Positions 1 to 64,000 of a DNA stretch of 64,000 nt are shown here, in pieces. Made by a program: the position numbers and the translations under genes. The notes beneath the pieces were generated by a model. The model made no database searches. It saw only the letters and a program-made list of their open reading frames with translations, and was not told the origin of the DNA. The DNA comes from Pseudomonadota bacterium (lineage in GTDB: Bacteria > Desulfobacterota > Desulfobacteria > Desulfobacterales > RPRI01). The stretch's first letter is position 1; each line of letters starts with the position of its first letter. The stretch lies in assembly GCA_018817425.1 (NCBI GenBank), contig JAHITX010000001.1, forward strand, positions 62,001-126,000, in the 5' to 3' direction.

Positions 1-178
1 ATGCTGCCTGAATTTAATCAAAGGAAACTCTCACCCATAAAATGTTTTGATAGTAAGAAAGACCTCGAATTTTCAAGGGTTTTCCCCGCTCTTTGTTGAA
101 TTTATAATAGATTAACGAAAAAATCAGCACTCTCAGACATTTCGGAAACCACAAATGAAAATGCAGATTATTAAGCCT

Positions 179-1330
179 TTATCCTCTATTCTTTGACTGA
201 TCAAGCAGTATATCATCATAAACTCTGATAATCTGCTCTGTCATCTGCTCTATAGTAAAAGCATCCAAAACCCTCTGCCTCGCTTTTATGCCCATACCAC
301 TCTGCTCTTCCGTGTTGAGCCTTCTTAGCTTCAATAAACCCTTTAAGATGCTATCTTCATCTTTAGGATCCACCAAAATGGCACTTTCTGTTGAATCAAC
401 AACTTCCTGACAAGGCCCTATGTCGGCTGCCACCACGGGAAGTCCAACAGCCATAGCTTCGAGCAAAGCAAGTCCTAATCCTTCATTAAGAGAAGGAAAG
501 ATAAAAGCATCCAAAGAATGTAGAAATGTTGGGATATTTTCTCTTTGTCCTAAAAGAACAATATTATGCTCAAGACCAAGGTCTTTGATTTGTTTCTTTA
601 ACTCGTACTCTAGCTGGCCAGCGCCTGCAACAAGTAATATGGAATCTGGGAAATCTATAACTAAGTTCTTAAATACCCTAAACAAACGCTGGTGGTTTTT
701 CTTGGGTGCCAGTCTGCCTACCATACCGAACCAATAACTATTGGCATGCCCTTTAAGGATCTCTTCTCGAATCTTTTGTTTTGGTATAGATGAAACTTTC
801 AAATATTTAGAATAATCGAGGCCATTGGGTATGCTTATAACCTTTTCTTTGTCTATCCACTTATTGGTCATCAAGATGTCATCATGCACAGCCTTAGAAA
901 CACCAATAATCCGGGCTGTTTTATTAAAAATAATCCGATTTGTAAATTGTCTTTTCTTTGATCTTGTCCGTCCGGTACCGTGAACTGTTGATATAACTGG
1001 TTTTCCACCTGCAAGAATAGAGGAGATGACCCCATATACCGTAGGTTTGTGCCGATGACAGTGAATGATATCGATTCCTCTGTCCCGAATCACACTCTTT
1101 AGAAATAAGACTCTCCGAGGAAAAATTAATCTGCTTTGTCCTAAATACTTTTCGGGATATATTGTTTCAATGCCTGCCCGTTCTATGCGAGTGGGCTTCT
1201 CTGGTTTGCCGCGAAGAAAAATGACAGTACTTTGATACCGATCTGGCTCTAGTCTTAGAATGAAATCATCAAGCAGAGGATAATCACCATGGAATTTCGA
1301 AATAATATGGAGGATGTTTATTGTTTTCAT
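179..1330 (-). CDS. Glycosyltransferase family 4 (GT-B)
   Basis: 383 aa, full length for a GT4 enzyme, which transfers a sugar from a nucleotide-sugar to a glycan or lipid acceptor at the cytoplasmic membrane face. The N-terminal acceptor half runs to about residue 165 and ends in an IGVSKAVHDD segment typical of the family. The donor half begins at about residue 200 (GMVGRLAPKKNH). Near residues 280-300 it has the EGLGLALLEAM motif, an E-x7-E signature that binds the nucleotide sugar, followed by GLPVVAADIGPCQEVV. It is transcribed divergently from another GT4 gene at 1605, with a shared promoter region between them. The acceptor cannot be predicted; a role in capsule, O-antigen or exopolysaccharide is inferred from the neighbours. 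Confidence 0.88.
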   Translation of the reverse strand: MKTINILHIISKFHGDYPLLDDFILRLEPDRYQSTVIFLRGKPEKPTRIERAGIETIYPEKYLGQSRLIFPRRVLFLKSVIRDRGIDIIHCHRHKPTVYGVISSILAGGKPVISTVHGTGRTRSKKRQFTNRIIFNKTARIIGVSKAVHDDILMTNKWIDKEKVISIPNGLDYSKYLKVSSIPKQKIREEILKGHANSYWFGMVGRLAPKKNHQRLFRVFKNLVIDFPDSILLVAGAGQLEYELKKQIKDLGLEHNIVLLGQRENIPTFLHSLDAFIFPSLNEGLGLALLEAMAVGLPVVAADIGPCQEVVDSTESAILVDPKDEDSILKGLLKLRRLNTEEQSGMGIKARQRVLDAFTIEQMTEQIIRVYDDILLDQSKNRG

Positions 1331-1507
1331 AACTATCTCATAATCCTATTCTGTCACGGGTCAGATGTTTTTAAAGAATATTTTTGATCACATCTTTATC
1401 CAAAGTTAACGGCTCATAACAATTCGTATAACCTTTTTCAACTATTTATCATTATCCAGGTGAATAAACTGCCATATACTGTGTTGATTGTCAAATTATA
1501 ACCTTTC

Positions 1508-1536
1508 TTGACATACAAGTCTAATTTTCCTATACT
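1508..1536 (+). promoter_or_regulatory. Sigma-70-type promoter upstream of the 1605 glycosyltransferase
   Basis: TTGACA at 1508-1513, a 17-base spacer, then TATACT at 1531-1536: a full -35 match and a five-of-six -10 match at ideal spacing. It lies about 69 bases before the ATG at 1605 in the 270-base divergent intergenic region. No transcript evidence is available. Confidence 0.7.
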
Positions 1537-1604
1537 TTGGCCCTTAAAGAACAAGTTCTTATAACCGATGGTCAACAATCGGCGCGTGAAAATAAAACAA
1601 ATCC

Positions 1605-2741
1605 ATGGGAAAAACAAAAATACTTCAGGTTTGTCACAGCTATGAACCGCCTTTTTTTGATGTTGCCAACCAATACGCGGCAGTGTTTGATGGGAGTAAA
1701 TATGAGGTTACCTGCCTTTTTTTAAAAGGTAAAGATTCTCCCATGGTGCGGAATCAGGCCATTGCTGACAAATTGCTGTTTCTGGAAAGCTCAACAGGCG
1801 ATATGCGGGGAATGAAGGCAGGCCTTATTAAAAAGCTATGTCGCATCCTGGCTGAAGAACACTATTCCTTGGTAGTAGCTCATCGCTATAAAGCCATTTA
1901 TCTCATAGGTATAGCCAGTCTTATATCGTCACCAATACTAATAGTCGGCGTGGTTCATGCCTACAAAGTGTTTTCGCAACTGCCCCGCAAACTGCTTGTC
2001 TTTCTGCTGCGCAAAAGACTCAAGCTGCTTGGTGTATCAGAATCTATCCGTATTGATATTCTTGATAGCCTTAAAACGGTCAGTTTTAATGATGTCTATT
2101 CACAGCCAAATTGTGTTGAAATAAACAGATTACAGAAAGAACAACTGCCATGTGATGAGGCACGACATAAACTGGATCTTGATACCAAAAGCTTTATCAT
2201 CGCTACTGTGGGCAGGATGCATCCGGAAAAAGACCAGGCCACATTAATTAATGCTTTTTGCAATGCAACCTTACAGATGCCTAAAGCTAAGCTTTACATA
2301 TACGGAGCAGGACCACTAAAAGATGAGCTGAAGAATTTAATCGTTTCCCTGAATCTTACAGACAAGGTGTTTTTGGCAGGCTTTGTTCCTGAAATTTCCA
2401 GACTCTTTTGCGCTTTTGATCTTTTTGTCTTACCTTCCAAAATCGAGCCGTTCGGCATGGTGCTTATCGAAGCAATGAGTGCAAAAATTCCGGTGCTTTC
2501 CTCAAAATCCGGTGGTGGCGTTGAGATTCTGGGCAACAATAACGATCTTCTCTTTGATATTGGGGATGTGGAAGGACTGGCAGCTAAACTTGTATATATG
2601 TATAACCTTGCATCAGGTGAGCAGAAAATGCATATTGATTTTGCGATAAACCGTGTGGAGACCCTTTTTTCCCAGCAGGCATTTAATCAAAACTTCTGGA
2701 AACTTCCCTTTATGCAAAACATATTAGCATCCGGACACTAA
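1605..2741 (+). CDS. Glycosyltransferase family 4 (GT-B)
   Basis: 378 aa. The C-terminal donor half starts near residue 200 with VGRMHPEKDQATLINAF. It carries the E-x7-E nucleotide-sugar motif as EPFGMVLIEAM at about residue 285, followed by KIPVLSSKSGGGVEIL. The N-terminus (TKILQVCHSYEPPFFDVANQYAAVF) is a normal GT4 start. A strong sigma-70 promoter lies 69 bases upstream. The stop is followed after two bases by the ATG of the truncated gene at 2744, so they probably formed an operon of glycan-assembly genes. The substrate is unknown. Confidence 0.87.
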   Translation: MGKTKILQVCHSYEPPFFDVANQYAAVFDGSKYEVTCLFLKGKDSPMVRNQAIADKLLFLESSTGDMRGMKAGLIKKLCRILAEEHYSLVVAHRYKAIYLIGIASLISSPILIVGVVHAYKVFSQLPRKLLVFLLRKRLKLLGVSESIRIDILDSLKTVSFNDVYSQPNCVEINRLQKEQLPCDEARHKLDLDTKSFIIATVGRMHPEKDQATLINAFCNATLQMPKAKLYIYGAGPLKDELKNLIVSLNLTDKVFLAGFVPEISRLFCAFDLFVLPSKIEPFGMVLIEAMSAKIPVLSSKSGGGVEILGNNNDLLFDIGDVEGLAAKLVYMYNLASGEQKMHIDFAINRVETLFSQQAFNQNFWKLPFMQNILASGH

Positions 2742-2743
2742 AC

Positions 2744-2986
2744 ATGACAATTTCAATTTTCAATAAAAAGATAATCCTTTTTGACGGCATAAGCGGTGTT
2801 CCCCTGGGAAAAGAAATGCATGAAGCCTTTGTCCAAAGCGGATTTGCAGCAGACTATATTGACAACACACAGCTCATAAAAAATCATACTACAAACTACT
2901 ATCCACGGCCAGTAAAGTACTGCACAGAGCTTTGTTGTTTATCTTTTTTTTTCTCTTCAAGGCACATGAATATTCTGGGTATATGA
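2744..2986 (+). pseudogene. Truncated 5' end of a surface-glycan gene
   Basis: An 80-codon ORF whose ATG lies two bases after the upstream glycosyltransferase stop, so it is translationally linked. The first ~57 residues (MTISIFNKKIILFDG..., ending NYYPRPVKY) look like an ordinary protein N-terminus. The rest (CTELCCLSFFFSS...) is low-complexity and atypical. The DUF6625-like gene begins on the opposite strand soon after. I read it as the remaining N-terminal piece of a glycan biosynthesis gene lost by deletion; the original family is not recognisable. Confidence 0.5.
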
Positions 2987-3030
2987 GTGGATCAATTTCA
3001 CTCTCCCATAAGACAAGGCAACATAGTCCT

Positions 3031-3930
3031 TTACAAAGGATGAAAACCGGTACGATTGATCCGGAATCCATGGCTAATTTCTTTTTTATCCATGTGGACA
3101 ATGCTACCAAGACCTTCCCAAGCTGCTCTTTCCTGCCTCTTTCGCATTTCCTTGGGAAGCCAGGCAGAAGACTTCCAGTTCATGAAGTGAAGGTACATGA
3201 ACTCCCGATCACCATCGTAGTTATTGGTAAGACGACCGTTGTGCCAATACCACTCCTGGGGATGTTCAAGGTTGCCGTCATGCCAAGGTTGAGGAGACAG
3301 AATTGTGCTGAACTGCTCTTGCCAGTAATTGTTTCTTTGAAAACGGTTGAAAATCCCATACGCTTTTCGTAGCAACATCGGATGTTTGCGATGTCGTAAA
3401 AAAACTTTGGTGAATTTGGATTCGTCAATACTGAGGTGATTGGGGTTTTCGAAAAGAGCCTGCCAGTTTTTTATACGGCCGAAAGCATATCGCATATCAT
3501 CAGTGTTTTTCAGCAAGGCAAAATGCCCTGAAACACGATTGTAATGCGTTGAAATCATGTTATGAGAAAGAACATCATCGTTAATAAAATTGCGGATGTT
3601 TCCATAAATGACATCTATATCACCATAGCCAAAATAGTCATAATCTTTAATATCCTTTTCATGAATAAAACCATAGGCTGGTTTAATATCGCACAATTTA
3701 TAAGGGCTGCGGGGAGAAAAATTGATCTTTAGGCAGATAGATGCTCTCCGGCAATAGTCATTAAAAGAAATTCTTTCAAAGCGTACATTTGGACAACTAC
3801 TTTTAATTTCATCGCAATCGGTAAAAAAAAGCCAGTCCACCGACGGGTTGCATCTACAGCTTTCTAAGAAAAACTCAAACCATTCCGGCCAAATGCCGAA
3901 ATAGGGAATTATGACGGCAATACTTTTCAT
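3031..3930 (-). CDS. DUF6625-type putative glycosyltransferase
   Basis: 299 aa. It opens with MKSIAVIIPYFGIWPEWFEFF, which resembles the DUF6625 family of proteins found in capsule and O-antigen loci. A D-x-D pair sits in FGYGDIDVIYGNI (about residues 103-115), a placement expected of a metal-binding GT-A-like active site. The remainder is rich in aromatic residues and has no membrane segment. It converges on the truncated gene at 2744 and belongs by context to the surface-glycan group. The function as a glycosyltransferase is inferred from motif and neighbourhood; the donor is unknown. Confidence 0.65.
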   Translation of the reverse strand: MKSIAVIIPYFGIWPEWFEFFLESCRCNPSVDWLFFTDCDEIKSSCPNVRFERISFNDYCRRASICLKINFSPRSPYKLCDIKPAYGFIHEKDIKDYDYFGYGDIDVIYGNIRNFINDDVLSHNMISTHYNRVSGHFALLKNTDDMRYAFGRIKNWQALFENPNHLSIDESKFTKVFLRHRKHPMLLRKAYGIFNRFQRNNYWQEQFSTILSPQPWHDGNLEHPQEWYWHNGRLTNNYDGDREFMYLHFMNWKSSAWLPKEMRKRQERAAWEGLGSIVHMDKKEISHGFRINRTGFHPL

Positions 3931-4210
3931 TCAAATTACCTGTTTATCAAGGAAAGAGGGCTGCTCTTTGTGCATAACAACTGCTTTACGTGTTTATTTT
4001 CTAACGGCGTTAAATTATGTAACCAGTATGTATAAATAGAAAATTCTATCAATATTTTTTTGTGATTTAAGCGGTTTTTTGTGAAAATATACGCACGAAT
4101 TAATTTATATTCAAGCATTTAAATATTGAGACATACCGTTCCTCTAAATTTAAAACTTCATTGATAGCCTCTTTCATTTCTCCTTTAACCTATTTGGAGA
4201 TACAGTTAGG

Positions 4211-4465
4211 TTATGAACCTAAAACACAAAGGAGCTTGATCTTCTTCGCTCTTGGCTCTTTCTTGATCCTTATTTCCAGCCTGAGAGCCTCCGATCGTGT
4301 CATTGCCCGGCTTTTAGCTTCGAGGTGGACGGGAAACCTCCCCCGCGTGTAAACCGCCCCCTTTCCGGAATTGTGCGCCTGGATGCGCTTTAGAAGATTA
4401 TTGGTTATCCCGCAATAAAGAGTTCCATCAGTGCATCGTACGAGATAAACAATCCAATTTTTCAT
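4211..4465 (-). CDS. GIY-YIG domain protein (UPF0213/YhbQ type)
   Basis: 84 aa, essentially a single GIY-YIG nuclease domain. WIVYLVRCTDGTLYCGITNNLLKRIQAHN contains the paired motif (here as VYL...YCG) and the following Arg. The KGAVYTRGRFPVHL and RSEALRLEIRIKKEP segments are typical of the small stand-alone family. Such proteins are predicted DNA-repair-associated nucleases, but most members are uncharacterised. It is an isolated gene reading towards the DUF6625-like gene. Confidence 0.85.
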   Translation of the reverse strand: MKNWIVYLVRCTDGTLYCGITNNLLKRIQAHNSGKGAVYTRGRFPVHLEAKSRAMTRSEALRLEIRIKKEPRAKKIKLLCVLGS

Positions 4466-4525
4466 TGATTAATAACTCTCCGCAAGTTTTATTGATATAA
4501 TACGATCATCGGGGTGAAGCTATAT

Positions 4526-5197
4526 CTATTCATCTTCCTCATTCTTCTGTTCCAGCTGTTTGATCATACGGTCGAAGTCGCTCTCGAAAAGACGGTCCTG
4601 AATGATGCGATATTTTTCAAATTCACTTTCGGCATGGGTTTTGGCAATTTCAACAGTTACTTTTCCGGCGTCCTGTAGAATTTCACGATCTGTGGCCTCA
4701 ATAAACCGGTTCAGGCGGGTTTCCCAATATTTTTTACCAAGGACAGAGCCATCATTCTTCAGGCGTTCATCATCCATCGTATAGCCTTTGATGGTGAACT
4801 CCTGAATGATTTGGGTTGCCCATTTGCGGAACTGCACAGCCCGCTCCGAATTAACCTTATAACCAACGGCGATGATGGCCGAAAGATTGTAGTGATTTGT
4901 GTTGTAGTTTTTGACATCTGTGGCAGTTATTCGAAAATTTCGAATAACTGACTCTTCTTCCAGCTCACTGTCAGAAAACACTTTTTTCAGGTGATAGTTA
5001 ATGGTATGCGTCTCAACATCATAGAGAACGCCCATCATTTTCTGTGTCAGCCAAATATTCTCATCCGAGTAGACCGCCTCAATCCCGCCTTCTCCACTGG
5101 CTGCCACAAAGGTCAGGTATTCCGCCGCCGAGGAGCGAACAATGGAGGTCTCTTCTTTTTCGTATTTTTGTATTTCTTTGTTTTTATTTTTATTCAT
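4526..5197 (-). CDS. RhuM-family protein
   Basis: The recognisable protein starts at the ATG at 5197 (MNKNKNKEIQKYE...), giving 223 aa. The longer ORF reaching 5404 only adds out-of-frame restriction-gene debris. Motifs typical of RhuM ('virulence RhuM') proteins are visible: DENIWLTQKMMGVLYDVETHTINYHLKKVF, then FRITATDVKNYNTNHYNLSAIIAVGYKVNSERAVQFRKWA, then an acidic coiled C-terminus. RhuM proteins often lie inside type I restriction-modification loci, and here an HsdR-like fragment directly precedes it. The biochemical function is not established. The ATG has no clear Shine-Dalgarno sequence, suggesting it has lost its original leader. It is full length for the N-terminal and central RhuM region, though some homologues are longer. 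Confidence 0.8.
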   Translation of the reverse strand: MNKNKNKEIQKYEKEETSIVRSSAAEYLTFVAASGEGGIEAVYSDENIWLTQKMMGVLYDVETHTINYHLKKVFSDSELEEESVIRNFRITATDVKNYNTNHYNLSAIIAVGYKVNSERAVQFRKWATQIIQEFTIKGYTMDDERLKNDGSVLGKKYWETRLNRFIEATDREILQDAGKVTVEIAKTHAESEFEKYRIIQDRLFESDFDRMIKQLEQKNEEDE

Positions 5198-5384
5198 TCT
5201 TTTCAACGACAGCAAGAGGTTTTCCGTCTGTACCAAGGAGAAGATAATCTGCAAAACCCAATCGTTCTGCTTTTTTGTTTGCAGGTTGATATCCATAGGG
5301 GAGGCAATCCTCGGCAACTGATAGAGGGGCTTCTTCAATAATAGAAAATCTGGAACCAAACCAACCAGATCGAGCAAGTTGCAT
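5190..5384 (-). pseudogene. N-terminal fragment of type I restriction subunit HsdR
   Basis: A 64-codon ORF containing RLGFADYLLLGTDGKPLAVVE, the hallmark N-terminal core of HsdR (the PD-(D/E)xK nuclease D-x-x-L...V-x-E region). The match ends right after AVVE, at the position where the normal protein continues with A-K and the catalytic Lys. It then runs into the rhuM start. The remaining hsdR is absent, so this is a remnant of a type I restriction locus fused by deletion to rhuM. Confidence 0.6.
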
Positions 5385-5632
5385 ATTACGGTTTGAATCG
5401 TCAATAGATACTATTCAAATTCCCATAGAAACATATAACATTTGCTATGTAGTCTGCAAGCTCAAAATATAGACTCAGACAGATCCCATATCACATGTTT
5501 AAGACTAACCACATAGACCTATATTTAAAACATTATTTTCCATCCGACCGTTCTTCGTCTCTCCGGTAAGTAAGACACAGAGCAACCTGAACACAGAAGA
5601 ACTTAATAGATATTAATGATTTGTTTGACGGA

Positions 5633-5779
5633 ATGGCCGAGGCGTTTTGGCGGTATCAAGCGGAAATGGCAGAGCAGGTGCAGACTTCAGCTAATCCTAT
5701 TCCCACTGGACTTGAAGCCGAAAGGAAAGCTGCGAAAACGGAGAAGAAAGTAGAAGGAAATTTCCCGAAACAGGAGTGA
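5633..5779 (+). pseudogene. Small coding-like remnant, possibly restriction locus debris
   Basis: A 48-codon ORF from the ATG at 5633, also open just upstream. It reads DGMAEAFWRYQAEMAEQV and ends ...KKVEGNFPKQE. The amphipathic, charged composition looks like a genuine C-terminal tail. No family recognised. It lies beside the hsdR/rhuM debris, so a degraded member of that locus is plausible but unproven. Confidence 0.25.
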
Positions 5780-5837
5780 TTTGATAATATCCGGATGAAA
5801 GCTGCTTTTAGGTAACCTGCTAATTTATTAAAACAAA

Positions 5838-5880
5838 AAACCGATTCCGGTTACCGGGCTTGGCAACAGGATCGGTTTGT
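5838..5880 (-). terminator. Rho-independent terminator after tRNA-Ala
   Basis: On the minus strand, AACCGATCC pairs with GGAATCGGTT (one bulged base) across a short loop and is followed by a T-rich run (TTTTTTGTTTT). It sits directly downstream of the tRNA gene at 5892-5967. Confidence 0.6.
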
Positions 5881-5891
5881 TTCAAAGTTGT

Positions 5892-5967
5892 TGGTGGAGC
5901 TGAGGAGGATCGAACTCCTGACCTCATGACTGCCAGTCATGCGCTCTCCCAGCTGAGCTACAGCCCC
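5892..5967 (-). tRNA. tRNA-Ala (anticodon GGC)
   Basis: 76 bases on the minus strand including an encoded CCA end. The acceptor GGGGCTG pairs with CAGCTCC. The D-arm is GCTCAGCTGGGAGAGC. The anticodon stem CATGA/TCATG encloses loop CTGGCAG, with anticodon GGC reading Ala codons GCC/GCU. The T-arm contains GTTCGATCC. No attachment-site duplication was seen next to it. Confidence 0.95.
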
Positions 5968-6030
5968 ATTCACTAAATGGCCAAGTAACAAATTACACTA
6001 AAAGAGTCAACATTAAAATGTTGCCCCTGG

Positions 6031-6900
6031 TTACAGGCAATATACAAAAATTTTAGTTGCAATCTTTGCAGCAGTAAACTCCGATACATTAGAGCCATCT
6101 ATTTTCGATAGTTCGTTGATATCTGCTGCAATCACTTTTCTTTTTTTACCGACTGCTTTTATAAGCCTAATAAGCTGCCTGTAAGAAAGGCCCCCTGGTT
6201 CAGGAGTGCCTGTGCCGGGTAAAACCGAAGGATCAAGCCCGTCAAGATCTATAGTCATATATACTTTTTCAGGCAGAGTCTGTGCAACTTTATCTATCCA
6301 TGAATCATCAGAAGATTCTATTTTATGCGCATAAAATGGTTTTAATTTGTTTTTCTTAACATATTCGGATTCTTCTTCAGAAAAAGACCTTATTCCAACT
6401 TGAACAACCGGTATCTTTATATCATCAACAACCCTTCGCATTACACAGGCATGATTATACTTGCTTCCGTTCCAGCTGTTTCTCAAATCAAGATGAGCGT
6501 CTACCTGCAACACTCCTATGTCAGGATAAATTTGTGCTGCCGCCATGATAGGTCCGATTGAAATTGCATGGTCTCCACCAAGAGATAATAAAAATTTATC
6601 TTTTTCAAGAACAGCCTTTGCTGCTTTTTTCATTTCTTTGACAGCTTTTTCAGGATCATTTGCCGGAATCAACGGTTTTAGGGTATGAATGCCTATATCT
6701 TCCCAATTAACTAATGTTTCTTCATCCATACTTTCAAGCTGCATCGATGCATCAAGTATATGGTATGGGCCATCTTGACTGCCGATTCCATATGATGGCG
6801 CATTCTCATAGCATAGCGGTAATACAACTATTTTTGAATTATCAAAACCTCTTGGGGAAACTTCATTGCTGCCGAAATAAATTTGTTTTTTTCTTTTCAT
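6031..6900 (-). CDS. speB: Agmatinase (ureohydrolase family)
   Basis: 289 aa from the ATG at 6900 (an in-frame GTG lies three codons upstream). It hydrolyses agmatine to putrescine and urea using a binuclear Mn centre. The ligand motifs are present in order: LGGDHAIS, VDAHLDLRN (Asp and His ligands) and TIDLDGLDPS (Asp ligands), followed by GTGTPEPGG. The length suits the agmatinase/arginase superfamily. The preceding gene on the same strand encodes pyruvoyl-dependent arginine decarboxylase, whose product is agmatine, which strongly supports agmatinase over arginase. A 14-bp stem-loop lies between the two genes. Confidence 0.92.
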   Translation of the reverse strand: MKRKKQIYFGSNEVSPRGFDNSKIVVLPLCYENAPSYGIGSQDGPYHILDASMQLESMDEETLVNWEDIGIHTLKPLIPANDPEKAVKEMKKAAKAVLEKDKFLLSLGGDHAISIGPIMAAAQIYPDIGVLQVDAHLDLRNSWNGSKYNHACVMRRVVDDIKIPVVQVGIRSFSEEESEYVKKNKLKPFYAHKIESSDDSWIDKVAQTLPEKVYMTIDLDGLDPSVLPGTGTPEPGGLSYRQLIRLIKAVGKKRKVIAADINELSKIDGSNVSEFTAAKIATKIFVYCL

Positions 6901-6995
6901 AAAAACCACATTCAGTCAAAAAGATATTGCCTTATGATGGATTAAAAAACACTGTTTGGTAAGCTGTATCCGGAAATAGAGAGAAAAGCCGATAG

Positions 6996-7030
6996 TTTTA
7001 ACCTTTGGCTATTAAGGCCAAAGGTTAAAA
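6996..7030 (-). terminator. Stem-loop between pdaD and speB
   Basis: A perfect 14-bp inverted repeat (TTTTAACCTTTGGC at 6996-7009, its complement at 7017-7030, 7-base loop), 12 bases after the pdaD stop. It lacks a long U tract, so it may be a partial terminator or an mRNA-stabilising or processing hairpin between the two polyamine genes. Confidence 0.5.
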
Positions 7031-7042
7031 TCCGGTTGAGAT

Positions 7043-7588
7043 TTATCCTACAAAAATGGCCGCTGCAACTACTGTAGTCCAGAGATTCTTCTCCGCACCC
7101 AAACAGCCTTGGCTTGTATGTTGTGATTTGACTATCTTTCCGCTCATCTTGTAAACTTCGCGTCGTTCGTCGTAGTCTTTATCCGGATCAAAATCGATGC
7201 CCAGTGTATTTGCAAGCATTGATGCGGCAAGATCTTCGGCATATTCACCGGCTTCAAGTTCGGTCTGGCCGAATCCGTGATGTTCGGAAAGATATCCGTA
7301 ACGTCCAGGTTCGGCAGGTAAAGCAAGGCCTATGCTTGCAACAACTCTTCGGCCAGGCTCATTAATTTGCTCACGAGCCATAACACAATATGTTACTTCA
7401 CCCGCTTCAAGCTTTGAAAGCCCCTTTTCAATGTCTAATATCTTGCAGCGTGGCGGAAATATTGATGAAACGGTAACTATATTAAGATGCGCAATGCGCG
7501 CATCGCGAAGAGCATTTTCAAAGGAAGACAGTTTTTCCTTCGCTACTCCAAATCCTTTGGTGAAAAACATATACTTTGGCACATACAT
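7043..7588 (-). CDS. pdaD: Pyruvoyl-dependent arginine decarboxylase
   Basis: 181 aa, normal for the PvlArgDC proenzyme. It self-cleaves at a Ser-Ser bond to generate the pyruvoyl cofactor and decarboxylates arginine to agmatine. The cleavage region is visible as [11 protein letters not shown] (about residues 39-49). Other family motifs are [42 protein letters not shown] and the C-terminal [12 protein letters not shown] strong Shine-Dalgarno sequence (AAGGGGGG) precedes the ATG. It is paired with agmatinase downstream, completing arginine to agmatine to putrescine without an ornithine route. Confidence 0.95.
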
Positions 7589-7838
7589 GTTTTGTCCCCC
7601 CTTTTTTATTTATTTGAACCAAATAATGACCTTTCACAAGTCCTTCAATAATCATAAACTCATGACATAACAATCCTGTCTTATAAATTAACAATCATTA
7701 AACCAGCTTGCTTGTTTATAAGAAACTTGCCTTTTTACATATCATAGAATGTATAATCAAGAAAAAAATGTGCTTTAATAATAATAAAAGATTATTTCTT
7801 ATAATTCCAATAAGATCAACAAATAAATAAACAACAAT

Positions 7839-9059
7839 TTATGATAACTCGTGGCAGGCTTCTCTGATAAGCTTTCCTATTTCTAAATTCTGCGGACAAT
7901 TCTTTTCAGCAACCGAAAAATCAAGATCTGTTAATCTTTTTCTTTCCGAAAAGGGAATTGTTTCAAAAAGCTCTTTTGCTAATACCGGTTCCTTATAATT
8001 TCTTGAATACATAAGACAGCGCATAAGGTTGCCAATAGGAACAGCCCCGGAAACGGCAGCTTCGCATATCCGGGTGCAGCCGGCGCAGTAAGTACAAGCC
8101 GTTTCTTTGGCATATTGATTTAAAAGATCTTTTTCAACAGATGAAAGCCTGGTCTTATCTATGGCTGCGGCAATATTGGACATAAGGATGGTAATGCTTG
8201 GCATTTGTGAACAAATACTTGCAATATCAGGATTTTCCCAGATAGCTTTTAGCTTTGCCTGTTTATCGCTATATCCTTTTTTTATAAATCTTCCGGCCAT
8301 TTCAAGCTCTGTTTCGGAGCTTGTATTAACCTGGCCCCCGCCTTGAGTTTTCATGGCGGTTAAACCTATTCCGGCTTTCACACAGGCTTCTACCGCTTTT
8401 TTCATATTATCGGTATGCATAAGTCTGAAATTATATGTCATCATTATTCCGTCTATCCAGCCGAGACGGGAAGCAGCCAACATATTTTTTTCCATATTGC
8501 TGTGAGTGCTGAAACCGAAAAACCGTATCTTCTTATCCGCCTTTGCCTTCTCGGCCCATTTTTTTGTGTTATTATCAAGTTCATCGATTTTTTTTAAACC
8601 ATGAATAAAATACAGATCAACATAAGAAGTTTTCATTCTTTCAAGAGACCGGTTCAAAAGGCGGGTCATTCCATCAGGGTCTCTATCGTCAGACTTTGAT
8701 ACAAGAAATATCTTTTTTCTATCTTCGGGGTATTTATCAAAAAACTTGCCTATACCCTGTTCGCTTTTTCCTCCCTCATAGCAATCAGCAGTATCCCAGT
8801 AGGTCACACCCCACTTAATAGCCTGTTTTAAAAGAAGCTGATTTGACGGTATATCAAACATTCCGCCAAGCGACAGCATAGATACTTTCTCGCCTGTTTT
8901 GCCGAATGGGCGCTTTGCTACCGTATCCTTGCCGGTATTTTGCGTTTTATCCGGCATGTTTCCAAGAGAATCGGAAGATGACAGCATTGTTCCCAAACCT
9001 GCAATGGATGCGCTTCTCAAAAAATCCCTTCGCGAAAAGCCTTGTTGATTGATCTTCAT
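7839..9059 (-). CDS. Aldo/keto reductase with Tat signal and C-terminal Fe-S motif
   Basis: 406 aa. The N-terminus has a twin-arginine motif (FSRRDFLRSASIAGLG), indicating folded export across the membrane. The AKR domain follows (KRPFGKTGEKVSMLSLGG; catalytic Asp and Tyr in WDTADCYEGGKSEQ; Lys in LVSKSD; His in YFIHGL). The C-terminal ~80 residues contain CTYCAGCTRIC and a later CP, the tail found in the ferredoxin-type AKR subgroup. The ATG has a GAGGAGG site. Immediately upstream on the same strand is a membrane polyferredoxin that could exchange electrons with it. The substrate is unknown. Confidence 0.88.
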   Translation of the reverse strand: MKINQQGFSRRDFLRSASIAGLGTMLSSSDSLGNMPDKTQNTGKDTVAKRPFGKTGEKVSMLSLGGMFDIPSNQLLLKQAIKWGVTYWDTADCYEGGKSEQGIGKFFDKYPEDRKKIFLVSKSDDRDPDGMTRLLNRSLERMKTSYVDLYFIHGLKKIDELDNNTKKWAEKAKADKKIRFFGFSTHSNMEKNMLAASRLGWIDGIMMTYNFRLMHTDNMKKAVEACVKAGIGLTAMKTQGGGQVNTSSETELEMAGRFIKKGYSDKQAKLKAIWENPDIASICSQMPSITILMSNIAAAIDKTRLSSVEKDLLNQYAKETACTYCAGCTRICEAAVSGAVPIGNLMRCLMYSRNYKEPVLAKELFETIPFSERKRLTDLDFSVAEKNCPQNLEIGKLIREACHELS

Positions 9060-9080
9060 TACATACCTCCTCTTGTACTA

Positions 9081-9207
9081 TATAGACTTCCAGATAAAAT
9101 TTTTGGACTGCGTCATCAGTCGCCCCCCTTCAACAACGTACTAACTGTACGCCTTACTCAGGGGGACTCCTTCTATCCTTGCCAAAAACATTATCTGAAA
9201 GTCTATA
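9081..9207. repeat. 127-bp palindromic dispersed-type element
   Basis: Its ends are inverted repeats: TATAGACTTCCAGATAA at the left pairs with TTATCTGAAAGTCTATA at the right with one mismatch. The interior has a smaller palindrome around CGTACTAACTGTACG and a C-rich/G-rich pair (CGCCCCCC/GGGGGA). It lies between the polyferredoxin and aldo/keto reductase genes, and its right end supplies the polyferredoxin stop codon. No clear target duplication is seen. It has no coding capacity, so it is best described as a MITE- or REP-like element. Confidence 0.7.
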
Positions 9208-11137
9208 AAATAATGTTTGCCATCGGGTTTCTTGACTCATTATCTGATGTTACTCTTATAGCCCGTTTTGTTCTCACGGGGCATTCATGTTCACAAACTC
9301 CACAACCTATGCAACGCATCGGATCTATATAAGGTTTCTGAAGTCGAATATAAATTTCGGCTATACTCCCATACACCGGTTTTTGTACCCATGGATTAGC
9401 TGTTGATATTGAAACCGATTTTTCAGTATTTTTTATTATGAGCCGTATTTTATCATCTTTACCCGGAACTTTACAGAAATAATCTCCTGTTGAAAAAGAA
9501 CCCGGATTAAAATTTGAATTTGCAAATTCAAGATTGAGCGAATCGGAAATTGATACCTCCAATTGCTTACCAACTAGGGCAAAAGCCTCTTTAGTCAAAA
9601 TTGCTTTCGGACTTACAGGACAATTTTCCTGGCATACTATACAGGGTTTCTCCATAGCCCAGGGAAGGCAGCGGCCCATATCTACAAATGCAGTTCCTAT
9701 CCTCACAGGGCCTTTTGAAGCGAACTTGTTTTTACCCACTTTTTCATCAGGGCTTAAAGGGCGTATGGCCGATGTCGGGCATATATTACTGCAAGCTACA
9801 CAATTTAGCTGGCAGCCGCTTGTACCAATTGTAAAATCAAGAGTAGGGCTCCAAAAACCCTCAATACCCGCTTCTGTTAAAGCAGGCTGAATTACATTGG
9901 TGGGACATATTTTCATGCACTGTCCGCATTTTATACAGCGTGCAAGAAAACCGGTTTCTTCCAGGGCTCCCGGAGGTCTTATTAATTCAGGATTATTGGC
10001 TTTAACTGCGTTCCCGCTTAAGCGAAGCATTGGAATAGCCATAACTCCCGATACAAAAGAAGTAACCAGTTTCCTTTTCGTAAGATCAGGAGAAGTTATT
10101 TCACCTGAGGCGGATGCCGATGTTTTATATCCTATCAGATCATGCGGACAAACATGCAAACAATTCATACAAAGTACGCACTCGCTATTTCTGATTTTTG
10201 AAGAAGGTGTGCATGCACCTTCACAATTATGCTCGCATAACAGACAGTCAGGACATTTATCTTCTGATTTACCAATTCGCCATATTGAATAACGGCTTAG
10301 CAAACCAAAAAGAGCGCCAAGCGGGCAAATGAATCTGCAATAAAATCTTGGAATATATAAATTCATAAAAACCGCTGTAAAAAAAACTGCTCCTATAAAA
10401 AATGCCCCATTATAAAACCGCGTGCTGTGCGAAAGCTTAAAAAAGGTGCCGTCCATAAGCGGAATCAAAACAAGATTTACCGATCTGTAAAAAAGAGGAA
10501 TGGGGTCCAACAAACCTGTTTGCAGCGAAGATATTAAAATACGGCTTGTTTTAGGAAGCATTGATAAAAATACTAATAATACTGATGCTGCAATAACTGA
10601 AATTAAAACATTTTTTGGTTTTGAAATGATTTTAAAAAAGGAAAAAATAATTAATAAAAATATAATTGCAGCAATAAAGCTTAAAAAAATTACAGGGCGC
10701 TCACTGGAAAAACCTGAGATATATATCAGAAGATCAGACAGAGCAGCGCTTAAAAGAAATATAAGGAATATATATTTTAAGTTCTGAGCACTTCTATATT
10801 TATTATACTCTGCTTTTTTTGCAGCTGATTTCTTTCTGTTTGCAATATATCCCGTAAACTGATGAAGCGTTCCGAAAGGACACAGCCAACCACAGAAAAA
10901 CCTTCCTATAATAATGGTAATAATAACTGTAGCAAAACCCCATATAAGGCCGGAATGTATGGAATGAGTTGCAAGAAGAGTTCCTATTGCCGAAAGGGGG
11001 TCCAGTTGAATAATCCAGTTTACCGGCCAGCCGCGTAACTGCCACCATTCAACACCGGGGGCAGTCACAATACAGAACCAGATTGTGATAATAAAAAAAA
11101 AGCCCTGGCTTATTCGTCTTACAGTTGTGATTTTCAT
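9203..11137 (-). CDS. Membrane-bound polyferredoxin (NapH/MauN-like, 4Fe-4S)
   Basis: 644 aa. The N-terminal ~260 residues have about five or six membrane segments (GFFFIITIWFCIV, GLIWGFATVIITIIIG, YIFLIFLLSAAL and others) and the NapH-type FFCGWLCPFGTLHQ and FYCRFICPLGALFG motifs. A cluster CPDCLLCEHNCEGAC follows. Several further 4Fe-4S motifs follow: CVLCMNCLHVCP, CIKCGQCMKICP, the Cys-rich CQLNCVACSNICP, CIVCQENCP and CIGCGVCEHECP. A second Tat-like or signal-anchor segment lies near residues 360-380. The role is electron transfer between the membrane and periplasmic partners, probably the Tat-exported aldo/keto reductase downstream. The last codons (ANIIL, stop) fall inside the 9081-9207 element, so the native C-terminus may have been altered. 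Confidence 0.87.
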   Translation of the reverse strand: MKITTVRRISQGFFFIITIWFCIVTAPGVEWWQLRGWPVNWIIQLDPLSAIGTLLATHSIHSGLIWGFATVIITIIIGRFFCGWLCPFGTLHQFTGYIANRKKSAAKKAEYNKYRSAQNLKYIFLIFLLSAALSDLLIYISGFSSERPVIFLSFIAAIIFLLIIFSFFKIISKPKNVLISVIAASVLLVFLSMLPKTSRILISSLQTGLLDPIPLFYRSVNLVLIPLMDGTFFKLSHSTRFYNGAFFIGAVFFTAVFMNLYIPRFYCRFICPLGALFGLLSRYSIWRIGKSEDKCPDCLLCEHNCEGACTPSSKIRNSECVLCMNCLHVCPHDLIGYKTSASASGEITSPDLTKRKLVTSFVSGVMAIPMLRLSGNAVKANNPELIRPPGALEETGFLARCIKCGQCMKICPTNVIQPALTEAGIEGFWSPTLDFTIGTSGCQLNCVACSNICPTSAIRPLSPDEKVGKNKFASKGPVRIGTAFVDMGRCLPWAMEKPCIVCQENCPVSPKAILTKEAFALVGKQLEVSISDSLNLEFANSNFNPGSFSTGDYFCKVPGKDDKIRLIIKNTEKSVSISTANPWVQKPVYGSIAEIYIRLQKPYIDPMRCIGCGVCEHECPVRTKRAIRVTSDNESRNPMANIIL

Positions 11138-11374
11138 TTGGCGTAAATGCTTATAATATGAAATATGGCAGTTTATGAACTTAGCACGATGCTATGATAA
11201 TATTATAAAATATTTCAGTGCAATATATGACAAATTACACAAAATATTATTCAACATCAATACCTTTTTTTATTTTCTCAGTTTTTTGCGGTTGTAAGAA
11301 TAATGAATCGATTTCGTTTTGATGGGTTCGTAAAAAGCTAAATGCGGTTACCTTGTGCTGAATATAAATTAGTC

Positions 11375-11403
11375 TTGACTTAAAACGCTAAACTCCTTAT
11401 GCA
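11375..11403 (+). promoter_or_regulatory. Possible sigma-70 promoter for the NSS transporter
   Basis: TTGACT at 11375-11380, a 17-base gap, then TATGCA at 11398-11403, about 52 bases before the ATG at 11455. It is a moderate match. The 317-base gap between 11138 and 11454 otherwise shows only AT-rich divergent promoter-like sequence. Confidence 0.4.
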
Positions 11404-11454
11404 GGTAGTGCTGTAAAAGCAGGCTCTTATCGTTCAAACCAAGAGGAGACATAA

Positions 11455-12963
11455 ATGGAAAACAGGGGCGCTTGGAAAACAAATACCGGTTTTTTGCTGG
11501 CGGCAATAGGCTCTGCAGTCGGATTAGGCAATATTTGGCGGTTTCCTTATGTGGCCTATGAAAACGGTGGTGGCGCGTTCTTGATTCCTTATGTGATAGC
11601 GCTTATTACAGCCGGTATTCCGATTTTGATGTTAGAGCTTGCTTTAGGGCAAAAAAAGAAAGCATCTGCGCCCATGGCGTTTTCCAAGATCGATTCCAAA
11701 TGGGAATGGCTTGGATGGTGGTCGGTATCTTTTGTAATGTTCGGCATTGTACTTTACTACATTGTGGTTATCGGTTGGTGCGCTAATTATATGCTTTTTT
11801 CTGTTTTTAAAAGCTGGGGAGCAGATACCAATAATTTTTTCTTCAACAAATTTCTTTCCAAATCTGGCGGAGTCTGGGAGTTTGAGGGGCTAAACTATTC
11901 TATTGTAATAGCTGTATTCATTATTTGGTTTCTCAATTGGCTTATCACCTATAACGGTATTGAAAAAGGCATTGAAAGAGCGGCGAAACTTATGATGCCG
12001 CTTTTGTTCGTTATTACCGTAATTATTATGGGGTGGGCTATTTCCCTTGATGGTGCAAAAGAAGGCATCCGTCTTTATACAAAACCGGATTTTGCTAAAC
12101 TCCGAAATATTAAAGTTTGGATAGATGCCTATGGCCAGATCTTTTTTTCCCTTTCTTTGGGCTTTGGCATTATGATCGCCTATGCTTCTTATCTGCCAAG
12201 AAAAACCAATATTTTAAAAAACAGCCTTATCATCGGTTTTTCAAATAGTTTTTATGAAGTATTTGCCGGTTTCGGAGTTTTTAGCATATTAGGTTATATG
12301 GCCTTAAAGTTGGGCAAACCAATAGAAGAAGTAGTAACAAGCGGAATCGGCCTGGCATTTGTAGCATATCCGGAGGCAATTTCACTGCTTCCGTTTGGTC
12401 AGGTTTTTGGTGTTCTTTTTTTCTTCCTGCTGGTTATAGCAGGTATCTCTTCGTCTATTTCAATCATCGAGGCCTTTTCTTCTGCTATCCTCGATAAATT
12501 TGGAATATCTCGCAAAAAAGTTATTACTACCGTCTGCATTATCGGGTTTTTCGGTTCTTTGCTGTTTACCACCCATGCCGGTTTGTTCTGGCTCGATATC
12601 GTGGATCACTTCTTAAACCATTTCGGCCTTTTGACAGTGGGTATCCTGGAGGCGATAGTAATCGGGTGGCTTTATAAAACCCATCGACTTAAAAACCACA
12701 TCGTAGATAACCTGGGACTTTCCGGTAACCGGCACCGGGTTTTTCAATACATTGTTTTACAGCTCTGGATGTACTGCATTAAGTTTATCACACCTGTAGC
12801 ACTGGGCCTTGCCCTGATCTACAGCCTGATAGAAGAATTTAAAACACCCTATGGAGGCTATCCTGTTTCCGCCATAGTTGTATTAGGCATCGGATGGCTT
12901 TTGATAACACATCTTTTAGCATTCGGCTTAAGCGGGCTTCCGTGGAAAAAAGATATAAATTGA
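11455..12963 (+). CDS. Sodium-dependent neurotransmitter:sodium symporter family (NSS) transporter
   Basis: 502 aa with 11-12 hydrophobic segments. The signature first segment is present: TGFLLAAIGSAVGLGNIWRFPYVAYENGGGAFLIPY (ligand and Na+ site of LeuT-fold NSS proteins). It imports amino acids or related small molecules with Na+. A good Shine-Dalgarno sequence (AGAGGAG) precedes the ATG. It stands alone, divergent from the polyferredoxin; the substrate cannot be read from sequence. Confidence 0.93.
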   Translation: MENRGAWKTNTGFLLAAIGSAVGLGNIWRFPYVAYENGGGAFLIPYVIALITAGIPILMLELALGQKKKASAPMAFSKIDSKWEWLGWWSVSFVMFGIVLYYIVVIGWCANYMLFSVFKSWGADTNNFFFNKFLSKSGGVWEFEGLNYSIVIAVFIIWFLNWLITYNGIEKGIERAAKLMMPLLFVITVIIMGWAISLDGAKEGIRLYTKPDFAKLRNIKVWIDAYGQIFFSLSLGFGIMIAYASYLPRKTNILKNSLIIGFSNSFYEVFAGFGVFSILGYMALKLGKPIEEVVTSGIGLAFVAYPEAISLLPFGQVFGVLFFFLLVIAGISSSISIIEAFSSAILDKFGISRKKVITTVCIIGFFGSLLFTTHAGLFWLDIVDHFLNHFGLLTVGILEAIVIGWLYKTHRLKNHIVDNLGLSGNRHRVFQYIVLQLWMYCIKFITPVALGLALIYSLIEEFKTPYGGYPVSAIVVLGIGWLLITHLLAFGLSGLPWKKDIN

Positions 12964-13007
12964 GAAGAATAATTATTGAAGATGAAAAGACCACGAGCAT
13001 TATGTAA

Positions 13008-13046
13008 GATTCAATAACACCATCATAATGATGGTGTTATTGAATC
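13008..13046. repeat. 39-nt near-perfect palindrome
   Basis: Nineteen bases (beginning GATTCAATAACACC) are exactly mirrored around a single central base. It begins 45 bases after the NSS transporter stop. It could form a very stable hairpin or cruciform but lacks a U tract, and the TPR-like ORF fragment starts inside its right arm. Confidence 0.8.
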
Positions 13047-13246
13047 AGATTGTTTGGGAACAATCAGCACTTGAAAAAGCAGTAGAATTTAGTCCAAATA
13101 ATCTTGAAGACCGCTGGAACCTGGGCGGGATATACTACAACACTGGATTCTCGCAGACACCTGCAATCGAACAATTAATGCAAATTGTTCGATTGCTCCA
13201 AATTCGATACTGGGTAATAAAGCAAAACGGATGCTTAGCCAATTAG
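13028..13246 (+). pseudogene. TPR-repeat protein fragment
   Basis: A 72-codon ORF in which SALEKAVEFSPNNLEDRWNLGGIYYNTGF matches a tetratricopeptide unit plus its capping helix. Nothing upstream or downstream extends it. The ORF begins within a palindrome, and its tail (from about residue 45) is interrupted by another inverted repeat. I read it as a fragment of a larger TPR protein. Confidence 0.45.
13164..13195. repeat. 32-nt inverted repeat in TPR fragment
   Basis: CAATCGAACAATT at 13164-13176 is the exact complement of 13183-13195, with a 6-base loop. It lies inside the TPR fragment, 118 bases after the 39-nt palindrome, suggesting repeated palindrome insertion in this short region. Confidence 0.7.
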
Positions 13247-13455
13247 GTCAATGATTTTGTGGGTCAAGGATTTGGGTTAAACCTTGAATTGTGATTTAAA
13301 TACGAAATCCCCAACTGATGTATGTTTGTGCTTCTTAATCACTAATCAAGTTTTGACGCCTGTTACCTGGTGCAGACTAAAGGGTCAAAAACAGAATTGC
13401 TCCATTGAAGGCTGCTGAGAGCATCAATCAAATGATTGAGAACGAGGAGGATGGC

Positions 13456-14181
13456 ATGAGTGTGAACTTCGAAGAACTGGATTACCAGCGGACGGCTCTT
13501 GGTGAATTGATTCTGCGGCGGCGGTGTGTGTTGGAAATGGGCGGACGTGAGGTATTCGAGGTGAAACTCAATGATGAATTCCTCATGTCGTCTTTGTTTC
13601 ATGAAGTTGAAGTGGCGCTGGCTGACCTCGGATTGTCAGGGCTTGCAGGCGAAAAATGGGACATTGTGGTTGGAGGATTGGGCTTGGGCTACACAGCGGC
13701 GGCCGCTTTGAAATATAACCAGGTTGCGCGAATGATTGTGGTTGAGGCGCTGGCGCCGGTGATTGATTGGCATCAACGTGAGCTTGTTCCAAACGGCGCA
13801 GTGCTTTCGAAAGATGTTCGATGCCGCTATTACAATGAGGATTTCTTTGCACTTGTGCAAAGAAATGGTTTCGATCCGGATGACCCGGGGCACTTGTTTG
13901 ATGCCATACTTCTTGATATTGATCACACACCTTATGCCCTGCTTAATCCAGGTCACGCAGATCTTTATTCGGAGGAGGGAATGATACGCCTGCGAGCATT
14001 TCTCAGGCCGGGGGGTGTATTCGGTTTGTGGTCTAATGACGTCCCTGACAAGGGATTTCTGGCTATTCTGTCCAGTGTGTTCGATCAGGTTGATGGACAT
14101 GTCGTTGAGTTTGAAAATCCAATTCAGGGAAAAACAGTGGAGAATGGAGTATACGTCGCGAAGGTTGAGAAAAGTCCTTAG
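13456..14181 (+). CDS. Spermidine synthase-like SAM-binding protein
   Basis: The start is the ATG at 13456 (MSVNFEELDYQRT...), with AGGAGG eight bases before it; the longer ORF from 13405 has no such site. 241 aa. A Rossmann SAM/aminopropyl-donor site is visible as WDIVVGGLGLGYTAAAAL followed by VVEALAPVIDWH. The PRMT-like acid is in FDAILLDIDHTP, and LRPGGVFGLWSND follows. These resemble the spermidine synthase/methyltransferase fold without proving polyamine substrates. It sits among accessory hypothetical genes, and its base composition looks more GC-rich than its neighbours, which hints at transfer. No SpeD partner is in the window. Confidence 0.75.
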   Translation: MSVNFEELDYQRTALGELILRRRCVLEMGGREVFEVKLNDEFLMSSLFHEVEVALADLGLSGLAGEKWDIVVGGLGLGYTAAAALKYNQVARMIVVEALAPVIDWHQRELVPNGAVLSKDVRCRYYNEDFFALVQRNGFDPDDPGHLFDAILLDIDHTPYALLNPGHADLYSEEGMIRLRAFLRPGGVFGLWSNDVPDKGFLAILSSVFDQVDGHVVEFENPIQGKTVENGVYVAKVEKSP

Positions 14182-14298
14182 CTGGAACGATTCAGCTAAA
14201 GCCGTATCGGCGGACAAGACAAGACATAACATAACAAAGACTACGGCCGCGTAAACGCGCCGCAGATTTGAATCGGCTATAGTAAAAAGGACCGTTAT

Positions 14299-14727
14299 AT
14301 GGAATTTGAACCGGCTGGAGAGATAATCGGCAAACAACACCAAGTTAGAACGGTAGGATTGAAACAAAGTCCACATCTACCTGATGGTGATTACACATTT
14401 GTCGATACCTATTGTACAGATGAATCATGTGATTGCCGTAGAACTCTTATACAGGTTTTGCATAATGGTGTCCATGTATCCACTATTGGTTTTGGATGGG
14501 AGTCACCAGACTTTTATAAAAATTGGATGGGGGCAAAATCTGATACAGATTACATGCCACAACTGCACGGGGTAACCATTGATATTACCAGTCCGAACAA
14601 GGTTTCAAGCCAGTACATGCTCGCTTTCTTTAATGCACTACTTGATAGAAAGTGGATTAGTGTCTTTAAGAGCAACTATAACGCAGTGAAGGCAAAAATT
14701 GTGAATTTAAGAAAGAGAAGGATTTAG
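14299..14727 (+). CDS. Hypothetical protein with CxxxxCDCRR motif
   Basis: 142 aa with a good ribosome site (AAAGGA). The core reads YTFVDTYCTDESCDCRRTLIQVL, a Cys cluster seen at the N-terminal region of a family whose longer members carry a SEC-C-type zinc motif at the C-terminus. This one has no SEC-C end and so is short. The C-terminus is basic (KAKIVNLRKRRI). It could bind a metal. Function unknown; the flanking genes are also accessory hypotheticals. Confidence 0.6.
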   Translation: MEFEPAGEIIGKQHQVRTVGLKQSPHLPDGDYTFVDTYCTDESCDCRRTLIQVLHNGVHVSTIGFGWESPDFYKNWMGAKSDTDYMPQLHGVTIDITSPNKVSSQYMLAFFNALLDRKWISVFKSNYNAVKAKIVNLRKRRI

Positions 14728-14814
14728 CCGAACAATCTGCTGTTGGGGACGACTAGTACCATGCCGCCCCAAAGCAGCACGTAATCATTTTATTCCTTGA
14801 CTAAATAAGGCGGT

Positions 14815-15270
14815 TTGAAAGTGAAAACTTTGCTTACAATTCTCAAAATACTTGCTGGTGTTTTTCTCTCAATGTCTTTGTTGATAACGCTCTTTGCATT
14901 ATTTATGGTCATTGAAAAGCGAGATAATGCCATTGTTATTACCCTGATTTTTTTTGTGACAGATGCGCTTGCGCTAATATCTTTCTTGTTCATAAGAAGT
15001 AAATTGTTGCGAATTAAAACGGATGAGCTTGAAAATATTATATTTAAGATCGCTAATGATCACGGAGGTATGATCACTGGAACAGAACTGGCCAAGGATA
15101 GTAATTTAACTTTTGAAGAATCAACAGAAGCATTGGAAAAATTACACAGGCAGGGCATATGCGAGAAGAAGGTGACTGACAATAATGTCTATATATATAA
15201 TTTTACTGGGATGATAACCGATGAAGAAAAGAATAATGCCAAACAAGTTCTTTCCGATAGGTTTACCTAA
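14815..15270 (+). CDS. Small membrane protein, hypothetical
   Basis: 151 aa from TTG at 14815, or 149 from GTG at 14821; AAGGCGG upstream fits either. Two hydrophobic segments span about residues 4-27 and 38-61. A soluble C-terminal part resembles a small winged-helix or helical domain (DHGGMITGTELAKDSNLTFEESTEALEKLHRQGICEKK), the arrangement of proteins with a membrane anchor and a wHTH-like tail. No function assigned. Confidence 0.6.
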   Translation: MKVKTLLTILKILAGVFLSMSLLITLFALFMVIEKRDNAIVITLIFFVTDALALISFLFIRSKLLRIKTDELENIIFKIANDHGGMITGTELAKDSNLTFEESTEALEKLHRQGICEKKVTDNNVYIYNFTGMITDEEKNNAKQVLSDRFT

Positions 15271-15314
15271 GACTACAAATAGCATAGTATGGAAAGCTTA
15301 CTTAACAAGGAAAT

Positions 15315-15953
15315 ATGAAAACAATGAAAAACTTATTTCTTATTTTATTTATCTTGTTATTGCCATTCATTGTGTCCGATTATTCATTGCTTTATGCCGA
15401 AACCTATCAGCGAAATAATAACGACGGGCCAGTATATTTTAGAGATAGCTCGATAGATGTACCCAGAGACAAGCAAGTCAAAAGCAACCAGAAATCAAAA
15501 CTGCCTTCGTGGATGCCTGAACAGTCATGTATGGAAGAGTTGGAAAATTTATCAAATCTTTGTGATATGCAACCAGAAGCAAAAAAATGTATGCATGAAC
15601 GCCTTTCATCTGAATGTTCGAAACAAATTGGTTCCGACTATAGCCAGAAAGCCACAATGGATACTATTTGCAAGCAAGAGCTAAAAGAAGTTTCTGTTCA
15701 GTGTGTAAACTTGATTCAACCACAAATGCAACAATGCATACATGAGAATCTAAGTCTAAAATGTAGTAATCAAATAAAAAAGGCGCAAAATAAGATTAGT
15801 GTAATTGTTCCTAAGTGCTACGAAGTACATCAGCGATTTATTCAAAAGTTAGCCGCTTGCTGTACTGGTGCAAATGCAAAGAAATCATGTTATGAGAAAA
15901 TCCGTCTCGAATTTGAACCTGAGATTCAAGCCGCATGTGGCGAAATGCCTTAA
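15315..15953 (+). CDS. Secreted cysteine-rich protein, hypothetical
   Basis: 212 aa with a clear Sec signal peptide (MKTMKNLFLILFILLLPFIVSDYSLLYA, cleavage after YAE or near it) and an AAGGA ribosome site. The mature part has two repeated Cys-containing modules: CMEELENLSNLCDMQPEAKKCMHERLSSEC and CKQELKEVSVQCVNLIQPQMQQCIHENLSLKC. Each has a C-x10-C-x8-C-x7-C pattern. A third Cys-rich tail (CCTGANAKKSC...C) follows. These could be disulfide-bonded or metal-binding helical hairpins in the periplasm. No family recognised. Confidence 0.65.
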   Translation: MKTMKNLFLILFILLLPFIVSDYSLLYAETYQRNNNDGPVYFRDSSIDVPRDKQVKSNQKSKLPSWMPEQSCMEELENLSNLCDMQPEAKKCMHERLSSECSKQIGSDYSQKATMDTICKQELKEVSVQCVNLIQPQMQQCIHENLSLKCSNQIKKAQNKISVIVPKCYEVHQRFIQKLAACCTGANAKKSCYEKIRLEFEPEIQAACGEMP

Positions 15954-16156
15954 TCTTTAGTTCTCAGTCGGGATAGATTCCAGCTTTATGTTTCCGCTTC
16001 AGTAAGGTACCCCTTATACTTATTTTATGCCCCGTCCTGTCATTAATCTTAAAAAACATGCAAGATATTTCCGCATTCCTGATAAATAATTAGTTTTTTC
16101 GCAATTGATCAGGTATTATATATTAAAAATATATCTCTCAAGGAGTTTGCCTATAA

Positions 16157-17185
16157 ATGGAAATGCATTTTAAAGAAGATAACGGCCCTATTGAAGAAGT
16201 TATAAAGCAATTAATGAAATTATCAGGCGGAATTCGCAGACCTGCTATTGTCAGGGAGATGATATTGGCGTCATTAAAGGCGGGGCAGGAAGATAATGGA
16301 AAAGTGGATTTAAAGCTTATGAATACCTCCTTAAAAGAAATGCGTTTTACTGCTAAGGTCTTTGGGCCTTACGACCATTTAAAAAAAGTATCCGTATTCG
16401 GATCGGCACGAACAAAATTAAATGATCCTTTATATAAAACAGCATATGACCTTGGAGCTAAACTGGCCGAAATAGGCTATATGGTAATAACAGGAGGTGG
16501 TCCGGGTATTATGCAGGCTGTTCATGAAGGCGCCGGGCCGGATCATTCTTTCGGAGTGAGTATTCGTCTGCCTTTTGAGCAGGATTCAAACCCCGTTATC
16601 AGAGGGAACTCAAAAAATATAATGTATAAATATTTTTTTAACAGAAAAGTTGCCTTTCTTAAAGAATCCGATGCAGTTGTTATTTTCCCTGGTGGTTTCG
16701 GTACACATGATGAAGCCATGGAAACTTTGGCACTGGTTCAAACAGGCAAGCACAGTCCGCTGCCCATTATACTCGTAGATGAACCAGAGGGCAAATACTG
16801 GTTTAATTGGGGAAAATTTATAAAAGAAGAGCTGTTGGGGAAAAATTACATCAAAAAATCGGATATGAATCTGTTTGATTTTACCGACTCTGCAGACAAG
16901 GCAATTAAAATAATAAACAAGTTTTATTCCCGTTATCACAGTATTCGCCAGATTGGTGATTGTTATATCATACGTCTTAATGAACCTCTTGAAGAAGAAA
17001 AGCTAATAGATATTAAAAACCGATATGGTGATATTCTGAAAACCGATGGGAATATTTGTGTTTCAGAAACACTTCCGGAAGAAATTGATGAGCCTGAAAT
17101 CAGCAATTTACCAAGAATTATAATAGATTTTAACAAAACAGATTATGGGAAATTAAAACAATTAATTGATGACATAAATTACTGA
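16157..17185 (+). CDS. LOG family protein (TIGR00730-like)
   Basis: 342 aa. The Rossmann-like core carries the LOG nucleotide-monophosphate-binding motifs: VFGSAR at about residue 76, GYMVITGGGPGIMQAVHEGA, and the PGGFGTHDEAMETL signature. LOG enzymes hydrolyse nucleoside 5'-monophosphates to a base and ribose-5-phosphate, though many bacterial members have uncertain substrates. It has an ~70-residue N-terminal extension and a C-terminal extension of ~90 residues beyond the minimal fold. It leads the sulfur/peroxide gene group, but the gap to the next gene (79 bases) allows separate transcription. A second, shorter LOG-like gene is at 63102. Confidence 0.85.
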   Translation: MEMHFKEDNGPIEEVIKQLMKLSGGIRRPAIVREMILASLKAGQEDNGKVDLKLMNTSLKEMRFTAKVFGPYDHLKKVSVFGSARTKLNDPLYKTAYDLGAKLAEIGYMVITGGGPGIMQAVHEGAGPDHSFGVSIRLPFEQDSNPVIRGNSKNIMYKYFFNRKVAFLKESDAVVIFPGGFGTHDEAMETLALVQTGKHSPLPIILVDEPEGKYWFNWGKFIKEELLGKNYIKKSDMNLFDFTDSADKAIKIINKFYSRYHSIRQIGDCYIIRLNEPLEEEKLIDIKNRYGDILKTDGNICVSETLPEEIDEPEISNLPRIIIDFNKTDYGKLKQLIDDINY

Positions 17186-17264
17186 TCGTTGTCATAAAAA
17201 GCTAATCTTCGAATCTACCGGGAATATTAAGTTTTATAAACCAAGAACTTTGTGGAGGCAAAAA

Positions 17265-17891
17265 ATGAAAAAACAAATAATTAATCTTATAGTTGGTTTT
17301 ACTTTTTTGGTATTATTTATTTCATGCGGTAATAAACAAGCAGACATTCCAATAGATACCAGCAGTGTTGCTCCCGGTAGTCAGGTTACAATGAAAGGCG
17401 AGGCATTACCATTGATCGGCAATGCTGTGGTGGTGGGTAAGCCGTTGCCGGATACAAATCTTGTTGATGCCAAAACAATGACTTCTGTTAATCTTAATGA
17501 TTATAAAGGTTCCGTTCTTTTTCTCAGCATTGTACCTTCCATTGATACTGTAGTCTGTGAAGCGCAAACTCATTATTTAGGAGAAGAAGGGGATAAACTT
17601 CCTGCAACAATTAAGCGAATTACTATAAGCCGTGATACGCCTTTTGCCCAAACCCGTTTTGCAAAAGAAGCCAAGCTAAATGATATTTTGTATCTTTCAG
17701 ATTATAAAGAAGGCAGCTTCGGCAAATCAATCGGACTGCTTATTGACGGGCCGATGTTGCTTGCAAGGGCAGTAATACTTGTCGATAAAAAGGGAATTGT
17801 ACAATATATCCAGGTTGTACCTGAAGTCACACATTTGGCTGATATGGAAAAGGCCTTTGAAAAAGCGATAGAACTTGACAATCTTTCTTAG
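17265..17891 (+). CDS. Thiol peroxidase (Tpx)-like lipoprotein lacking the resolving cysteine
   Basis: 208 aa from the ATG at 17265 (GGAGG eight bases before). The N-terminus is a lipoprotein signal, LVLFISCGN, so the enzyme is membrane-anchored outside the cytoplasm. The thioredoxin-fold peroxiredoxin domain follows. PSIDTVVC carries the peroxidatic Cys in the Tpx context (PSIDTxVC). The site equivalent to the E. coli resolving Cys95 (SRFCG) reads TRFAKEA, so the second Cys is absent. Ordinary Tpx enzymes are cytoplasmic two-Cys proteins of ~167 aa. A one-Cys mechanism with an external thiol is inferred. The downstream flavoprotein, DsrE and rhodanese genes may supply it. Confidence 0.82.
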   Translation: MKKQIINLIVGFTFLVLFISCGNKQADIPIDTSSVAPGSQVTMKGEALPLIGNAVVVGKPLPDTNLVDAKTMTSVNLNDYKGSVLFLSIVPSIDTVVCEAQTHYLGEEGDKLPATIKRITISRDTPFAQTRFAKEAKLNDILYLSDYKEGSFGKSIGLLIDGPMLLARAVILVDKKGIVQYIQVVPEVTHLADMEKAFEKAIELDNLS

Positions 17892-17900
17892 GAAAAGGAT

Positions 17901-19019
17901 ATGAAAATGGGAAAACGGCTTTTACTTGTGGGTGGTGGGCATGCACATATGATGACACTTGCCGCTATACATGAATTTATTGAAAAAGGATATGAAGTTT
18001 CAGTAATCGGTCCTTCGCCGTATCACTTTTATTCCGGAATGGGTCCCGGAATGCTTGGCAAGATCTATACACCTTATGACATCCGGTTTGCTACCAAATC
18101 TTTGGTGGAAAAGCAAAAGGGTAATTTTATTCTCGGCAAAGCGGCAAGTATAGATCCCAAGAAGAAAATAGTATATCTGAAGGCTGGAGATGAAGTACCA
18201 TATGATGTTGTTTCTTTTAATTCCGGCAGCCAGGTGATTAAGCTGGATGTAGAAGGTGACACAAAAAATATATATACTGTAAAACCTATAGAAAATCTAA
18301 AAGAAGCACAGGAACGTATAGAAGTACTTCTTTCGGATAAACCTGTTCGTGTAGTAGTGGTCGGTGGTGGCCCCTCTGCTACCGAAATTGCAGGTAATGT
18401 CTGGAGAATCGGGGCCTTTTCCGGGAAAAACACTCCCGAAATCATGGTGTTCGCAGGCAACAAATTTATGGATCGCTTTTCGGATAAAATCCAAAAAAAA
18501 GCTTTTAAGTCTCTCACTGGCAGGGGAATTAAAATTTATGAACGAACCTTTGTCAAAAAAATTAAATCCGGTAGTGTAATTTTAGAAACCGGAGAAGAAC
18601 ATACATTTGATTTTTTGTTTCTGGCGCTTGGTATCAAACCCTCTCCCATCTTTGAGACTTCCGGGCTGCCGGCAGGACCTGATGGCGGTTTGCTGGTAAA
18701 TAAGTATCTCCAGAGTACGGCGTATTCTGATATTTTCGGAGGTGGTGATTGTATTTATTTTCAGGATCAGCCTCTTGCCAAAGTAGGAGTTTATGCCGTA
18801 AGGCAAAACCCTGTTCTTTTGCATAATCTAATGGCACAGCTTGAAGGTAAGGCGCTTTTACCTTTCGATCCTGGAGGAGACTATCTCCAGATTTTTAACA
18901 TGGGGGATGGCACCGGAATTTTTTATAAAAAGGGAATAACTTTTAGTGGGAAACTTGCGTTTATGATCAAAGATTATATAGACGGAAAGTTTATGAAAAA
19001 ATTTCAGGCATACGAGTAA
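17901..19019 (+). CDS. FAD-dependent pyridine nucleotide-disulfide oxidoreductase (SelD N-terminal-like/NDH-2 type)
   Basis: 372 aa. The N-terminal FAD motif is LLLVGGGHAHMMTL, the GGGHAH variant typical of the family found fused to SelD (TIGR03169-like) and of sulfide:quinone-type enzymes. The second nucleotide-binding motif, VVVVGGGPSATEIAGN, lies near residue 155, and YSDIFGGGDC near residue 285 closes the FAD site. No redox-active CxxC pair is evident. It starts ten bases after the Tpx-like gene, so they are probably co-transcribed, and DsrE follows 49 bases later. Its substrate (NAD(P)H, quinone or sulfide) is not deducible. Confidence 0.8.
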   Translation: MKMGKRLLLVGGGHAHMMTLAAIHEFIEKGYEVSVIGPSPYHFYSGMGPGMLGKIYTPYDIRFATKSLVEKQKGNFILGKAASIDPKKKIVYLKAGDEVPYDVVSFNSGSQVIKLDVEGDTKNIYTVKPIENLKEAQERIEVLLSDKPVRVVVVGGGPSATEIAGNVWRIGAFSGKNTPEIMVFAGNKFMDRFSDKIQKKAFKSLTGRGIKIYERTFVKKIKSGSVILETGEEHTFDFLFLALGIKPSPIFETSGLPAGPDGGLLVNKYLQSTAYSDIFGGGDCIYFQDQPLAKVGVYAVRQNPVLLHNLMAQLEGKALLPFDPGGDYLQIFNMGDGTGIFYKKGITFSGKLAFMIKDYIDGKFMKKFQAYE

Positions 19020-19067
19020 GTACACATAAATACTTTTAATGATACGCTTAAAACGGAAGGAGGCAAA

Positions 19068-19424
19068 ATGGGAAAATTCTTATTTGTTCTTACACGCGGC
19101 ATGGAAGATCCAACCCGTGTTACCCGTGCATTACAATTGGCAAAGGCAGCTAAGGAAGCAGGGCATGAAACGAATATTTTCTTAACAGATGATGCCGCAT
19201 TACTTGTCAAACAAGGTATGATTGACAATATAATTGCTCCTACCGGAGATGAGGCATTTGCTCATTATCAATACCTGATAAAGAACAAGGTTCCGATTTA
19301 TGTTTGTATTCCATGTGCAAAAGCCCGCCAGGTAGACGAGAAAGATGTGGAAGCATCTGTACAGTTTGCAGGGGCGACAAAGCTTTTTGAGCTGGCCGAG
19401 GGTTCAAATATTTTTACATTCTGA
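19068..19424 (+). CDS. DsrE family protein
   Basis: 118 aa, a single DsrE/DsrF-like domain (GKFLFVLTRGMEDPTRVTRALQLAKAAKEAGHETNIFLTDDAALLVKQG...). The Cys in VPIYVCIPCAKARQV (C-x2-C) corresponds to the conserved cysteine region that carries persulfide in sulfur-relay proteins. A strong AAGGAGG ribosome site precedes it. It is in the group with a rhodanese-ferritin fusion and a Tpx-like protein, fitting sulfur or persulfide handling. Confidence 0.87.
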   Translation: MGKFLFVLTRGMEDPTRVTRALQLAKAAKEAGHETNIFLTDDAALLVKQGMIDNIIAPTGDEAFAHYQYLIKNKVPIYVCIPCAKARQVDEKDVEASVQFAGATKLFELAEGSNIFTF

Positions 19425-19454
19425 GCAAATGACAACAGATAAAGGGAATTAAAC

Positions 19455-20306
19455 ATGAACTGGAAAAATCTATTTACGCCGGTAAAGAATATGAATTCTG
19501 ATGAAGCCAAGAAATATATGGATACGCATACTTCGGATTCGTACCAGCTTCTTGATGTCCGCCAACCTGATGAATATGAGCGCGAACATATTCCAGGTGC
19601 TGCTCTTATTCCATTGCCGAAGCTGCCAGACAGATTATCCGAGCTTGATAGTAAAAAACCTACACTAGTATATTGTGCCGTGGGAGGCCGCAGCAGAGCT
19701 GCAGCACAACTTATATCGGGCAAAGGTTTTAGCGAGGTTTATAATCTTTCCGGCGGAATTAAAGCATGGAACAGCCCAAAAGCAGCAGGTTCTCTTGAAG
19801 AAGGGCTTGAAGTTATCAGCGGATTATTTGGTGGAGAAGAAGAATACAGCGACGCATTTCATCTTGCCTATGCTATGGAAAAAGGCTTGCAACTTTTCTA
19901 TCTTAAACTTGCAGGCAAAGAGTCTGATGAAAGTCACAAAAAATTGTTTAATCGTCTTGCCGATTTTGAAAACAAGCATATGGACCGTCTGGTAGAAGAA
20001 TATAGGGCGGATACCGGAAACAAATCCGAAAGTTTAAAAGAAGAATTTACTACATCCAATATTCCGGAAGGCATCATGGAAGGCGGTTCCATAAGTAAAT
20101 TCTTGCAAAAAGCCGAGTCTGGTTTTGAAAAAATGGCGTCAATCATTGATTTTGCTATGTCTTTAGAAGCTCAGGCACTCGACCTTTATAGCAGAATAGC
20201 TAAGACAAGTGATAAAATTGCGGTGCATGATTTCTTCCTGCGGATTGCCGATGAAGAAAAGGAGCATCTCAATTACCTGGCAAAAGAGATGGAGCAGTAT
20301 TTATAG
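19455..20306 (+). CDS. Rhodanese - ferritin-like (rubrerythrin-type) fusion
   Basis: 283 aa. Residues ~10-110 are a rhodanese domain (YQLLDVRQPDEYEREHIPGAALIPLPKL..., active loop LVYCAVGGRSRAAAQ with the catalytic Cys, GGIKAWN). Residues ~125-283 are a four-helix ferritin-like diiron domain: helices with E and ExxH pairs are visible (FHLAYAMEKGLQLFYLKLAGKE, FENKHMDRLVEEY, FAMSLEAQALDLYSRIA, ADEEKEHLNYLAKEM). The domain pair suggests coupling of sulfane-sulfur chemistry to diiron peroxide or oxygen reduction. It is the last gene of the 17-20 kb group. Confidence 0.88.
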   Translation: MNWKNLFTPVKNMNSDEAKKYMDTHTSDSYQLLDVRQPDEYEREHIPGAALIPLPKLPDRLSELDSKKPTLVYCAVGGRSRAAAQLISGKGFSEVYNLSGGIKAWNSPKAAGSLEEGLEVISGLFGGEEEYSDAFHLAYAMEKGLQLFYLKLAGKESDESHKKLFNRLADFENKHMDRLVEEYRADTGNKSESLKEEFTTSNIPEGIMEGGSISKFLQKAESGFEKMASIIDFAMSLEAQALDLYSRIAKTSDKIAVHDFFLRIADEEKEHLNYLAKEMEQYL

Positions 20307-20312
20307 AGTTTG

Positions 20313-20744
20313 CTACATTTTTATAAAATTAGTTGAATCAAAACCGGCTATAAGGTATTCCTCAATATCTATTTTGATTAATGCTACATCAGGACTGTTT
20401 ATAAAAGCTGACAGATGTGGATGTTTTTCTATGTAAAGAGTTGTCCATATATTTTCTTTTTTAACATCCTGTTCTTTGGCATTACCTTTTGCTGTTACTG
20501 CTGCTGCCTGCTTGAAATCCGATTCACGATTCGACCTGTTGTCGATCAACATCGCTACACGCGGGTTTGAACAAATATCGGTATACTTTCGAGTCTTTCT
20601 GCTTGTTGCAAACAAAAGGTGTTTCAAATCATCGGAAAACGCAAAGGCGACCAGGCAGCAATGTGGTTGATCTCCACTATGTGTGGCAAGTACAGCAAGA
20701 GTTTCTGAAGCAAATAATTGTTTTAAGTCTGAAAGTTCTTTCAT
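20313..20744 (-). CDS. Pyridoxamine 5'-phosphate oxidase-like FMN-binding protein
   Basis: 143 aa from the ATG at 20744, with GAGG just upstream. The N-terminus is a PNPOx-like split barrel (LFASETLAVLATHSGDQPHCCLVAFAFSDDLKHLLFATSRKTRKYTDICSNPRVAMLIDNR). Stand-alone proteins of this size bind FMN, F420 or heme, so the specific enzyme cannot be called. It converges with the rhodanese-ferritin gene, separated by six bases. Confidence 0.8.
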   Translation of the reverse strand: MKELSDLKQLFASETLAVLATHSGDQPHCCLVAFAFSDDLKHLLFATSRKTRKYTDICSNPRVAMLIDNRSNRESDFKQAAAVTAKGNAKEQDVKKENIWTTLYIEKHPHLSAFINSPDVALIKIDIEEYLIAGFDSTNFIKM

Positions 20745-20773
20745 ATTTTTCCTCAAGTTTTAATCAAATATTA

Positions 20774-20937
20774 GAGCCAGTTTCAAAACGCCCCATTTTG
20801 GCCGATCTCTGCGTTGGGCTCAAATTTCGCACGGAGTGAAGCTTTAGCGCTATCCTCGAAATACTCAATGTATTCCTGCGGTTGAAATTTTCGCCCGCCT
20901 TGAGCTTGACCAAACTGAAACGTTTTGAAAGTGGCTC
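20774..20937 (-). mobile_element. MITE-like element copy 1 (164 bp)
   Basis: Reverse orientation (begins GAGCCAGTTTCAAAACGCCCC, ends ...AAAGTGGCTC). Imperfect terminal inverted repeats are about 28 bp, and the element carries the internal insert GCACGGAGTGAAGC...CTATCC. It is flanked by the 4-bp direct repeat ATTA on both sides. It lies between the PNPOx-like gene and the epimerase gene. Confidence 0.88.
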
Positions 20938-20971
20938 ATTAGTGGTAGCTATTATACTGATGCTATGTTTA

Positions 20972-22039
20972 TCAAACATTGGCATCGATTACATATCTTA
21001 AAGCTTTTTCCAGATCCGGATAAGCAAATTTAAAATCTGCATTTATAAGCCGTTCGGGTATAGCCTGGTTGCTGAAAAGCAGTTCTTCTTCAGCCATTTG
21101 CCCGAACAATATTTTTAAAACCGGGCCCGGCAAATTTAATACAGCCGGGCGATTAATTACCTTTCCCAGTATTTTTGCAAATTGATAATTTGTTACAGGA
21201 TTTGGTGTGCAAAGATTTACAGCGCCCTTTATGAAATTATTATGCAGTATAAAATCCATGGCATCCATAAGATCGCTCATTACTATCCAGCTTAAGTACT
21301 GTGTGCCGGGTCCCATTGAAGCTCCAAGCCCCAGCTTAAAATACGGTAAAAGTCTTTTTATCATGCCGCCTTTCATACTTAAAACCGGAGCTATTCTTAA
21401 ATGAGCAACCCTTATACCGGCATCTTCAGCCGGTTTGGTTTCCGCTTCCCATTTTTTACATACATCTGCAAGAAAACCTTTACCGGGAGAAGTAGCCTCG
21501 GTAACAATTTGTCGCCCCTGATCGCCATAGATACCTATACCTGAAGAAGACAGCATTACTTGCGGTTTCGGGTCAAGAGAAGCTATAGTTTTGCTTATAA
21601 GATGCGTTCCTGCAATTCTGCTGGATAATATTTTCTCTTTCTTTTTTATAGTCCAGCGGCTATCCCCCACATTTTCTCCGGCCAAATGAATTACGGCATC
21701 AAAAGATATTTTATCGGAAAGTTCAATTATATTGTTTTCAATATCCCAGAACAATCCTGATTCAGGTTTTTTCCCACGTTCCAGTTTAAAAATGCGATGC
21801 CCTTTTGCAGATAGATAAGGCAACAGCGCTGAACCTATAAAACCCGATGCCCCTGTGATCAGAATATCCATAGAACCAGTTTCAAAACGCCCCAGTTTGG
21901 CCGATCTCTGCGTTGGGCTCAAATTTCGCACGGAGTGAAGCTTTAGCGCTATCCTCGAAATACTAAATGTATTCCTGCGGTTGAAATTTTCTCCCGCCTT
22001 GAGCTTGACCAAACTGAAACGTTTTGAAAGTGGCTCCAT
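20972..22039 (-). CDS. NAD-dependent epimerase (TIGR01777/YfcH-like) with MITE-encoded N-terminal extension
   Basis: The family part begins at the ATG at 21871 (MDILITGASGFIGSALL, the Rossmann GxxGxxG) and is 299 aa. VIHLAGENVGD, SSSGIGIYG (with the Tyr of YxxxK-type SDRs absent or shifted, as usual in this family) and the C-terminal DUF1731 region (ILFGQMAEEELLFSNQAIPERL) fit TIGR01777 proteins. The reading frame continues upstream through element copy 2 to the ATG at 22039, which is the other copy of the target duplication. This adds 56 residues ending GRFETGS. No Shine-Dalgarno sequence is visible before 21871. The ATG at 22039 is ten bases after the SRPBCC stop, where coupled translation would be expected. 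The true protein may therefore carry the extension. Function within the SDR group unknown. Confidence 0.8.
   Translation of the reverse strand: MEPLSKRFSLVKLKAGENFNRRNTFSISRIALKLHSVRNLSPTQRSAKLGRFETGSMDILITGASGFIGSALLPYLSAKGHRIFKLERGKKPESGLFWDIENNIIELSDKISFDAVIHLAGENVGDSRWTIKKKEKILSSRIAGTHLISKTIASLDPKPQVMLSSSGIGIYGDQGRQIVTEATSPGKGFLADVCKKWEAETKPAEDAGIRVAHLRIAPVLSMKGGMIKRLLPYFKLGLGASMGPGTQYLSWIVMSDLMDAMDFILHNNFIKGAVNLCTPNPVTNYQFAKILGKVINRPAVLNLPGPVLKILFGQMAEEELLFSNQAIPERLINADFKFAYPDLEKALRYVIDANV
21873..22036 (-). mobile_element. MITE-like element copy 2 (164 bp), inserted at a start codon
   Basis: Reverse orientation (GAACCAGTTTCAAAACG... to ...AAAGTGGCTC). It is flanked by the perfect 4-bp direct repeat CATA (21869-21872 and 22037-22040). 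Each copy of that repeat contains the ATG of the minus-strand epimerase gene. Insert plus duplication is 168 bp, a multiple of three, and is free of stop codons in the gene's frame. Confidence 0.92.
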
Positions 22040-22049
22040 AGTTTACCGT

Positions 22050-22517
22050 TTAAAAGTTAGATTCTTTTAAAAATATACCTTTAATTGTTTTTAGCCTGTA
22101 ATCGAAAATTCTGTTTAACTGTCTTCTCACAATCGGGTACGCTATTTCACCCATAGGCCATAACGGTAGCCGGTAAGTGACGCTGTCTTCTATTGTAGTA
22201 TTGCCGTTTTCTTTATAAAATCTGTGCGTGTGTTCCCATATTTTGTAAGGCCCTTTTTCCACCTGGGTATCCATAAATTCAAAGGGAGGGTTCCATTTAC
22301 ATATTTCTGAGCGCCAGCGAAAAGGTATCTTAAAAAGACTCATCTGATAATCGATAATAGTTCCTTTTGCAATTTCAATCGGCAGGGGGCTAAGTATTTT
22401 AAAATTAAGCTCCGGCGGAGTGATTCTTTGCAGATTTTTCACATCGCAAAAAAACTGAAAAACTTTTTCAATATTAAACGGCAATTTCATTGATCTTGTG
22501 ATAAGATGATTTTTCAT
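22050..22517 (-). CDS. SRPBCC family (ligand-binding/cyclase-like) protein
   Basis: 155 aa from the ATG at 22517 (a TTG 12 codons upstream is possible). The N-terminal helix-grip pattern is visible: TRSMKLPFNIEKVFQFFCDVKNLQRITPPELNFKIL. Further strands follow, ending in EDSVTYRLPLWPMGEIAYPIVRRQLNRIFDYR, as in the START/SRPBCC proteins that often neighbour TIGR01777 epimerases. It is the gene upstream of that epimerase on the same strand, with only ten bases between their original ends, so they were an operon. Ligand unknown. Confidence 0.82.
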   Translation of the reverse strand: MKNHLITRSMKLPFNIEKVFQFFCDVKNLQRITPPELNFKILSPLPIEIAKGTIIDYQMSLFKIPFRWRSEICKWNPPFEFMDTQVEKGPYKIWEHTHRFYKENGNTTIEDSVTYRLPLWPMGEIAYPIVRRQLNRIFDYRLKTIKGIFLKESNF

Positions 22518-22625
22518 ATTACATAATATAATGGTACACTCAATAAAAGTCAAAAAACGTTTTTTTGCTGAACTTTCAAAATCAATTTACCGTCTTTTAT
22601 AAAACAGGATAATAAAAACCACTAT

Positions 22626-23303
22626 ATGGCCACAGTCAGGATAAACCTACATAATGTTATATATATTTCCTACCTGGTACCTGCGGATCGCATACGCCCT
22701 TTTGTACCTAAAGTTCTGAATCTTGTGCCCGATGAAAATAATATGGTTTATATATCATTTGTAGCCATGGACTGTAGGCAGACCCGACTTTCGGCTTTTC
22801 CGTTTATTAAATTTTCGTATAAACAATTAAATTTACGCACATACGTTTCAGATCCAAAAACGGGTGATGCGTCAGTATATTTTTTTAACAGTGGTGTTTC
22901 ACTTGGTTTCATACCTGTACTTACAAGATTAATCGGAATTTCCTGGGAAAAGATAACTTTTAATTTAAATAAAGGCTATGATGGAAAATACAATGCAACC
23001 GGTTACTGGCTGGGAGATTTTAATTTTGAGATCGATACCGCATTATCAAAAGAGCTAAATAATTCTACCGTTTCGCATATAACAAACCCTATGATGGGTT
23101 TTATAGGGCCTGAAGGAAAAACACGAAGTTTTAAAATATATCATAAGGCGCTTAAAGTATATTCTGCTGTTTTAAATAATATTAAATTTCCACTTCCGGA
23201 AGAAAAAGGTTTTATTACCTACAAAGAACTTACCAATCCTGACAGCGTGCTTATGGTGCCCGAAGCGGAATTTATTATATTTCTGCCGCCATCAAAAGTT
23301 TAA
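22626..23303 (+). CDS. DUF2071 (YqjF-like) protein
   Basis: 225 aa. VIYISYLVPADRIRPFVPKVLNLVPDENNMVYISFVAMDCRQTRL matches the DUF2071/acetoacetate-decarboxylase-like fold, whose function is unsettled. It diverges from the SRPBCC-epimerase pair and starts a run of + strand genes. No catalytic residues can be assigned. Confidence 0.72.
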   Translation: MATVRINLHNVIYISYLVPADRIRPFVPKVLNLVPDENNMVYISFVAMDCRQTRLSAFPFIKFSYKQLNLRTYVSDPKTGDASVYFFNSGVSLGFIPVLTRLIGISWEKITFNLNKGYDGKYNATGYWLGDFNFEIDTALSKELNNSTVSHITNPMMGFIGPEGKTRSFKIYHKALKVYSAVLNNIKFPLPEEKGFITYKELTNPDSVLMVPEAEFIIFLPPSKV

Positions 23304-23323
23304 TTTATTCCAAGGAGAGTGTT

Positions 23324-23761
23324 ATGATAATAACCAATATAGTAATTGCAGCTGTTGTTGCCGGTATTATGATGGGGTTAGCTACAGAAATCGGATATCG
23401 GATTGGCTTAATCCAGGCCAATCTTCTCAAAGTTGATGGAGAATTTGCGGTTAAACTTTTAAAGCTAAAACAAAACACAGGTCTTGTTTATTTTGCCGGA
23501 GCAGTTGTACATCTGGCAACCAGCGCTTCATTTGGGGCGGTATTATATTTTATTGCTAAAATATTTGAAGTGGATGCATCTTCAATTATAATTATTGCAG
23601 CATATGTTTTTGCTTTATGGCTTTCCATGCTGTTTCTCGCATTGCCGGTAGCAGGGCATGGAATATTGGGAAAGCGGTTGGGTGGTTCGGTCTGGTTAGA
23701 ACAATTGTTTCTTCATATAATTTTTGCTCTCGGGTTATGGTCAATGCTTAATATTTTCTAA
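23324..23761 (+). CDS. Small integral membrane protein, hypothetical
   Basis: 145 aa with four hydrophobic segments (residues ~2-24, 47-68, 78-100 and 118-143) and a strong AAGGAG ribosome site. Many small residues (Gly/Ala) line the helices. It lies 20 bases after the DUF2071 gene and 25 before DUF4197, so it is probably in the same transcript. No family recognised. Confidence 0.65.
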   Translation: MIITNIVIAAVVAGIMMGLATEIGYRIGLIQANLLKVDGEFAVKLLKLKQNTGLVYFAGAVVHLATSASFGAVLYFIAKIFEVDASSIIIIAAYVFALWLSMLFLALPVAGHGILGKRLGGSVWLEQLFLHIIFALGLWSMLNIF

Positions 23762-23786
23762 CAATTAACAATAACGGAGGTATTCT

Positions 23787-24533
23787 ATGAAAAATCTAAT
23801 AAAAATTTCATGTATGACTTTGATGATCTTAATTCTCATAGTAAGCTACTCAATTGCAGGGGATTCATGGTGGGAAACAGGCTTAAAACTTTTAACAGAT
23901 TCCAGCGAAACCGAGACAACGCAAGAACCCGCTACGGCAGATATTGGGAAAGCCTTTAAAGAAGCTCTTACCATCGGGTCAGAAAATGTTGTCAAACAGC
24001 TTGGAAAGTCAGATGGATTTAATGCCGACCCCAAAATTCATATTCCTTTACCTGTCGAACTTAATACTACTAAAAAAATGTTAGGTAAAATCGGAATGTC
24101 ATCAATGGTTAATGACCTTGAATTGAAACTTAACAGAGCAGCCGAGGCAGCTACACCCAAGGCTAAAGATCTTTTTATACAGTCAATTAGTGAAATGACG
24201 TTTGATGATGTTAAGTCTATATATAATGGCCCTCAAGATTCTGCTACAAAATATTTTAAAAGCAAAATGTCTCCGTCATTGAGAGAAGAATTTAAACCTA
24301 TTGTGGAACAAAGTCTTTCGGAAGTAGGAGCGGTTCAGGCTTATGACAATGTAATGGGGCAATATAAAACTTTGCCTTTTGTTCCTGATGTAAAATCCAA
24401 TCTTACAAATCATGTTATTGAAAAAGGAATAGACGGCATTTTTTATTATCTTGCAAAAGAAGAAGCCGCAATCCGTAAAGATCCTGTGAAACAGACAACA
24501 GCATTGTTGAAACAAGTATTTGGCGCAAAATAA
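23787..24533 (+). CDS. DUF4197 secreted protein
   Basis: 248 aa with a Sec signal peptide (LIKISCMTLMILILIVSYSIAG). The mature part matches DUF4197: IGKAFKEALTIGSENVVKQLGKSDGFNADPKIHIPLPVEL near the N-terminus, the central ELKLNRAAEAATPKAKDLF, and the C-terminal DGIFYYLAKEEAAIRKDPVKQTTALLKQVFG. The last segment is the family's most conserved stretch. The function is unknown; it is presumably periplasmic. A good CGGAGG ribosome site is present. Confidence 0.9.
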   Translation: MKNLIKISCMTLMILILIVSYSIAGDSWWETGLKLLTDSSETETTQEPATADIGKAFKEALTIGSENVVKQLGKSDGFNADPKIHIPLPVELNTTKKMLGKIGMSSMVNDLELKLNRAAEAATPKAKDLFIQSISEMTFDDVKSIYNGPQDSATKYFKSKMSPSLREEFKPIVEQSLSEVGAVQAYDNVMGQYKTLPFVPDVKSNLTNHVIEKGIDGIFYYLAKEEAAIRKDPVKQTTALLKQVFGAK

Positions 24534-24542
24534 ATCAGCTTG

Positions 24543-25442
24543 ATGGAAAATTTCATTGTAATAATAACTTATTTGCTTATAGGCATGGCTTTAAGGCGTA
24601 TTCCCGTATTTCCCGCTGACACAGGAAATGTATTAAATTTATTTGTAATTTATATATCTCTACCGGCTTTGGTTCTGTTAAATATTCCCGAACTTATTTT
24701 TTCCAAAGCTTTATTGGTTCCTGCTTTAATGCCGTGGGGAACTTTACTGCTTTCCTGTGTTGCAGTAATTCTATCATCAAAAATATTTAAATGGGATCGT
24801 CCTACTACAGGGTGTCTCCTTCTTTTGATACCTCTCGGCAATACTTCTTTTCTTGGCATCCCGATGGTTAAGGCATTTTTCGGAGATCAGGGTGTACCAT
24901 ATGCGGTATTATATGATCAACTGGGATCTTTTCCGGCCCTGGTTACTTACGGGTCATTGATTCTTGCTTTATATGGTACGCAAGGGATTAAACCAACTAC
25001 CATAAGTGTGCTTAAAAAGGTTATTACTTTTCCACCATTTATCGCGCTTGTTATCGCATTTGCTTTCCGGCCTTTTTCTTATCCGCCTATATTAGTTAAT
25101 TTGTTAAAAGTGCTTTCTTCCACTCTTGTGCCGGTTGTAATGATTGCCGTAGGCTTTCAGCTCGTTCTGCGTTTAAACAAAAAAATTACTTCTCAGCTTG
25201 GTATCGGGCTTTTTTTGAAACTGATTTTAATCCCTATAGCAGCATTATTGATTTGTAAGATCGGAGGGCTTGAAGGAAAAGCCGTTCAGGTTTCGATATT
25301 TGAAGCCGGAATGCCGCCAATGGTTTCGGCCGGGGCACTGGCTATTTTAGCTGATCTGTCTCCTGCGCTAACTGCCGCACTGGTAGGTATCGGAATTATC
25401 GTGAGTTTTGCTACATTGCCCTTGCTTTATCAATTATTATAG
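24543..25442 (+). CDS. AEC family transporter (auxin efflux carrier-like)
   Basis: 299 aa from the ATG at 24543 (the ORF also opens at TTG 24540). Ten hydrophobic segments in two repeats of five, with the N-terminal PVFPADTGNVLNLFVIYISLPALVL and the central LIPLGNTSFLGIPMVKAFFG typical of AEC permeases, which export carboxylates or amphipathic amines. The C-terminal FEAGMPPMVSAGALAILADLSPAL matches the second repeat. It starts ten bases after DUF4197. Substrate unknown. Confidence 0.85.
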   Translation: MENFIVIITYLLIGMALRRIPVFPADTGNVLNLFVIYISLPALVLLNIPELIFSKALLVPALMPWGTLLLSCVAVILSSKIFKWDRPTTGCLLLLIPLGNTSFLGIPMVKAFFGDQGVPYAVLYDQLGSFPALVTYGSLILALYGTQGIKPTTISVLKKVITFPPFIALVIAFAFRPFSYPPILVNLLKVLSSTLVPVVMIAVGFQLVLRLNKKITSQLGIGLFLKLILIPIAALLICKIGGLEGKAVQVSIFEAGMPPMVSAGALAILADLSPALTAALVGIGIIVSFATLPLLYQLL

Positions 25443-25610
25443 CTTTAATTGATATGGATACTTTATATCCGCAACATATTACATCTCCACAAATTATGTA
25501 TACATGTTAACCATAACCTTTTTATATTTATAACATTTACCACTATTTTAAACCTAATAAAACCCTGTCTATTAAATAAGTTATGAATAATTAAAGTGCT
25601 GAAAAATGAT

Positions 25611-25626
25611 TGGCATATTGATTGCT
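25611..25626 (+). promoter_or_regulatory. Sigma-54 promoter upstream of macA
   Basis: TGGCATATTGATTGCT: the -24 GG and -12 GC are exactly ten bases apart, and the match to the TGGCAC-N5-TTGC(A/T) consensus is near-full. The expected start is about 25637, 221 bases before the macA ATG. An element copy (25677-25818) lies between the promoter and the gene. A NifA-like activator gene is at 33484. Confidence 0.72.
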
Positions 25627-25676
25627 ATATTAAAAACAAAATTAAGGAAGAATAGATAAAAAAACATATGACCTTA

Positions 25677-25818
25677 GAGCCACTTTCAAAACGTTTCAGT
25701 TTGGTCAAGCTCAAGGCGGGAGAAAATTTCAACCACAGGAATACATTAAGTATTTCGAGGATTGAAATTTGAGCCCAACGCAGAGATCGGCCAAAATGGG
25801 ACGTTTTGAAACTGGCTC
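25677..25818 (+). mobile_element. MITE-like element copy 3 (142 bp)
   Basis: Forward orientation (GAGCCACTTTCAAAACG... to ...CGTTTTGAAACTGGCTC), the shorter class without the internal insert. It is flanked by the perfect 4-bp direct repeat CTTA. It lies between the sigma-54 promoter and macA, in what would be the mRNA leader. Confidence 0.9.
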
Positions 25819-25857
25819 CTTACAATTCAAATTATATTTTCTTATGAGTTTAAAACT

Positions 25858-27213
25858 ATGAAACCTCTCATTAAGCGTAGCATCATTACAGTTTTGGTTT
25901 TGGGGCTTGCCATTATTGCTATTGTCATATTTTTCAAAAAAAGCAATGGACAGGGTGTTTCATACCGTACCGAAAAGATTAAGCGAGGCGACCTTCTGGT
26001 TACCATCAGCGCTACCGGCACTATAGAACCTGAGGAAGTGATTGATGTAGGTGCCCAGGTAGCCGGTCGAATATTAAAATTCGGTAAAGACAAGAATAAT
26101 AAAACAATAGATTATGGGTCGGTTATTGAAGAAGGGACAATACTGGCCGAAATCGATGACTCTCTTTATGCCTCTGATGTAGTTCAGGCTGAAGCTCAGG
26201 TGCAGCAATCCAAGGCTTCTCTTGCAAGAGCCAGGGCCGATATCGAGCAGGCAAAAGCAAAACTTTACCAGGCAAAGCGTGACTGGGACCGGGCGCAAAA
26301 ACTTGGCCCTTCGGAAGCTCTGGCTCAAACAACTTATGATGCTTATAAATCCAATTATGAAACAGCTAAGGCAAACCTTGGTGTAGGCCAGGCAACGATT
26401 GAACAGGCTGTAGCTGCTGTGGCTCAATCTGAGGCGGCTTTAAAACGCGTTAAACGGAATCTTGGATATTGTACGATAAAGTCTCCGGTTAAGGGAGTTA
26501 TTATCGACAGGAGAGTTAATATCGGCCAAACTGTTGTTGCAAGCCTGAATGCTCCCAGCCTTTTTCTGATTGCAAAAGATTTAAAACGTATGCAGGTATG
26601 GGTTGCCGTCAATGAGGCAGATATCGGAAAAATTCATCCTGGTCAGAAAGTCAGTTTTACGGTAGATGCCTTTCCGGGTGAAGTATTTCAAGGAGAAGTC
26701 GGCAAAGTGCGTCTTAACGCATCCATGAGCCAAAATGTTGTTACTTATACTGTAGAGATTATTACCGACAATTCAAGCGGACGACTTCTTCCATATCTAA
26801 CCGCTAATGTTCAGTTTGTATTAAAACATCTCAAAAATGTCATGTTGGTGCCAAACGCTGCTCTGCGCTGGACGCCAAGCCCCGGGCAGGTTAATCCTAA
26901 ATTCCGCAATCAGCTTAAAACGTCTTCATCCGATAAAAAAGATCAGGATGAAGTTTTAATGCAAAGTCAAAATAAGGCATTAAAGGCACAAAACGGCAAA
27001 AAGAAAGGTACCGTATGGGTCATTAACTCCGGTAATACAGTTGAACCAATACAGATAAGTGTTGGAACCAGTGATGGTGTTGTAACAGAAATCGAAGGTA
27101 ATGGCCTTGTGGAAGGACTTGAAGTTGTTTTGGGACAACAGATTCAAACAAACGACAACATTGGAGGAAGTTCTAATCCATTTGTTCCTAATTTTCATAA
27201 AAGCAGACGGTAA
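25858..27213 (+). CDS. macA: MacA-like periplasmic adaptor of a tripartite ABC efflux pump
   Basis: 451 aa. A membrane anchor at residues 8-28 (ITVLVLGLAIIAIVIFF), then HlyD-family segments: GDLLVTISATGTIEPEEVIDVGAQVAGRIL at the biotinyl-lipoyl region, a long alpha-helical hairpin (QAQVQQSKASLARARADIEQAKAKL...) and the beta-barrel repeat with TIKSPVKGVIIDRRVNIGQTVVA. It links the inner-membrane MacB transporter to the outer-membrane channel. The operon has macB ATPase, permease and TolC-like genes following with tiny gaps. A sigma-54 promoter precedes it at 25611. Substrates (drugs, peptides or lipids) are unknown. Confidence 0.93.
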   Translation: MKPLIKRSIITVLVLGLAIIAIVIFFKKSNGQGVSYRTEKIKRGDLLVTISATGTIEPEEVIDVGAQVAGRILKFGKDKNNKTIDYGSVIEEGTILAEIDDSLYASDVVQAEAQVQQSKASLARARADIEQAKAKLYQAKRDWDRAQKLGPSEALAQTTYDAYKSNYETAKANLGVGQATIEQAVAAVAQSEAALKRVKRNLGYCTIKSPVKGVIIDRRVNIGQTVVASLNAPSLFLIAKDLKRMQVWVAVNEADIGKIHPGQKVSFTVDAFPGEVFQGEVGKVRLNASMSQNVVTYTVEIITDNSSGRLLPYLTANVQFVLKHLKNVMLVPNAALRWTPSPGQVNPKFRNQLKTSSSDKKDQDEVLMQSQNKALKAQNGKKKGTVWVINSGNTVEPIQISVGTSDGVVTEIEGNGLVEGLEVVLGQQIQTNDNIGGSSNPFVPNFHKSRR

Positions 27214-27221
27214 AAATACAT

Positions 27222-27968
27222 ATGGAACTTATTGAATTAAAAAATATCTATAAAACCTACCATATAGGCGAAATCGATGTTGAGGTACTAAAAGGCGTTT
27301 CAATGCAGATTAAAACCGGAGAGTTAGTTGCCCTTATGGGGGCATCCGGCTCTGGTAAAAGCACTTTGATGAATATACTTGGTTGTCTGGATAGACCGAC
27401 ATCAGGAAAATACCTGCTCGAAGGACAAGATGTCGGGAGGATATCTGCCGATGAACGCGCTCTTATAAGAAACAAAAAAATGGGGTTTGTGTTTCAAAGC
27501 TTCAATCTGCTTGCCCGTGCCAGTGCCGTTGAAAATGTCGCTATGCCTCTTACCTACACAACGGATTCGATATCTGATGGAAAGGCGCGTGAAAGAGCAA
27601 TAGAAATGTTAAGCCGTGTAGGATTGCAGGACAGGCTTGATCATGAGCCGTCAAAGCTTTCAGGAGGACAGCAGCAGCGTGTGGCAATTGCAAGGGCTTT
27701 GATTAACCGCCCACCGGTTCTTTTTGCCGATGAACCTACCGGAAATCTGGATTCAAATACCAGTACCGAGGTTCTTGAAATGTTTCGCCAACTGAATATA
27801 GAAGATAAGATTACTATAGTGCTTGTTACTCATGATGCCGCTGTAGCCAAATATGCCGATCGGATTATTCGCATAAATGATGGTGTAATAGTAAATGAAA
27901 TATCGGATCAGGAAGATACTGAACTTTTAACTCCTGTCGATTCTCTGCAAATTAATGAGGTTGTATGA
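27222..27968 (+). CDS. MacB-type ABC transporter ATP-binding protein
   Basis: 248 aa. Walker A is GASGSGKST, followed by the LolD/MacB-type segment [15 protein letters not shown]; the signature motif is [15 protein letters not shown], Walker [13 protein letters not shown] and the H-loop VTHD. It starts eight bases after macA and overlaps the permease start by four bases (ATGA), so the two are translationally coupled. It energises the export machine from the cytoplasmic side. In E. coli ATPase and permease are one MacB polypeptide; here they are split. Confidence 0.95.
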
Positions 27969-29329
27969 AAGCCCATCGCACAATAAAGATCGCTCTTCAA
28001 GCTCTTTTGCGCAATCCAATGCGGGCAATGCTTACAACTCTTGGAATTGTTATAGGTGTTGGTGCTGTTATTGCCATGATGGAAATAGGCAACGGCTCCT
28101 CTTCTGCAATTAAAAAATCAGTTGCCAGTATGGGTGCTAATACTATCCTCGTCCGACCCGGAACCGCATCCAGCGGAGGTATAAGTTTCGGTTCCGGTAG
28201 CGCTATGACTCTTACGTCTGAAGACAGTGATGCTATACGTGAATGCCCTTCCGTTTTAACTGCTGCTCCTGTGGTGCGTGCCCGGGCTCAGGTGGTTTAC
28301 GGCAATCGTAACTGGGTTCCCTCATCCATTTATGGAACTACCCCGGAATTTCTTACCGTGCGTGATTGGACTACATTTTCGGAAGGAGAAGTATTTGGCA
28401 ATCGTGATGTGCTTAACGCCAATAAAGTTTGCGTTCTTGGCCAAACCGTAGTCAGGGAGTTATTTGAAGGCAAATCACCCATAGGAAAGGAAATCCGCAT
28501 CAAGAATGTATCATTCAGGGTGGTCGGTGTGCTTTCCGCCAAAGGGGCAAATATGATGGGACATGATCAGGATGATACCATTATTGCCCCGTGGACGACA
28601 ATAAAATACAGAGTTACAGGCTCGACTCTTGGTAATGTCAACCAAAGCAGTTCCGGTATTGCCTCATCCGTGAATTCGATCAGCAGTCTGTACCCGGGAG
28701 ATCCTCCCAGTTTATATCCTGAACAATCATCCGTTCAGGTTGCTAATAATCCTATGCCAATACGCTTTGCCAATATAGACCAGATTATGATAGCTGCGGC
28801 TTCTACAGCTCAAATTCCTGAGGCTATTAGCCAGATGACACAAGTGCTTCGTGAACGTCACCGTATAAGGAATGGAGAAGCGGATGACTTTAATATCAGG
28901 AACATGAGTGAGATTATAGATACGCTTTCTTCAACAACAAGAATGATGACCAATCTGTTGCTGAGTGTGGCACTGATTTCACTAATTGTAGGCGGAGTCG
29001 GGATAATGAACATAATGCTGGTATCGGTCACCGAGAGAACCCGTGAGATAGGTTTGAGAATGGCTGTCGGTGCCAGAGCTCGAGATATTTTAAGTCAGTT
29101 TCTTGTAGAATCTATCGTACTTTGTCTTGTTGGAGGAGGCTTAGGAATTGCTCTGGGTCATGGCGGTTCCAAGCTTGTAAATTTTTTTCTTAAATGGCCT
29201 GTTGAAAATTCTCCCGGAGCAATTGCTGCAGCTATATTGGTGTCTGCCGCCGTTGGCATTGTTTTCGGATATTATCCTGCATGGAGGGCATCACGTCTTG
29301 ATCCTATTGAGGCACTTCGCTATGAATAA
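27965..29329 (+). CDS. MacB-type ABC transporter permease (FtsX-like)
   Basis: 454 aa. A first membrane helix (residues ~17-42) is followed by a large periplasmic MacB_PCD domain (about residues 45-320), then three helices in the C-terminal FtsX domain. The hallmark sequence GGVGIMNIMLVSVTERTREIGLRMAVGAR is near residue 345. It overlaps both the ATPase gene (4 bases) and the TolC-like gene (8 bases), so the operon is tightly coupled. Confidence 0.93.
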   Translation: MKAHRTIKIALQALLRNPMRAMLTTLGIVIGVGAVIAMMEIGNGSSSAIKKSVASMGANTILVRPGTASSGGISFGSGSAMTLTSEDSDAIRECPSVLTAAPVVRARAQVVYGNRNWVPSSIYGTTPEFLTVRDWTTFSEGEVFGNRDVLNANKVCVLGQTVVRELFEGKSPIGKEIRIKNVSFRVVGVLSAKGANMMGHDQDDTIIAPWTTIKYRVTGSTLGNVNQSSSGIASSVNSISSLYPGDPPSLYPEQSSVQVANNPMPIRFANIDQIMIAAASTAQIPEAISQMTQVLRERHRIRNGEADDFNIRNMSEIIDTLSSTTRMMTNLLLSVALISLIVGGVGIMNIMLVSVTERTREIGLRMAVGARARDILSQFLVESIVLCLVGGGLGIALGHGGSKLVNFFLKWPVENSPGAIAAAILVSAAVGIVFGYYPAWRASRLDPIEALRYE

Positions 29330-30734
29330 AAAAAATACGATTGATATATGCATTGCTTTACTCATTTTTATGATTAGTATAACCGGTTGTGCTGTTGGCC
29401 CAAATTATAAGCCGATTGAGACAACTCTTCCAGCCACTTGGGCAGGGCCTGCTCCAAAGACAGATAATATGCCCGAAAACAAGATAGTTTCATGGTGGAA
29501 TTCTTTCAATGACCCTGTACTTGTTTCTCTGGTGGAAAGAGCTATAGAGTCTAATCTTGATGTAAAGCAGGCTCAAGCCCGCATCCGGCAGGCCAGAGCA
29601 GCAAGAGGAGTATCAGGCGCAGGATTCGGCCCTGTTCTAAATGCAGTAAGTTCATATAGGCGCAGCCACTCACCGCAATCAGCAGCAGCAAATGATGGTA
29701 TAACTTCAAGCCAGTATCAGGCAGGTTTTGATTCGGCCTGGGAACTGGATATCTTTGGAGGAGTTCGCCGAAGCGTTGAAGCAGCCGATGCTGATCTCCA
29801 GGCTGCTGTTGAAGGGCGAAGGGATGTGCTGGTGACTTTGGCGGCTGAAGTTGCCGTAAACTATATTGATCTAAGGGCATTACAGCAGCGCCTCATTATT
29901 GCACGCAATAATCTTGCTGCCCAGCAGCATACAGCCGGTTTGACGCATAAAAGACTTTCAGCCGGTTTTGCAAGCAGCCTTGATGCAGCAAACGCCGATG
30001 CTCAGGTAGCAACAACATCGGCTCATATTCCGCAACTGGAGTCTTCTATCGAGCAGGCGAAATACAGTTTAAGCCTGCTTATCGCTCGTGAGCCGTCAGC
30101 TTTGCTGACAGAGCTTAATACTTCTTCGAATATACCTGCTGCCTCTTCACCTGATGTGCCAGTCGGAGTTCCGTCAGATCTTTTAAGAAGACGCCCGGAT
30201 ATTCGAAGAGCTGAAGCACAAATTCATGCTGCAACTGCACGCATCGGAGTTGCTACCGCCGATCTTTTCCCGAAGTTTACTATTTCAGGTTCTGTGGGAT
30301 TTCAAAATGATGAATTCAAATCATGGATAGACAGGGTCAACCGTTTCTGGTCGTTCGGGCCTTCGGTAAGCTGGCAGATTTTCAATACAGGCAAAACAAT
30401 ATCCAATATTGAACTTCAAAAGGCTTTGCAGGAACAATCTGCAATTTCTTACAAGCAAACAATCCTGACAGCACTACAGGAAGTAGACAATGCTCTTATC
30501 TCCTCGGCAAAAGAAGATGAGCGAAAAAAAGCTCTTTATGATGCAGTTACCGCAAACAAAAAGGCCGTGGCTCTTGCCAAGCAGCTTTATGTCCACGGCC
30601 AGAGTAATTTTCTGGATGTACTTTTAGCCCAGCGTTCCCTTTACGCTTCGGAAGATTCTCTTATCCAAAGCTCACGCACCGTATCAATAAATCTCGTTGC
30701 TCTATATAAGGCTCTCGGTGGTGGATGGGAATAA
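29322..30734 (+). CDS. Outer-membrane efflux lipoprotein (TolC/NodT family)
   Basis: 470 aa from the ATG at 29322, which overlaps the permease stop (ATGAATAA); a longer upstream frame is only a shadow of the permease gene. It has a lipobox at ISITGCAVGPNYKP, the NodT/RND-type outer-membrane lipoprotein start. Two repeated coiled regions (SLVERAIESNLDVKQAQARIRQARAARG; RRPDIRRAEAQIHAATARIGVATADLFPKFTISGSVG) are the diagnostic OEP repeats. It forms the exit duct for the MacAB pump. Confidence 0.94.
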   Translation: MNKKNTIDICIALLIFMISITGCAVGPNYKPIETTLPATWAGPAPKTDNMPENKIVSWWNSFNDPVLVSLVERAIESNLDVKQAQARIRQARAARGVSGAGFGPVLNAVSSYRRSHSPQSAAANDGITSSQYQAGFDSAWELDIFGGVRRSVEAADADLQAAVEGRRDVLVTLAAEVAVNYIDLRALQQRLIIARNNLAAQQHTAGLTHKRLSAGFASSLDAANADAQVATTSAHIPQLESSIEQAKYSLSLLIAREPSALLTELNTSSNIPAASSPDVPVGVPSDLLRRRPDIRRAEAQIHAATARIGVATADLFPKFTISGSVGFQNDEFKSWIDRVNRFWSFGPSVSWQIFNTGKTISNIELQKALQEQSAISYKQTILTALQEVDNALISSAKEDERKKALYDAVTANKKAVALAKQLYVHGQSNFLDVLLAQRSLYASEDSLIQSSRTVSINLVALYKALGGGWE

Positions 30735-30910
30735 AAGCTGCGCTTTTTATTCTGTTAGTTTAAGATCCCATAAGCTTATTAATATCAGTGTCGTAACATG
30801 CAAAATAAATTGTTCCGAATCATCTTGTCCGGCAAAATAATATCATCTTTCCGGCTTTATAAAGCCACGACTCTGCGGCTATTTCAATATTAAAGAAATT
30901 ATAAAAGAAA

Positions 30911-31053
30911 GAGCCACTTTCAAAACGTTTCAGTTTGGTCAAGCTCAAGGCGGGAGAGAATTTCAACCACAGGAATACATTGAGTATTTCGAGGATTAAA
31001 ATTTGAGCCCAACGCTTAAGAACGGCCAAAATGGGGCGTTTTGAAACTGGCTC
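30911..31053 (+). mobile_element. MITE-like element copy 4 (143 bp)
   Basis: Forward orientation, short class. The flanks are GAAA on the left and GAAG on the right (3 of 4 identical), probably a decayed target duplication. It lies between the convergent TolC-like and thi4 genes. Confidence 0.85.
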
Positions 31054-31059
31054 GAAGTA

Positions 31060-31833
31060 TTACAATCGTTGGATAAGTTCTTTAGCCACTTTTTCGCCTG
31101 AAAGAAGCATACCGCCGAAAATCGGGCCCATACGGGGGCCGCCAAAAGTTGCATTTGCTGCCATACCGGCAACATATAATCCGGGAAAAATTTCCTTTGT
31201 ATTTTCAAGCGTAAGATTTTCAGCTTTGTCCGCCCACATGGATTTTTCGCCTTCAATCACGCCGTTTGGTGTCCAAAGTTTTCCAGGAACCTTTTTTACT
31301 ACCACCTTAACCACTTCGGTTGCATGTCCTGTGGCATCAACAACAAATTTCGTTCTTACGGTAAGCGGGTCCACGTGTAATCCGGCCATTTCAACAGGAG
31401 ACCAGTTTATAACAAGTCCTACGATTTCTTCCGGGCGCATCATTACATCTTCAACGGAAATACAGTTAAATACTGTAAGGCCTGCGCGAATGGCTCCTGC
31501 GGTTAAGGAAGTAATTGCCTCAATCGAATCGGCAGTATAGTAGTCTTCCTTAAAATTTTTATAACGAATATTAAATTCTTCAAGCAGATGAACGGCGCTT
31601 TTTTGAACAACAATCTCGTTAAACAGCATACCGCCACCCCACATACCGCCGCCTATGCTGAGTTTTCTCTCATACAGCACCACTTTCTTTCCGGCTTTTG
31701 CAAGAAAATAACCTGCGATTAAACCTGATGGTCCGCCACCGACAATCGCAACATCGGTTTCAAGGTTATCCATAAGTTTTTTATAATATCGCTCTATGAT
31801 AGCCTGAGTTATTATAACTTCATCCAATGCCAT
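31060..31833 (-). CDS. thi4: Sulfide-dependent ADP-thiazole synthase (Thi4 family)
   Basis: 257 aa. N-terminal FAD/NAD-type motif [41 protein letters not shown]. Where the yeast suicide enzyme has its sulfur-donating Cys, this protein reads [14 protein letters not shown] with His, as in the methanogen catalytic enzymes that use free sulfide. The end ([18 protein letters not shown]) is typical. It makes the thiazole moiety of thiamin from NAD, glycine and sulfide. It is preceded by a TPP riboswitch and an intrinsic terminator. A GGAG ribosome site is present. Sulfide use fits an anaerobic, sulfide-rich cell. Confidence 0.93.
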
Positions 31834-31902
31834 AATACTTGCTCCTTTCTTTCAGGCCGATTTTATATATTGCCAATCGGACCGAATTCGGAATTAATAA
31901 AA

Positions 31903-31935
31903 ATAGCCGTTTCTCGTAAATAGAGAAACGGCTAT
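31903..31935 (-). terminator. Intrinsic terminator of the thi4 leader
   Basis: A perfect 13-bp stem (ATAGCCGTTTCTC and its complement) with a 7-base loop, followed on the minus strand by a T-rich run (ATTTTTATT). It lies between the TPP riboswitch and the thi4 start, so it is presumably formed when thiamin pyrophosphate is bound. Confidence 0.85.
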
Positions 31936-31959
31936 CATAAAATCTTTGTTAGAGAAAAT

Positions 31960-32044
31960 CCGTTTCCCTTCGCAGGCATTATCCTGATCAGGTTCCAAGG
32001 GTTACCCGTATTCCGGGTTCTCAGCTGCTTTGCAACACCCCTAA
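31960..32044 (-). promoter_or_regulatory. TPP riboswitch (THI element)
   Basis: Read on the minus strand: GGGGTG near the 5' end, then the conserved CTGAGA, then ACCCTT, GAACCTGATCAGG and ATAATGCCTGCGAAGGGAA in the right order. These are the sequence hallmarks of the thiamin pyrophosphate aptamer. It controls the adjacent thi4 by termination. Confidence 0.95.
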
Positions 32045-32162
32045 CTTTTAATATTATTATTAAAAATGATATTACAAATTATATTATGCTATTGTCAACA
32101 GCAATTGCCGGTTCTTACAAAGTCTTCGTATATCCTTTATATTGGTTAAAGAAAGCAGACCT

Positions 32163-33314
32163 TTATAATATAGTTTTTTTTATTACTATCTTTTCCCCAA
32201 ATTTCTTTTTGATGTCATCAACTGTTTTATCCACTTTTTCCCATTTGCTGCAATTTCCGGCATTAGTTTCGAAAATATCAATCTGGACCGGATTCGAAGC
32301 AGATATAAGATTGGTAGCCCCTATGCCGATAAGTCTGATCTTTGTTTTAATTTCATAGGCTTTTAAAAGATTATAGGCTTCTTTAAATATAATTTGTGAA
32401 GATTGAGTTGGTGTATTAATAGTATTATTTCTTGTAACCTGGCTAAAATCGGCATGTTTAATTTTAAGCACAATTGTTTTTGCTCTAAGATCAAGACTTC
32501 TTAACTGCTTTCCGACATCTTCGGCCTGATTTAAAAGATATTTCTTCAATAGCATTTTTTCACCAGTGTCCTGATCCAGAGTTGTTTCAGTGCTTATGGA
32601 TTTGCTTTGGGCACAAACTACAACCGGAGAATCGTCATGGCCCGATGATAACTCTATCAACCTTTGGCCAAATTTGCCGAATTTTTTTATCAGCATATCT
32701 TTTGGATATTTTTTTATATCACCAAGCAGTTTAACTCCGATATTTTCAAGTTCTTTTTGTGTTACCTTGCCGACTCCCGGCACTTTATCTATCGGTATGG
32801 TTTCTGCGAACCTGACTGCATCAGCTGGATCTATTAAAGTTAAGCCATCTGGCTTATCCATATCAGAAGCAATTTTTGCAAGAAATTTGTTAGGAGCTAT
32901 ACCGATAGAGCAACTAAGACAGATATTGTCTTTTATCTTCTGTTTTATGGTTAAGCCTATATGCTTTGGGCTGCCATACAATCTTTCGCAGCCGCTAATA
33001 TCCACATATGCTTCATCAATTGAAACAGGCTCGACAAGCGGAGAAAATGTTTCGAGCAGTGCCATTATTTTTTTTGAAATTTCAGAATATCTGCTTTTCC
33101 GGGGACTGAGAAATACAGCCTGAGGGCATTTTTGTCTTGCAAGGTACATGGGCATTGCAGAACGAACCCCATATTTTCTTGCCTCATAATTTGCCGCAGC
33201 AACGACTCCCCTTCCGGATAAGCCACCGACAACAACGCTTTTGCCGGTGAGTGTCCGGTCATCAAGCTGCTCAACAGAAGCAAAAAAAGCATCCATATCA
33301 ATATGAAGAATCAT
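32163..33314 (-). CDS. dinB: DNA polymerase IV (Y family)
   Basis: 383 aa, typical of DinB. Catalytic metal ligands lie in MDMDAFFASVEQ-like (here HIDMDAFFASVEQ) near the N-terminus and in VSIDEAYVDISG at about residue 102. The thumb-domain HhH segment is FAETIPIDKVPGVGKVTQKEL, and a little-finger domain follows. It performs error-prone translesion synthesis. No beta-clamp motif could be read with certainty. It is a lone gene, divergent from the NifA-like regulator, with no visible LexA box. Confidence 0.95.
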   Translation of the reverse strand: MILHIDMDAFFASVEQLDDRTLTGKSVVVGGLSGRGVVAAANYEARKYGVRSAMPMYLARQKCPQAVFLSPRKSRYSEISKKIMALLETFSPLVEPVSIDEAYVDISGCERLYGSPKHIGLTIKQKIKDNICLSCSIGIAPNKFLAKIASDMDKPDGLTLIDPADAVRFAETIPIDKVPGVGKVTQKELENIGVKLLGDIKKYPKDMLIKKFGKFGQRLIELSSGHDDSPVVVCAQSKSISTETTLDQDTGEKMLLKKYLLNQAEDVGKQLRSLDLRAKTIVLKIKHADFSQVTRNNTINTPTQSSQIIFKEAYNLLKAYEIKTKIRLIGIGATNLISASNPVQIDIFETNAGNCSKWEKVDKTVDDIKKKFGEKIVIKKTIL

Positions 33315-33483
33315 AAATATTGTTCCTATCCGTTAATGCTTTACAATTGATCGGTTTGTTCCTATGCAGGTTTAAATATTATTGTAAGAAAGCTTGCTAT
33401 TTTTTACATTTTTGTATTATTATCTCAAGAAAAATTTTACATAAAATAAAAGGAGAAAGTTTTCTTGAAACTTATTGCCGCCA

Positions 33484-35025
33484 ATGACCGATAAACAAAC
33501 CATGCAAAAAATTGAAGATGTTACGATGCTTTATGAAATAAGCAATGCATTAAACGAACATCTTGATCTTAAGAAATCATTATATAAAGTCTTAGATATT
33601 CTGTCCACTTCCATGAACATGGTTCGGGGAACAATTACTATCTTAAACCCCTTGAGCAATGAAATAAATATCGAGGTGGCGCATGGTATTTCAAAGAGCG
33701 CAGTAGACAATGTAAAATATAAGCTGGGGGAAGGAATTACAGGACGCGTCATTGAAACAGGAAAAGAATTCTCCATTGCCAAAATCAGTGAGGAGCCTCT
33801 TTTTCTCAATCGTACGGCTTCGCGCAAGAATTCAAAAAATCAGGAGGTCTCGTTTATTTGTGTTCCTGTAAAAAAAGAAAATCAGGTTATAGGAGCGCTC
33901 AGTGTAGACAGGCCTTATGATGAAAAATATCAGCTTAAGGAAGGCACGAAACTACTTTCGGTTATAGCAACAATGATAGCCAGGCAAGTTATAAATCTTG
34001 AGAACATAAATCTTGAGAAAGAACAGTTAAGAAATGAAAATAAAAGGCTGAAAAGTGAACTTGAAAACAAATACAGCATAACAAATATCACAGGCAACAG
34101 CAGCAGAATGAGAGAAGTCTTCCAGATGATTTCTCAAGTCTCAAAAAGCAATGCCACTGTTCTTGTTCGTGGTGAAAGCGGTACAGGCAAGGAGCTTATA
34201 GCAAACTCAATTCATTATGGCAGTCACAGAGCAAAAGGGCCTTTTGTAAAAGTTAATTGTGCAGCTCTTCCGGCAAACCTTATAGAAAGTGAACTGTTCG
34301 GGCATGAAAAAGGGGCCTTTACAGGCGCAATTAAACAAAAGCTCGGAAAATTCGAACTTGCAAATAAAGGCACTATATTTTTGGATGAAATAGGCTCAAT
34401 AAATCTTGATGTTCAGGTAAATTTGCTTAGAGTACTTCAGGAAAAAGAGTTCGACAGGATAGGAGGGCATAAAACAATAAAAACGGATGTCCGTATTATC
34501 GCTGCTACAAATAAAAATCTTGAACAAGGTGTTGAAGACGGGACTTTCAGGGGGGATCTCTATTACAGATTAAATGTCTTTCCGATTTATATGCCGCCTT
34601 TAAGAGAAAGAAAAACCGATATTCTCCTTTTGGCAGACAGCTTTCTTGAAAAATATACAAAGGAAAATAAAAAAGATATTCGCAGGTTTTCCACACCTTC
34701 AATTGATATGCTTATGGCATACCACTGGCCGGGAAATGTGAGGGAACTGGAAAATTGTATAGAAAGGGCTGTTCTGTTATGCGAAGAAAAAACCATTCAC
34801 AGCTACCATCTTCCACCTACCTTACAAACAGGTGTGGAATCCGGAACAATGCCCTTGCTTTCACTTGAAGGTTCGGTTGAAAATCTTGAAAAAGAAAAAA
34901 TTATCGATGCACTAAAAAACACCAGAGGAAACTGCGCCCAAGCTGCAAAAGTATTAAAAACTACAATCAGAAAATTTAATTACAAGGCAAGAAAATTTAA
35001 TATTGATTATAAGCTTTATCGTTAG
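33484..35025 (+). CDS. Sigma-54-dependent activator, NifA-like (GAF-AAA+-Fis)
   Basis: 513 aa from the ATG at 33484. Residues ~10-165 form a GAF sensor domain with [23 protein letters not shown]. The AAA+ domain (about residues 195-425) has Walker A GESGTGKE, the sigma-54-contacting GAFTGA, and Walker [10 protein letters not shown]. The C-terminus is a Fis-type helix-turn-helix ([24 protein letters not shown]). It activates open-complex formation by sigma-54 RNA polymerase. The GAF ligand is unknown. The best start is unclear: AGGAG at 33451-33455 is well placed for a TTG at 33465 in another frame, which would encode only nine codons overlapping this ATG. Confidence 0.92.
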
Positions 35026-35041
35026 ATCAAGCTAAAGTAAT

Positions 35042-35248
35042 ATGAATCAAATAATTGACATTATCGAAGGTGTTTTTGGCATATGTGCGGCAATCTGGGG
35101 AACCTTGTATTATACTAGCCGACTAAATTAAACAGGTAAAACAGAACAACGAAGAAAAGAGAGAATTGAAAAATATGGGCAGCTTCTGATTATTTGTATT
35201 TTTCTTATGGCAGTAGGCGGTCTATGTTTGCTTCTTTCTATTATATAG
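35042..35248 (+). pseudogene. Small membrane protein gene split by an in-frame stop
   Basis: The ATG at 35042 opens 29 codons (MNQIIDIIEGVFGICAAIW..., one hydrophobic segment) ending in TAA at 35129. The same frame continues without interruption as TGKTEQRRKERIEKYGQLL, then a second hydrophobic segment and a stop at 35248. The two halves together read like one protein of ~68 residues with two membrane segments and a charged linker. A single stop-codon mutation or sequencing error is likely. Confidence 0.5.
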
Positions 35249-35413
35249 ATGCATATTGTGGTATATATGGATTTCTTACAAACCACTTTGCAAGGTGCGA
35301 TCAAAGGTAAAACATAAAGCAGGTCGGTAAAATTTATTAATGTTTATGTCATAATCTTCGTCGGCTATCGCGTAAAACACAGCGAAGTACCCAGTTCTAT
35401 CATCGTTCAACCG

Positions 35414-35441
35414 GTAGAGACGCAAAATTTTGCGTCTCTAC
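35414..35441. repeat. 28-nt perfect palindrome (GAGACGCAAAATTTTGCGTC type)
   Basis: A fully self-complementary sequence built around GCAAAATTTTGC, with outer GTAGAGAC/GTCTCTAC. A second copy is at 35816-35841. This type of palindrome is dispersed in several unrelated bacterial genomes. Confidence 0.85.
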
Positions 35442-35466
35442 AACGATAACGATCACCACCGTCTTC

Positions 35467-35583
35467 ATGTTCGCAAAACCGCTTTGGGCCGCAATCAAAA
35501 ATATTGGTTCCATCATCCGCGGAGAAAAAATAGATTTTGCATGGCATTTTCGTTTTTATGATCGCAACAAGCGAAATAATTAA
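35467..35583 (+). other. Possible 38-codon ORF in the 35.3-35.6 kb gap
   Basis: The ATG at 35467 opens a frame reading MFAKPLWAAIKNIGSII..., ending FRFYDRNKRNN and TAA at 35581. Residue use looks protein-like, but no ribosome site or family is evident. It may be debris from a gene lost between two palindromes. The rest of 35249-35636 holds no recognisable gene. Confidence 0.2.
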
Positions 35584-35636
35584 TCATGTTATAAAATGTA
35601 ATATTATACTAAAATAATCCGATAAATTTGAAGGAT

Positions 35637-35778
35637 GAGCCAGTTTCAAAACGCCCCATTTTGGCCGATCTCTGCGTTGAGCTCAAATTTCAATCCTCGA
35701 AATACTCAATGTATTCCTGTGGTTGAAATTTTCGCCCGCCTTGAGCTTGACCAAACTGAAACGTTTTGAAAGTGGCTC
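35637..35778 (-). mobile_element. MITE-like element copy 5 (142 bp)
   Basis: Reverse orientation, short class. It is flanked by the perfect 4-bp direct repeat GGAT and lies 174 bases upstream of the signal peptidase gene. Confidence 0.9.
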
Positions 35779-35815
35779 GGATGATGAAATTATATCTCAC
35801 TGATTCATAGACATT

Positions 35816-35841
35816 TAGAGACGCAAAATTTTGCGTCTCTA
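35816..35841. repeat. 26-nt palindrome, second copy
   Basis: The same GAGACGCAAAATTTTGCGTC palindrome as at 35414, one base pair shorter at each end. Copies 1 and 2 bracket element copy 5. Confidence 0.85.
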
Positions 35842-35952
35842 CACGAGGTATAAATAATGATGTGAGGCGATAAACAAAAATCGCCTTGCTATGCTTTGTT
35901 CTTTCTGTTCATTTATAATAACGTTATGTTTTCACGAAAAGGAGGACTACTT

Positions 35953-36810
35953 TTGAATGATAAGCCAAGAAGCGCATGGTATGCAGGGGTATTGACTCTT
36001 TTTGGAATAGGGTTGGGGCACCTGTACTCAGGAGAGGCTAAAAAAGGAATCCTTCTGTTTTTTATATGGCAAGTTTTTCTATTAGCTGGTTTTTCCCCGC
36101 TGGTTTATTTTTACCCAACGGCCCCTGTATTATTTTCCGGTGTTTTAGTAGTGATTGCATTCCTGTTGTATTGTATATTAGATGCCGCAAAAGCTTCAAA
36201 ACAGAAAAGGTTCGGATATATCCCAAAGAAATATAACAAATGGTATATTTATCTCGGATGCTGGATCTTGGCTTCGCTTATCGTACAGCCGATAGATAAT
36301 GCATTGGTTAAAAAGTATTTTTTTCAGGCTTATAAAATACCTGCCTCCTCTTTCAAACCAACTTTGCAGATTGGCGATCATATTATCGCCAGAAAATTAT
36401 TTGCAGTAAGAGCAGGATTAAATAGAGGAGATATAATCCTTTTCCCTTTTCCTGAAGACCCCAACAAAGATTTCATAAAGCGAATTATAGCTTTAGGTGG
36501 AGAAACCATCGAAATTGTGGACAAGAAAGTATTCATCAATAGAGCCTTGTTTCAAGAGCCCTATGCAATTTATACTGAACCAAAAATAATTCCGAAAGAT
36601 TCTATGCCAAGAGACAATTTCGGTCCTGTGACTGTCCCGGATGACTCTGTCTTTGTAATGGGTGACAACAGGGATCACAGTTATGACAGCAGATTTTGGG
36701 GATTTGTAAAAAAATCGAATGTGGAAGGAAAAGCCTGTAGTATTTATTGGTCATGGGATAAGGAAAACCGGAAGATACGCTGGGATAGAATCGGGAAAAT
36801 AATACAATGA
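35953..36810 (+). CDS. lepB: Signal peptidase I with N-terminal membrane domain
   Basis: 285 aa from TTG at 35953, which has AAGGAGG seven bases before it; the in-frame ATGs further upstream lack a ribosome site. The N-terminal ~110 residues have three or so hydrophobic segments (WYAGVLTLFGIGLGHLYSG..., FFIWQVFLLAGFSPLVYFY, VLVVIAFLLYCIL), an extension not in minimal LepB. The catalytic region reads YKIPASSFKPTLQIGDHI, with Phe where most LepB proteins have Met after the catalytic Ser. The general-base Lys is in DFIKRIIALGGE, and GDNRDHSYDSRFWGFV is box E. It removes signal peptides at the membrane exterior. Confidence 0.9.
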   Translation: MNDKPRSAWYAGVLTLFGIGLGHLYSGEAKKGILLFFIWQVFLLAGFSPLVYFYPTAPVLFSGVLVVIAFLLYCILDAAKASKQKRFGYIPKKYNKWYIYLGCWILASLIVQPIDNALVKKYFFQAYKIPASSFKPTLQIGDHIIARKLFAVRAGLNRGDIILFPFPEDPNKDFIKRIIALGGETIEIVDKKVFINRALFQEPYAIYTEPKIIPKDSMPRDNFGPVTVPDDSVFVMGDNRDHSYDSRFWGFVKKSNVEGKACSIYWSWDKENRKIRWDRIGKIIQ

Positions 36811-36837
36811 AGAAGAATAGTATTTGGCCACAAGAAA

Positions 36838-36852
36838 TGGCAAATTAAATGC
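36838..36852 (+). promoter_or_regulatory. Weak sigma-54-like promoter upstream of the lipoprotein pair
   Basis: TGGCAAATTAAATGC has GG and GC separated by exactly ten bases, but the -24 half lacks the C of TGGCAC and the -12 half is ATGC. It lies 62 bases before the ATG at 36914. A plausible but weaker candidate than those at 25611, 49351 and 57294. Confidence 0.35.
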
Positions 36853-36913
36853 GCCAACACTTGCAATGAATACGAAAACGTGATCTCACTGAAAAGATAC
36901 AGGAGGTAACCTG

Positions 36914-37300
36914 ATGCAGATTAAAAACTATAATTGTTTTTTTATATTAATAACCTTATTGAGCGTTGTTATTTGTTCCGGATGTGCAATCGCAGATAAA
37001 GATAATAGACGGACACTTAATCTCCTGGATGACAAGATACAAATCGAAAGCACCGGGGGCAAAATTACTGCTGCACCGGTCTTTATGCCGGTAGGAACAG
37101 TTGCAGCCATTACAGATATGACAATAGTGCATCCACTGGTATCAGTTCCAAAAGCGGCTGAAGATACCTCTGAAGTCATTTGGGAAAATCCACAGGGATC
37201 TGATTTTCGTCAGATGATGCTACTTTTACCAAAAGTTATTTCAACACCACTCTATTTTACCGGCGATATGATTCTACGATGCTTTTTCTCAATAAATTAA
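36914..37300 (+). CDS. Lipoprotein, paralogue of the next gene
   Basis: 128 aa with a lipobox near residue 24 (LSVVICSGCAIADKD) and an AGGAGG ribosome site. The region from about residue 50 (TAAPVFMPVGTVAAITDMTIVHPLVSVPKAAEDTSEVIWENP) onward is similar to residues ~45-125 of the gene at 37317, including TPLYFTGDMILR versus SPIILTGDFLGR. A duplicated family is thus present. Function unknown; the products are exported to the envelope. Confidence 0.68.
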   Translation: MQIKNYNCFFILITLLSVVICSGCAIADKDNRRTLNLLDDKIQIESTGGKITAAPVFMPVGTVAAITDMTIVHPLVSVPKAAEDTSEVIWENPQGSDFRQMMLLLPKVISTPLYFTGDMILRCFFSIN

Positions 37301-37316
37301 TAGGAGTGGATTAAAT

Positions 37317-38270
37317 ATGACTATTAATAAATTAATTATTTTTGTTGTGATAGTACTATTTCTAAATGGTTGCGCGGTTTTTAATCGAAACAACACTCCG
37401 ATACTAAATACATTTGAAAAATATTGCGTTCCTGAAGATAAAACCTTAAGAGTAATTTCATCCCCTTTGATAATACCAACCGGATTAGTAGCAGTAAGCA
37501 TTGATGCATTAGTTGTTCATCCCATATCCGTAGTGGATGATGCTGCCGCCGATACTGTGGATTTGTTGTGGGATAATATTAATTGGGATAAGGAATACGT
37601 TACCGAATGTGCTTTACTGGTGCCTCGAACGGTTTGTTCTCCAATAATATTAACAGGAGATTTTTTGGGGCGTAGCTTATTTGATATAGACGGGAGGCAT
37701 AAACGTTATTATGGTGAGGAAGAAAAATACAGATTGCAGAAAAAGCTGGAAGAGTCGGAAAACTATCTGGCTTCTGCTGAAGATCTTTTTTTGAAAAAAC
37801 AGTTTGATGCGGCTCAGGAAAAAGCGAGTCTTGCTCTATCTTTAAATCCCGCCAATCAAAAGGCTCTAAAATTAAAAATAAGGATTCTGATTGCATCTGC
37901 AAAATACCCACAGACAAGAGACCATCTGAGAGGATATAATAAATATTTATGTGATAAGGAAATAGCCGATGATATTTTGTGGCAGCTTAACAATAAAGGT
38001 AAAAGCTCGATACAGATGCTGCTGATACTGGAAGAGTCGTCCATAAGCCTGGCCAGGAATAAAGTTTGTGATGATATGGCAATTCGCTATATCAAAGAAG
38101 GTATTGAGCCGCTACTCATATCTGAAGATAGAGCTATCGTTTTACAGGCGGTAAGAGCAATAGGTGCTTTTCGAAATGATTACGCCAGGGAAGTACTTAA
38201 AAGAATTGTGATAGAGAAGGACCCTGTTATTTCCTGTATTGCCGAAATGCTTCTAAAAAGATATCACTGA
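37317..38270 (+). CDS. Lipoprotein with TPR/HEAT-like C-terminus, paralogue of the preceding gene
   Basis: 317 aa, lipobox LFLNGCAVFNRN near residue 19, AGGAG ribosome site. Residues ~40-125 repeat the domain of the 128-aa lipoprotein. Residues ~145-200 look TPR-like (SENYLASAEDLFLKKQFDAAQEKASLALSLNPANQKALKLKIRILIAS), and the C-terminal ~80 residues have a HEAT-like pattern (RAIVLQAVRAIGAFRNDYAREVLKRIV). It lies 16 bases after its paralogue. The pair and the DUF502/FRG genes may form one envelope locus. Confidence 0.68.
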   Translation: MTINKLIIFVVIVLFLNGCAVFNRNNTPILNTFEKYCVPEDKTLRVISSPLIIPTGLVAVSIDALVVHPISVVDDAAADTVDLLWDNINWDKEYVTECALLVPRTVCSPIILTGDFLGRSLFDIDGRHKRYYGEEEKYRLQKKLEESENYLASAEDLFLKKQFDAAQEKASLALSLNPANQKALKLKIRILIASAKYPQTRDHLRGYNKYLCDKEIADDILWQLNNKGKSSIQMLLILEESSISLARNKVCDDMAIRYIKEGIEPLLISEDRAIVLQAVRAIGAFRNDYAREVLKRIVIEKDPVISCIAEMLLKRYH

Positions 38271-38383
38271 AAAAGAGATGATAGAGAAGGACTTAAATAC
38301 CTGACCAATAGAAAGATTGTAGCATTAAATATACCCAAACCAATACGCAGATTTATAAAATAACTTTTTAAAAATTAAAAAAT

Positions 38384-38977
38384 ATGAAACGAATACGTAA
38401 ACACATTACAAGTAGTCTTTTGGCAGGAATCGTCGCCATATTACCTGTGGGCGGTTTAATTATTACCATTGGTTATCTGGAATCAAGCATTTCAAGTTCA
38501 GGGCTTTCGAAATTGCCTTTCTATTTTCCGGGTTTCGGGCTTCTTGCCGCAGTTATTCTTATTTATCTGATTGGATTTGCGCTTACTACTTTTATAGGCA
38601 AATGGGTTTGGAACCGGGTTGATAGCGTGTTGGATAAAATGCCCGCATTGGGCCGCTTATATCAAACTTTGAAACAGATACTTGGCTATGGGAAAGGAGA
38701 AGATGCAATATTCCATGAGGCAGTACTGGTTCCCAGCAGAGATATTGAATCTGAAGAGCTTGGATTAGTAACCAATAAAATAACCGATGATAAAGGAAAT
38801 ACAAAATTAGTAATTTTTATACCGGGTGTTCCGAATCCAACATCAGGACGCCTGATAGTAATGGATGAAAATTTAGTTAAACCGCTTGCAATGCCTGTTA
38901 ATGAAATACTAAAAGCCCTGGTTTCCATGGGCAAAAGCGAAATTGATCTGCAAGCTATCTCAGTGAGGAACAAATGA
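38384..38977 (+). CDS. DUF502 family membrane protein
   Basis: 197 aa. Two membrane segments (SSLLAGIVAILPVGGLIITIGYL and FGLLAAVILIYLIGFALTTFIG) are followed by the DUF502 core (RVDSVLDKMPALGRLYQTLKQIL..., VIFIPGVPNPTSGRLIVMDE). DUF502 proteins are widespread inner-membrane proteins of unknown role. Its stop overlaps the FRG-domain gene start by four bases (ATGA), so the two are translationally coupled. Confidence 0.88.
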   Translation: MKRIRKHITSSLLAGIVAILPVGGLIITIGYLESSISSSGLSKLPFYFPGFGLLAAVILIYLIGFALTTFIGKWVWNRVDSVLDKMPALGRLYQTLKQILGYGKGEDAIFHEAVLVPSRDIESEELGLVTNKITDDKGNTKLVIFIPGVPNPTSGRLIVMDENLVKPLAMPVNEILKALVSMGKSEIDLQAISVRNK

Positions 38978-39780
38978 CGAATCCGGTTGAACAAAATGAT
39001 GTAGTAATCAAGTCATGGGCCGATTTATGTGAACGTGTTTACGAAGGCTCCTGGCAGAAAGATATTTTACGTTTTAGATCCAATTATGCGTTCAGGGGAC
39101 TATCCGACAAAAATTATAAACTGCTTACAAGTTTCTCGCGCAATTGCTGTAATTCGACCCAACTGGAATATCATCTGCTAAGAAATTTCAGGAAATATGC
39201 AAGGCTTGATGATGTTGATATTGGAGATTCTCATTGGAGCTGGATGACTCTTGCTCAGCATCATGGCCTGCCGACAAGACTTCTTGATTGGACATATTCG
39301 CCTTTTGTTGCTATGCACTATGCAACAAGCGATACCGGCAAATATGACGTAGATGGCGTTATTTGGAAAGTCGATTACGTAGAAGCAAACCGTCTTCTTC
39401 CTGAACCCTTGAGCGGCGAGCTTTCGGCAGCAAATGCAAATGCCTTGACAATAGGAATGCTGGAAAAAGCGCTTCCTGATGCCCACAGTTTTGACACTCT
39501 GTCCTCTGAAATGCTTGTCGCCTTTTTTGAGCCGCCTTCCATAGATGCGCGAATAGTTAACCAGTTTGCGCTGTTTTCGTTCATGTCAAGCCCGGTTTCA
39601 AGCATGGAAGATTGGATAATCAAACACCCAAAGCTTTTCAGACGTATCATAATTCCGAAAGAGCTTAAATGGGAGATAAGAGACAAGCTTGATCAGGCAA
39701 ATATTACGGAAAGAATGCTTTTTCCCGGACTGGATGGTCTGGCTTCCTGGCTTAAAAGGCACTATCAGCCAAGGGCATAA
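38974..39780 (+). CDS. FRG domain-containing protein
   Basis: 268 aa. The FRG signature is clear: YAFRGLSDKNYKLLTSFSRN, then WSWMTLAQHHGLPTRLLDWTYSPFVAMHYATSD (the QHxGLPTRLLDW motif), a central acidic segment, and a C-terminal KRIIIPKELKWEIRDKL-like part. FRG domains are of unsettled biochemistry, and some members occur in phage-defence or toxin contexts. Here it is coupled to DUF502 by a four-base overlap and has no toxin or immunity partner. Confidence 0.85.
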   Translation: MTNPVEQNDVVIKSWADLCERVYEGSWQKDILRFRSNYAFRGLSDKNYKLLTSFSRNCCNSTQLEYHLLRNFRKYARLDDVDIGDSHWSWMTLAQHHGLPTRLLDWTYSPFVAMHYATSDTGKYDVDGVIWKVDYVEANRLLPEPLSGELSAANANALTIGMLEKALPDAHSFDTLSSEMLVAFFEPPSIDARIVNQFALFSFMSSPVSSMEDWIIKHPKLFRRIIIPKELKWEIRDKLDQANITERMLFPGLDGLASWLKRHYQPRA

Positions 39781-39809
39781 AATAGATTTAACAAATTTAG
39801 GGAATAATT

Positions 39810-40274
39810 ATGAGATTTATGAATAAATGCATAGGGGCAGTTTTTTTGTTTTTATTCATATTGGTATTTTTTTCTTCCAATGTGCAATGCGACCATGTTG
39901 TCAACAGGGTTTACTTGCCACAAATCAGGGAGAACCCCACAATCTTGCTTATCGGAACTTTTTATCCTGTAGACAAACGTCCGAAGGTAGATATCATTAC
40001 TGTTAAAATCCTTAATAAAACAATGCTTTTTAAGATTGATAAAGTAAGAAATATTAGTGGGACCAAACACGGGTACTCCATTATTAATCAACTTTTTCCT
40101 CCTGTGCTAAAGCTTACCGGACCGGACAAAATAATAAGTACTTTGCTTAAAAAAGATATTTTCGGTAAAGTATACAGTTTAAGAGGAACTATTTATGCTT
40201 CCGATAATCTTTTGCATCTGGACATGGTAAAACAAGGTAATGTGTTTGATGATATTAACGGGCGAAAGAAATGA
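39810..40274 (+). CDS. Secreted hypothetical protein
   Basis: 154 aa with a Sec signal peptide (CIGAVFLFLFILVFFSSNVQC) and an AGGGA ribosome site 30 bases after the FRG gene. The mature part reads NPTILLIGTFYPVDKRPKVDIITVKILNKTMLFKIDKVRNISG, a beta-rich pattern. No family recognised. It may be the last gene of the lipoprotein/DUF502/FRG locus. Confidence 0.55.
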   Translation: MRFMNKCIGAVFLFLFILVFFSSNVQCDHVVNRVYLPQIRENPTILLIGTFYPVDKRPKVDIITVKILNKTMLFKIDKVRNISGTKHGYSIINQLFPPVLKLTGPDKIISTLLKKDIFGKVYSLRGTIYASDNLLHLDMVKQGNVFDDINGRKK

Positions 40275-40283
40275 AAGATATTT

Positions 40284-40448
40284 GAGCCAGTTTCAAAACG
40301 CCCCATTTTGGCCGATCTTAAGCGTTGGGCTCAAATTTCGCACGGAGTGAAGCTTTAGCGCTATCCTCGAAATACTTAATGTATTCCTATGGTTGAAATT
40401 TTCTCCCGCCTTGAGCTTGACCAAACTGAAACGTTTTGAAAGTGGCTC
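40284..40448 (-). mobile_element. MITE-like element copy 6 (165 bp)
   Basis: Reverse orientation, long class with the internal insert. Perfect 4-bp direct repeat ATTT on both sides. It lies between the convergent secreted-protein and MscS genes, six bases from the MscS stop. Confidence 0.9.
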
Positions 40449-40454
40449 ATTTGT

Positions 40455-41372
40455 TTATCGATTTTCTTCCGGTACTGCCTTGTTGTTTAAAAGGCGAAAT
40501 TCAAGCGGCTTTAAAGTATCAAGATGAACGTCACGCTGTGGAAAGGCAATTACAATGCCTGCCTCGCGGAAGAGAGCATCAATGCGAAACCTTATGCTGC
40601 TTTCAATGAGGCGTCGATCTATAATGCGGCGAATACTTATCCAAAAGTGAACCTCAAAAATTAAAGCATTATCTCCAAAATCGGAAAACACAACAAAGGG
40701 TTCTATATCCTGTAGAACTTTATCATTTTCTTTTACGGTTTTTAACAAAAGTCTTTCTACTTCCTTTACAGGAGAACCGTAGATAACACCCACAACAACC
40801 TTTGCCCTGATTTTCTGATCTGATAAAGTCCAGTTAGTTATGTTTTTTTCCAGAAAAACGCTGTTTGGTATCAATATATGAATGTTTTCTCCTGTTCGGA
40901 TGCGCGTACATCTTGCTCCGATTTCCTCAACCTGGCCCAAAACTCCATCAACATCAATGAGGTTACCAATGGCAATTGGCTGTTCCGCCATTATAATGAA
41001 ACCGCTGATGAAATTGTTAATCAGCGTTTGGGCTCCGAAGCCAACACCTATGGCAATGGCGCCACCCAGGAAAGCAAAGGCTGTGAGGGGGATGTTGAGC
41101 ATACGAAGAGCAAAAAGCAAAACCAAAAGATAGGCAAAGTAGTTGAACATTTTCTGAATGGCAGCGGTGGTGGTCTCCTTGAACCGGGATTTGCTGAAGA
41201 GACGGTTTCCTATAGTTTTATTCAGGATTCTGATGGTTATAATGCCTGCAATAAAAACAGCTATTGCGATCACCAATTTTCCAATAGTGATAGAATGACT
41301 GTCTATTGATAAAACCCTGAAATTCCAGATTGCAGAAAAATTCTCCAGCATTTTTAATGCTTCTTTGCTCAT
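40455..41372 (-). CDS. MscS-family mechanosensitive channel
   Basis: 305 aa, typical of the short MscS class. Hydrophobic segments lie at residues ~27-48, 70-90 and 95-125. The pore helix reads TAFAFLGGAIAIGVGFGAQTLINNFISGFIIM. The beta domain GNLIDVDGVLGQVEEIGARCTRIRTGENIHILIPNSVFLEKNITNW is the standard MscS cytoplasmic sequence. It releases solutes on hypo-osmotic stress. It is upstream of element copy 6 and downstream of the PPC-domain gene on the same strand. Confidence 0.93.
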   Translation of the reverse strand: MSKEALKMLENFSAIWNFRVLSIDSHSITIGKLVIAIAVFIAGIITIRILNKTIGNRLFSKSRFKETTTAAIQKMFNYFAYLLVLLFALRMLNIPLTAFAFLGGAIAIGVGFGAQTLINNFISGFIIMAEQPIAIGNLIDVDGVLGQVEEIGARCTRIRTGENIHILIPNSVFLEKNITNWTLSDQKIRAKVVVGVIYGSPVKEVERLLLKTVKENDKVLQDIEPFVVFSDFGDNALIFEVHFWISIRRIIDRRLIESSIRFRIDALFREAGIVIAFPQRDVHLDTLKPLEFRLLNNKAVPEENR

Positions 41373-41378
41373 TTGCTT

Positions 41379-41816
41379 TTATTTCCGCATTTCCCACAAA
41401 TGCAAGCCGGTTAGTTTATCAGGCTTTCTCTCAAAAACCTGTCCTGTAAAAACTTCCATTATAAATTCACATGCAAAAACCACTGTTCCAGGAGCAAGAT
41501 GCCCGCCATAGGCTTGTCCTGTCTTGTCCGCAAAAGTGATATGGGCATGAACAACCGGTTCCCCGTCCTTAAGTGAAATATTGCCCACTAGTTGCGTTAT
41601 TTCCAGTGGTTGATCTATTGTAATAAATTGATATTCACGAGTTTGCTGATTGTAAAATGCAAGGCGTGCCTTTTGTACAGCACCTATAGCTTCTATACGC
41701 CCAAGCATTATGGACTTCTTTCGACAAATATCAGTGATTTCTTCCAACAGATCACTGCCGTTACTTATTTTCCCCATAAACAATTCACTGGATTCTATCT
41801 TATTAAAAATTGTCAT
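41379..41816 (-). CDS. PPC domain protein (DUF296)
   Basis: 145 aa. A single PPC/DUF296 domain: RIEAIGAVQKARLAFYNQQTREYQFITIDQPLEITQLVGNISLKDGEPVVHAHITFADKTGQAYGGHL. The HAH and GGHL motifs supply His residues typical of the family, which in bacteria is found as a trimeric protein of unclear role (plant homologues bind DNA through an added AT-hook). It starts six bases before MscS, so they may be co-transcribed. Confidence 0.87.
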   Translation of the reverse strand: MTIFNKIESSELFMGKISNGSDLLEEITDICRKKSIMLGRIEAIGAVQKARLAFYNQQTREYQFITIDQPLEITQLVGNISLKDGEPVVHAHITFADKTGQAYGGHLAPGTVVFACEFIMEVFTGQVFERKPDKLTGLHLWEMRK

Positions 41817-41997
41817 ATATATAGTAGACTCCTTAATTATTGTACATATTAATCCGGTAGAGGTCGCAAATCACAACTGGGTGATTCTGAAAGAGCTCGG
41901 TTAATAGGCGAACTTGAAAGATCGCCGACACAATAGCTTAAAATCATTATGCAGCAATTTTTACAATGAACATCTGCGGATAATCGATAAATTTTAT

Positions 41998-42903
41998 TTA
42001 TGAAAATACCGCCTTGAACGCTGTGAACGTTTTGTCCATCCCGGCGGAAAAAGATGTGTATTCAAACCCAAAGCGCTGTGTCATTTTCTCTCCGCTGCAC
42101 AAATCGTCTTCGTCCAGCGGAAACGGCAGAGGGATATTTTCAGCTATGACCTGTGATACCGTCACCGGCTGTTTTAGAAATGGTGCCCCGTTGCAGCGCT
42201 CCAGCTCGGAAAACAAAGAGGTATATGTCACCTCCTCCACACCTGCCAGATTGAACTCCCCGTTATATGCCTTATTGTTTCCCACAAACATCTCAAGAGC
42301 GCGAGCGAGGTCCAAAACATATACCATACTGAACTTTGCACTTGCGTCCGTAAGCTCAGGCACAAGGAGACCCTTTAGTATCTGCTGTATGAAATACGAC
42401 TCCCGAGGAACGTAATTATACGGTCCGTATATGAAGGTCGGGCGCACTATCGTATATGGTATTCCCAGGGAAGCACATGCGTCTTTCAACTCATGCTCCA
42501 GTTGTATTTTGTTGGATATATATTCTGATATTGGGTCTGTTCTGTCCTCTTCTACCAAGGGGGAGCTCTCTTTTTTCACACCTGTTGTTACGTACACACT
42601 GCTAGTACTTATGAATATATACTGCCCTGTCCTGCTTAGCAGCAAATTGATGATCGCGCTTATTTCGCCGGGATTATAGCCGCAGAAATCTATCACTGCA
42701 TCAAATTTTATATCGGGTAGTATTTCAGACAATTTCTCCACATCATGCCTGTCGCATTTATACTCACATACGCCGGGCAGATTAAGAGTATATGTGCCTC
42801 GGTTCACCACATGCAGCGCGACATTGTCACCTTTTGAGGTATTGATGCAAAAAACTCTGCCGGCAAAATAACTGCCGCCGATGACAAGTACATTTTTCTT
42901 CAT
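41998..42903 (-). CDS. NAD-dependent epimerase/dehydratase (extended SDR)
   Basis: 301 aa. The nucleotide motif appears as VIGGSYFAGRVF, a GGxxFxGR variant also seen in atypical SDRs. Catalytic-region pieces VIDFCGYNPGEI, YIFISTSSVY, the YISNKIQLE Tyr-x3-Lys and VRPTFIYGPYNYVPRE are all in order, so the protein is probably catalytic. Its codon and base use look more GC-rich than the nearby genes, which may mean acquisition. Substrate unknown; a sugar nucleotide is typical for this fold. Confidence 0.85.
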   Translation of the reverse strand: MKKNVLVIGGSYFAGRVFCINTSKGDNVALHVVNRGTYTLNLPGVCEYKCDRHDVEKLSEILPDIKFDAVIDFCGYNPGEISAIINLLLSRTGQYIFISTSSVYVTTGVKKESSPLVEEDRTDPISEYISNKIQLEHELKDACASLGIPYTIVRPTFIYGPYNYVPRESYFIQQILKGLLVPELTDASAKFSMVYVLDLARALEMFVGNNKAYNGEFNLAGVEEVTYTSLFSELERCNGAPFLKQPVTVSQVIAENIPLPFPLDEDDLCSGEKMTQRFGFEYTSFSAGMDKTFTAFKAVFS

Positions 42904-43158
42904 AGTATACCTCTTATTTATAATGGGGTGAAAGCTATAAAAGGAAGCTGTTTTCTATAGACAATGTTTTTAATTCGATATTTTAACAAAAAATATAACC
43001 AAAGGCAAGGGTAACAATTTGACCATATCGGGAGCCTCTCAAACATGATTGATCTTTACAGATTTGCCCCACTTTCTATCTTCTGTTAAAATGCCATATA
43101 GCCCATCCAGCACGCGATAAAAATTAAAAGATAACCAAAATATTTCTTATGACGCTTT

Positions 43159-43278
43159 TTATCGATCTTGTACGCCTAGTCTCGCACCTATCTGCGAGCC
43201 TGCAAGGACAGCTGCTCCGAGAGTAAGGGCCAGCTTGGAAAATGCAGCGGGAAAATATGGCGAAAGATAACCCCCAAA
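43159..43278 (-). pseudogene. C-terminal fragment of a TauE/SafE-type exporter
   Basis: On the minus strand a 39-codon stretch reads GGYLSPYFPAAFSKLALTLG then AAVLAGSQIGARLGVQDR and stop. The GSQIGARLG end is characteristic of the last helix of TauE/SafE (DUF81) sulfite-exporter-like permeases. No start or upstream part remains; it abuts a terminator and transposase debris. The rest of 42904-43158 has no recognisable gene. Confidence 0.5.
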
Positions 43279-43308
43279 AAAAAGCCCCTAAATTTGTCGG
43301 GGGCTCTA
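43274..43308 (-). terminator. Rho-independent terminator after the IS1182-like fragment
   Basis: AGCCCC at 43283-43288 pairs with GGGGCT at 43300-43305, and on the minus strand an eight-T run follows. It directly follows the stop of the 43306-43464 fragment. Confidence 0.75.
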
Positions 43309-43464
43309 CAATTCGCTGAATTTGAAAATAATTGCATCAATATTCAAACTTGAAACGATTGACAACACAAGCTTTGCTAAATGGCCTTCAGGAAGATAGT
43401 CATTAATGGTTTCAGGAAATAATACCATTTGAGTTATTGACTCACCAACTTTGAATTTGGGCAT
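43306..43464 (-). pseudogene. N-terminal fragment of an IS1182-family transposase
   Basis: 52 codons from the ATG at 43464 (MPKFKVGESITQMVLFPETI..., then LPEGHLAKLVLSIVSSLNI). This is the standard N-terminus of IS1182-type transposases. It stops after ~52 residues; the rest of the ~450-residue protein is absent. It starts ten bases from the adjacent IS1634-like element. Confidence 0.65.
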
Positions 43465-43473
43465 AGATTTTTC

Positions 43474-44477
43474 CTTAACCCAAGTTCGACAAAAACAGAT
43501 AAAAATTTATTAAATTTAGCGGTGATATTTTTATAACTATCTGATATTATAGTAAGCGATTTCTTGAAAAGCATATGTAGTGACTGAATATATAATAATA
43601 ATGCACGACATGGTTCGGGATGGATAGTATACATACGTCATGTTTATCCGGGAAACTGTTAAATCCATAAAAGGTAAAAAATATATCCAGCATCAGTTGG
43701 TAGAATCGGTCCGCACTCCTAATGGTCCAAGGCAAACTCTTATATTGAATATGGGTTTTCTGGACTTGCCTAAAGATAAATGGAAAGAGCTGGCTAATTC
43801 TATTGAAAGCGAGCTTCATAAACAAGAAAGACTATTTCCGACAGATCCTGAGATTGAAACACTTGCCAAACACTATTCCAAAGTAATCATCAAAGAACAG
43901 CTTCGTTGTGCCGGTAACAATAAAACAGTTTATAATCCGGCTCCTCTGTATGAAAAAGTGGACATTCACTCTGTTTCTACAACCGATGTTAAAACCATGG
44001 GCGCTGAACATCTTGCAGTAAATAGTTTACAGGAATACGGGTTTGATAAAATATTAAAGGATCTCAAGTTCAGTGATAAAGAAATTGATTATGCGAAGAT
44101 GTTGATTGTCGCAAGACTTGTTCATCCCGCAAGTGAAAGGGAAACAGCAAGAGGGATTTTTGATTTAAAAGAAACGGTTATTTTATATGATCTGACCAAC
44201 ACTTATTTTGAAGGCAGCAAGCGTACAAGCAGGTTATCCAAACCAGGCAAATCCAAAGAGCGCCGGAATGACCGGCCTTTGGTAACACTGGCATTAACTG
44301 TTGATGAAGATGGCTTTCCCAAACAAAGCAAATAGATTTGAGCAGGATAAAAATTAAAACATCCTTGAACAAAACCGGCTATCAAGCAATAATGTAGTGA
44401 AGAAAAAGCTATCTGATTTATCATATCATTTTGCTTTTATTCGTTATTCATAAAATTGTTGTCGAACATGGGTTAAG
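43474..44477 (+). mobile_element. Internally deleted IS1634-family element
   Basis: About 1.0 kb, bounded by inverted repeats CTTAACCCAAGTTCGACAA (left) and the complement of TTGTCGAACATGGGTTAAG (right), one mismatch. It encodes a shortened transposase. Full members of this family are about twice as long, so this is a non-autonomous deletion derivative. No convincing target duplication seen at the ends. Confidence 0.85.
43640..44335 (+). pseudogene. Truncated IS1634-family transposase
   Basis: 231 codons; intact relatives are ~500-550. The N-terminal part is normal (YIQHQLVESVRTPNGPRQTLILNMGFLDLPKDKW). At HPASERETARGIFDLKETVILYDLTNTYFEGSKRTSRL the middle section between the ARGIF and the first catalytic Asp (LYDLTNTYFEG) is missing. 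The protein ends at TVDEDGFPKQSK before the remaining DDE residues. It cannot be active itself. Confidence 0.85.
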
Positions 44478-44728
44478 TGATATCTACCATAGTCTTTCCG
44501 CACACAAGTATCGGACTGGCTCAAAATCATGCAGCAACTGCTCCATTCGCCCTGTCTGTGGGTGGGCTTTCATTATTGACTTATCCTTTCATTTTGCTTA
44601 TAGTTCTTAAAGAAATGCCTTTCAAATTGCTTATTAATTAAGCAGCGATAAACACTTGAACACGTTAGCTTTTTACGAGTCCATCAGATGTATGTTTAAT
44701 TAAAAAATAAATCTATAAAGAATATACC

Positions 44729-45097
44729 ATGCTTAATCTTGATTCATGGCGTAAATCGCCAAAATGCCGTAGACCTTGGGGTTATTATCAAATCTTATCT
44801 GATATGCCTGATCACAAGGTTAAACGAATAGTAGTTTATCCCGGCCAGCGCTTAAGCTATCAACGCCACTTTCATCGCTCGGAACACTGGTATATTATAC
44901 AGGGTTATGCCGATGTTACTAAAAACAATATCGGCTATGCGTTATCTGCCGGTCAGTCTATAGATTTGCCTCTGGAGCACTGGCACAGGATAAGTAATCA
45001 GGGTGAAGAAAACCTTGTGTTTATTGAAATACAAACCGGAGAAAGCTTTAGTGAGCATGACACCGAAAGAACTGAAGATGATTATGGAAGGGTATAA
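44729..45097 (+). CDS. Cupin protein, type II phosphomannose isomerase C-terminal domain
   Basis: 122 aa. WGYYQILSDMPDHKVKRIVVYPGQRLSYQRHFHRSEHWYIIQGYADV is the cupin core of the isomerase part of bifunctional mannose-1-phosphate guanylyltransferase/PMI enzymes, with metal-binding HFHRSEH and a later LPLEHWHRISN. The guanylyltransferase half is absent, so this is a stand-alone isomerase-type cupin. The 250-base gap before it (44478-44728) has no recognisable gene. Confidence 0.85.
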   Translation: MLNLDSWRKSPKCRRPWGYYQILSDMPDHKVKRIVVYPGQRLSYQRHFHRSEHWYIIQGYADVTKNNIGYALSAGQSIDLPLEHWHRISNQGEENLVFIEIQTGESFSEHDTERTEDDYGRV

Positions 45098-45133
45098 AAG
45101 CTATAATGCCCTTACTCTCTTTGTACATCAATG

Positions 45134-46762
45134 TTATATATGAATATTATTTTTGTAAATATTTTCCTGTTCATCCAGTATTTCACGAAGAATATTCATA
45201 TTTGTCATTGGATTCATTATGACGCAGCGTAGTACTACAATATTTTCACAACGTCCTTTATAGGCTTTTAAAGTGGTTCTTGATACAAAACTATTTCCGG
45301 CTTCTCTTTGAAACCTTTGTATCATGATGTTTATTTCATTAAGTTTTTCATTTATTTTTCTTTGAACATCTTCCGAATCGTCCCATTGTGTCCTTAATTC
45401 TTCAGGAAAAATCCTGTATGTTAAAATGTTTAACCAAGGTGGTGTTATCAGCTCAAAATCAGGCCGTTCATTAATTTCATCAGCAAAACTTTTTGCTGTT
45501 TCTATGCCATGTTCAATCAAAAGAGCATAGCCTTTGCTGCCCATTATTTTAAGAGCGCTATCAAGAACAAGAGAGTTTGCTTCTCTTGAGCCGGAAAGAG
45601 CTTTAATCCCAAGATCAACCGAACCGCGTCTGTTAACATAATTCGCATGATAACTTATTGAATCCATTAAGCATGGATCTTTGAAATAAACCATGCCTGA
45701 ACTCATCGGCATATAAAATTGCTTATGTCCGTCAATTGTCACCGAATCGGCAAGCTCAATTCCATCAAGCAGATGTTTATATTTTTCAGATAAAAGGACA
45801 GGGCCTCCCCATGCAGCATCAACATGGAAATGAATATTATTTTCAGAGCAAATTTCTCCGAGTTGGCGTAATGGGTCTATGGTGCCGGTTTCGGTAGTAC
45901 CTGCTATGCCTACTATCGCAAGAATTTTTGTTTTGAGTCCGGATTTTTTTATTTCATGGATTTTTTCTTTAAGCTTAATAATATCTATTCGATTGTCGCT
46001 GTCTACAATTATAGAGATAATGTTTTTGTTTCCTATGCCAAGCAGGCCCCCGGCTTTTTTTAGCGAAAAATGACCGAGTTCGGATACAAGTATCACGCTT
46101 TTTTCTATATCATAAGCTTTATATGCGGCGAATATCCCTTCCTGGTCTACTCCTTCAAAGCCCACTTTCGGGCATAGCTGAGTATTTCTTGCAATCCACA
46201 AAGCAGTCAGGTTTGCTATCGTTCCGTTTTCAGTGAAACAACCTAGGGAGGTGCGGGAATTTTGAACATGTTCTAAATAAAAATCTTCACTTTCTCTGAA
46301 TATAATTCTGTGTATCTTTGCTAAAACCTGCTTTTCAATAATTGATAAGATTTTTGAAGTTTCAAGCTTGACTACGTTTTGATTTAAAGCGGTTGTGATT
46401 GTTTTAAGATGTACCATGAAAAAGGGTATTGCCGAAGTCATATGGCCAACAAAAAACGGAGATGCAACATTAACGGCATTAGGTGCGGTTTTTTCAATGA
46501 TATTTGCAATAATATCGGCTAGTTTTTCTTCGGGATTTTCGCTGATAAGCGTATCTTTATAATGCTCCGATAAATCTTTTAAGCTGATTTCTTCCGTTAT
46601 ACCAACATGCGTATTTAAAAAATCATGAAGTCCAAAAAGGATCTGCTCCATGTATTTAAGAAGAGTGGCTTTTGCAGCTACATCTTCAGGCCTTATGAAA
46701 GTTCGCATAAGTGCATGCCAGTCGGCTACAAGCTCTTTATGTGGGATTTTCGGATTATTCAT
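45134..46762 (-). CDS. PLP-dependent decarboxylase, PanP-like (aspartate 1-decarboxylase type)
   Basis: 542 aa, group II PLP decarboxylase. FFVGHMTSAIPFFMVHLKTITTALNQNVVKLETSK and SYHANYVNRRGSVDLGIKALSGSREANSLVLDSALKIMGSKGYALLIEHG match the PanP (putative aspartate 1-decarboxylase) subgroup. The PLP-Lys lies in SVTIDGHKQFYMPMSSG. The likely product is beta-alanine for pantothenate, since no panD is in the window. The PanP call is by motif and glutamate decarboxylase is the main alternative. Its start overlaps the flavodoxin gene by four bases. Confidence 0.82.
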   Translation of the reverse strand: MNNPKIPHKELVADWHALMRTFIRPEDVAAKATLLKYMEQILFGLHDFLNTHVGITEEISLKDLSEHYKDTLISENPEEKLADIIANIIEKTAPNAVNVASPFFVGHMTSAIPFFMVHLKTITTALNQNVVKLETSKILSIIEKQVLAKIHRIIFRESEDFYLEHVQNSRTSLGCFTENGTIANLTALWIARNTQLCPKVGFEGVDQEGIFAAYKAYDIEKSVILVSELGHFSLKKAGGLLGIGNKNIISIIVDSDNRIDIIKLKEKIHEIKKSGLKTKILAIVGIAGTTETGTIDPLRQLGEICSENNIHFHVDAAWGGPVLLSEKYKHLLDGIELADSVTIDGHKQFYMPMSSGMVYFKDPCLMDSISYHANYVNRRGSVDLGIKALSGSREANSLVLDSALKIMGSKGYALLIEHGIETAKSFADEINERPDFELITPPWLNILTYRIFPEELRTQWDDSEDVQRKINEKLNEINIMIQRFQREAGNSFVSRTTLKAYKGRCENIVVLRCVIMNPMTNMNILREILDEQENIYKNNIHI

Positions 46763-47238
46763 TTCAATATCTTTAAGCTAAGGTCGCCTATTATTTTTCC
46801 GTAACGTATACATTCTTCCCTGGCGGTTTCATCCGGTGCACCTATTGATACAGGTCCATAATGGTTTCCTTTTTGCATACCTTGTATTATCATACCATGG
46901 ATGAGAAAACCCTGGAGAATACTTAATATTGTTGTTTCATTCCCGCCCCCGATATTGCCCGAAGATGTAAAAGCTCCTCCGATTTTTCCGTTGAGCTTAC
47001 CAAAATATTTTACGCTTTTATCCATTAGCTCTTTTACCTCGGCAGTCATTACTCCAAAATAAGTGGGGCAGCCGAATATGATTACATCGGCATTAAGCAT
47101 ATCATCTATCACAGTATCTGCAATTTTATTTAATACAACTTCCATCCCCACAGTTGACTTAATACCTTCTGCTATATATTCGGCCATTTTTTTGGTATTT
47201 CCCGACCTTGAAGAATATGAGATGAGAGTTTTTACCAT
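46759..47238 (-). CDS. Flavodoxin family protein
   Basis: 159 aa. FMN-phosphate loop SYSSRSGNTKKMAEYIAEGI at the N-terminus, then DADVIIFGCPTYFGVMTAEVKELMDKSVKYFGKLNGKIGGAFTSSGNIGGGNETTILSILQGFLIHGMIIQG, as in the WrbA/flavodoxin-like fold. It may act as an electron carrier or NAD(P)H:quinone reductase. Translationally coupled by ATGA overlap to the PanP-like gene downstream on the same strand, an association of unknown meaning. Confidence 0.85.
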   Translation of the reverse strand: MVKTLISYSSRSGNTKKMAEYIAEGIKSTVGMEVVLNKIADTVIDDMLNADVIIFGCPTYFGVMTAEVKELMDKSVKYFGKLNGKIGGAFTSSGNIGGGNETTILSILQGFLIHGMIIQGMQKGNHYGPVSIGAPDETAREECIRYGKIIGDLSLKILK

Positions 47239-47828
47239 TTAATCCCCCTAAATTTTTTATACAAATTAAAATAATTTACAAACTGAAAGAAAAAATAGAT
47301 TCTATTAACATGCCTTGTTTCGCTTTCCAAGCAAATATTAAATAATAGTTCAAAAAGTTTAAAACCCCCTTTTCTATCAGCGTAGATGTTAAGCGTTTGT
47401 TAATTCAAATTTTACAGCTGCAATGTACTTAAATAGTGCCTGAACAAAAACTCAAAATCCCATTATATTCGGGTATTGATGTGTAGTTGAAAGATTGAAG
47501 CTTTTTCGGAATGATACAATTATTACTTACATCAATTACTTATAGTTATCATGTATATGGACTATTAAAAGTCTGGAAATTCCTGTTTCGTCATACCGGA
47601 CCCGATAAGCCTGCCCCGGCAGTATGTAAGCCGGGGGCATCCAATAATTTAAATAGTTTCAGGATTCCGGCTTTCGCCGGTATGACGGTTTGGTGACTTT
47701 CAACGAGTCCGTCATAATTTGAAAAGAAAAAATAATTTTGACTTTTTATGCATCAGATGTCACAAATTCAAATACATTAATATGAGACAGGATTTACGAA
47801 TAGGGTAAACGCGAAAGATTTTGTTATA
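47239..47828. other. 590-base intergenic region with one repeat
   Basis: No supportable gene. It holds the inverted-repeat element at 47589-47687; the remainder is AT-rich with no visible promoter consensus for the 47829 regulator. The divergent start of the flavodoxin gene is at its left edge. Confidence 0.6.
47589..47687. repeat. 99-bp repeat with CGTCATACCGG inverted ends
   Basis: CGTCATACCGG at the left and CCGGTATGACG at the right are exact complements. The interior has two C/G-rich hairpin arms (CTGCCCCGGC and GCCGGGGGC; CCGGCTTTCGCCGG). This matches the general form of dispersed hairpin repeats whose ends read GTCAT...ATGAC. Confidence 0.65.
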
Positions 47829-49190
47829 ATGGAAGTTCAGACACAGATCATACTTGACAGCATTGCAGACGGGGTCTTTACGGTTGATTCGGACTGGCGG
47901 ATAACCTCTTTTAATCGTGCTGCAGAGAAAATAACCGGGATAGAAAAAGCAGAGGCGCTGGGGCGTCATTGCTGGGATGTCTTCAGGGCAAGCATTTGCG
48001 AAAAAGCATGTGCTTTACGTCAAACAATGGAAACCGGACGGCAGGTTATTGATAAATCTATTTTTATTGTAAATTCAGAGGGTGAACGTATTCCCGTAAG
48101 TATTTCCACAGCTGTTTTGAAAGATAAAAAAGGACTTATGATAGGTGGTGCCGAGACCTTCCGCGATCTTAGCCTGCTTGAAGCTTTGAGAAAGGAACTT
48201 TCGGGAAGACATTCATTTCATGATATAATAAGCAAAGACAAGGAAATGCTGCGTCTTTTTGCTATGCTTGAGCAAATATCCGAAAGTGATGCAACAGTAT
48301 TGATAGAGGGGGAAAGTGGGACAGGAAAGGAGCTTTTTGCCAAAGCTATTCACTCTCTTGGCCACAGAAGCAAAGGACCGATGATAACCATAAATTGCGG
48401 GTCCTTGCCTGATAGTCTTCTGGAATCGGAACTCTTTGGATACAAAGCCGGTGCTTTCACAGATGCTAAAAAAGATAAGCCTGGCCGTTTGGCTCTTGCT
48501 AAAGGGGGCACGCTTTTTTTAGACGAAATCGGTGATATAACACCCGCATTACAGGTAAGGTTACTCCGGGTGTTGCAGGATAAAACCTATGAGCCTCTGG
48601 GTGGTACGAAGTCCGAACAAGCCAATGTCCGAATTGTAACGGCTACAAACAAGGATCTGGCAAATCTTGTGAAAACCGGGAGTTTCCGTGAAGATTTATA
48701 CTACCGTGTAAATGTAGTAAAAATAAAACTTCCGCCTTTAAGGGAACGCAAAGGGGATATTCCTCTTTTAACCGATCATTTTATCAAAAAGTACAGCCAT
48801 CTGAATAATAAAGAAGTGCAAGGTGTTACCTCTGAAGTACTTCATATACTTATGTCTCATAGGTTTGACGGAAATATTCGCGAACTTGAAAATATAATTG
48901 AATATGCCATCGTTGTTTGTAAAGAAAACCTTATTAGTACCGAATACCTGCCTGATTATCTTTGCCAAAAACCGGTTGCCGAAGAAATTCTTCCAAGAAG
49001 TGAAAAAATAAGAGAAGCTGAGTCACTGGATGAAATTGAGAAAAATTTTATTTTAGATGTCCTGATTAAAAATAAATATAACAGGAAGACTACAGCAACT
49101 AAGCTTGGTATGCATCCGGCCACACTCTGGAGAAAAATCAAACGCTTTAATCTCGAAATCCCCAAAATAGATGGTCGTGCAAGAACTTAA
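47829..49190 (+). CDS. Sigma-54-dependent activator (PAS-AAA+-Fis), ORP-cluster regulator
   Basis: 453 aa. N-terminal PAS domain (ILDSIADGVFTVDSDWRITSFNRAAEKITG) followed by the Cys group CWDVFRASICEKACALRQT, which could bind an Fe-S cluster or sense thiol state. The AAA+ domain starts at about residue 135 (GESGTGKE, Walker B GTLFLDEIG). The sigma-54 contact motif reads GAFTDA instead of GAFTGA. The C-terminus is a Fis-like HTH (NRKTTATKLGMHPATLWRKIKRF). It is the first gene of the cluster, and a sigma-54 promoter lies just downstream at 49351, so it most likely controls those genes, as DVU2106 does for the orp operons of Desulfovibrio vulgaris. Confidence 0.9.
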   Translation: MEVQTQIILDSIADGVFTVDSDWRITSFNRAAEKITGIEKAEALGRHCWDVFRASICEKACALRQTMETGRQVIDKSIFIVNSEGERIPVSISTAVLKDKKGLMIGGAETFRDLSLLEALRKELSGRHSFHDIISKDKEMLRLFAMLEQISESDATVLIEGESGTGKELFAKAIHSLGHRSKGPMITINCGSLPDSLLESELFGYKAGAFTDAKKDKPGRLALAKGGTLFLDEIGDITPALQVRLLRVLQDKTYEPLGGTKSEQANVRIVTATNKDLANLVKTGSFREDLYYRVNVVKIKLPPLRERKGDIPLLTDHFIKKYSHLNNKEVQGVTSEVLHILMSHRFDGNIRELENIIEYAIVVCKENLISTEYLPDYLCQKPVAEEILPRSEKIREAESLDEIEKNFILDVLIKNKYNRKTTATKLGMHPATLWRKIKRFNLEIPKIDGRART

Positions 49191-49236
49191 TGCACCTTTA
49201 ATATAATAGCATAATCGCAACGCTATGTGCAGGTAA

Positions 49237-49262
49237 TATTGCATTAATGCAAATATGCAATA
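49237..49262. promoter_or_regulatory. Palindromic upstream element, possible activator-binding site
   Basis: TATTGCAT and ATGCAATA are mirrored across ten bases, and the interior again contains a palindrome (TTGCATTAATGCAA). It lies ~89-114 bases upstream of the sigma-54 promoter at 49351, the usual place for an enhancer-type site. Binding by the 47829 activator is inferred. Confidence 0.5.
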
Positions 49263-49350
49263 GCGCCATTCTTTTTCCCGTAGATTCTTTCCAATAATAA
49301 TATCATTAAATATTAGCAAGATACAAAAATAATGGGCGCTCCATATATCA

Positions 49351-49366
49351 TGGCGTATAAAATGCT
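49351..49366 (+). promoter_or_regulatory. Sigma-54 promoter of the ORP-like cluster
   Basis: TGGCGTATAAAATGCT: TGGC at 49351 and GC at 49364, GG and GC exactly ten bases apart. The expected start is about 49377, ~94 bases before the ATG at 49471. The genes downstream on the + strand form the ORP-like set. Confidence 0.65.
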
Positions 49367-49470
49367 TATATAATAACAGCAATAGCTTTGAAGAAAAAGA
49401 TTTGCAGATGTTGAAACAAGCTATTATCCGGTTTCTTTTATTAAGAACAGTATAGGCAAGGGTATTTCAA

Positions 49471-49920
49471 ATGAGAATAGCCATTCCTGTTTGGTACGAC
49501 AAAGTATCGCCTGTATTAGATACGGCATCAAAACTTTTAATTGTCGAACTCGAAGACAGGAAAGAGAAGTCAAGGTTTGAAATATACCTTGATGAACCGG
49601 AACTGTCCCGAAGATGTGTTCGTATCTGCGGCATGCAAGTGGATACATTAATATGCGGTGCTGTGTCGCGCCCTTTCTGGAGATTGCTTGCGGCATCCGG
49701 TATTAATGTTATTCAAAACATATCAGGTCATCCTGAGGATGTTCTGGAAGCATACCTTAAAGGAAACATTTTTCGTTCCGGATTCCTTATGCCGGGCTGC
49801 AAGCGAAGCAGAGAAAATTATGGCAGAAATGATATTCAAAAATGTCCCGTGCAGAGAAGAACACGAAAAACAAGCTGCAACAGAAACCCCAAAGAGGCTT
49901 CTTCGGAATATAAAGCGTAA
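49471..49920 (+). CDS. NifX-like (dinitrogenase Fe-Mo cofactor biosynthesis domain) protein with Cys tail
   Basis: 149 aa. Residues 1-115 form a NifX/NifB-C-terminal-like domain (MRIAIPVWYDKVSPVLDTASKLLIVELEDRKE..., CGMQVDTLICGAVSRPFWRLLAASGINVI). A basic C-terminal tail contains three more cysteines. It is the first gene after the sigma-54 promoter and likely equivalent in position to an accessory ORP subunit. Its stop is followed three bases later by element copy 7, which separates it from the Mrp gene. Confidence 0.85.
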   Translation: MRIAIPVWYDKVSPVLDTASKLLIVELEDRKEKSRFEIYLDEPELSRRCVRICGMQVDTLICGAVSRPFWRLLAASGINVIQNISGHPEDVLEAYLKGNIFRSGFLMPGCKRSRENYGRNDIQKCPVQRRTRKTSCNRNPKEASSEYKA

Positions 49921-49923
49921 TAT

Positions 49924-50064
49924 GAGCCACTTTCAAAACGTTTCAGTTTGTTCAAGCTCAAGGCGGGAGAGAATTTCAACCACAGGAATACATTTAGTAT
50001 TTCGAGGATTGAAATTTGAGCCCAACGCCGAGATCGGCCAAAATGGAGCGTTTTGAAACTGGCT
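49924..50064 (+). mobile_element. MITE-like element copy 7 (141 bp)
   Basis: Forward orientation, short class. The right end reads GGCT, lacking the usual final C. Flanks ATAT and ATAG share three of four bases, a decayed target duplication. It lies between two genes of the ORP-like cluster. Confidence 0.85.
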
Positions 50065-50124
50065 ATAGATAATATAATTCGGTTTCTATCGGGTTGAAAG
50101 CACTAAAAAAGGAGAAAAAGTAAT

Positions 50125-50970
50125 ATGTTGAGCCAAAGTTGTGGGGCGGGCAACCAAAACGACCAGCATGCAATACAGGATATCGAAATCGGAAAACAGC
50201 TTGCCAATATTAAAAATAAAATTTTGGTAATGAGCGGAAAAGGAGGTGTCGGCAAAAGTAGTATAGCTGCCTATCTCGCTGTTCTCCTGTCAAAAAAAGG
50301 ATGCAGGGTTGGTCTTCTGGATGTGGATCTTCATGGGCCTAGTATACCGAGAATGTTAGGAGTAAATGGCAAAGTGATGCAATCTGAAACTTCGGGGAAA
50401 ATGCTTCCTGTCCAATATATGTCCAATTTACATGTCTTGTCTATTGAGACACTTATGGGAGAAAATAAAGATACCGCAACAATATGGCGTGGTCCTCTTA
50501 AAATTGGAGTTATCAAACAATTTATCTCGGACATTGAATGGTCAGAGCTTGATTATATGATTATTGATTCACCGCCGGGCACAGGGGATGAGCCACTTAC
50601 TGTAGCTCAGACCATTCCGGATGCAAAGGCTCTCATCGTAACAACTCCTCAGGAAATTTCTTTGGCTGACGTTAGAAAATCCATTAATTTTTGCCGCGAG
50701 GTTAATATGTCTATACTGGGAATAGTAGAAAATATGAGCGGTTTTGTATGCAGCCATTGTGGCGAGAAAACGGACCTATTCAAGGCACATGGCGGTGAAG
50801 CAATGGCTGCCAGAGAGAACTTAAGATTTTTAGCAAGTCTCCCTATTGAGCCTGAAGTGGTCAGACGTGCTGATGAAGGGCTTCTGGCAAGTCTGGATCA
50901 GGAAAAACTGGGGTTTTCACAGGAATTTGATAAAATGGTTGAACTGATAATTAAGTTACATCCGTTTTAA
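50125..50970 (+). CDS. Mrp/NBP35-like P-loop ATPase
   Basis: 281 aa. Deviant Walker A MSGKGGVGKSS at residues ~36-46, then LLDVDLHGPSIPRMLG and DYMIIDSPPGTGDEPL, the Mrp family signature. C-terminal FVCSHCGEKTDLF has the CxxC that binds a bridging Fe-S cluster in homologues. Mrp proteins carry and transfer Fe-S clusters. It corresponds to DVU2109 in the ORP system. A strong ribosome site (AAGGAG) follows element copy 7. Confidence 0.93.
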   Translation: MLSQSCGAGNQNDQHAIQDIEIGKQLANIKNKILVMSGKGGVGKSSIAAYLAVLLSKKGCRVGLLDVDLHGPSIPRMLGVNGKVMQSETSGKMLPVQYMSNLHVLSIETLMGENKDTATIWRGPLKIGVIKQFISDIEWSELDYMIIDSPPGTGDEPLTVAQTIPDAKALIVTTPQEISLADVRKSINFCREVNMSILGIVENMSGFVCSHCGEKTDLFKAHGGEAMAARENLRFLASLPIEPEVVRRADEGLLASLDQEKLGFSQEFDKMVELIIKLHPF

Positions 50971-51079
50971 ATCGGTTTTTTCACTGGGTTGCTGCATCAA
51001 ACTAAAACCCTCCTATGCTGATATTATGACTAAACTTTGAGCAGCAGCCTGGTGGAAAATTTTATAAAGGAGAAAAATT

Positions 51080-51310
51080 ATGTCACCTAAAGGACAAGGG
51101 CAAGGAAGAACTGGCGGCGGGAAGAATCAGAGCGGTTCCGGAGCAACAAAAGGCATGGGCGGCGGGCGCGGCATGGGCGGTGGACAAGGTGTCGGACTGG
51201 GGGGAGAGTGCATATGTCCGAAATGTGGAGAAAAACAGCCCCATGAGCGCGGCAATCCCTGTTATGGTGTAGCTTGTCCTAAATGTGGAAGTCTAATGGC
51301 AAGGGCATAG
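51080..51310 (+). CDS. Small glycine-rich zinc-ribbon-like protein
   Basis: 76 aa. The first ~45 residues are Gly/Gln/Ser-rich ([28 protein letters not shown]). The end has four Cys in two pairs ([21 protein letters not shown]), a rubredoxin- or zinc-ribbon-like motif, with a further Cys between. It is between the Mrp gene and the MinD-ferredoxin genes and starts 109 bases after Mrp. A strong ribosome site is present. Not assigned to a named family. Confidence 0.75.
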
Positions 51311-51323
51311 GAAACTTAAAATA

Positions 51324-52166
51324 ATGATTATAAGCGTTGCAAGCGGAAAAGGTGGAACGGGCAAAACGACTATTGCCACAAATCTTGCTGTTTCTGTAGG
51401 AAAGGATGTACAGCTTTTAGACTGTGATGTGGAAGAGCCTAATGCGCATCTTTTTCTTAATCCTGCAATTAAAGAAACTGAAAAAGTTTCAACTCCGGTT
51501 CCATTAGTAGATGAGGATAAGTGCAATTTCTGCGGTAAATGTGCCCAGATATGCCAGTTTAAGGCAATCCTGGTGCTGGGTGAAGTTATACTGACATTTC
51601 CGGAAATGTGCCATAGTTGCGGCGGGTGTATGAAGGTTTGCCCTGTTAGTGCTATTTCGGAAACGGGCAGAGAATTGGGTGTTATAGAAAGAGGGAATAG
51701 GAACGGTGTGGATTTTGTTCACGGAAAATTAAGAGTCGGAGAGGCAATGTCACCTCCGCTTATCCGTAAGGTTCGTTCTTTTACCCGGCCCGAATTATTA
51801 ACCATTATCGATGCCCCTCCTGGAACTTCCTGTCCGGTGATTACTTCTATGAAAGATTCAGACTTTATATTGCTGGTAACGGAACCAACTCCTTTTGGCC
51901 TTCATGATTTGAAACTTGCAGTTGAAGCTGTGAGGATACTGGGAATACCTCATGGGCTGGTAATTAATCGTTCGGACATTGGAGACGGGCAGGTGAAAGA
52001 CTATGCTGCAAATATGAAAATACCGGTACTTATGGAGATACCATTCAGCAGGAAAATTGCAGAGGCCTATTCACGGGGACAACTTCTTGTGGATGCAATG
52101 CCCGAATGGCGGGAGAAGTTTTTGTTTTTAAACAGCCGCATAAAAGAACTCGCAGATCAGAGTTGA
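51324..52166 (+). CDS. MinD-family ATPase with inserted 2[4Fe-4S] ferredoxin
   Basis: 280 aa. Walker A SGKGGTGKTT (residues ~7-16), DCDVEEPNAHLFL, then an inserted ferredoxin (CNFCGKCAQICQ and CHSCGGCMKVCP), then IIDAPPGTSCPV and the C-terminal switch region. It is the ParA/MinD fold with two 4Fe-4S motifs, as in DVU2103/2104 of the ORP complex. It may couple ATP hydrolysis to cluster handling. The next gene encodes a paralogue whose ORF overlaps this one in an unused frame. Confidence 0.93.
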   Translation: MIISVASGKGGTGKTTIATNLAVSVGKDVQLLDCDVEEPNAHLFLNPAIKETEKVSTPVPLVDEDKCNFCGKCAQICQFKAILVLGEVILTFPEMCHSCGGCMKVCPVSAISETGRELGVIERGNRNGVDFVHGKLRVGEAMSPPLIRKVRSFTRPELLTIIDAPPGTSCPVITSMKDSDFILLVTEPTPFGLHDLKLAVEAVRILGIPHGLVINRSDIGDGQVKDYAANMKIPVLMEIPFSRKIAEAYSRGQLLVDAMPEWREKFLFLNSRIKELADQS

Positions 52167-52180
52167 CCGGGGGATATTTA

Positions 52181-53050
52181 ATGAAAGAGTTGGTAATAAT
52201 CAGTGGTAAAGGCGGCACCGGAAAAACCAGTATTGTTTCAGCCTTTGCCTCACTTGCCGAAAATAAAATTCTATGCGATGCGGATGTGGATGCAGCCGAT
52301 CTCCATCTTATAACTGCCCCGGATATTCAACAACGAAATGATTTTAAAGGCGGCTGCAAAGCAGTTATTGATGAAAAATTCTGTACCGAATGCGGTTTGT
52401 GCCGGGATCTGTGCAAATGGAATGCTATAAATGATGATTTTGTTGTAAATGATTTAGAATGCGAAGGCTGCGGTGTTTGTGTTTATTTTTGTCCTGAAAA
52501 GGCTATCGAGTTTCCGGTACAAACCTGCGGTGAATGGTATATTTCCGAAACCCGGTTTGGGCCTATGGTTCATGCCAGACTGGGTATCGCTGAGGAAAAT
52601 TCCGGAAGGCTGGTAACGCTTGTGAGGCAGGAAGCCAAAAAGCTTGCGGAAAAAAACAGCCTTGATTTAATTATTACGGACGGGCCACCGGGCATAGGGT
52701 GTCCTGTCATTGCTTCCATTGGTGGTGCATCAGCCGTTCTGATTGTTACCGAACCTACAGTTTCAAGCCGGCATGACATGGAACGTGTTGCGCAGTTAGC
52801 CGCACATTTTAAGGTGCCGGCCATGGTATGTGTAAATAAGTTCGATCTTAATCAAGAAGAGACTCAGGCAATAGAAAAGTATTCGGAAAGCATGGGAATG
52901 GCTGTTCTGGGCAAAATTCCCTTTGATAATGCAGTAACTAAATCAATGGTACAGGGAAAAACGGTTTTTGAATATGATAAAGATTCGATATCTGCCCAAG
53001 CGATCATGACGATTTGGAAACAAATAAGTAAATATTTAAACGACAATTAG
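52181..53050 (+). CDS. MinD-family ATPase with inserted 2[4Fe-4S] ferredoxin (second copy)
   Basis: 289 aa from the ATG at 52181 (GGGGGA just upstream; the longer ORF from 52106 is a shadow of the preceding gene). Walker A SGKGGTGKTS, DADVDAADLHL, ferredoxin motifs CTECGLCRDLC and CEGCGVCVYFCP, then IITDGPPGIGCPV. It is a tandem paralogue of the preceding gene, 14 bases after it, and probably acts as a heteromeric partner. Confidence 0.93.
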   Translation: MKELVIISGKGGTGKTSIVSAFASLAENKILCDADVDAADLHLITAPDIQQRNDFKGGCKAVIDEKFCTECGLCRDLCKWNAINDDFVVNDLECEGCGVCVYFCPEKAIEFPVQTCGEWYISETRFGPMVHARLGIAEENSGRLVTLVRQEAKKLAEKNSLDLIITDGPPGIGCPVIASIGGASAVLIVTEPTVSSRHDMERVAQLAAHFKVPAMVCVNKFDLNQEETQAIEKYSESMGMAVLGKIPFDNAVTKSMVQGKTVFEYDKDSISAQAIMTIWKQISKYLNDN

Positions 53051-53103
53051 TAAACCAGATTGAAATAAGTAAATTAATTTAAATTATGGAGGGTTTTTAG
53101 CAA

Positions 53104-53487
53104 ATGGAAAATGGAAGAATAGCAATTCCGTCAATGGAAGCAGGCGGTCTTGATGGCCAGCGTTCCGGTCATTTTGGTCATTGTGATGTGTTCACATTGA
53201 TCGATGTGGAAGATGGAAAAATAAAGAGTGTAAGTACTGTTCCCAATCAGGAGCATGTCCAGGGTGGGTGTATGGTGCCTGTTAATATTCTGGCGGGACA
53301 TAAAGTGAATGCTCTTGTTGTCGGCGGAATAGGAATGCGCCCTCTGATGGGTTTCAGACAGGTGGGCATTGATGTTTATCATGATGATACCAGGGCTGAA
53401 ATAAGACCGGTTGTGGAAGATTTAATCGCAGGCAAACTGCCTGTCATCAGTGATAAGCAGGTCTGTGGCGGAGGTGGGGGCGGTTGA
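53104..53487 (+). CDS. NifX-like protein (ORP-type) with Gly-rich tail
   Basis: 127 aa, NifX/ORP domain: IAIPSMEAGGLDGQRSGHFGHCDVFTLIDVEDGKIKSV, GGCMVPVNILAGHKVNALVVGGIGMRPLMGF. The C-terminus ends VCGGGGGG. Proteins of this size and fold bind mixed Mo-Cu or Fe-Mo-type clusters in the ORP family; cluster binding here is inferred. It follows the second MinD-ferredoxin gene by 53 bases. Confidence 0.87.
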   Translation: MENGRIAIPSMEAGGLDGQRSGHFGHCDVFTLIDVEDGKIKSVSTVPNQEHVQGGCMVPVNILAGHKVNALVVGGIGMRPLMGFRQVGIDVYHDDTRAEIRPVVEDLIAGKLPVISDKQVCGGGGGG

Positions 53488-53553
53488 TCTAAGGAATAAT
53501 TAACCGGAGCAATATCTGTTAAAAGATAAAATCAGAAGCAGGGAGATCAAATA

Positions 53554-53913
53554 ATGAAAATAGCTGTAACATCTGCCGGAATGGATCTGGATTCGCAGGT
53601 TGATCCTCGCTTTGGAAGGGCAGCCCACATACTTCTTGTGGATTCGGAAACCTTTGAGTTTGAGGTGCTGGATAATAAGGAGAATATTAATGCTCTCAAA
53701 GGTGCCGGCATTCAGGCGGCAAGTATGGTAAGCCAAAAAGGCGCAAAGGTTCTGCTTACCGGATTTTGCGGTCCCAATGCTTTCAAAACACTCAGGGCTG
53801 CAAAAGTCGGCGTGGCTAATGATGCCTCAGGATCGGTTAAAGATGCTGTTAAGGCATATCTTGACGGAAAGCTACCATTAGCAGATAACCCGAATACCGA
53901 AGGCCACTGGTAG
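53554..53913 (+). CDS. ORP-like NifX-domain protein
   Basis: 119 aa, the closest in length to the ~12-kDa orange protein. It reads MKIAVTSAGMDLDSQVDPRFGRAAHILLVDSETFEFEVLDNKEN, then GAGIQAASMVSQKGAKVLLTGFCGPNAFKTLRAAKVGV. The fold fits binding of a heterometal cluster. The third NifX-like gene in the cluster. Its own spectral or metal properties cannot be read from sequence. Confidence 0.9.
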   Translation: MKIAVTSAGMDLDSQVDPRFGRAAHILLVDSETFEFEVLDNKENINALKGAGIQAASMVSQKGAKVLLTGFCGPNAFKTLRAAKVGVANDASGSVKDAVKAYLDGKLPLADNPNTEGHW

Positions 53914-53928
53914 GTATAAGAGGTTCTT

Positions 53929-54312
53929 ATGTTAAAATTATTGCTGGTTACTGCAACTAAAGAAAACTTTTTCGATTTTGCTAAAGAAATAGAAAAGCAA
54001 AAAGATGTTGAAGTTTTATGGGCTGACTTAGGCCAAAAGGCGCTGGACATGGTTTCTGTCAGTCCTGTCGACCTAGTTGTTGCAGATGAAAACTTAAAAG
54101 ATATGACCGGATTGCAGTTAGCTTTACGATTGCTTTCCGTTAATCCGATGGTTAATTGTTCAGTCGTAAGTTCTCTTGATGCTAAACAATTTCACGAAGC
54201 AAGCGAAGGGCTCGGTTTGATATCGCAACTACTGCCCCGACCTGTTGCAGAACAAGCGGTTGAACTGCTTGTACGCTTAAAAGAAATAAAAAATCTTACC
54301 TTAAAAATATAA
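53929..54312 (+). CDS. Degenerate response-regulator receiver-like protein
   Basis: 127 aa, 16 bases after the ORP-like gene. Alternating beta/alpha pattern of a receiver: KLLLVTATKENFFDFAKEIEKQKDVEVLWADLGQKALDMVSVSPVDLVVADENLKDMTGLQLALRLL. An Asp equivalent to the phosphorylation site may be that in VVADENL, but the acidic pocket at the first strand (usually DD) is missing and the conserved Lys before helix 5 is absent (LLPRP). It is probably a non-phosphorylated pseudo-receiver, perhaps a structural partner in the ORP set. Confidence 0.65.
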   Translation: MLKLLLVTATKENFFDFAKEIEKQKDVEVLWADLGQKALDMVSVSPVDLVVADENLKDMTGLQLALRLLSVNPMVNCSVVSSLDAKQFHEASEGLGLISQLLPRPVAEQAVELLVRLKEIKNLTLKI

Positions 54313-54374
54313 AATTTTATCAGATATGATTCATAACTGAGTTCATGGTTGGATTAAATATGGAGGAAGTATTA

Positions 54375-54740
54375 ATGAATATTGCTGTGTTAAGCTGTAA
54401 AAATATTAAGGATGAAACCTGTCTGGGATGTCAACGCTGCCTGATGGCTTTTGATAAAAAAGAAGGTGAATTTGAAAGATATAAAGGCAGTGATGCCAAA
54501 TTAAGGGCTCTTTTGCATTGCGGAGGATGTCCTGGCACCTCACCGATAGTGCGTCTTGTAAATTTGAAAGCATGGATGGGACTAACAAATGAAAAAATTG
54601 ATGCCGTACATATAGGTACATGCCTTTTAGATAATTGTCCGTACAAAGATACAATTATATCGAAAGTAAAGGCAAAAGCCGGTGTTGATGTAATTGAGGG
54701 CAGTCATCCTTATAGACCTGTTAATATTTTTGGGGCCTGA
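54375..54740 (+). CDS. CGGC domain protein
   Basis: 121 aa from the ATG at 54375 (GGAGG eight bases before; earlier in-frame ATGs at 54345 and 54360 lack such a site). Cys-rich: CKNIKDETCLGCQRC, then LLHCGGCPGTSPIVRLVNLKAW (the family's CGGC motif), then IGTCLLDNCPYKD. Probably a metal- or Fe-S-binding domain. It ends the + strand run after the ORP-like genes. Confidence 0.87.
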   Translation: MNIAVLSCKNIKDETCLGCQRCLMAFDKKEGEFERYKGSDAKLRALLHCGGCPGTSPIVRLVNLKAWMGLTNEKIDAVHIGTCLLDNCPYKDTIISKVKAKAGVDVIEGSHPYRPVNIFGA

Positions 54741-54815
54741 AGAAAGATAATTTTACAAGTCTTTTCTTGTGTGATCGATGTTAATGTAATATTATTATTT
54801 CGTTTTTCTATTCTA

Positions 54816-54954
54816 GGCTTCTTGAAAAAATACCTCTTTTGCGCGATTTTGCGTGAGGTTTGATTTCAATTTTTGAAATACTTTATGTATTCTTGTGATT
54901 GAATATCTCACCTTTTGTTAACCTCAGCAAAACCGGACATTTTTCAAAAGCCTC
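54816..54954. mobile_element. Second MITE-like family element (139 bp)
   Basis: Ends are imperfect inverted repeats (AGGCTTCTTGAAAAAATACC and the complement of ACATTTTTCAAAAGCCTC). The interior (TTTGAAATACTTTATGTATT) resembles the core of the GAGCCA-ended elements (CTCGAAATACTTAATGTATT). It lies just before the CoADR-like gene. No clean target duplication. Confidence 0.7.
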
Positions 54955-54979
54955 AATCCAAACGAAATAAGGAGTAGAA

Positions 54980-56662
54980 ATGTCTGATATAAAACTTCGA
55001 GTATTAGTTATTGGCGGTGTTGCCTGCGGGCCCAAGACAGCATCGAGGCTGAAACGACTCCTCCCGGATTCTGATATAACAATTATAGAAAAGGGAGGCA
55101 TTGTTTCTTACGGAGCCTGCGGCTTGCCTTATTATGTTGAGGGTTTATTTGAAAGAGTTGAAATGCTCACCGAAACCCCGGTTGGTGTGGCACGAACCCC
55201 GGCTTTTTTTGAAAAAGCAAAAGGTGTTAAAGTCCTTACAGGAAAAGAAGCAATTGCAATCGATCGGAAAAATAAAACCGTTGAAGTAAAAGATCTGGCT
55301 AGCGGAAAAACAGATAAAATGAAGTACGACAAGCTGGTGCTGGCAACCGGCGGTTATCCATTCAGGCCCCCCATTCCCGGCGTTGATTTGAAAAATGTCT
55401 GGTTTATCAGGCAACCTGATGATGCGGATACAATTGTTAAACAAATCGAAGCTCAGAAATTAAAGCGTGCTGTTCTTATCGGAGCGGGATTTATCAGTAT
55501 TGAGATGTCGGAGGCTCTTGTTAAAAAAGGCCTTGATGTAACAATGGTGGAAATGGAAGATCAGATAATGCCTGCCATACTGGATAAAGATGTGGCAATG
55601 TTTGCTGCAAAGCATCTGCGTCAAAAAGGTGTAAAACTTATACTGTCCGAGACTGTTAAGGCTATAGGTGGTAAAGGAGCTGTTTCATCGGTTGATACGG
55701 ATAAACAAAGTCTGCCTGCCGATCTGGTTGTTGTTGCGGTGGGTACCAGACCGAATGATAAACTTGCAAAAGATGCCGGTTTGCAATGCATGGATAAAGG
55801 CGGTATCGTAGTAAATGAATATTGCAAAACAAGTGATGAAAATATTTATGCAGGGGGCGACTGTGTAGCATCCCATTATGTTAATAAAACTGTGGGAAGT
55901 CCGCTTTATGTTCCCTTGGGATCTACTGCAAACAAGCATGGCAGGGTTATTGCCAATCATATTGCCGGGAATCCTACACCTTTTAATGGTATTGCCTGTT
56001 CCAGCATAGTAAAAGCGTTTGATTATACTATAGGGCGAACAGGGCTTACGGAAAAACAGGCACGGGCATTAAAGCTTGATGTTGAAACCACCGTATGGGC
56101 AGGCCCTGACAAACCGCATTTCATGCCTGATGCCAAACCTTTTATAATAAAAATGATAGCTTCTAAACGTGACAGAAAGCTTTTGGGAATCCAGGTTGCC
56201 GGACTGGGGGAAGGCGCAAAGCGCTTGGATGTTGCTGCTAGTGTTATACTTTTGGGCGGGAACCTTGATCAGCTTGCAGATGTTGATTTTGCTTATGCTC
56301 CGCCATATGGCCCGGCACTTGATCCGCTTGCAACCTGTGCTCATCTGATGATTAATAAACTGGATGGGATAGCTGCCGGTATTTCGGCTTTTAAGGCCAA
56401 AGAACGTATTGAAAAGGGAGATGTAGTATTGCTTGATGTCCGCATGCCGGATGAAGTTGCTGCCATGCCTTTTCCTTACGAGGTGCTTAATATACCGCTT
56501 GGAGCTTTGAGAGAAAAAGCAAATACTCTTCCTAAAGATAAAGATATTATTACTTTCTGCAAAATAAGTTTAAGAGGTTATGAGGCTCAAAGAATTTTAA
56601 ATGCGGCAGGTTTTAGCCGGGTATCTTATATCGAAGGTGGTATAGTAAGCTGGCCCTTTTAA
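54980..56662 (+). CDS. CoA-disulfide reductase-like flavoprotein with C-terminal rhodanese domain
   Basis: 560 aa. N-terminal FAD motif VIGGVACGPKTASRL, the redox-active Cys in VSYGACGLPYYVEG, NAD(P) motif RAVLIGAGFISIEMSEALV at about residue 157, and ENIYAGGDCVASH closing FAD. The dimerisation domain follows, and from about residue 465 a rhodanese domain (GDVVLLDVRMPDEVAAMPF..., active-site FCKISLRGYEA). This is the CoADR-RHD type, which reduces CoA-persulfide or sulfane sulfur with NAD(P)H. It lies between two mobile elements and may be linked to the ORP-like cluster. Confidence 0.92.
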   Translation: MSDIKLRVLVIGGVACGPKTASRLKRLLPDSDITIIEKGGIVSYGACGLPYYVEGLFERVEMLTETPVGVARTPAFFEKAKGVKVLTGKEAIAIDRKNKTVEVKDLASGKTDKMKYDKLVLATGGYPFRPPIPGVDLKNVWFIRQPDDADTIVKQIEAQKLKRAVLIGAGFISIEMSEALVKKGLDVTMVEMEDQIMPAILDKDVAMFAAKHLRQKGVKLILSETVKAIGGKGAVSSVDTDKQSLPADLVVVAVGTRPNDKLAKDAGLQCMDKGGIVVNEYCKTSDENIYAGGDCVASHYVNKTVGSPLYVPLGSTANKHGRVIANHIAGNPTPFNGIACSSIVKAFDYTIGRTGLTEKQARALKLDVETTVWAGPDKPHFMPDAKPFIIKMIASKRDRKLLGIQVAGLGEGAKRLDVAASVILLGGNLDQLADVDFAYAPPYGPALDPLATCAHLMINKLDGIAAGISAFKAKERIEKGDVVLLDVRMPDEVAAMPFPYEVLNIPLGALREKANTLPKDKDIITFCKISLRGYEAQRILNAAGFSRVSYIEGGIVSWPF

Positions 56663-56675
56663 ATGTAATATAAGA

Positions 56676-56863
56676 GAACCACTTTCAAAACGTTTCAGTT
56701 TGGTCAAGCTCAATGCGGGCGAAAACTTCAACCACAGGAATACATTAAGTATTTCGAGGATAGCGCTAAAGGTTAGCGCTTATGCTTCACTACGTGTCAC
56801 TTCGTGCGAGATTTGAGCCCAACGCTTAAGATCGGCCAAAATGGGGCGTTTTGAAACTGGCTC
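56676..56863 (+). mobile_element. MITE-like element copy 8 (188 bp)
   Basis: Forward orientation (GAACCACTTTCAAAACG... to ...GAAACTGGCTC), the largest copy. The internal insert is extended by ~24 bases relative to the 164-bp copies. Flanks do not show a clear 4-bp duplication. It lies directly after the CoADR-like gene. Confidence 0.87.
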
Positions 56864-57293
56864 AACCAGATATATCAATTTGGACCATCGCATACGAAAA
56901 GATCATATTTTACGAAAAATCAATCGACTTATTGATTTTGATTTCACAATATTTACCAATAAGAACTCACCTTTGTCGGCCTGCTGGAATTTATTTAAAT
57001 TATACCGAAGTAAAAATAAATGCCTGATATTTTTCAGCTCATTTTTTAGTTTTTATAAAATTAGGGGTTTGGGCAACAGCCCGTCAAGATGTGACACCAG
57101 TCTTTCTAACGCTTTATGGTGAAAAGTAAGAATTACGGCTTGGGAGTGAGCAGTTGTTAACAGAATTCTTTACAACTCAATACATATGCTGTATAACGTA
57201 CAATGTTTCATCCATAAAGTTGTAGTCTTTTTAGTTTTAAAAAAACTGTGATTACGGTAATGAACATTGATTACAGGTCAGAAATGATTCTTC
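56864..57293. other. 430-base region without a recognised gene
   Basis: AT-rich with no ORF that looks coding. It ends at the sigma-54 promoter at 57294. Confidence 0.6.
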
Positions 57294-57309
57294 AGGCACA
57301 GTTTATGCT
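57294..57309 (+). promoter_or_regulatory. Sigma-54 promoter of the RHH-PilZ gene
   Basis: AGGCACAGTTTATGCT: GG at 57295-57296 and GC at 57307-57308 are separated by exactly ten bases. The -24 half (GGCAC) is full consensus and the -12 half is ATGC. The predicted start is ~57320, about 35 bases before the ATG at 57355. Confidence 0.65.
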
Positions 57310-57354
57310 CTCTTGTATCAGTACTATATTTTTTTTGAATATTAAGGCATTCTC

Positions 57355-57843
57355 ATGAAAAAAGACAGCCTCATATCTTTTCGTGTCAGCAAGGATTTAC
57401 ATGAATCCCTGGCTCGAGTTGCAAAAGAAGACCAGCGATCTTTATCGTCAACGATTGAAATGGCTCTGACCAAATACCTGAAAGAGAGGAGGGTCTTCCA
57501 AGGTGTTAAAAAAGAAAAACGTCAATATCCGAGAAAAACCCTTGCCGTTCCGGCTGTGATTAGTCAACAGGAGCACGAACAAATGGGAATAGGAGCCATC
57601 TCAGAGATTTCTCTTGGTGGTGTAAAGCTTTTAATTTCCAAAGATTTCAAGAATCAAATCCTGATCGATTCGCAAGGTTCGAAATTTGAGCTTGTTTTCA
57701 ACTTGCCTGCTGAAAACAAGCCTATAAGATTGTCCTGTGAGTCAAGCCGAGTTGTTGATGCCAAAGACAGCCTTCATGTCGGAGCCTTCTTTGTTGATGC
57801 TGATTTTAAGAGCTATAAAGCACTCCAAACCTACCTTATGTAA
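57355..57843 (+). CDS. Ribbon-helix-helix/PilZ fusion protein
   Basis: 162 aa. Residues ~5-45 are an RHH (CopG/Arc-type) DNA-binding domain (ISFRVSKDLHESLARVAKEDQRSLSSTIEMALTKYLKE). Residues ~55-162 are a PilZ domain: the cyclic-di-GMP switch RxxxR is present as RQYPR, while the second motif (D/N)xSxxG reads EISLGG, so Glu replaces Asp/Asn. The fusion suggests a c-di-GMP-responsive DNA-binding protein, inferred. It is preceded by a sigma-54 promoter at 57294. No partner gene is adjacent. Confidence 0.82.
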   Translation: MKKDSLISFRVSKDLHESLARVAKEDQRSLSSTIEMALTKYLKERRVFQGVKKEKRQYPRKTLAVPAVISQQEHEQMGIGAISEISLGGVKLLISKDFKNQILIDSQGSKFELVFNLPAENKPIRLSCESSRVVDAKDSLHVGAFFVDADFKSYKALQTYLM

Positions 57844-57898
57844 TATCTTGTTTTAATCTGTTCCTATATAGTGTCCATCCGTGAGCCTAAGGATTTGG

Positions 57899-58036
57899 AT
57901 ATCAAGACAGCACCTTGAGCGGTTAACCGAGGAAACAAAAAGCTATCGTAAATTGGTTTTAAAAACTCAAAAGGATTTGCCGGCGGATCATGTCAAGAAT
58001 TGGTCTGTGACGATCAAGAAAAGTGCTGTGTTTTAG
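57899..58036 (+). pseudogene. C-terminal-like fragment, unrecognised
   Basis: A 45-codon stretch without a start codon reads ISRQHLERLTEETKSYRKL..., ending KNWSVTIKKSAVF and stop. It looks coding by residue use but has no family match I can name. It lies between the RHH-PilZ gene and selB. Confidence 0.25.
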
Positions 58037-58090
58037 CAGAGAATAAACCCTGCCGTCACATAGAATTTGCGCATCCTTCTATGTCAGGTT

Positions 58091-60001
58091 TTAAGCTTTT
58101 CTTAATTTTCTGATATCTCCTATACGTATCGTAACATTTTTTGAGTCAAAATATTCCAGAAGCGGTATCAGGTATTTTCTGGATGCTCCTGTCATATCCT
58201 TAAATTGCGGGGTTGTCATTTCCTCGTTTGCTTTTAAGAATTCAACCACCATGTTTTTAAGATTATTGATATTCTCGGAATGTATATAAAAATCTTCCTT
58301 GATCTTGACGATAACACCCTCATTCACAAGAAGCATAAGCACATCTTTTGCTTTTGCAGAATCAATCTTAAGTTCTTCTATCAAATCTTTGAGGAAGGGG
58401 GGGGTAAGAACGCCTTTATGATATATTTCAATGATTTTAGTTTTTATACGGCTCTGATCTTCACCAAGCGAAACCTTATGACCTTGACGGCGAACCATAT
58501 CCTCATCAAGTTCAATTTCTTTTTCTTTTATCATCTGATTGATAATCAGGTTGAAAAACTTCGGGTTTAAAAAATCCGGCATTTTGGATTTAAGTTCTTC
58601 TTTGGGCATTCCGGCTTTAAGCGGATTTGCTTTGTGATAAGCATCAAGAGAATTGGTAGTATCAAGTTTTAGATCATTTAAAACATCCTGATGAAGATAT
58701 ATCCTGTTTTCTTTATCGGCTAAAATAATACTTTTTTTGGACAAAAGATTTTGGAGATTGCTGTCAAGCTGCTTTTCGGAAATATTTGTCATGACCTTCA
58801 ACTCTGAAATAGAAGCGCCTTTGAAACCGGATTGAGCGACATAGTACGATACCAGGTCTTCAGGCAAAAGGTCTGAAAGGCTTTCAAGACCTTTGGTAAT
58901 TTCCGCCTTAAACCTCTTATGCTTTATGGGAACCGGATTAAGAATTTGCCCGCCTGCTATTGTCCTTACAGGAGAAACACTTCTTAAAACGAATCTGTCG
59001 TCTTTTACAACCGCAACCGGAGTATCGAGCCTGAGTTGGGCAACAGCATCTTCTCCGGGAAGAAGCTCTTCCCTGTCGAGTAAAATAAGATTGCCGGGGA
59101 TTTCACTTGTACCGGCATGAAATCTGACGCGAGTGCGGTTTTTAACGGGTTTCTTATTGCTTGATAAATAGTTCAGGGAAACATCTAACATAAAAGTCGA
59201 AATAAGCGCTCCGGGAGTTGAAACAATTTCACCCCGGTTAACCGAAGCCTTTTCAAGACCCTGAAAATTAATGGCTGTTCGCATACCGGCTATAGCTTCT
59301 GTTACGCTTTCGTTATGAACTTGAATCCCGCGAACTTTGGAAGTTGTGCCCGAAGGATATATCATAATCATATCCCCCACCTGAACATGACCTGATATCA
59401 GCGTGCCTGTAATAACAGTACCAAACCCCTTCATACTAAATACCCTGTCAACAGGAAGCCGAAAAAGCCCCGATGAAGAACGACCTGGGATTTTTGGGCT
59501 TATTTCGGAAAGTACTTTTATAAAATCGTCAACTCCTTCTCCGGTTGAGGCAGATACCGGTACAACAGGAGCATCGTCTAAAAAAGTTCCTTTTACAAAT
59601 TTTTTTATATCATCTGTTACAAGCTCCAGCCATTCTTCATCAACAAGATCAATCTTGGTCAATACAACAATTCCATATTTTATACCCAGAAGCTGGCATA
59701 TTTCCATATGCTCTTTTGTCTGTGGCATCACTCCTTCATCTGCGGCAATAATCATTGCAACAATATCTATCCCTGTCGCTCCGGCAACCATATTTTTAAC
59801 AAATTTTTCATGGCCGGGCACATCCACAATTCCGATTCTTATACCGTTTGGAAGATCCAGCCAGGCAAACCCAAGCTCTATGGTTATTCCACGTACTTGC
59901 TCCTCCTTAAGCCTGTCGGTATTAATACCGGTCATAGCTTTTACAAAGCTTGTTTTCCCATGATCAATGTGTCCTGCCGTCCCAAGAACAATCTGTTTCA
60001 C
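58091..60001 (-). CDS. selB: Selenocysteine-specific elongation factor SelB
   Basis: 636 aa from GTG at 60001, with AAGGAG upstream. G1 GTAGHIDHGKTS, G3 DVPGHE and G4 TKID are all present in the first ~130 residues. The EF-Tu-like domains follow (GFGTVITGTLISGHVQVGD, RVRFHAGTSEIPGNLILL). The C-terminal ~220 residues contain winged-helix domains that bind the SECIS RNA. It delivers Sec-tRNA to UGA codons. selA, selC and selD are not in the window, and no in-frame UGA selenoprotein was found here, so the targets lie elsewhere. Confidence 0.95.
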   Translation of the reverse strand: MKQIVLGTAGHIDHGKTSFVKAMTGINTDRLKEEQVRGITIELGFAWLDLPNGIRIGIVDVPGHEKFVKNMVAGATGIDIVAMIIAADEGVMPQTKEHMEICQLLGIKYGIVVLTKIDLVDEEWLELVTDDIKKFVKGTFLDDAPVVPVSASTGEGVDDFIKVLSEISPKIPGRSSSGLFRLPVDRVFSMKGFGTVITGTLISGHVQVGDMIMIYPSGTTSKVRGIQVHNESVTEAIAGMRTAINFQGLEKASVNRGEIVSTPGALISTFMLDVSLNYLSSNKKPVKNRTRVRFHAGTSEIPGNLILLDREELLPGEDAVAQLRLDTPVAVVKDDRFVLRSVSPVRTIAGGQILNPVPIKHKRFKAEITKGLESLSDLLPEDLVSYYVAQSGFKGASISELKVMTNISEKQLDSNLQNLLSKKSIILADKENRIYLHQDVLNDLKLDTTNSLDAYHKANPLKAGMPKEELKSKMPDFLNPKFFNLIINQMIKEKEIELDEDMVRRQGHKVSLGEDQSRIKTKIIEIYHKGVLTPPFLKDLIEELKIDSAKAKDVLMLLVNEGVIVKIKEDFYIHSENINNLKNMVVEFLKANEEMTTPQFKDMTGASRKYLIPLLEYFDSKNVTIRIGDIRKLRKA

Positions 60002-60348
60002 AGATAAAATATCTCCTTAAGTTTATTGCATAAAAAAACAGAACATAAAGCTGCTGTTATGTTATCATGACAATCCTGCTAAAAATATATACTATGTATT
60101 AATAATTTTATGAAGCAAAATGATCATTTCAGATTTAAAATATACAGATGCATATAGCAAGGTTAAAGCATCATATTTAATATAAAATTATATAAAGGAT
60201 TTATTAACACCTTAAAACATGTTACACTTAAAACCAATAAAATTATATGTATGCAAAAATATATTTTCAGGTTAAGCATAGCAACATACTTGCATTTAGC
60301 CAAAACCATATATTCTCCAAAGTCCTTAATTTGCAGGAGAAATTTTTT
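60002..60348. other. 347-base intergenic region
   Basis: AT-rich, no recognisable gene; presumably divergent promoters for selB and the response regulator. The 34 codons of open frame upstream of 60349 lack a ribosome site and are not assigned. Confidence 0.55.
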
Positions 60349-61725
60349 ATGAAAAAATTAAAAGTGATAAACCTTGAAGATAGCCCTACTGATTCTTTAC
60401 TTATTCAGGAAATACTTTCGGAAGATAAAATTGAATGTGAAGTTATCCGCATAGATACGGAAGAAAGGTTTATTTCTGAAATTGAGAAAGGTGATATAGA
60501 TATAATTCTTGCTGACTACACCCTTCCCTCTTTTGACGGACTTTCTGCCTTGGATATTGCGCTTAAAAAGCTACCGGAAGTTCCTTTTATATTTGTTACC
60601 GGAACACTAGGTGAGGAGATCGCAGTTGAATCATTAAAAAGAGGCGCCACCGATTATGTACTTAAAGATAGACTGATGCGCCTCGCGCTATCGGTTAAAA
60701 GGGCTTTAAGAGATGCAGAATTAAGAAAAGAACAAAAACGCAAAGATGCTGCCTTACGTGAATCGGAGGAGCAATTCAGAGAGCTTGTTGAAAATATAAA
60801 TGATGTATTTTTTATGGCAGATGAAAAAGGTATTATAACCTATATCAGCGACCCGATAGAATCATTCTGGGGATATAAACCATCAGAAATCATCGGTTAT
60901 ACTTTTCTGGATTTTATTTACTCTGAAGATCTTCCCATGGTTGAGAAAATATTTAACGATAATAAATCAGAATACCTCACACCACTTGAGTTCAGGCTTG
61001 TTAAGAAAACAGGCGAAATTATATGGGTCCGTTTATCAGGCCGAAATATAATACGGGAAAACAAAATTATTGATTCGCGCGGGTTGTTGATAAACATAAC
61101 CGAAAGCAAAAAGAGCGAAGAAAAGCTCAAGGAAAGTTTTGAAAGGTTGCAAAAAGCCACCAGCGGAATTATTCAAGCTATGACTTTAACAATTGAAGCC
61201 AGAGATCCTTATACTGCTGGCCATCAGAGGCGAGTGGCTGCGCTATCCAAAGCTATAGCAATTGAGATGAATCTTCCTGCCCAAATGATTGAAGGAATTG
61301 AAATAGCAGCATCAATTCACGATCTTGGCAAGTTATCGGTACCAGCCGATATTTTAAGCAAGCCTTCCAAATTGAGTGATATTGAAATGCAGTTTATACA
61401 AACTCATCCTGATGCAGGTTACAATATTTTAAAAGATGTCGAATTTCCCTGGCCTGTTGCACAGATAATTTTACAGCATCATGAAAGAATTAATGGCTCA
61501 GGTTATCCGAAAGGCATTGAGGGAGAAAATATTCTTCTTGAAACACGAATATTGAGCGTAGCAGATGTTGTAGAGGCTATGGCATCACATCGACCGTACC
61601 GCGCAGCTATGGGAATTGACAAAGCGCTTGAGGAAATCAGGGAAAATAAAAATATTCTCTATGACCCTGAAGTTGTAAAGGCTTGTCTTACAGTTTTTGA
61701 GGAAAAAGGCTTTGATTTTGAGTAA
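60349..61725 (+). CDS. Response regulator with PAS and HD-GYP domains
   Basis: 458 aa from the ATG at 60349 (AGGAGA before it). Residues ~1-125 form a receiver (VINLEDSPTDSLLIQEIL, phospho-Asp in DIILADYTLPSFDGL, Lys in VLKDRL). Residues ~140-270 form a PAS domain (FRELVENINDVFFMADEKGIITYISDPIESFWGY). The C-terminus is HD-GYP (GHQRRVAALSKAIA, IHDLGKLSVPADIL, HHERINGSGYPKGIEG), a cyclic-di-GMP phosphodiesterase domain with the catalytic HD and GYP motifs. It would lower c-di-GMP when phosphorylated. Its histidine kinase is not in the window. Confidence 0.92.
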   Translation: MKKLKVINLEDSPTDSLLIQEILSEDKIECEVIRIDTEERFISEIEKGDIDIILADYTLPSFDGLSALDIALKKLPEVPFIFVTGTLGEEIAVESLKRGATDYVLKDRLMRLALSVKRALRDAELRKEQKRKDAALRESEEQFRELVENINDVFFMADEKGIITYISDPIESFWGYKPSEIIGYTFLDFIYSEDLPMVEKIFNDNKSEYLTPLEFRLVKKTGEIIWVRLSGRNIIRENKIIDSRGLLINITESKKSEEKLKESFERLQKATSGIIQAMTLTIEARDPYTAGHQRRVAALSKAIAIEMNLPAQMIEGIEIAASIHDLGKLSVPADILSKPSKLSDIEMQFIQTHPDAGYNILKDVEFPWPVAQIILQHHERINGSGYPKGIEGENILLETRILSVADVVEAMASHRPYRAAMGIDKALEEIRENKNILYDPEVVKACLTVFEEKGFDFE

Positions 61726-62857
61726 CCCAGCAACATTAATTGAAACTTCATCTGCATTAAAACATGCGCTGCAAAACATAAAAGAAGATAAAATGATTGG
61801 CTTTGACCTTGAAGCTGACTCTATGCATCATTTTCCGGAAAAAGTCTGTTTACTCCAGGTTGCATCAAAAAATTATCTTTTCGCAATTGATACTATAAAG
61901 CTAAAAGATTTATCACTTTTAAAACCCATCTTTTCAAATAAAGATATTAAAAAAATATTCCATGGCGCTGATTATGATATTCGCTCTCTTTTCCGTGATT
62001 TTAATATTGAAATAAAAAATCTTTTTGATACCGAACTTGCTTCAAGATTTCTGGGAATCAGGGAAACAGGTCTTGAGGCTGTAATTCGGCAACGGTTTAA
62101 TGTATTTCTTGAAAAGAAATACACGAAAAGAGACTGGTCAAAAAGACCGTTAATTGACGATATGTTAAATTATGCGATTGATGACGTAAGGTATCTTGTT
62201 TCTCTTTACGAAATCCTCGAAAAGGAACTTGATAATATTGGGCGTTTGTCCTGGGTTAGGGAAGAATGCGATATATTATGCAGTGTAAGACCGGATAAGA
62301 ACAATGGTGAACCTCTTTTTTTAAAATTCAAGGGGGCTGGAAAGCTTAAGCCGGAAAACCTTGCTATTCTTGAGGCGCTTCTTTGTTTTAGAAAAGAAAT
62401 TGCACTGAAAAAAAATGTGCCATTTTTTAAAATAATAGGGAATACTTCATTGCTAAAACTTGCCGAAGCAAGACCGGACAGTATAAATAAAATTGTAAAC
62501 ACAAATGCATTATCCAATAAACAAATGGATATATATGGCAAGGATCTGCTTATTATAATACATAAAGCCATAAAAACACCCAAAGAGATGCTTCCAGTTT
62601 ATCCGAAAAAAAAGACTCCTGCAATATCCCCTGCTGCTTTAAAGCGGATCGAAGAGATTAAAACATGGAGAAATCATAAGGCAATAGAACTTAAGATTGA
62701 TCCTGGGATCTTGCTAAATAAAGCGCTGCTAACCGCTATAGGCACAAAAAATCCTGTTTCTTTGTCAGAACTTAAACAAATTAGCGAAATGAAAAACTGG
62801 CAGAAATCAGAGTTTGGAGAAGAGATATTAAGTGTTCTAAGAAAAGATAAAGATTAG
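61697..62857 (+). CDS. rnd: Ribonuclease D-like 3'-5' exonuclease
   Basis: 386 aa from TTG at 61697; TTG codons at 61712 and 61718 are better placed after GAGG/AAGG, so the first ~5-7 residues are uncertain. DEDD exonuclease motifs: GFDLEADSM (I), IFHGADYDIRSL (II) and YAIDDVRYL (III). HRDC-type regions follow (AILEALLCFRKEIALKKNVPFFKIIGNTSLLKLAEARP and a second one). RNase D trims 3' ends of stable RNAs. It overlaps the HD-GYP gene end by up to 29 bases. Confidence 0.9.
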   Translation: MRKKALILSNPATLIETSSALKHALQNIKEDKMIGFDLEADSMHHFPEKVCLLQVASKNYLFAIDTIKLKDLSLLKPIFSNKDIKKIFHGADYDIRSLFRDFNIEIKNLFDTELASRFLGIRETGLEAVIRQRFNVFLEKKYTKRDWSKRPLIDDMLNYAIDDVRYLVSLYEILEKELDNIGRLSWVREECDILCSVRPDKNNGEPLFLKFKGAGKLKPENLAILEALLCFRKEIALKKNVPFFKIIGNTSLLKLAEARPDSINKIVNTNALSNKQMDIYGKDLLIIIHKAIKTPKEMLPVYPKKKTPAISPAALKRIEEIKTWRNHKAIELKIDPGILLNKALLTAIGTKNPVSLSELKQISEMKNWQKSEFGEEILSVLRKDKD

Positions 62858-62886
62858 AGCCACTTTCAAAACGTTTCAGTTTGGCC
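62857..62886 (+). mobile_element. Solo end of the GAGCCA MITE-like family
   Basis: GAGCCACTTTCAAAACG and the following ~11 bases match the left end of the family; then the sequence changes to GGCCGA, which matches the other end's interior. The remainder is missing, so it is a truncated or recombined remnant. It overlaps the last base of the RNase D stop. Confidence 0.7.
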
Positions 62887-63101
62887 GAGTAGTTATTTGT
62901 TAATATATAATAATTGATTCCTGCTGCAGAACAAGCGATATCAAGATAAAATACAGTAAAACTATTCGTTCACAAGTTTATTACTTATATCAACCGAATA
63001 GAATAAAGCCAAGAAATATTTTGTTTACTTAAATTATTTCAGCATATTATAGAGTAATATATAGAATAAATACACTGAGCCAAAAGGATTCGTGGTATTT
63101 T

Positions 63102-63593
63102 ATGCGCCGATTTATTGTAGGAGTAATGGGAGCAGGCCAAAGTGCTGATGCCAATGATATCGACAATGCATATGAACTTGGCAGGCTCATTGCGCAGGAA
63201 GGCTGGATTTTACTTAGTGGCGGCAGAGATATAGGTGTAATGGAAGCGGTTAATCAAGGCGCAAAAGAGATAGCGGGTAGTATAACTTTGGGTATACTGC
63301 CGTCTGTAGATTCAAAACCCAGCCCCTTTGTGGATATTGTTATTATAACAGATATGCATAATGCGCGTAATAATATTAATGTTCTTTCAAGCGATGTTGT
63401 TGTTGCCTGTGGCTGCAAAGGTGCAGGGACAGTATCTGAAATTGCACTGGCGCTTAAAGCCGGAAAACCGGTTATTCTGTTGGGAGCAGATACAGCATCC
63501 ATTACTTTTTTTCAGAAACTGGGAAATGGGGCTGTTCGCATTGCAGAAAAGCCAGGCCAGGCAATAGATATAATCAAAAATGACCTGGCTTAG
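63102..63593 (+). CDS. LOG-like Rossmann protein (TIGR00725 type)
   Basis: 163 aa. GVMGAGQSADANDIDNAYELGRLIAQEGWILLSGGRDIGVMEAVNQGAKEIAGSITLGILPS matches the TIGR00725 family; the later CGCKGAGTVSEIALALKAGKPVILLG replaces the PGGxGTxxE of true LOG enzymes. The 215-base gap before it contains only the MITE remnant at its left. Function is uncertain; nucleotide binding is likely. Confidence 0.85.
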   Translation: MRRFIVGVMGAGQSADANDIDNAYELGRLIAQEGWILLSGGRDIGVMEAVNQGAKEIAGSITLGILPSVDSKPSPFVDIVIITDMHNARNNINVLSSDVVVACGCKGAGTVSEIALALKAGKPVILLGADTASITFFQKLGNGAVRIAEKPGQAIDIIKNDLA

Positions 63594-63640
63594 ATAAAAG
63601 AGCCACAAAATATTGTCTATAATTAGCATAGGAGGCAATT

Positions 63641-64000
63641 TTGATACAGATATCAATACCCGGTTCAGGTGATTTAGAATTAAAACATCTTATTTTGGAT
63701 TATAACGGCACTATAGCATTTGATGGCAGGTTATATAACAGCATTAAGCCGACTTTAATTGAGTTATCCGATTTAATGAGCATCCATATTATTACTGCCG
63801 ACACATTTGGGGATGTACAACAACAACTTGGAAATCTGCCTGTTAACCTGTATATACTTTCTCCCGGTGAGCAGGATAAACAAAAGCAGGAATATTTAAT
63901 AAAACTTGGAAAAGATAATTGCGTATGCATAGGAAACGGAAGAAATGATGCTCTGATGCTAAAGGACGCAAAAATAGGAATTGCAGTAGTACAGGAAGAA
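63641..64000 (+). CDS. HAD-family ATPase/phosphatase-like protein, 3' end beyond window
   Basis: Starts with TTG at 63641 with GGAGG six bases before it. It is open through the last base (120 codons) and therefore partial. HLILDYNGTIAFDG is HAD motif I (D-x-N/D-G-T), HIITADTFG motif II, and CIGNGRNDALMLKDAKIGIAVV motif IV (GNGxND), as in the soluble P-type-ATPase-like subgroup. It lies 47 bases after the LOG-like gene and may be co-transcribed. Confidence 0.85.
   Translation, partial: MIQISIPGSGDLELKHLILDYNGTIAFDGRLYNSIKPTLIELSDLMSIHIITADTFGDVQQQLGNLPVNLYILSPGEQDKQKQEYLIKLGKDNCVCIGNGRNDALMLKDAKIGIAVVQEE

Follow-up and report, generated by a model that had tools for sequence, protein, structure and literature searches.

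A palindromic mobile element inserted precisely on the start codon of a bacterial epimerase gene, with duplication of the ATG

In-frame fusions between MITEs and ORFs are described as not unusual in the available part of a review (PMC10969869), where the Rickettsia palindromic elements (RPEs) are the extreme case. RPEs are palindromes of about 150 bp which lie in frame in host genes and add a peptide to the product, and in this they are like the case described here. According to the same excerpt, however, RPEs are frequent in genes and have a conserved peptide, whereas the present element lies mostly outside ORFs and its open frame is not above that of shuffled sequences. RU elements have been reported fused at the N-termini of ORFs, in one case within a predicted signal peptide (Delihas 2007, PMC2759123); the part of that paper available contained no case of a start codon inside a target duplication. 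The RU-1 and RU-2 elements, which are ERIC-like, belong to other, enterobacterial hosts, and are likened to the present element by description alone (PMC2759123, same excerpt). Another paper, as far as its text was available, mentions such mobile elements in passing only (PMC13277301). Proteins in which SRPBCC and TIGR01777 are fused have the enzyme domain in common with the protein described here, and in both the addition stands before the first strand. Their addition is a folded domain family, however, whereas here it is an element-derived tail.

In a literature search of titles and the openings of abstracts, with most subscription papers outside its scope, no bacterial MITE with a start codon in its duplication was found, nor was the present element. 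The mechanism is ordinary and already known; the position is unusually precise. The locus is a clean natural experiment, complete with ancestral empty sites, in how a bacterial gene responds to a palindromic element on its start codon, as one of its two ATGs has the old leader and the other the old N-terminus.

The window is the whole stretch of 64,000 nucleotides that was analysed and belongs to genome G000; labels beginning with G, C and L denote the genomes, contigs and loci that were compared. Its features are collected in Table 1.

Table 1. Coordinates in the window of the element copies, target duplications and neighbouring genes
Feature	Position	Strand	Remarks
MITE-like element copy 2	21873-22036	-	164 bp; with the outer ATG, first 56 codons of the fused ORF
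Target-site duplication CATA, inner copy	21869-21872		Contains inner ATG 21871-21869 (minus strand)
Target-site duplication CATA, outer copy	22037-22040		Contains outer ATG 22039-22037 (minus strand)
Fused ORF, 355 aa	20972-22039	-	TIGR01777 (YfcH-like epimerase) domain at residues 59-347
Ancestral epimerase gene, 299 aa	20972-21871	-	Start aligns with the ATG of the G006 and G009 orthologues
SRPBCC (Polyketide_cyc) partner gene	22050-22517	-	Directly upstream of the epimerase; start at ATG 22517 by orthologue alignment (TTG 22553 in the ORF list)
CTG codon	21893-21895	-	ATG (the element's own start codon) in the other 11 aligned copies
Element copy 1	20774-20937	-	Beyond the epimerase stop; own ATTA duplication on both flanks

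Copy 2, with inverted ends GAACCAGTTTCAAAACG and CGTTTTGAAAGTGGCTC, lies between the two CATA copies, each with its minus-strand ATG, and the coordinates agree with what the sequence-only reading had described. As the element (164 bp) and the duplication (4 bp) add up to 168 bp, the epimerase frame is kept, and there is no stop in frame; the claim of an open frame across the insertion was correct, and the protein read from the outer ATG begins MEPLSKRFSLVK. The fused ORF scored 305.4 bits with the TIGR01777 profile (curated cut-off 207.35), and only its epimerase part was covered. Ten bases were counted between the SRPBCC stop and the outer ATG, as had been stated, and 178 nt separate that stop from the inner ATG. 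No Rfam families were found in 20600-22200. Elsewhere in the window, at 62857, a lone element end gives the last base of the stop codon of ORF 61697-62857 (RNase D-like by eye).

The two closest orthologues of the epimerase, 75% and 70% identical, are those of G006 and G009. In both, no element is present and the SRPBCC stop overlaps the epimerase ATG (ATGA, in the sequence TCATGA). In the alignment this ATG falls on the window's inner ATG, the two orthologues start at the same Met in the protein alignment, and their leaders, TTAAGCGGTAACTC and GAGCGGTAATTC, align with the window sequence preceding the outer ATG, TTAAACGGTAAACT. These empty sites mark the inner ATG as the ancestral start, so that the gene now has two start codons, and they agree with the earlier proposal of a precise insertion on the start codon with duplication of the ATG. 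An insertion common to the two closest orthologues was rejected because both sites are empty; the insertion at the epimerase start was seen in one genome only. A 56-residue region without the element, the finding that would have told against the earlier proposal, was absent from these two orthologues. The comparison with relatives lacking the first 56 residues was answered by G006 and G009, which have neither element nor extension. For the other enzyme matches among those listed it was answered only in part: no match begins before residue 29, and none therefore covers the whole extension, and the other 22 alignment rows, being match regions and not whole proteins, are uninformative on upstream sequence. 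A scan of the genome contigs gave only distant enzyme homologues (45% identical at best).

Pairing with the anti-Shine-Dalgarno sequence was calculated for both start codons, using an assumed sequence, ACCUCCUUA, which may not be that of this genome. The values were -3.0 kcal/mol for the outer ATG and -2.2 kcal/mol for the inner ATG, with -3.5 and -3.6 kcal/mol for the G006 and G009 orthologues. As controls, the median was -3.8 for 41 first-ATG starts (window ORFs of at least 200 codons) and -2.1 for 300 random places. The statement that the inner ATG has no visible ribosome site is therefore upheld; the site of the outer ATG is itself weak. The whole region was predicted to fold with -82.4 kcal/mol (z -7.7 against shuffles), the two AUGs pairing with each other at the base of the predicted hairpin. 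The stretch of 71 nt that exists before transcription of the 3' arm was predicted to be unusually open (MFE -7.4, z +2.1).

Initiation at the outer ATG is the best reading of these data. Translational coupling can survive there, as the upstream stop is only 10 nt away, and the open first 71 nt would leave this ATG reachable during transcription with its old context kept. The inner ATG has neither advantage, and at its distance from the stop the ancestral coupling is lost. Against an outer start, the modelled hairpin has its start at the outer AUG, where it could prevent initiation. The proposed translation from the outer start through the element thus has a plausible case, made up of leader, pairing and the open 71 nt, in so far as prediction can provide it.

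The course of events proposed is as follows, and as a whole we think it reasonably probable. A non-autonomous palindromic mobile element transposed into the junction of the split SRPBCC/epimerase pair, and its 4-bp target duplication chanced to cover the epimerase ATG; the empty sites show that two start codons resulted. The outer ATG kept the initiation context of the old start, so this is where ribosomes most likely begin. Read-through would then produce a 355-aa protein with a basic, unstructured tail of 56 residues before the first Rossmann strand. The long hairpin probably lowers the yield, as both AUGs would be paired whenever the element is fully transcribed and free of ribosomes, and the tail would be tolerated and not functional.

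Ribosomes might use the inner, ancestral ATG alone, in which case the element would be a hairpin in the 5' UTR and the protein would be unchanged, with the N-terminus of the two closest orthologues. This is unlikely, given a ribosome site not above random and a position at the stem base, far from the upstream stop and uncoupled from it. Ribosomes starting at the outer ATG would, judging from the fold, melt the hairpin and expose the inner ATG, so that both starts could be used to give long and short isoforms in similar amounts; the inner ATG would be inside a translated frame without a ribosome site, however, and this outcome seems very improbable.

A further alternative is that the insertion mostly silences the epimerase and that the gene is decaying. 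The strong hairpin over both starts favours this, as do an excess of lineage-specific amino-acid changes and the presence of a distant paralogue (37% identical, on G000 contig C33), which might make loss of the epimerase tolerable. With G009 as the outgroup, 34 epimerase residues were unique to G000 and 17 to G006; for the SRPBCC partner the counts were 7 and 12. The excess may reflect looser constraint on the epimerase along the line to G000, but the element seems too recent to account for it: copy 2 has only two private changes, so that the insertion is probably younger than most of the 34. The 299-codon frame is also intact, and dN/dS is 0.18 between G000 and G006 (0.13 between G006 and G009). 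Silencing is therefore quite unlikely, and outer-ATG initiation is kept as the preferred reading.

On this reading the enzyme probably has 56 additional, floppy residues. In the AlphaFold model, residues 1-51 had pLDDT below 50, except residue 38, and the core was confident; there were no relatives of the tail in the AlphaFold alignment, so the low pLDDT is weak evidence of disorder. To have something N-terminal to strand 1 is normal for the TIGR01777 family. In both 460-aa homologues scanned (L034 and L044) an SRPBCC (Polyketide_cyc) domain is N-terminal to TIGR01777, and in one of them it is 31% identical to the SRPBCC of the window over 143 aa. As this domain occupies the same place in two full-length homologues, the tail is unlikely to clash. 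SRPBCC and TIGR01777 thus form one protein in L034 and L044, and in G000, G006 and G009 they are encoded by separate genes that overlap or adjoin.

Among 12 aligned copies of the 163-165 bp class, copy 2 has two private changes. One is silent (GGC to GGT); the other turned the ATG of the element itself, eight codons ahead of the inner ATG, into CTG. Copy 2 has one fully open frame, but shuffles do as well (P 0.55), and selection for a coding frame in the element was therefore rejected; the 188-bp form tested had no fully open frame. The suggestion that the element had become a stable N-terminal domain is not supported by these results: pLDDT is very low, the insertion was seen in one genome only, private changes are two, and the frame is no longer than in shuffles.

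With copy 2 as the query, at least 42 matches were found in G000 (40 of 279 candidates scored). End motifs with at most one mismatch occurred 201 times forward and 211 times reverse in G000, against 0 and 1 for a reversed control pattern, and element matches were present in 52 of the 96 genomes searched, the window's own included. Full copies are 142-190 bp long (85 among the G000 loci sampled) and have terminal inverted repeats, with GAGCCASTTTCAAAACG-like ends on both sides. An exact target duplication was seen in 46 of 80 script-paired copies (42 of 4 bp, 4 of 5 bp) and none in the other 34; this count takes in the window copy, whose pairing was set by hand. The duplications are AT-rich with no fixed motif. 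The element is therefore short and multi-copy, with terminal inverted repeats and a target-site duplication of fixed length, as in a MITE. When the flanks were rejoined, 62 of the 80 sites were outside any ORF of at least 100 codons, by crude ORF calls, and the other 18 were at most 126 bp from an ORF end. Neither the frequent in-frame insertion inside genes nor the conserved open frame of an RPE-like element was found.

Allowing the ends a one-base shift, 96 of the 137 copies from all loci had a 4-bp duplication, and among these 96 only the window copy has a duplication that encloses the complete start codon of a long ORF. By a rough estimate made by hand (2 of about 150 tolerated positions per gene), about one such case is expected if copies survive mainly between genes, and the match to the start codon is not beyond chance. 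By a looser criterion, a long-ORF stop codon overlapped the junction or lay within a few bases of it in 11 of the 96. For 32 of the 85 G000 copies, length plus 4 bp keeps the frame.

All 137 copies were screened for frames of at least 60 codons running from the element into the flank, and the 43 frames obtained were judged by eye. By eye, 2 of the 85 G000 copies are fused to a gene N-terminus; the G006 loci and some G000 loci were picked for long open frames, so that no fusion rate can be taken from them. In G006 a 143-bp copy lies in frame inside the cleavable leader of gspG (L164 1134-1727, G006:C175; TIGR01710). The protein reads MQKKYILT[element]RG-FTLIE, and the two copies of the duplication, AGGA and AAGA, differ by one mismatch. 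The ATG has a strong ribosome site (-9.7) before it, and the frame runs from this ATG through the element into the prepilin. G000 gspG is an empty site with a leader of equal length, and the G006 gene is a parallel, within the same element family, for the read-through proposed in the window. In G000 itself a 142-bp copy without duplication breaks the old start of gspH (L134 6668-6809, G000:C20; TIGR01708 at 44.3 bits, a partial match below the cut-off of 80). Read from the old ATG, whose position was taken from a comparison with G005 and G008, the frame runs into a stop within the element; the best in-frame start is the ATG of the element itself, giving the prepilin leader MGRFETGYSG-FTLIE.

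In thpR of G088 (L062/L229; TIGR02258; duplication TGAT) the old frame likewise stops, and the element's ATG is the best in-frame start, giving MGRFEIGSDTIRAF. Insertion and start are the same in G096 (L230), and thpR of G024 and G014 begins MSDTIR without the element. A long-conserved insertion is made less likely by the closer kinship of G096 with G024, whose site is empty, than with G088 (site patterns 29, 13, 9). Over the element pieces that align between G088 and G096, 134 of 137 bases agree (about 98%, not counting indels between the pieces), and the gene is far less alike (dS 0.87). Recombination, precise loss or two insertions are possible explanations of this sequence pattern. In G003 a 143-bp element lies in frame in the signal-peptide N-region of a lipoprotein (L084/L220, G003:C159), with a strong ribosome site (-8.7), another frame of the element in use and no duplication seen. 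Without the element part, residues 1-85 of this protein were matched in G000, G001, G002, G006 and G008; in G004 the match covered only 5-85, and two genomes further away gave 10-83 or 6-85. RimM (named by eye) of G004 (L071) was not kept as a fusion, since translation probably begins at a GTG directly outside the element; other candidates, among them the excisionase-like ORF of L171, were dropped on inspection by eye as having a Met of their own downstream of the element.

The window case, together with gspG, gspH, thpR and the lipoprotein, suggests that N-termini, above all cleavable leaders, let such elements enter genes and survive. In 11 of the 12 aligned copies (164-bp class) an ATG lies 23 bp before the end, and in 9 the sequence is exactly ATGGGGCGTTTTGAAACTGGCTC, encoding MGRFETGS, so that a copy landing in phase would supply a start in place of that of the host. 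The family might, tentatively, be regarded as a portable N-terminus. The window would differ, on this still doubtful reading, in that the element's ATG is now CTG and the duplicated host ATG is used.

A search of G000 for one transposase family, DDE_Tnp_1, gave four matches, and no transposase bounded by element ends was found among them. One (L162) has a typical 142-bp copy nearby; another (L159) is a transposase broken into two ORFs, and the ends on either side of it are poor, with 4 mismatches each, and show no duplication. In L114, two imperfect ends that form a 2.1-kb pair enclose no transposase-like ORF by eye. Element ends also lie about 121-141 bp from the starts of G000 contigs C8, C11, C19, C20, C30, C35 and C36, where the assembly probably broke at the element repeat.
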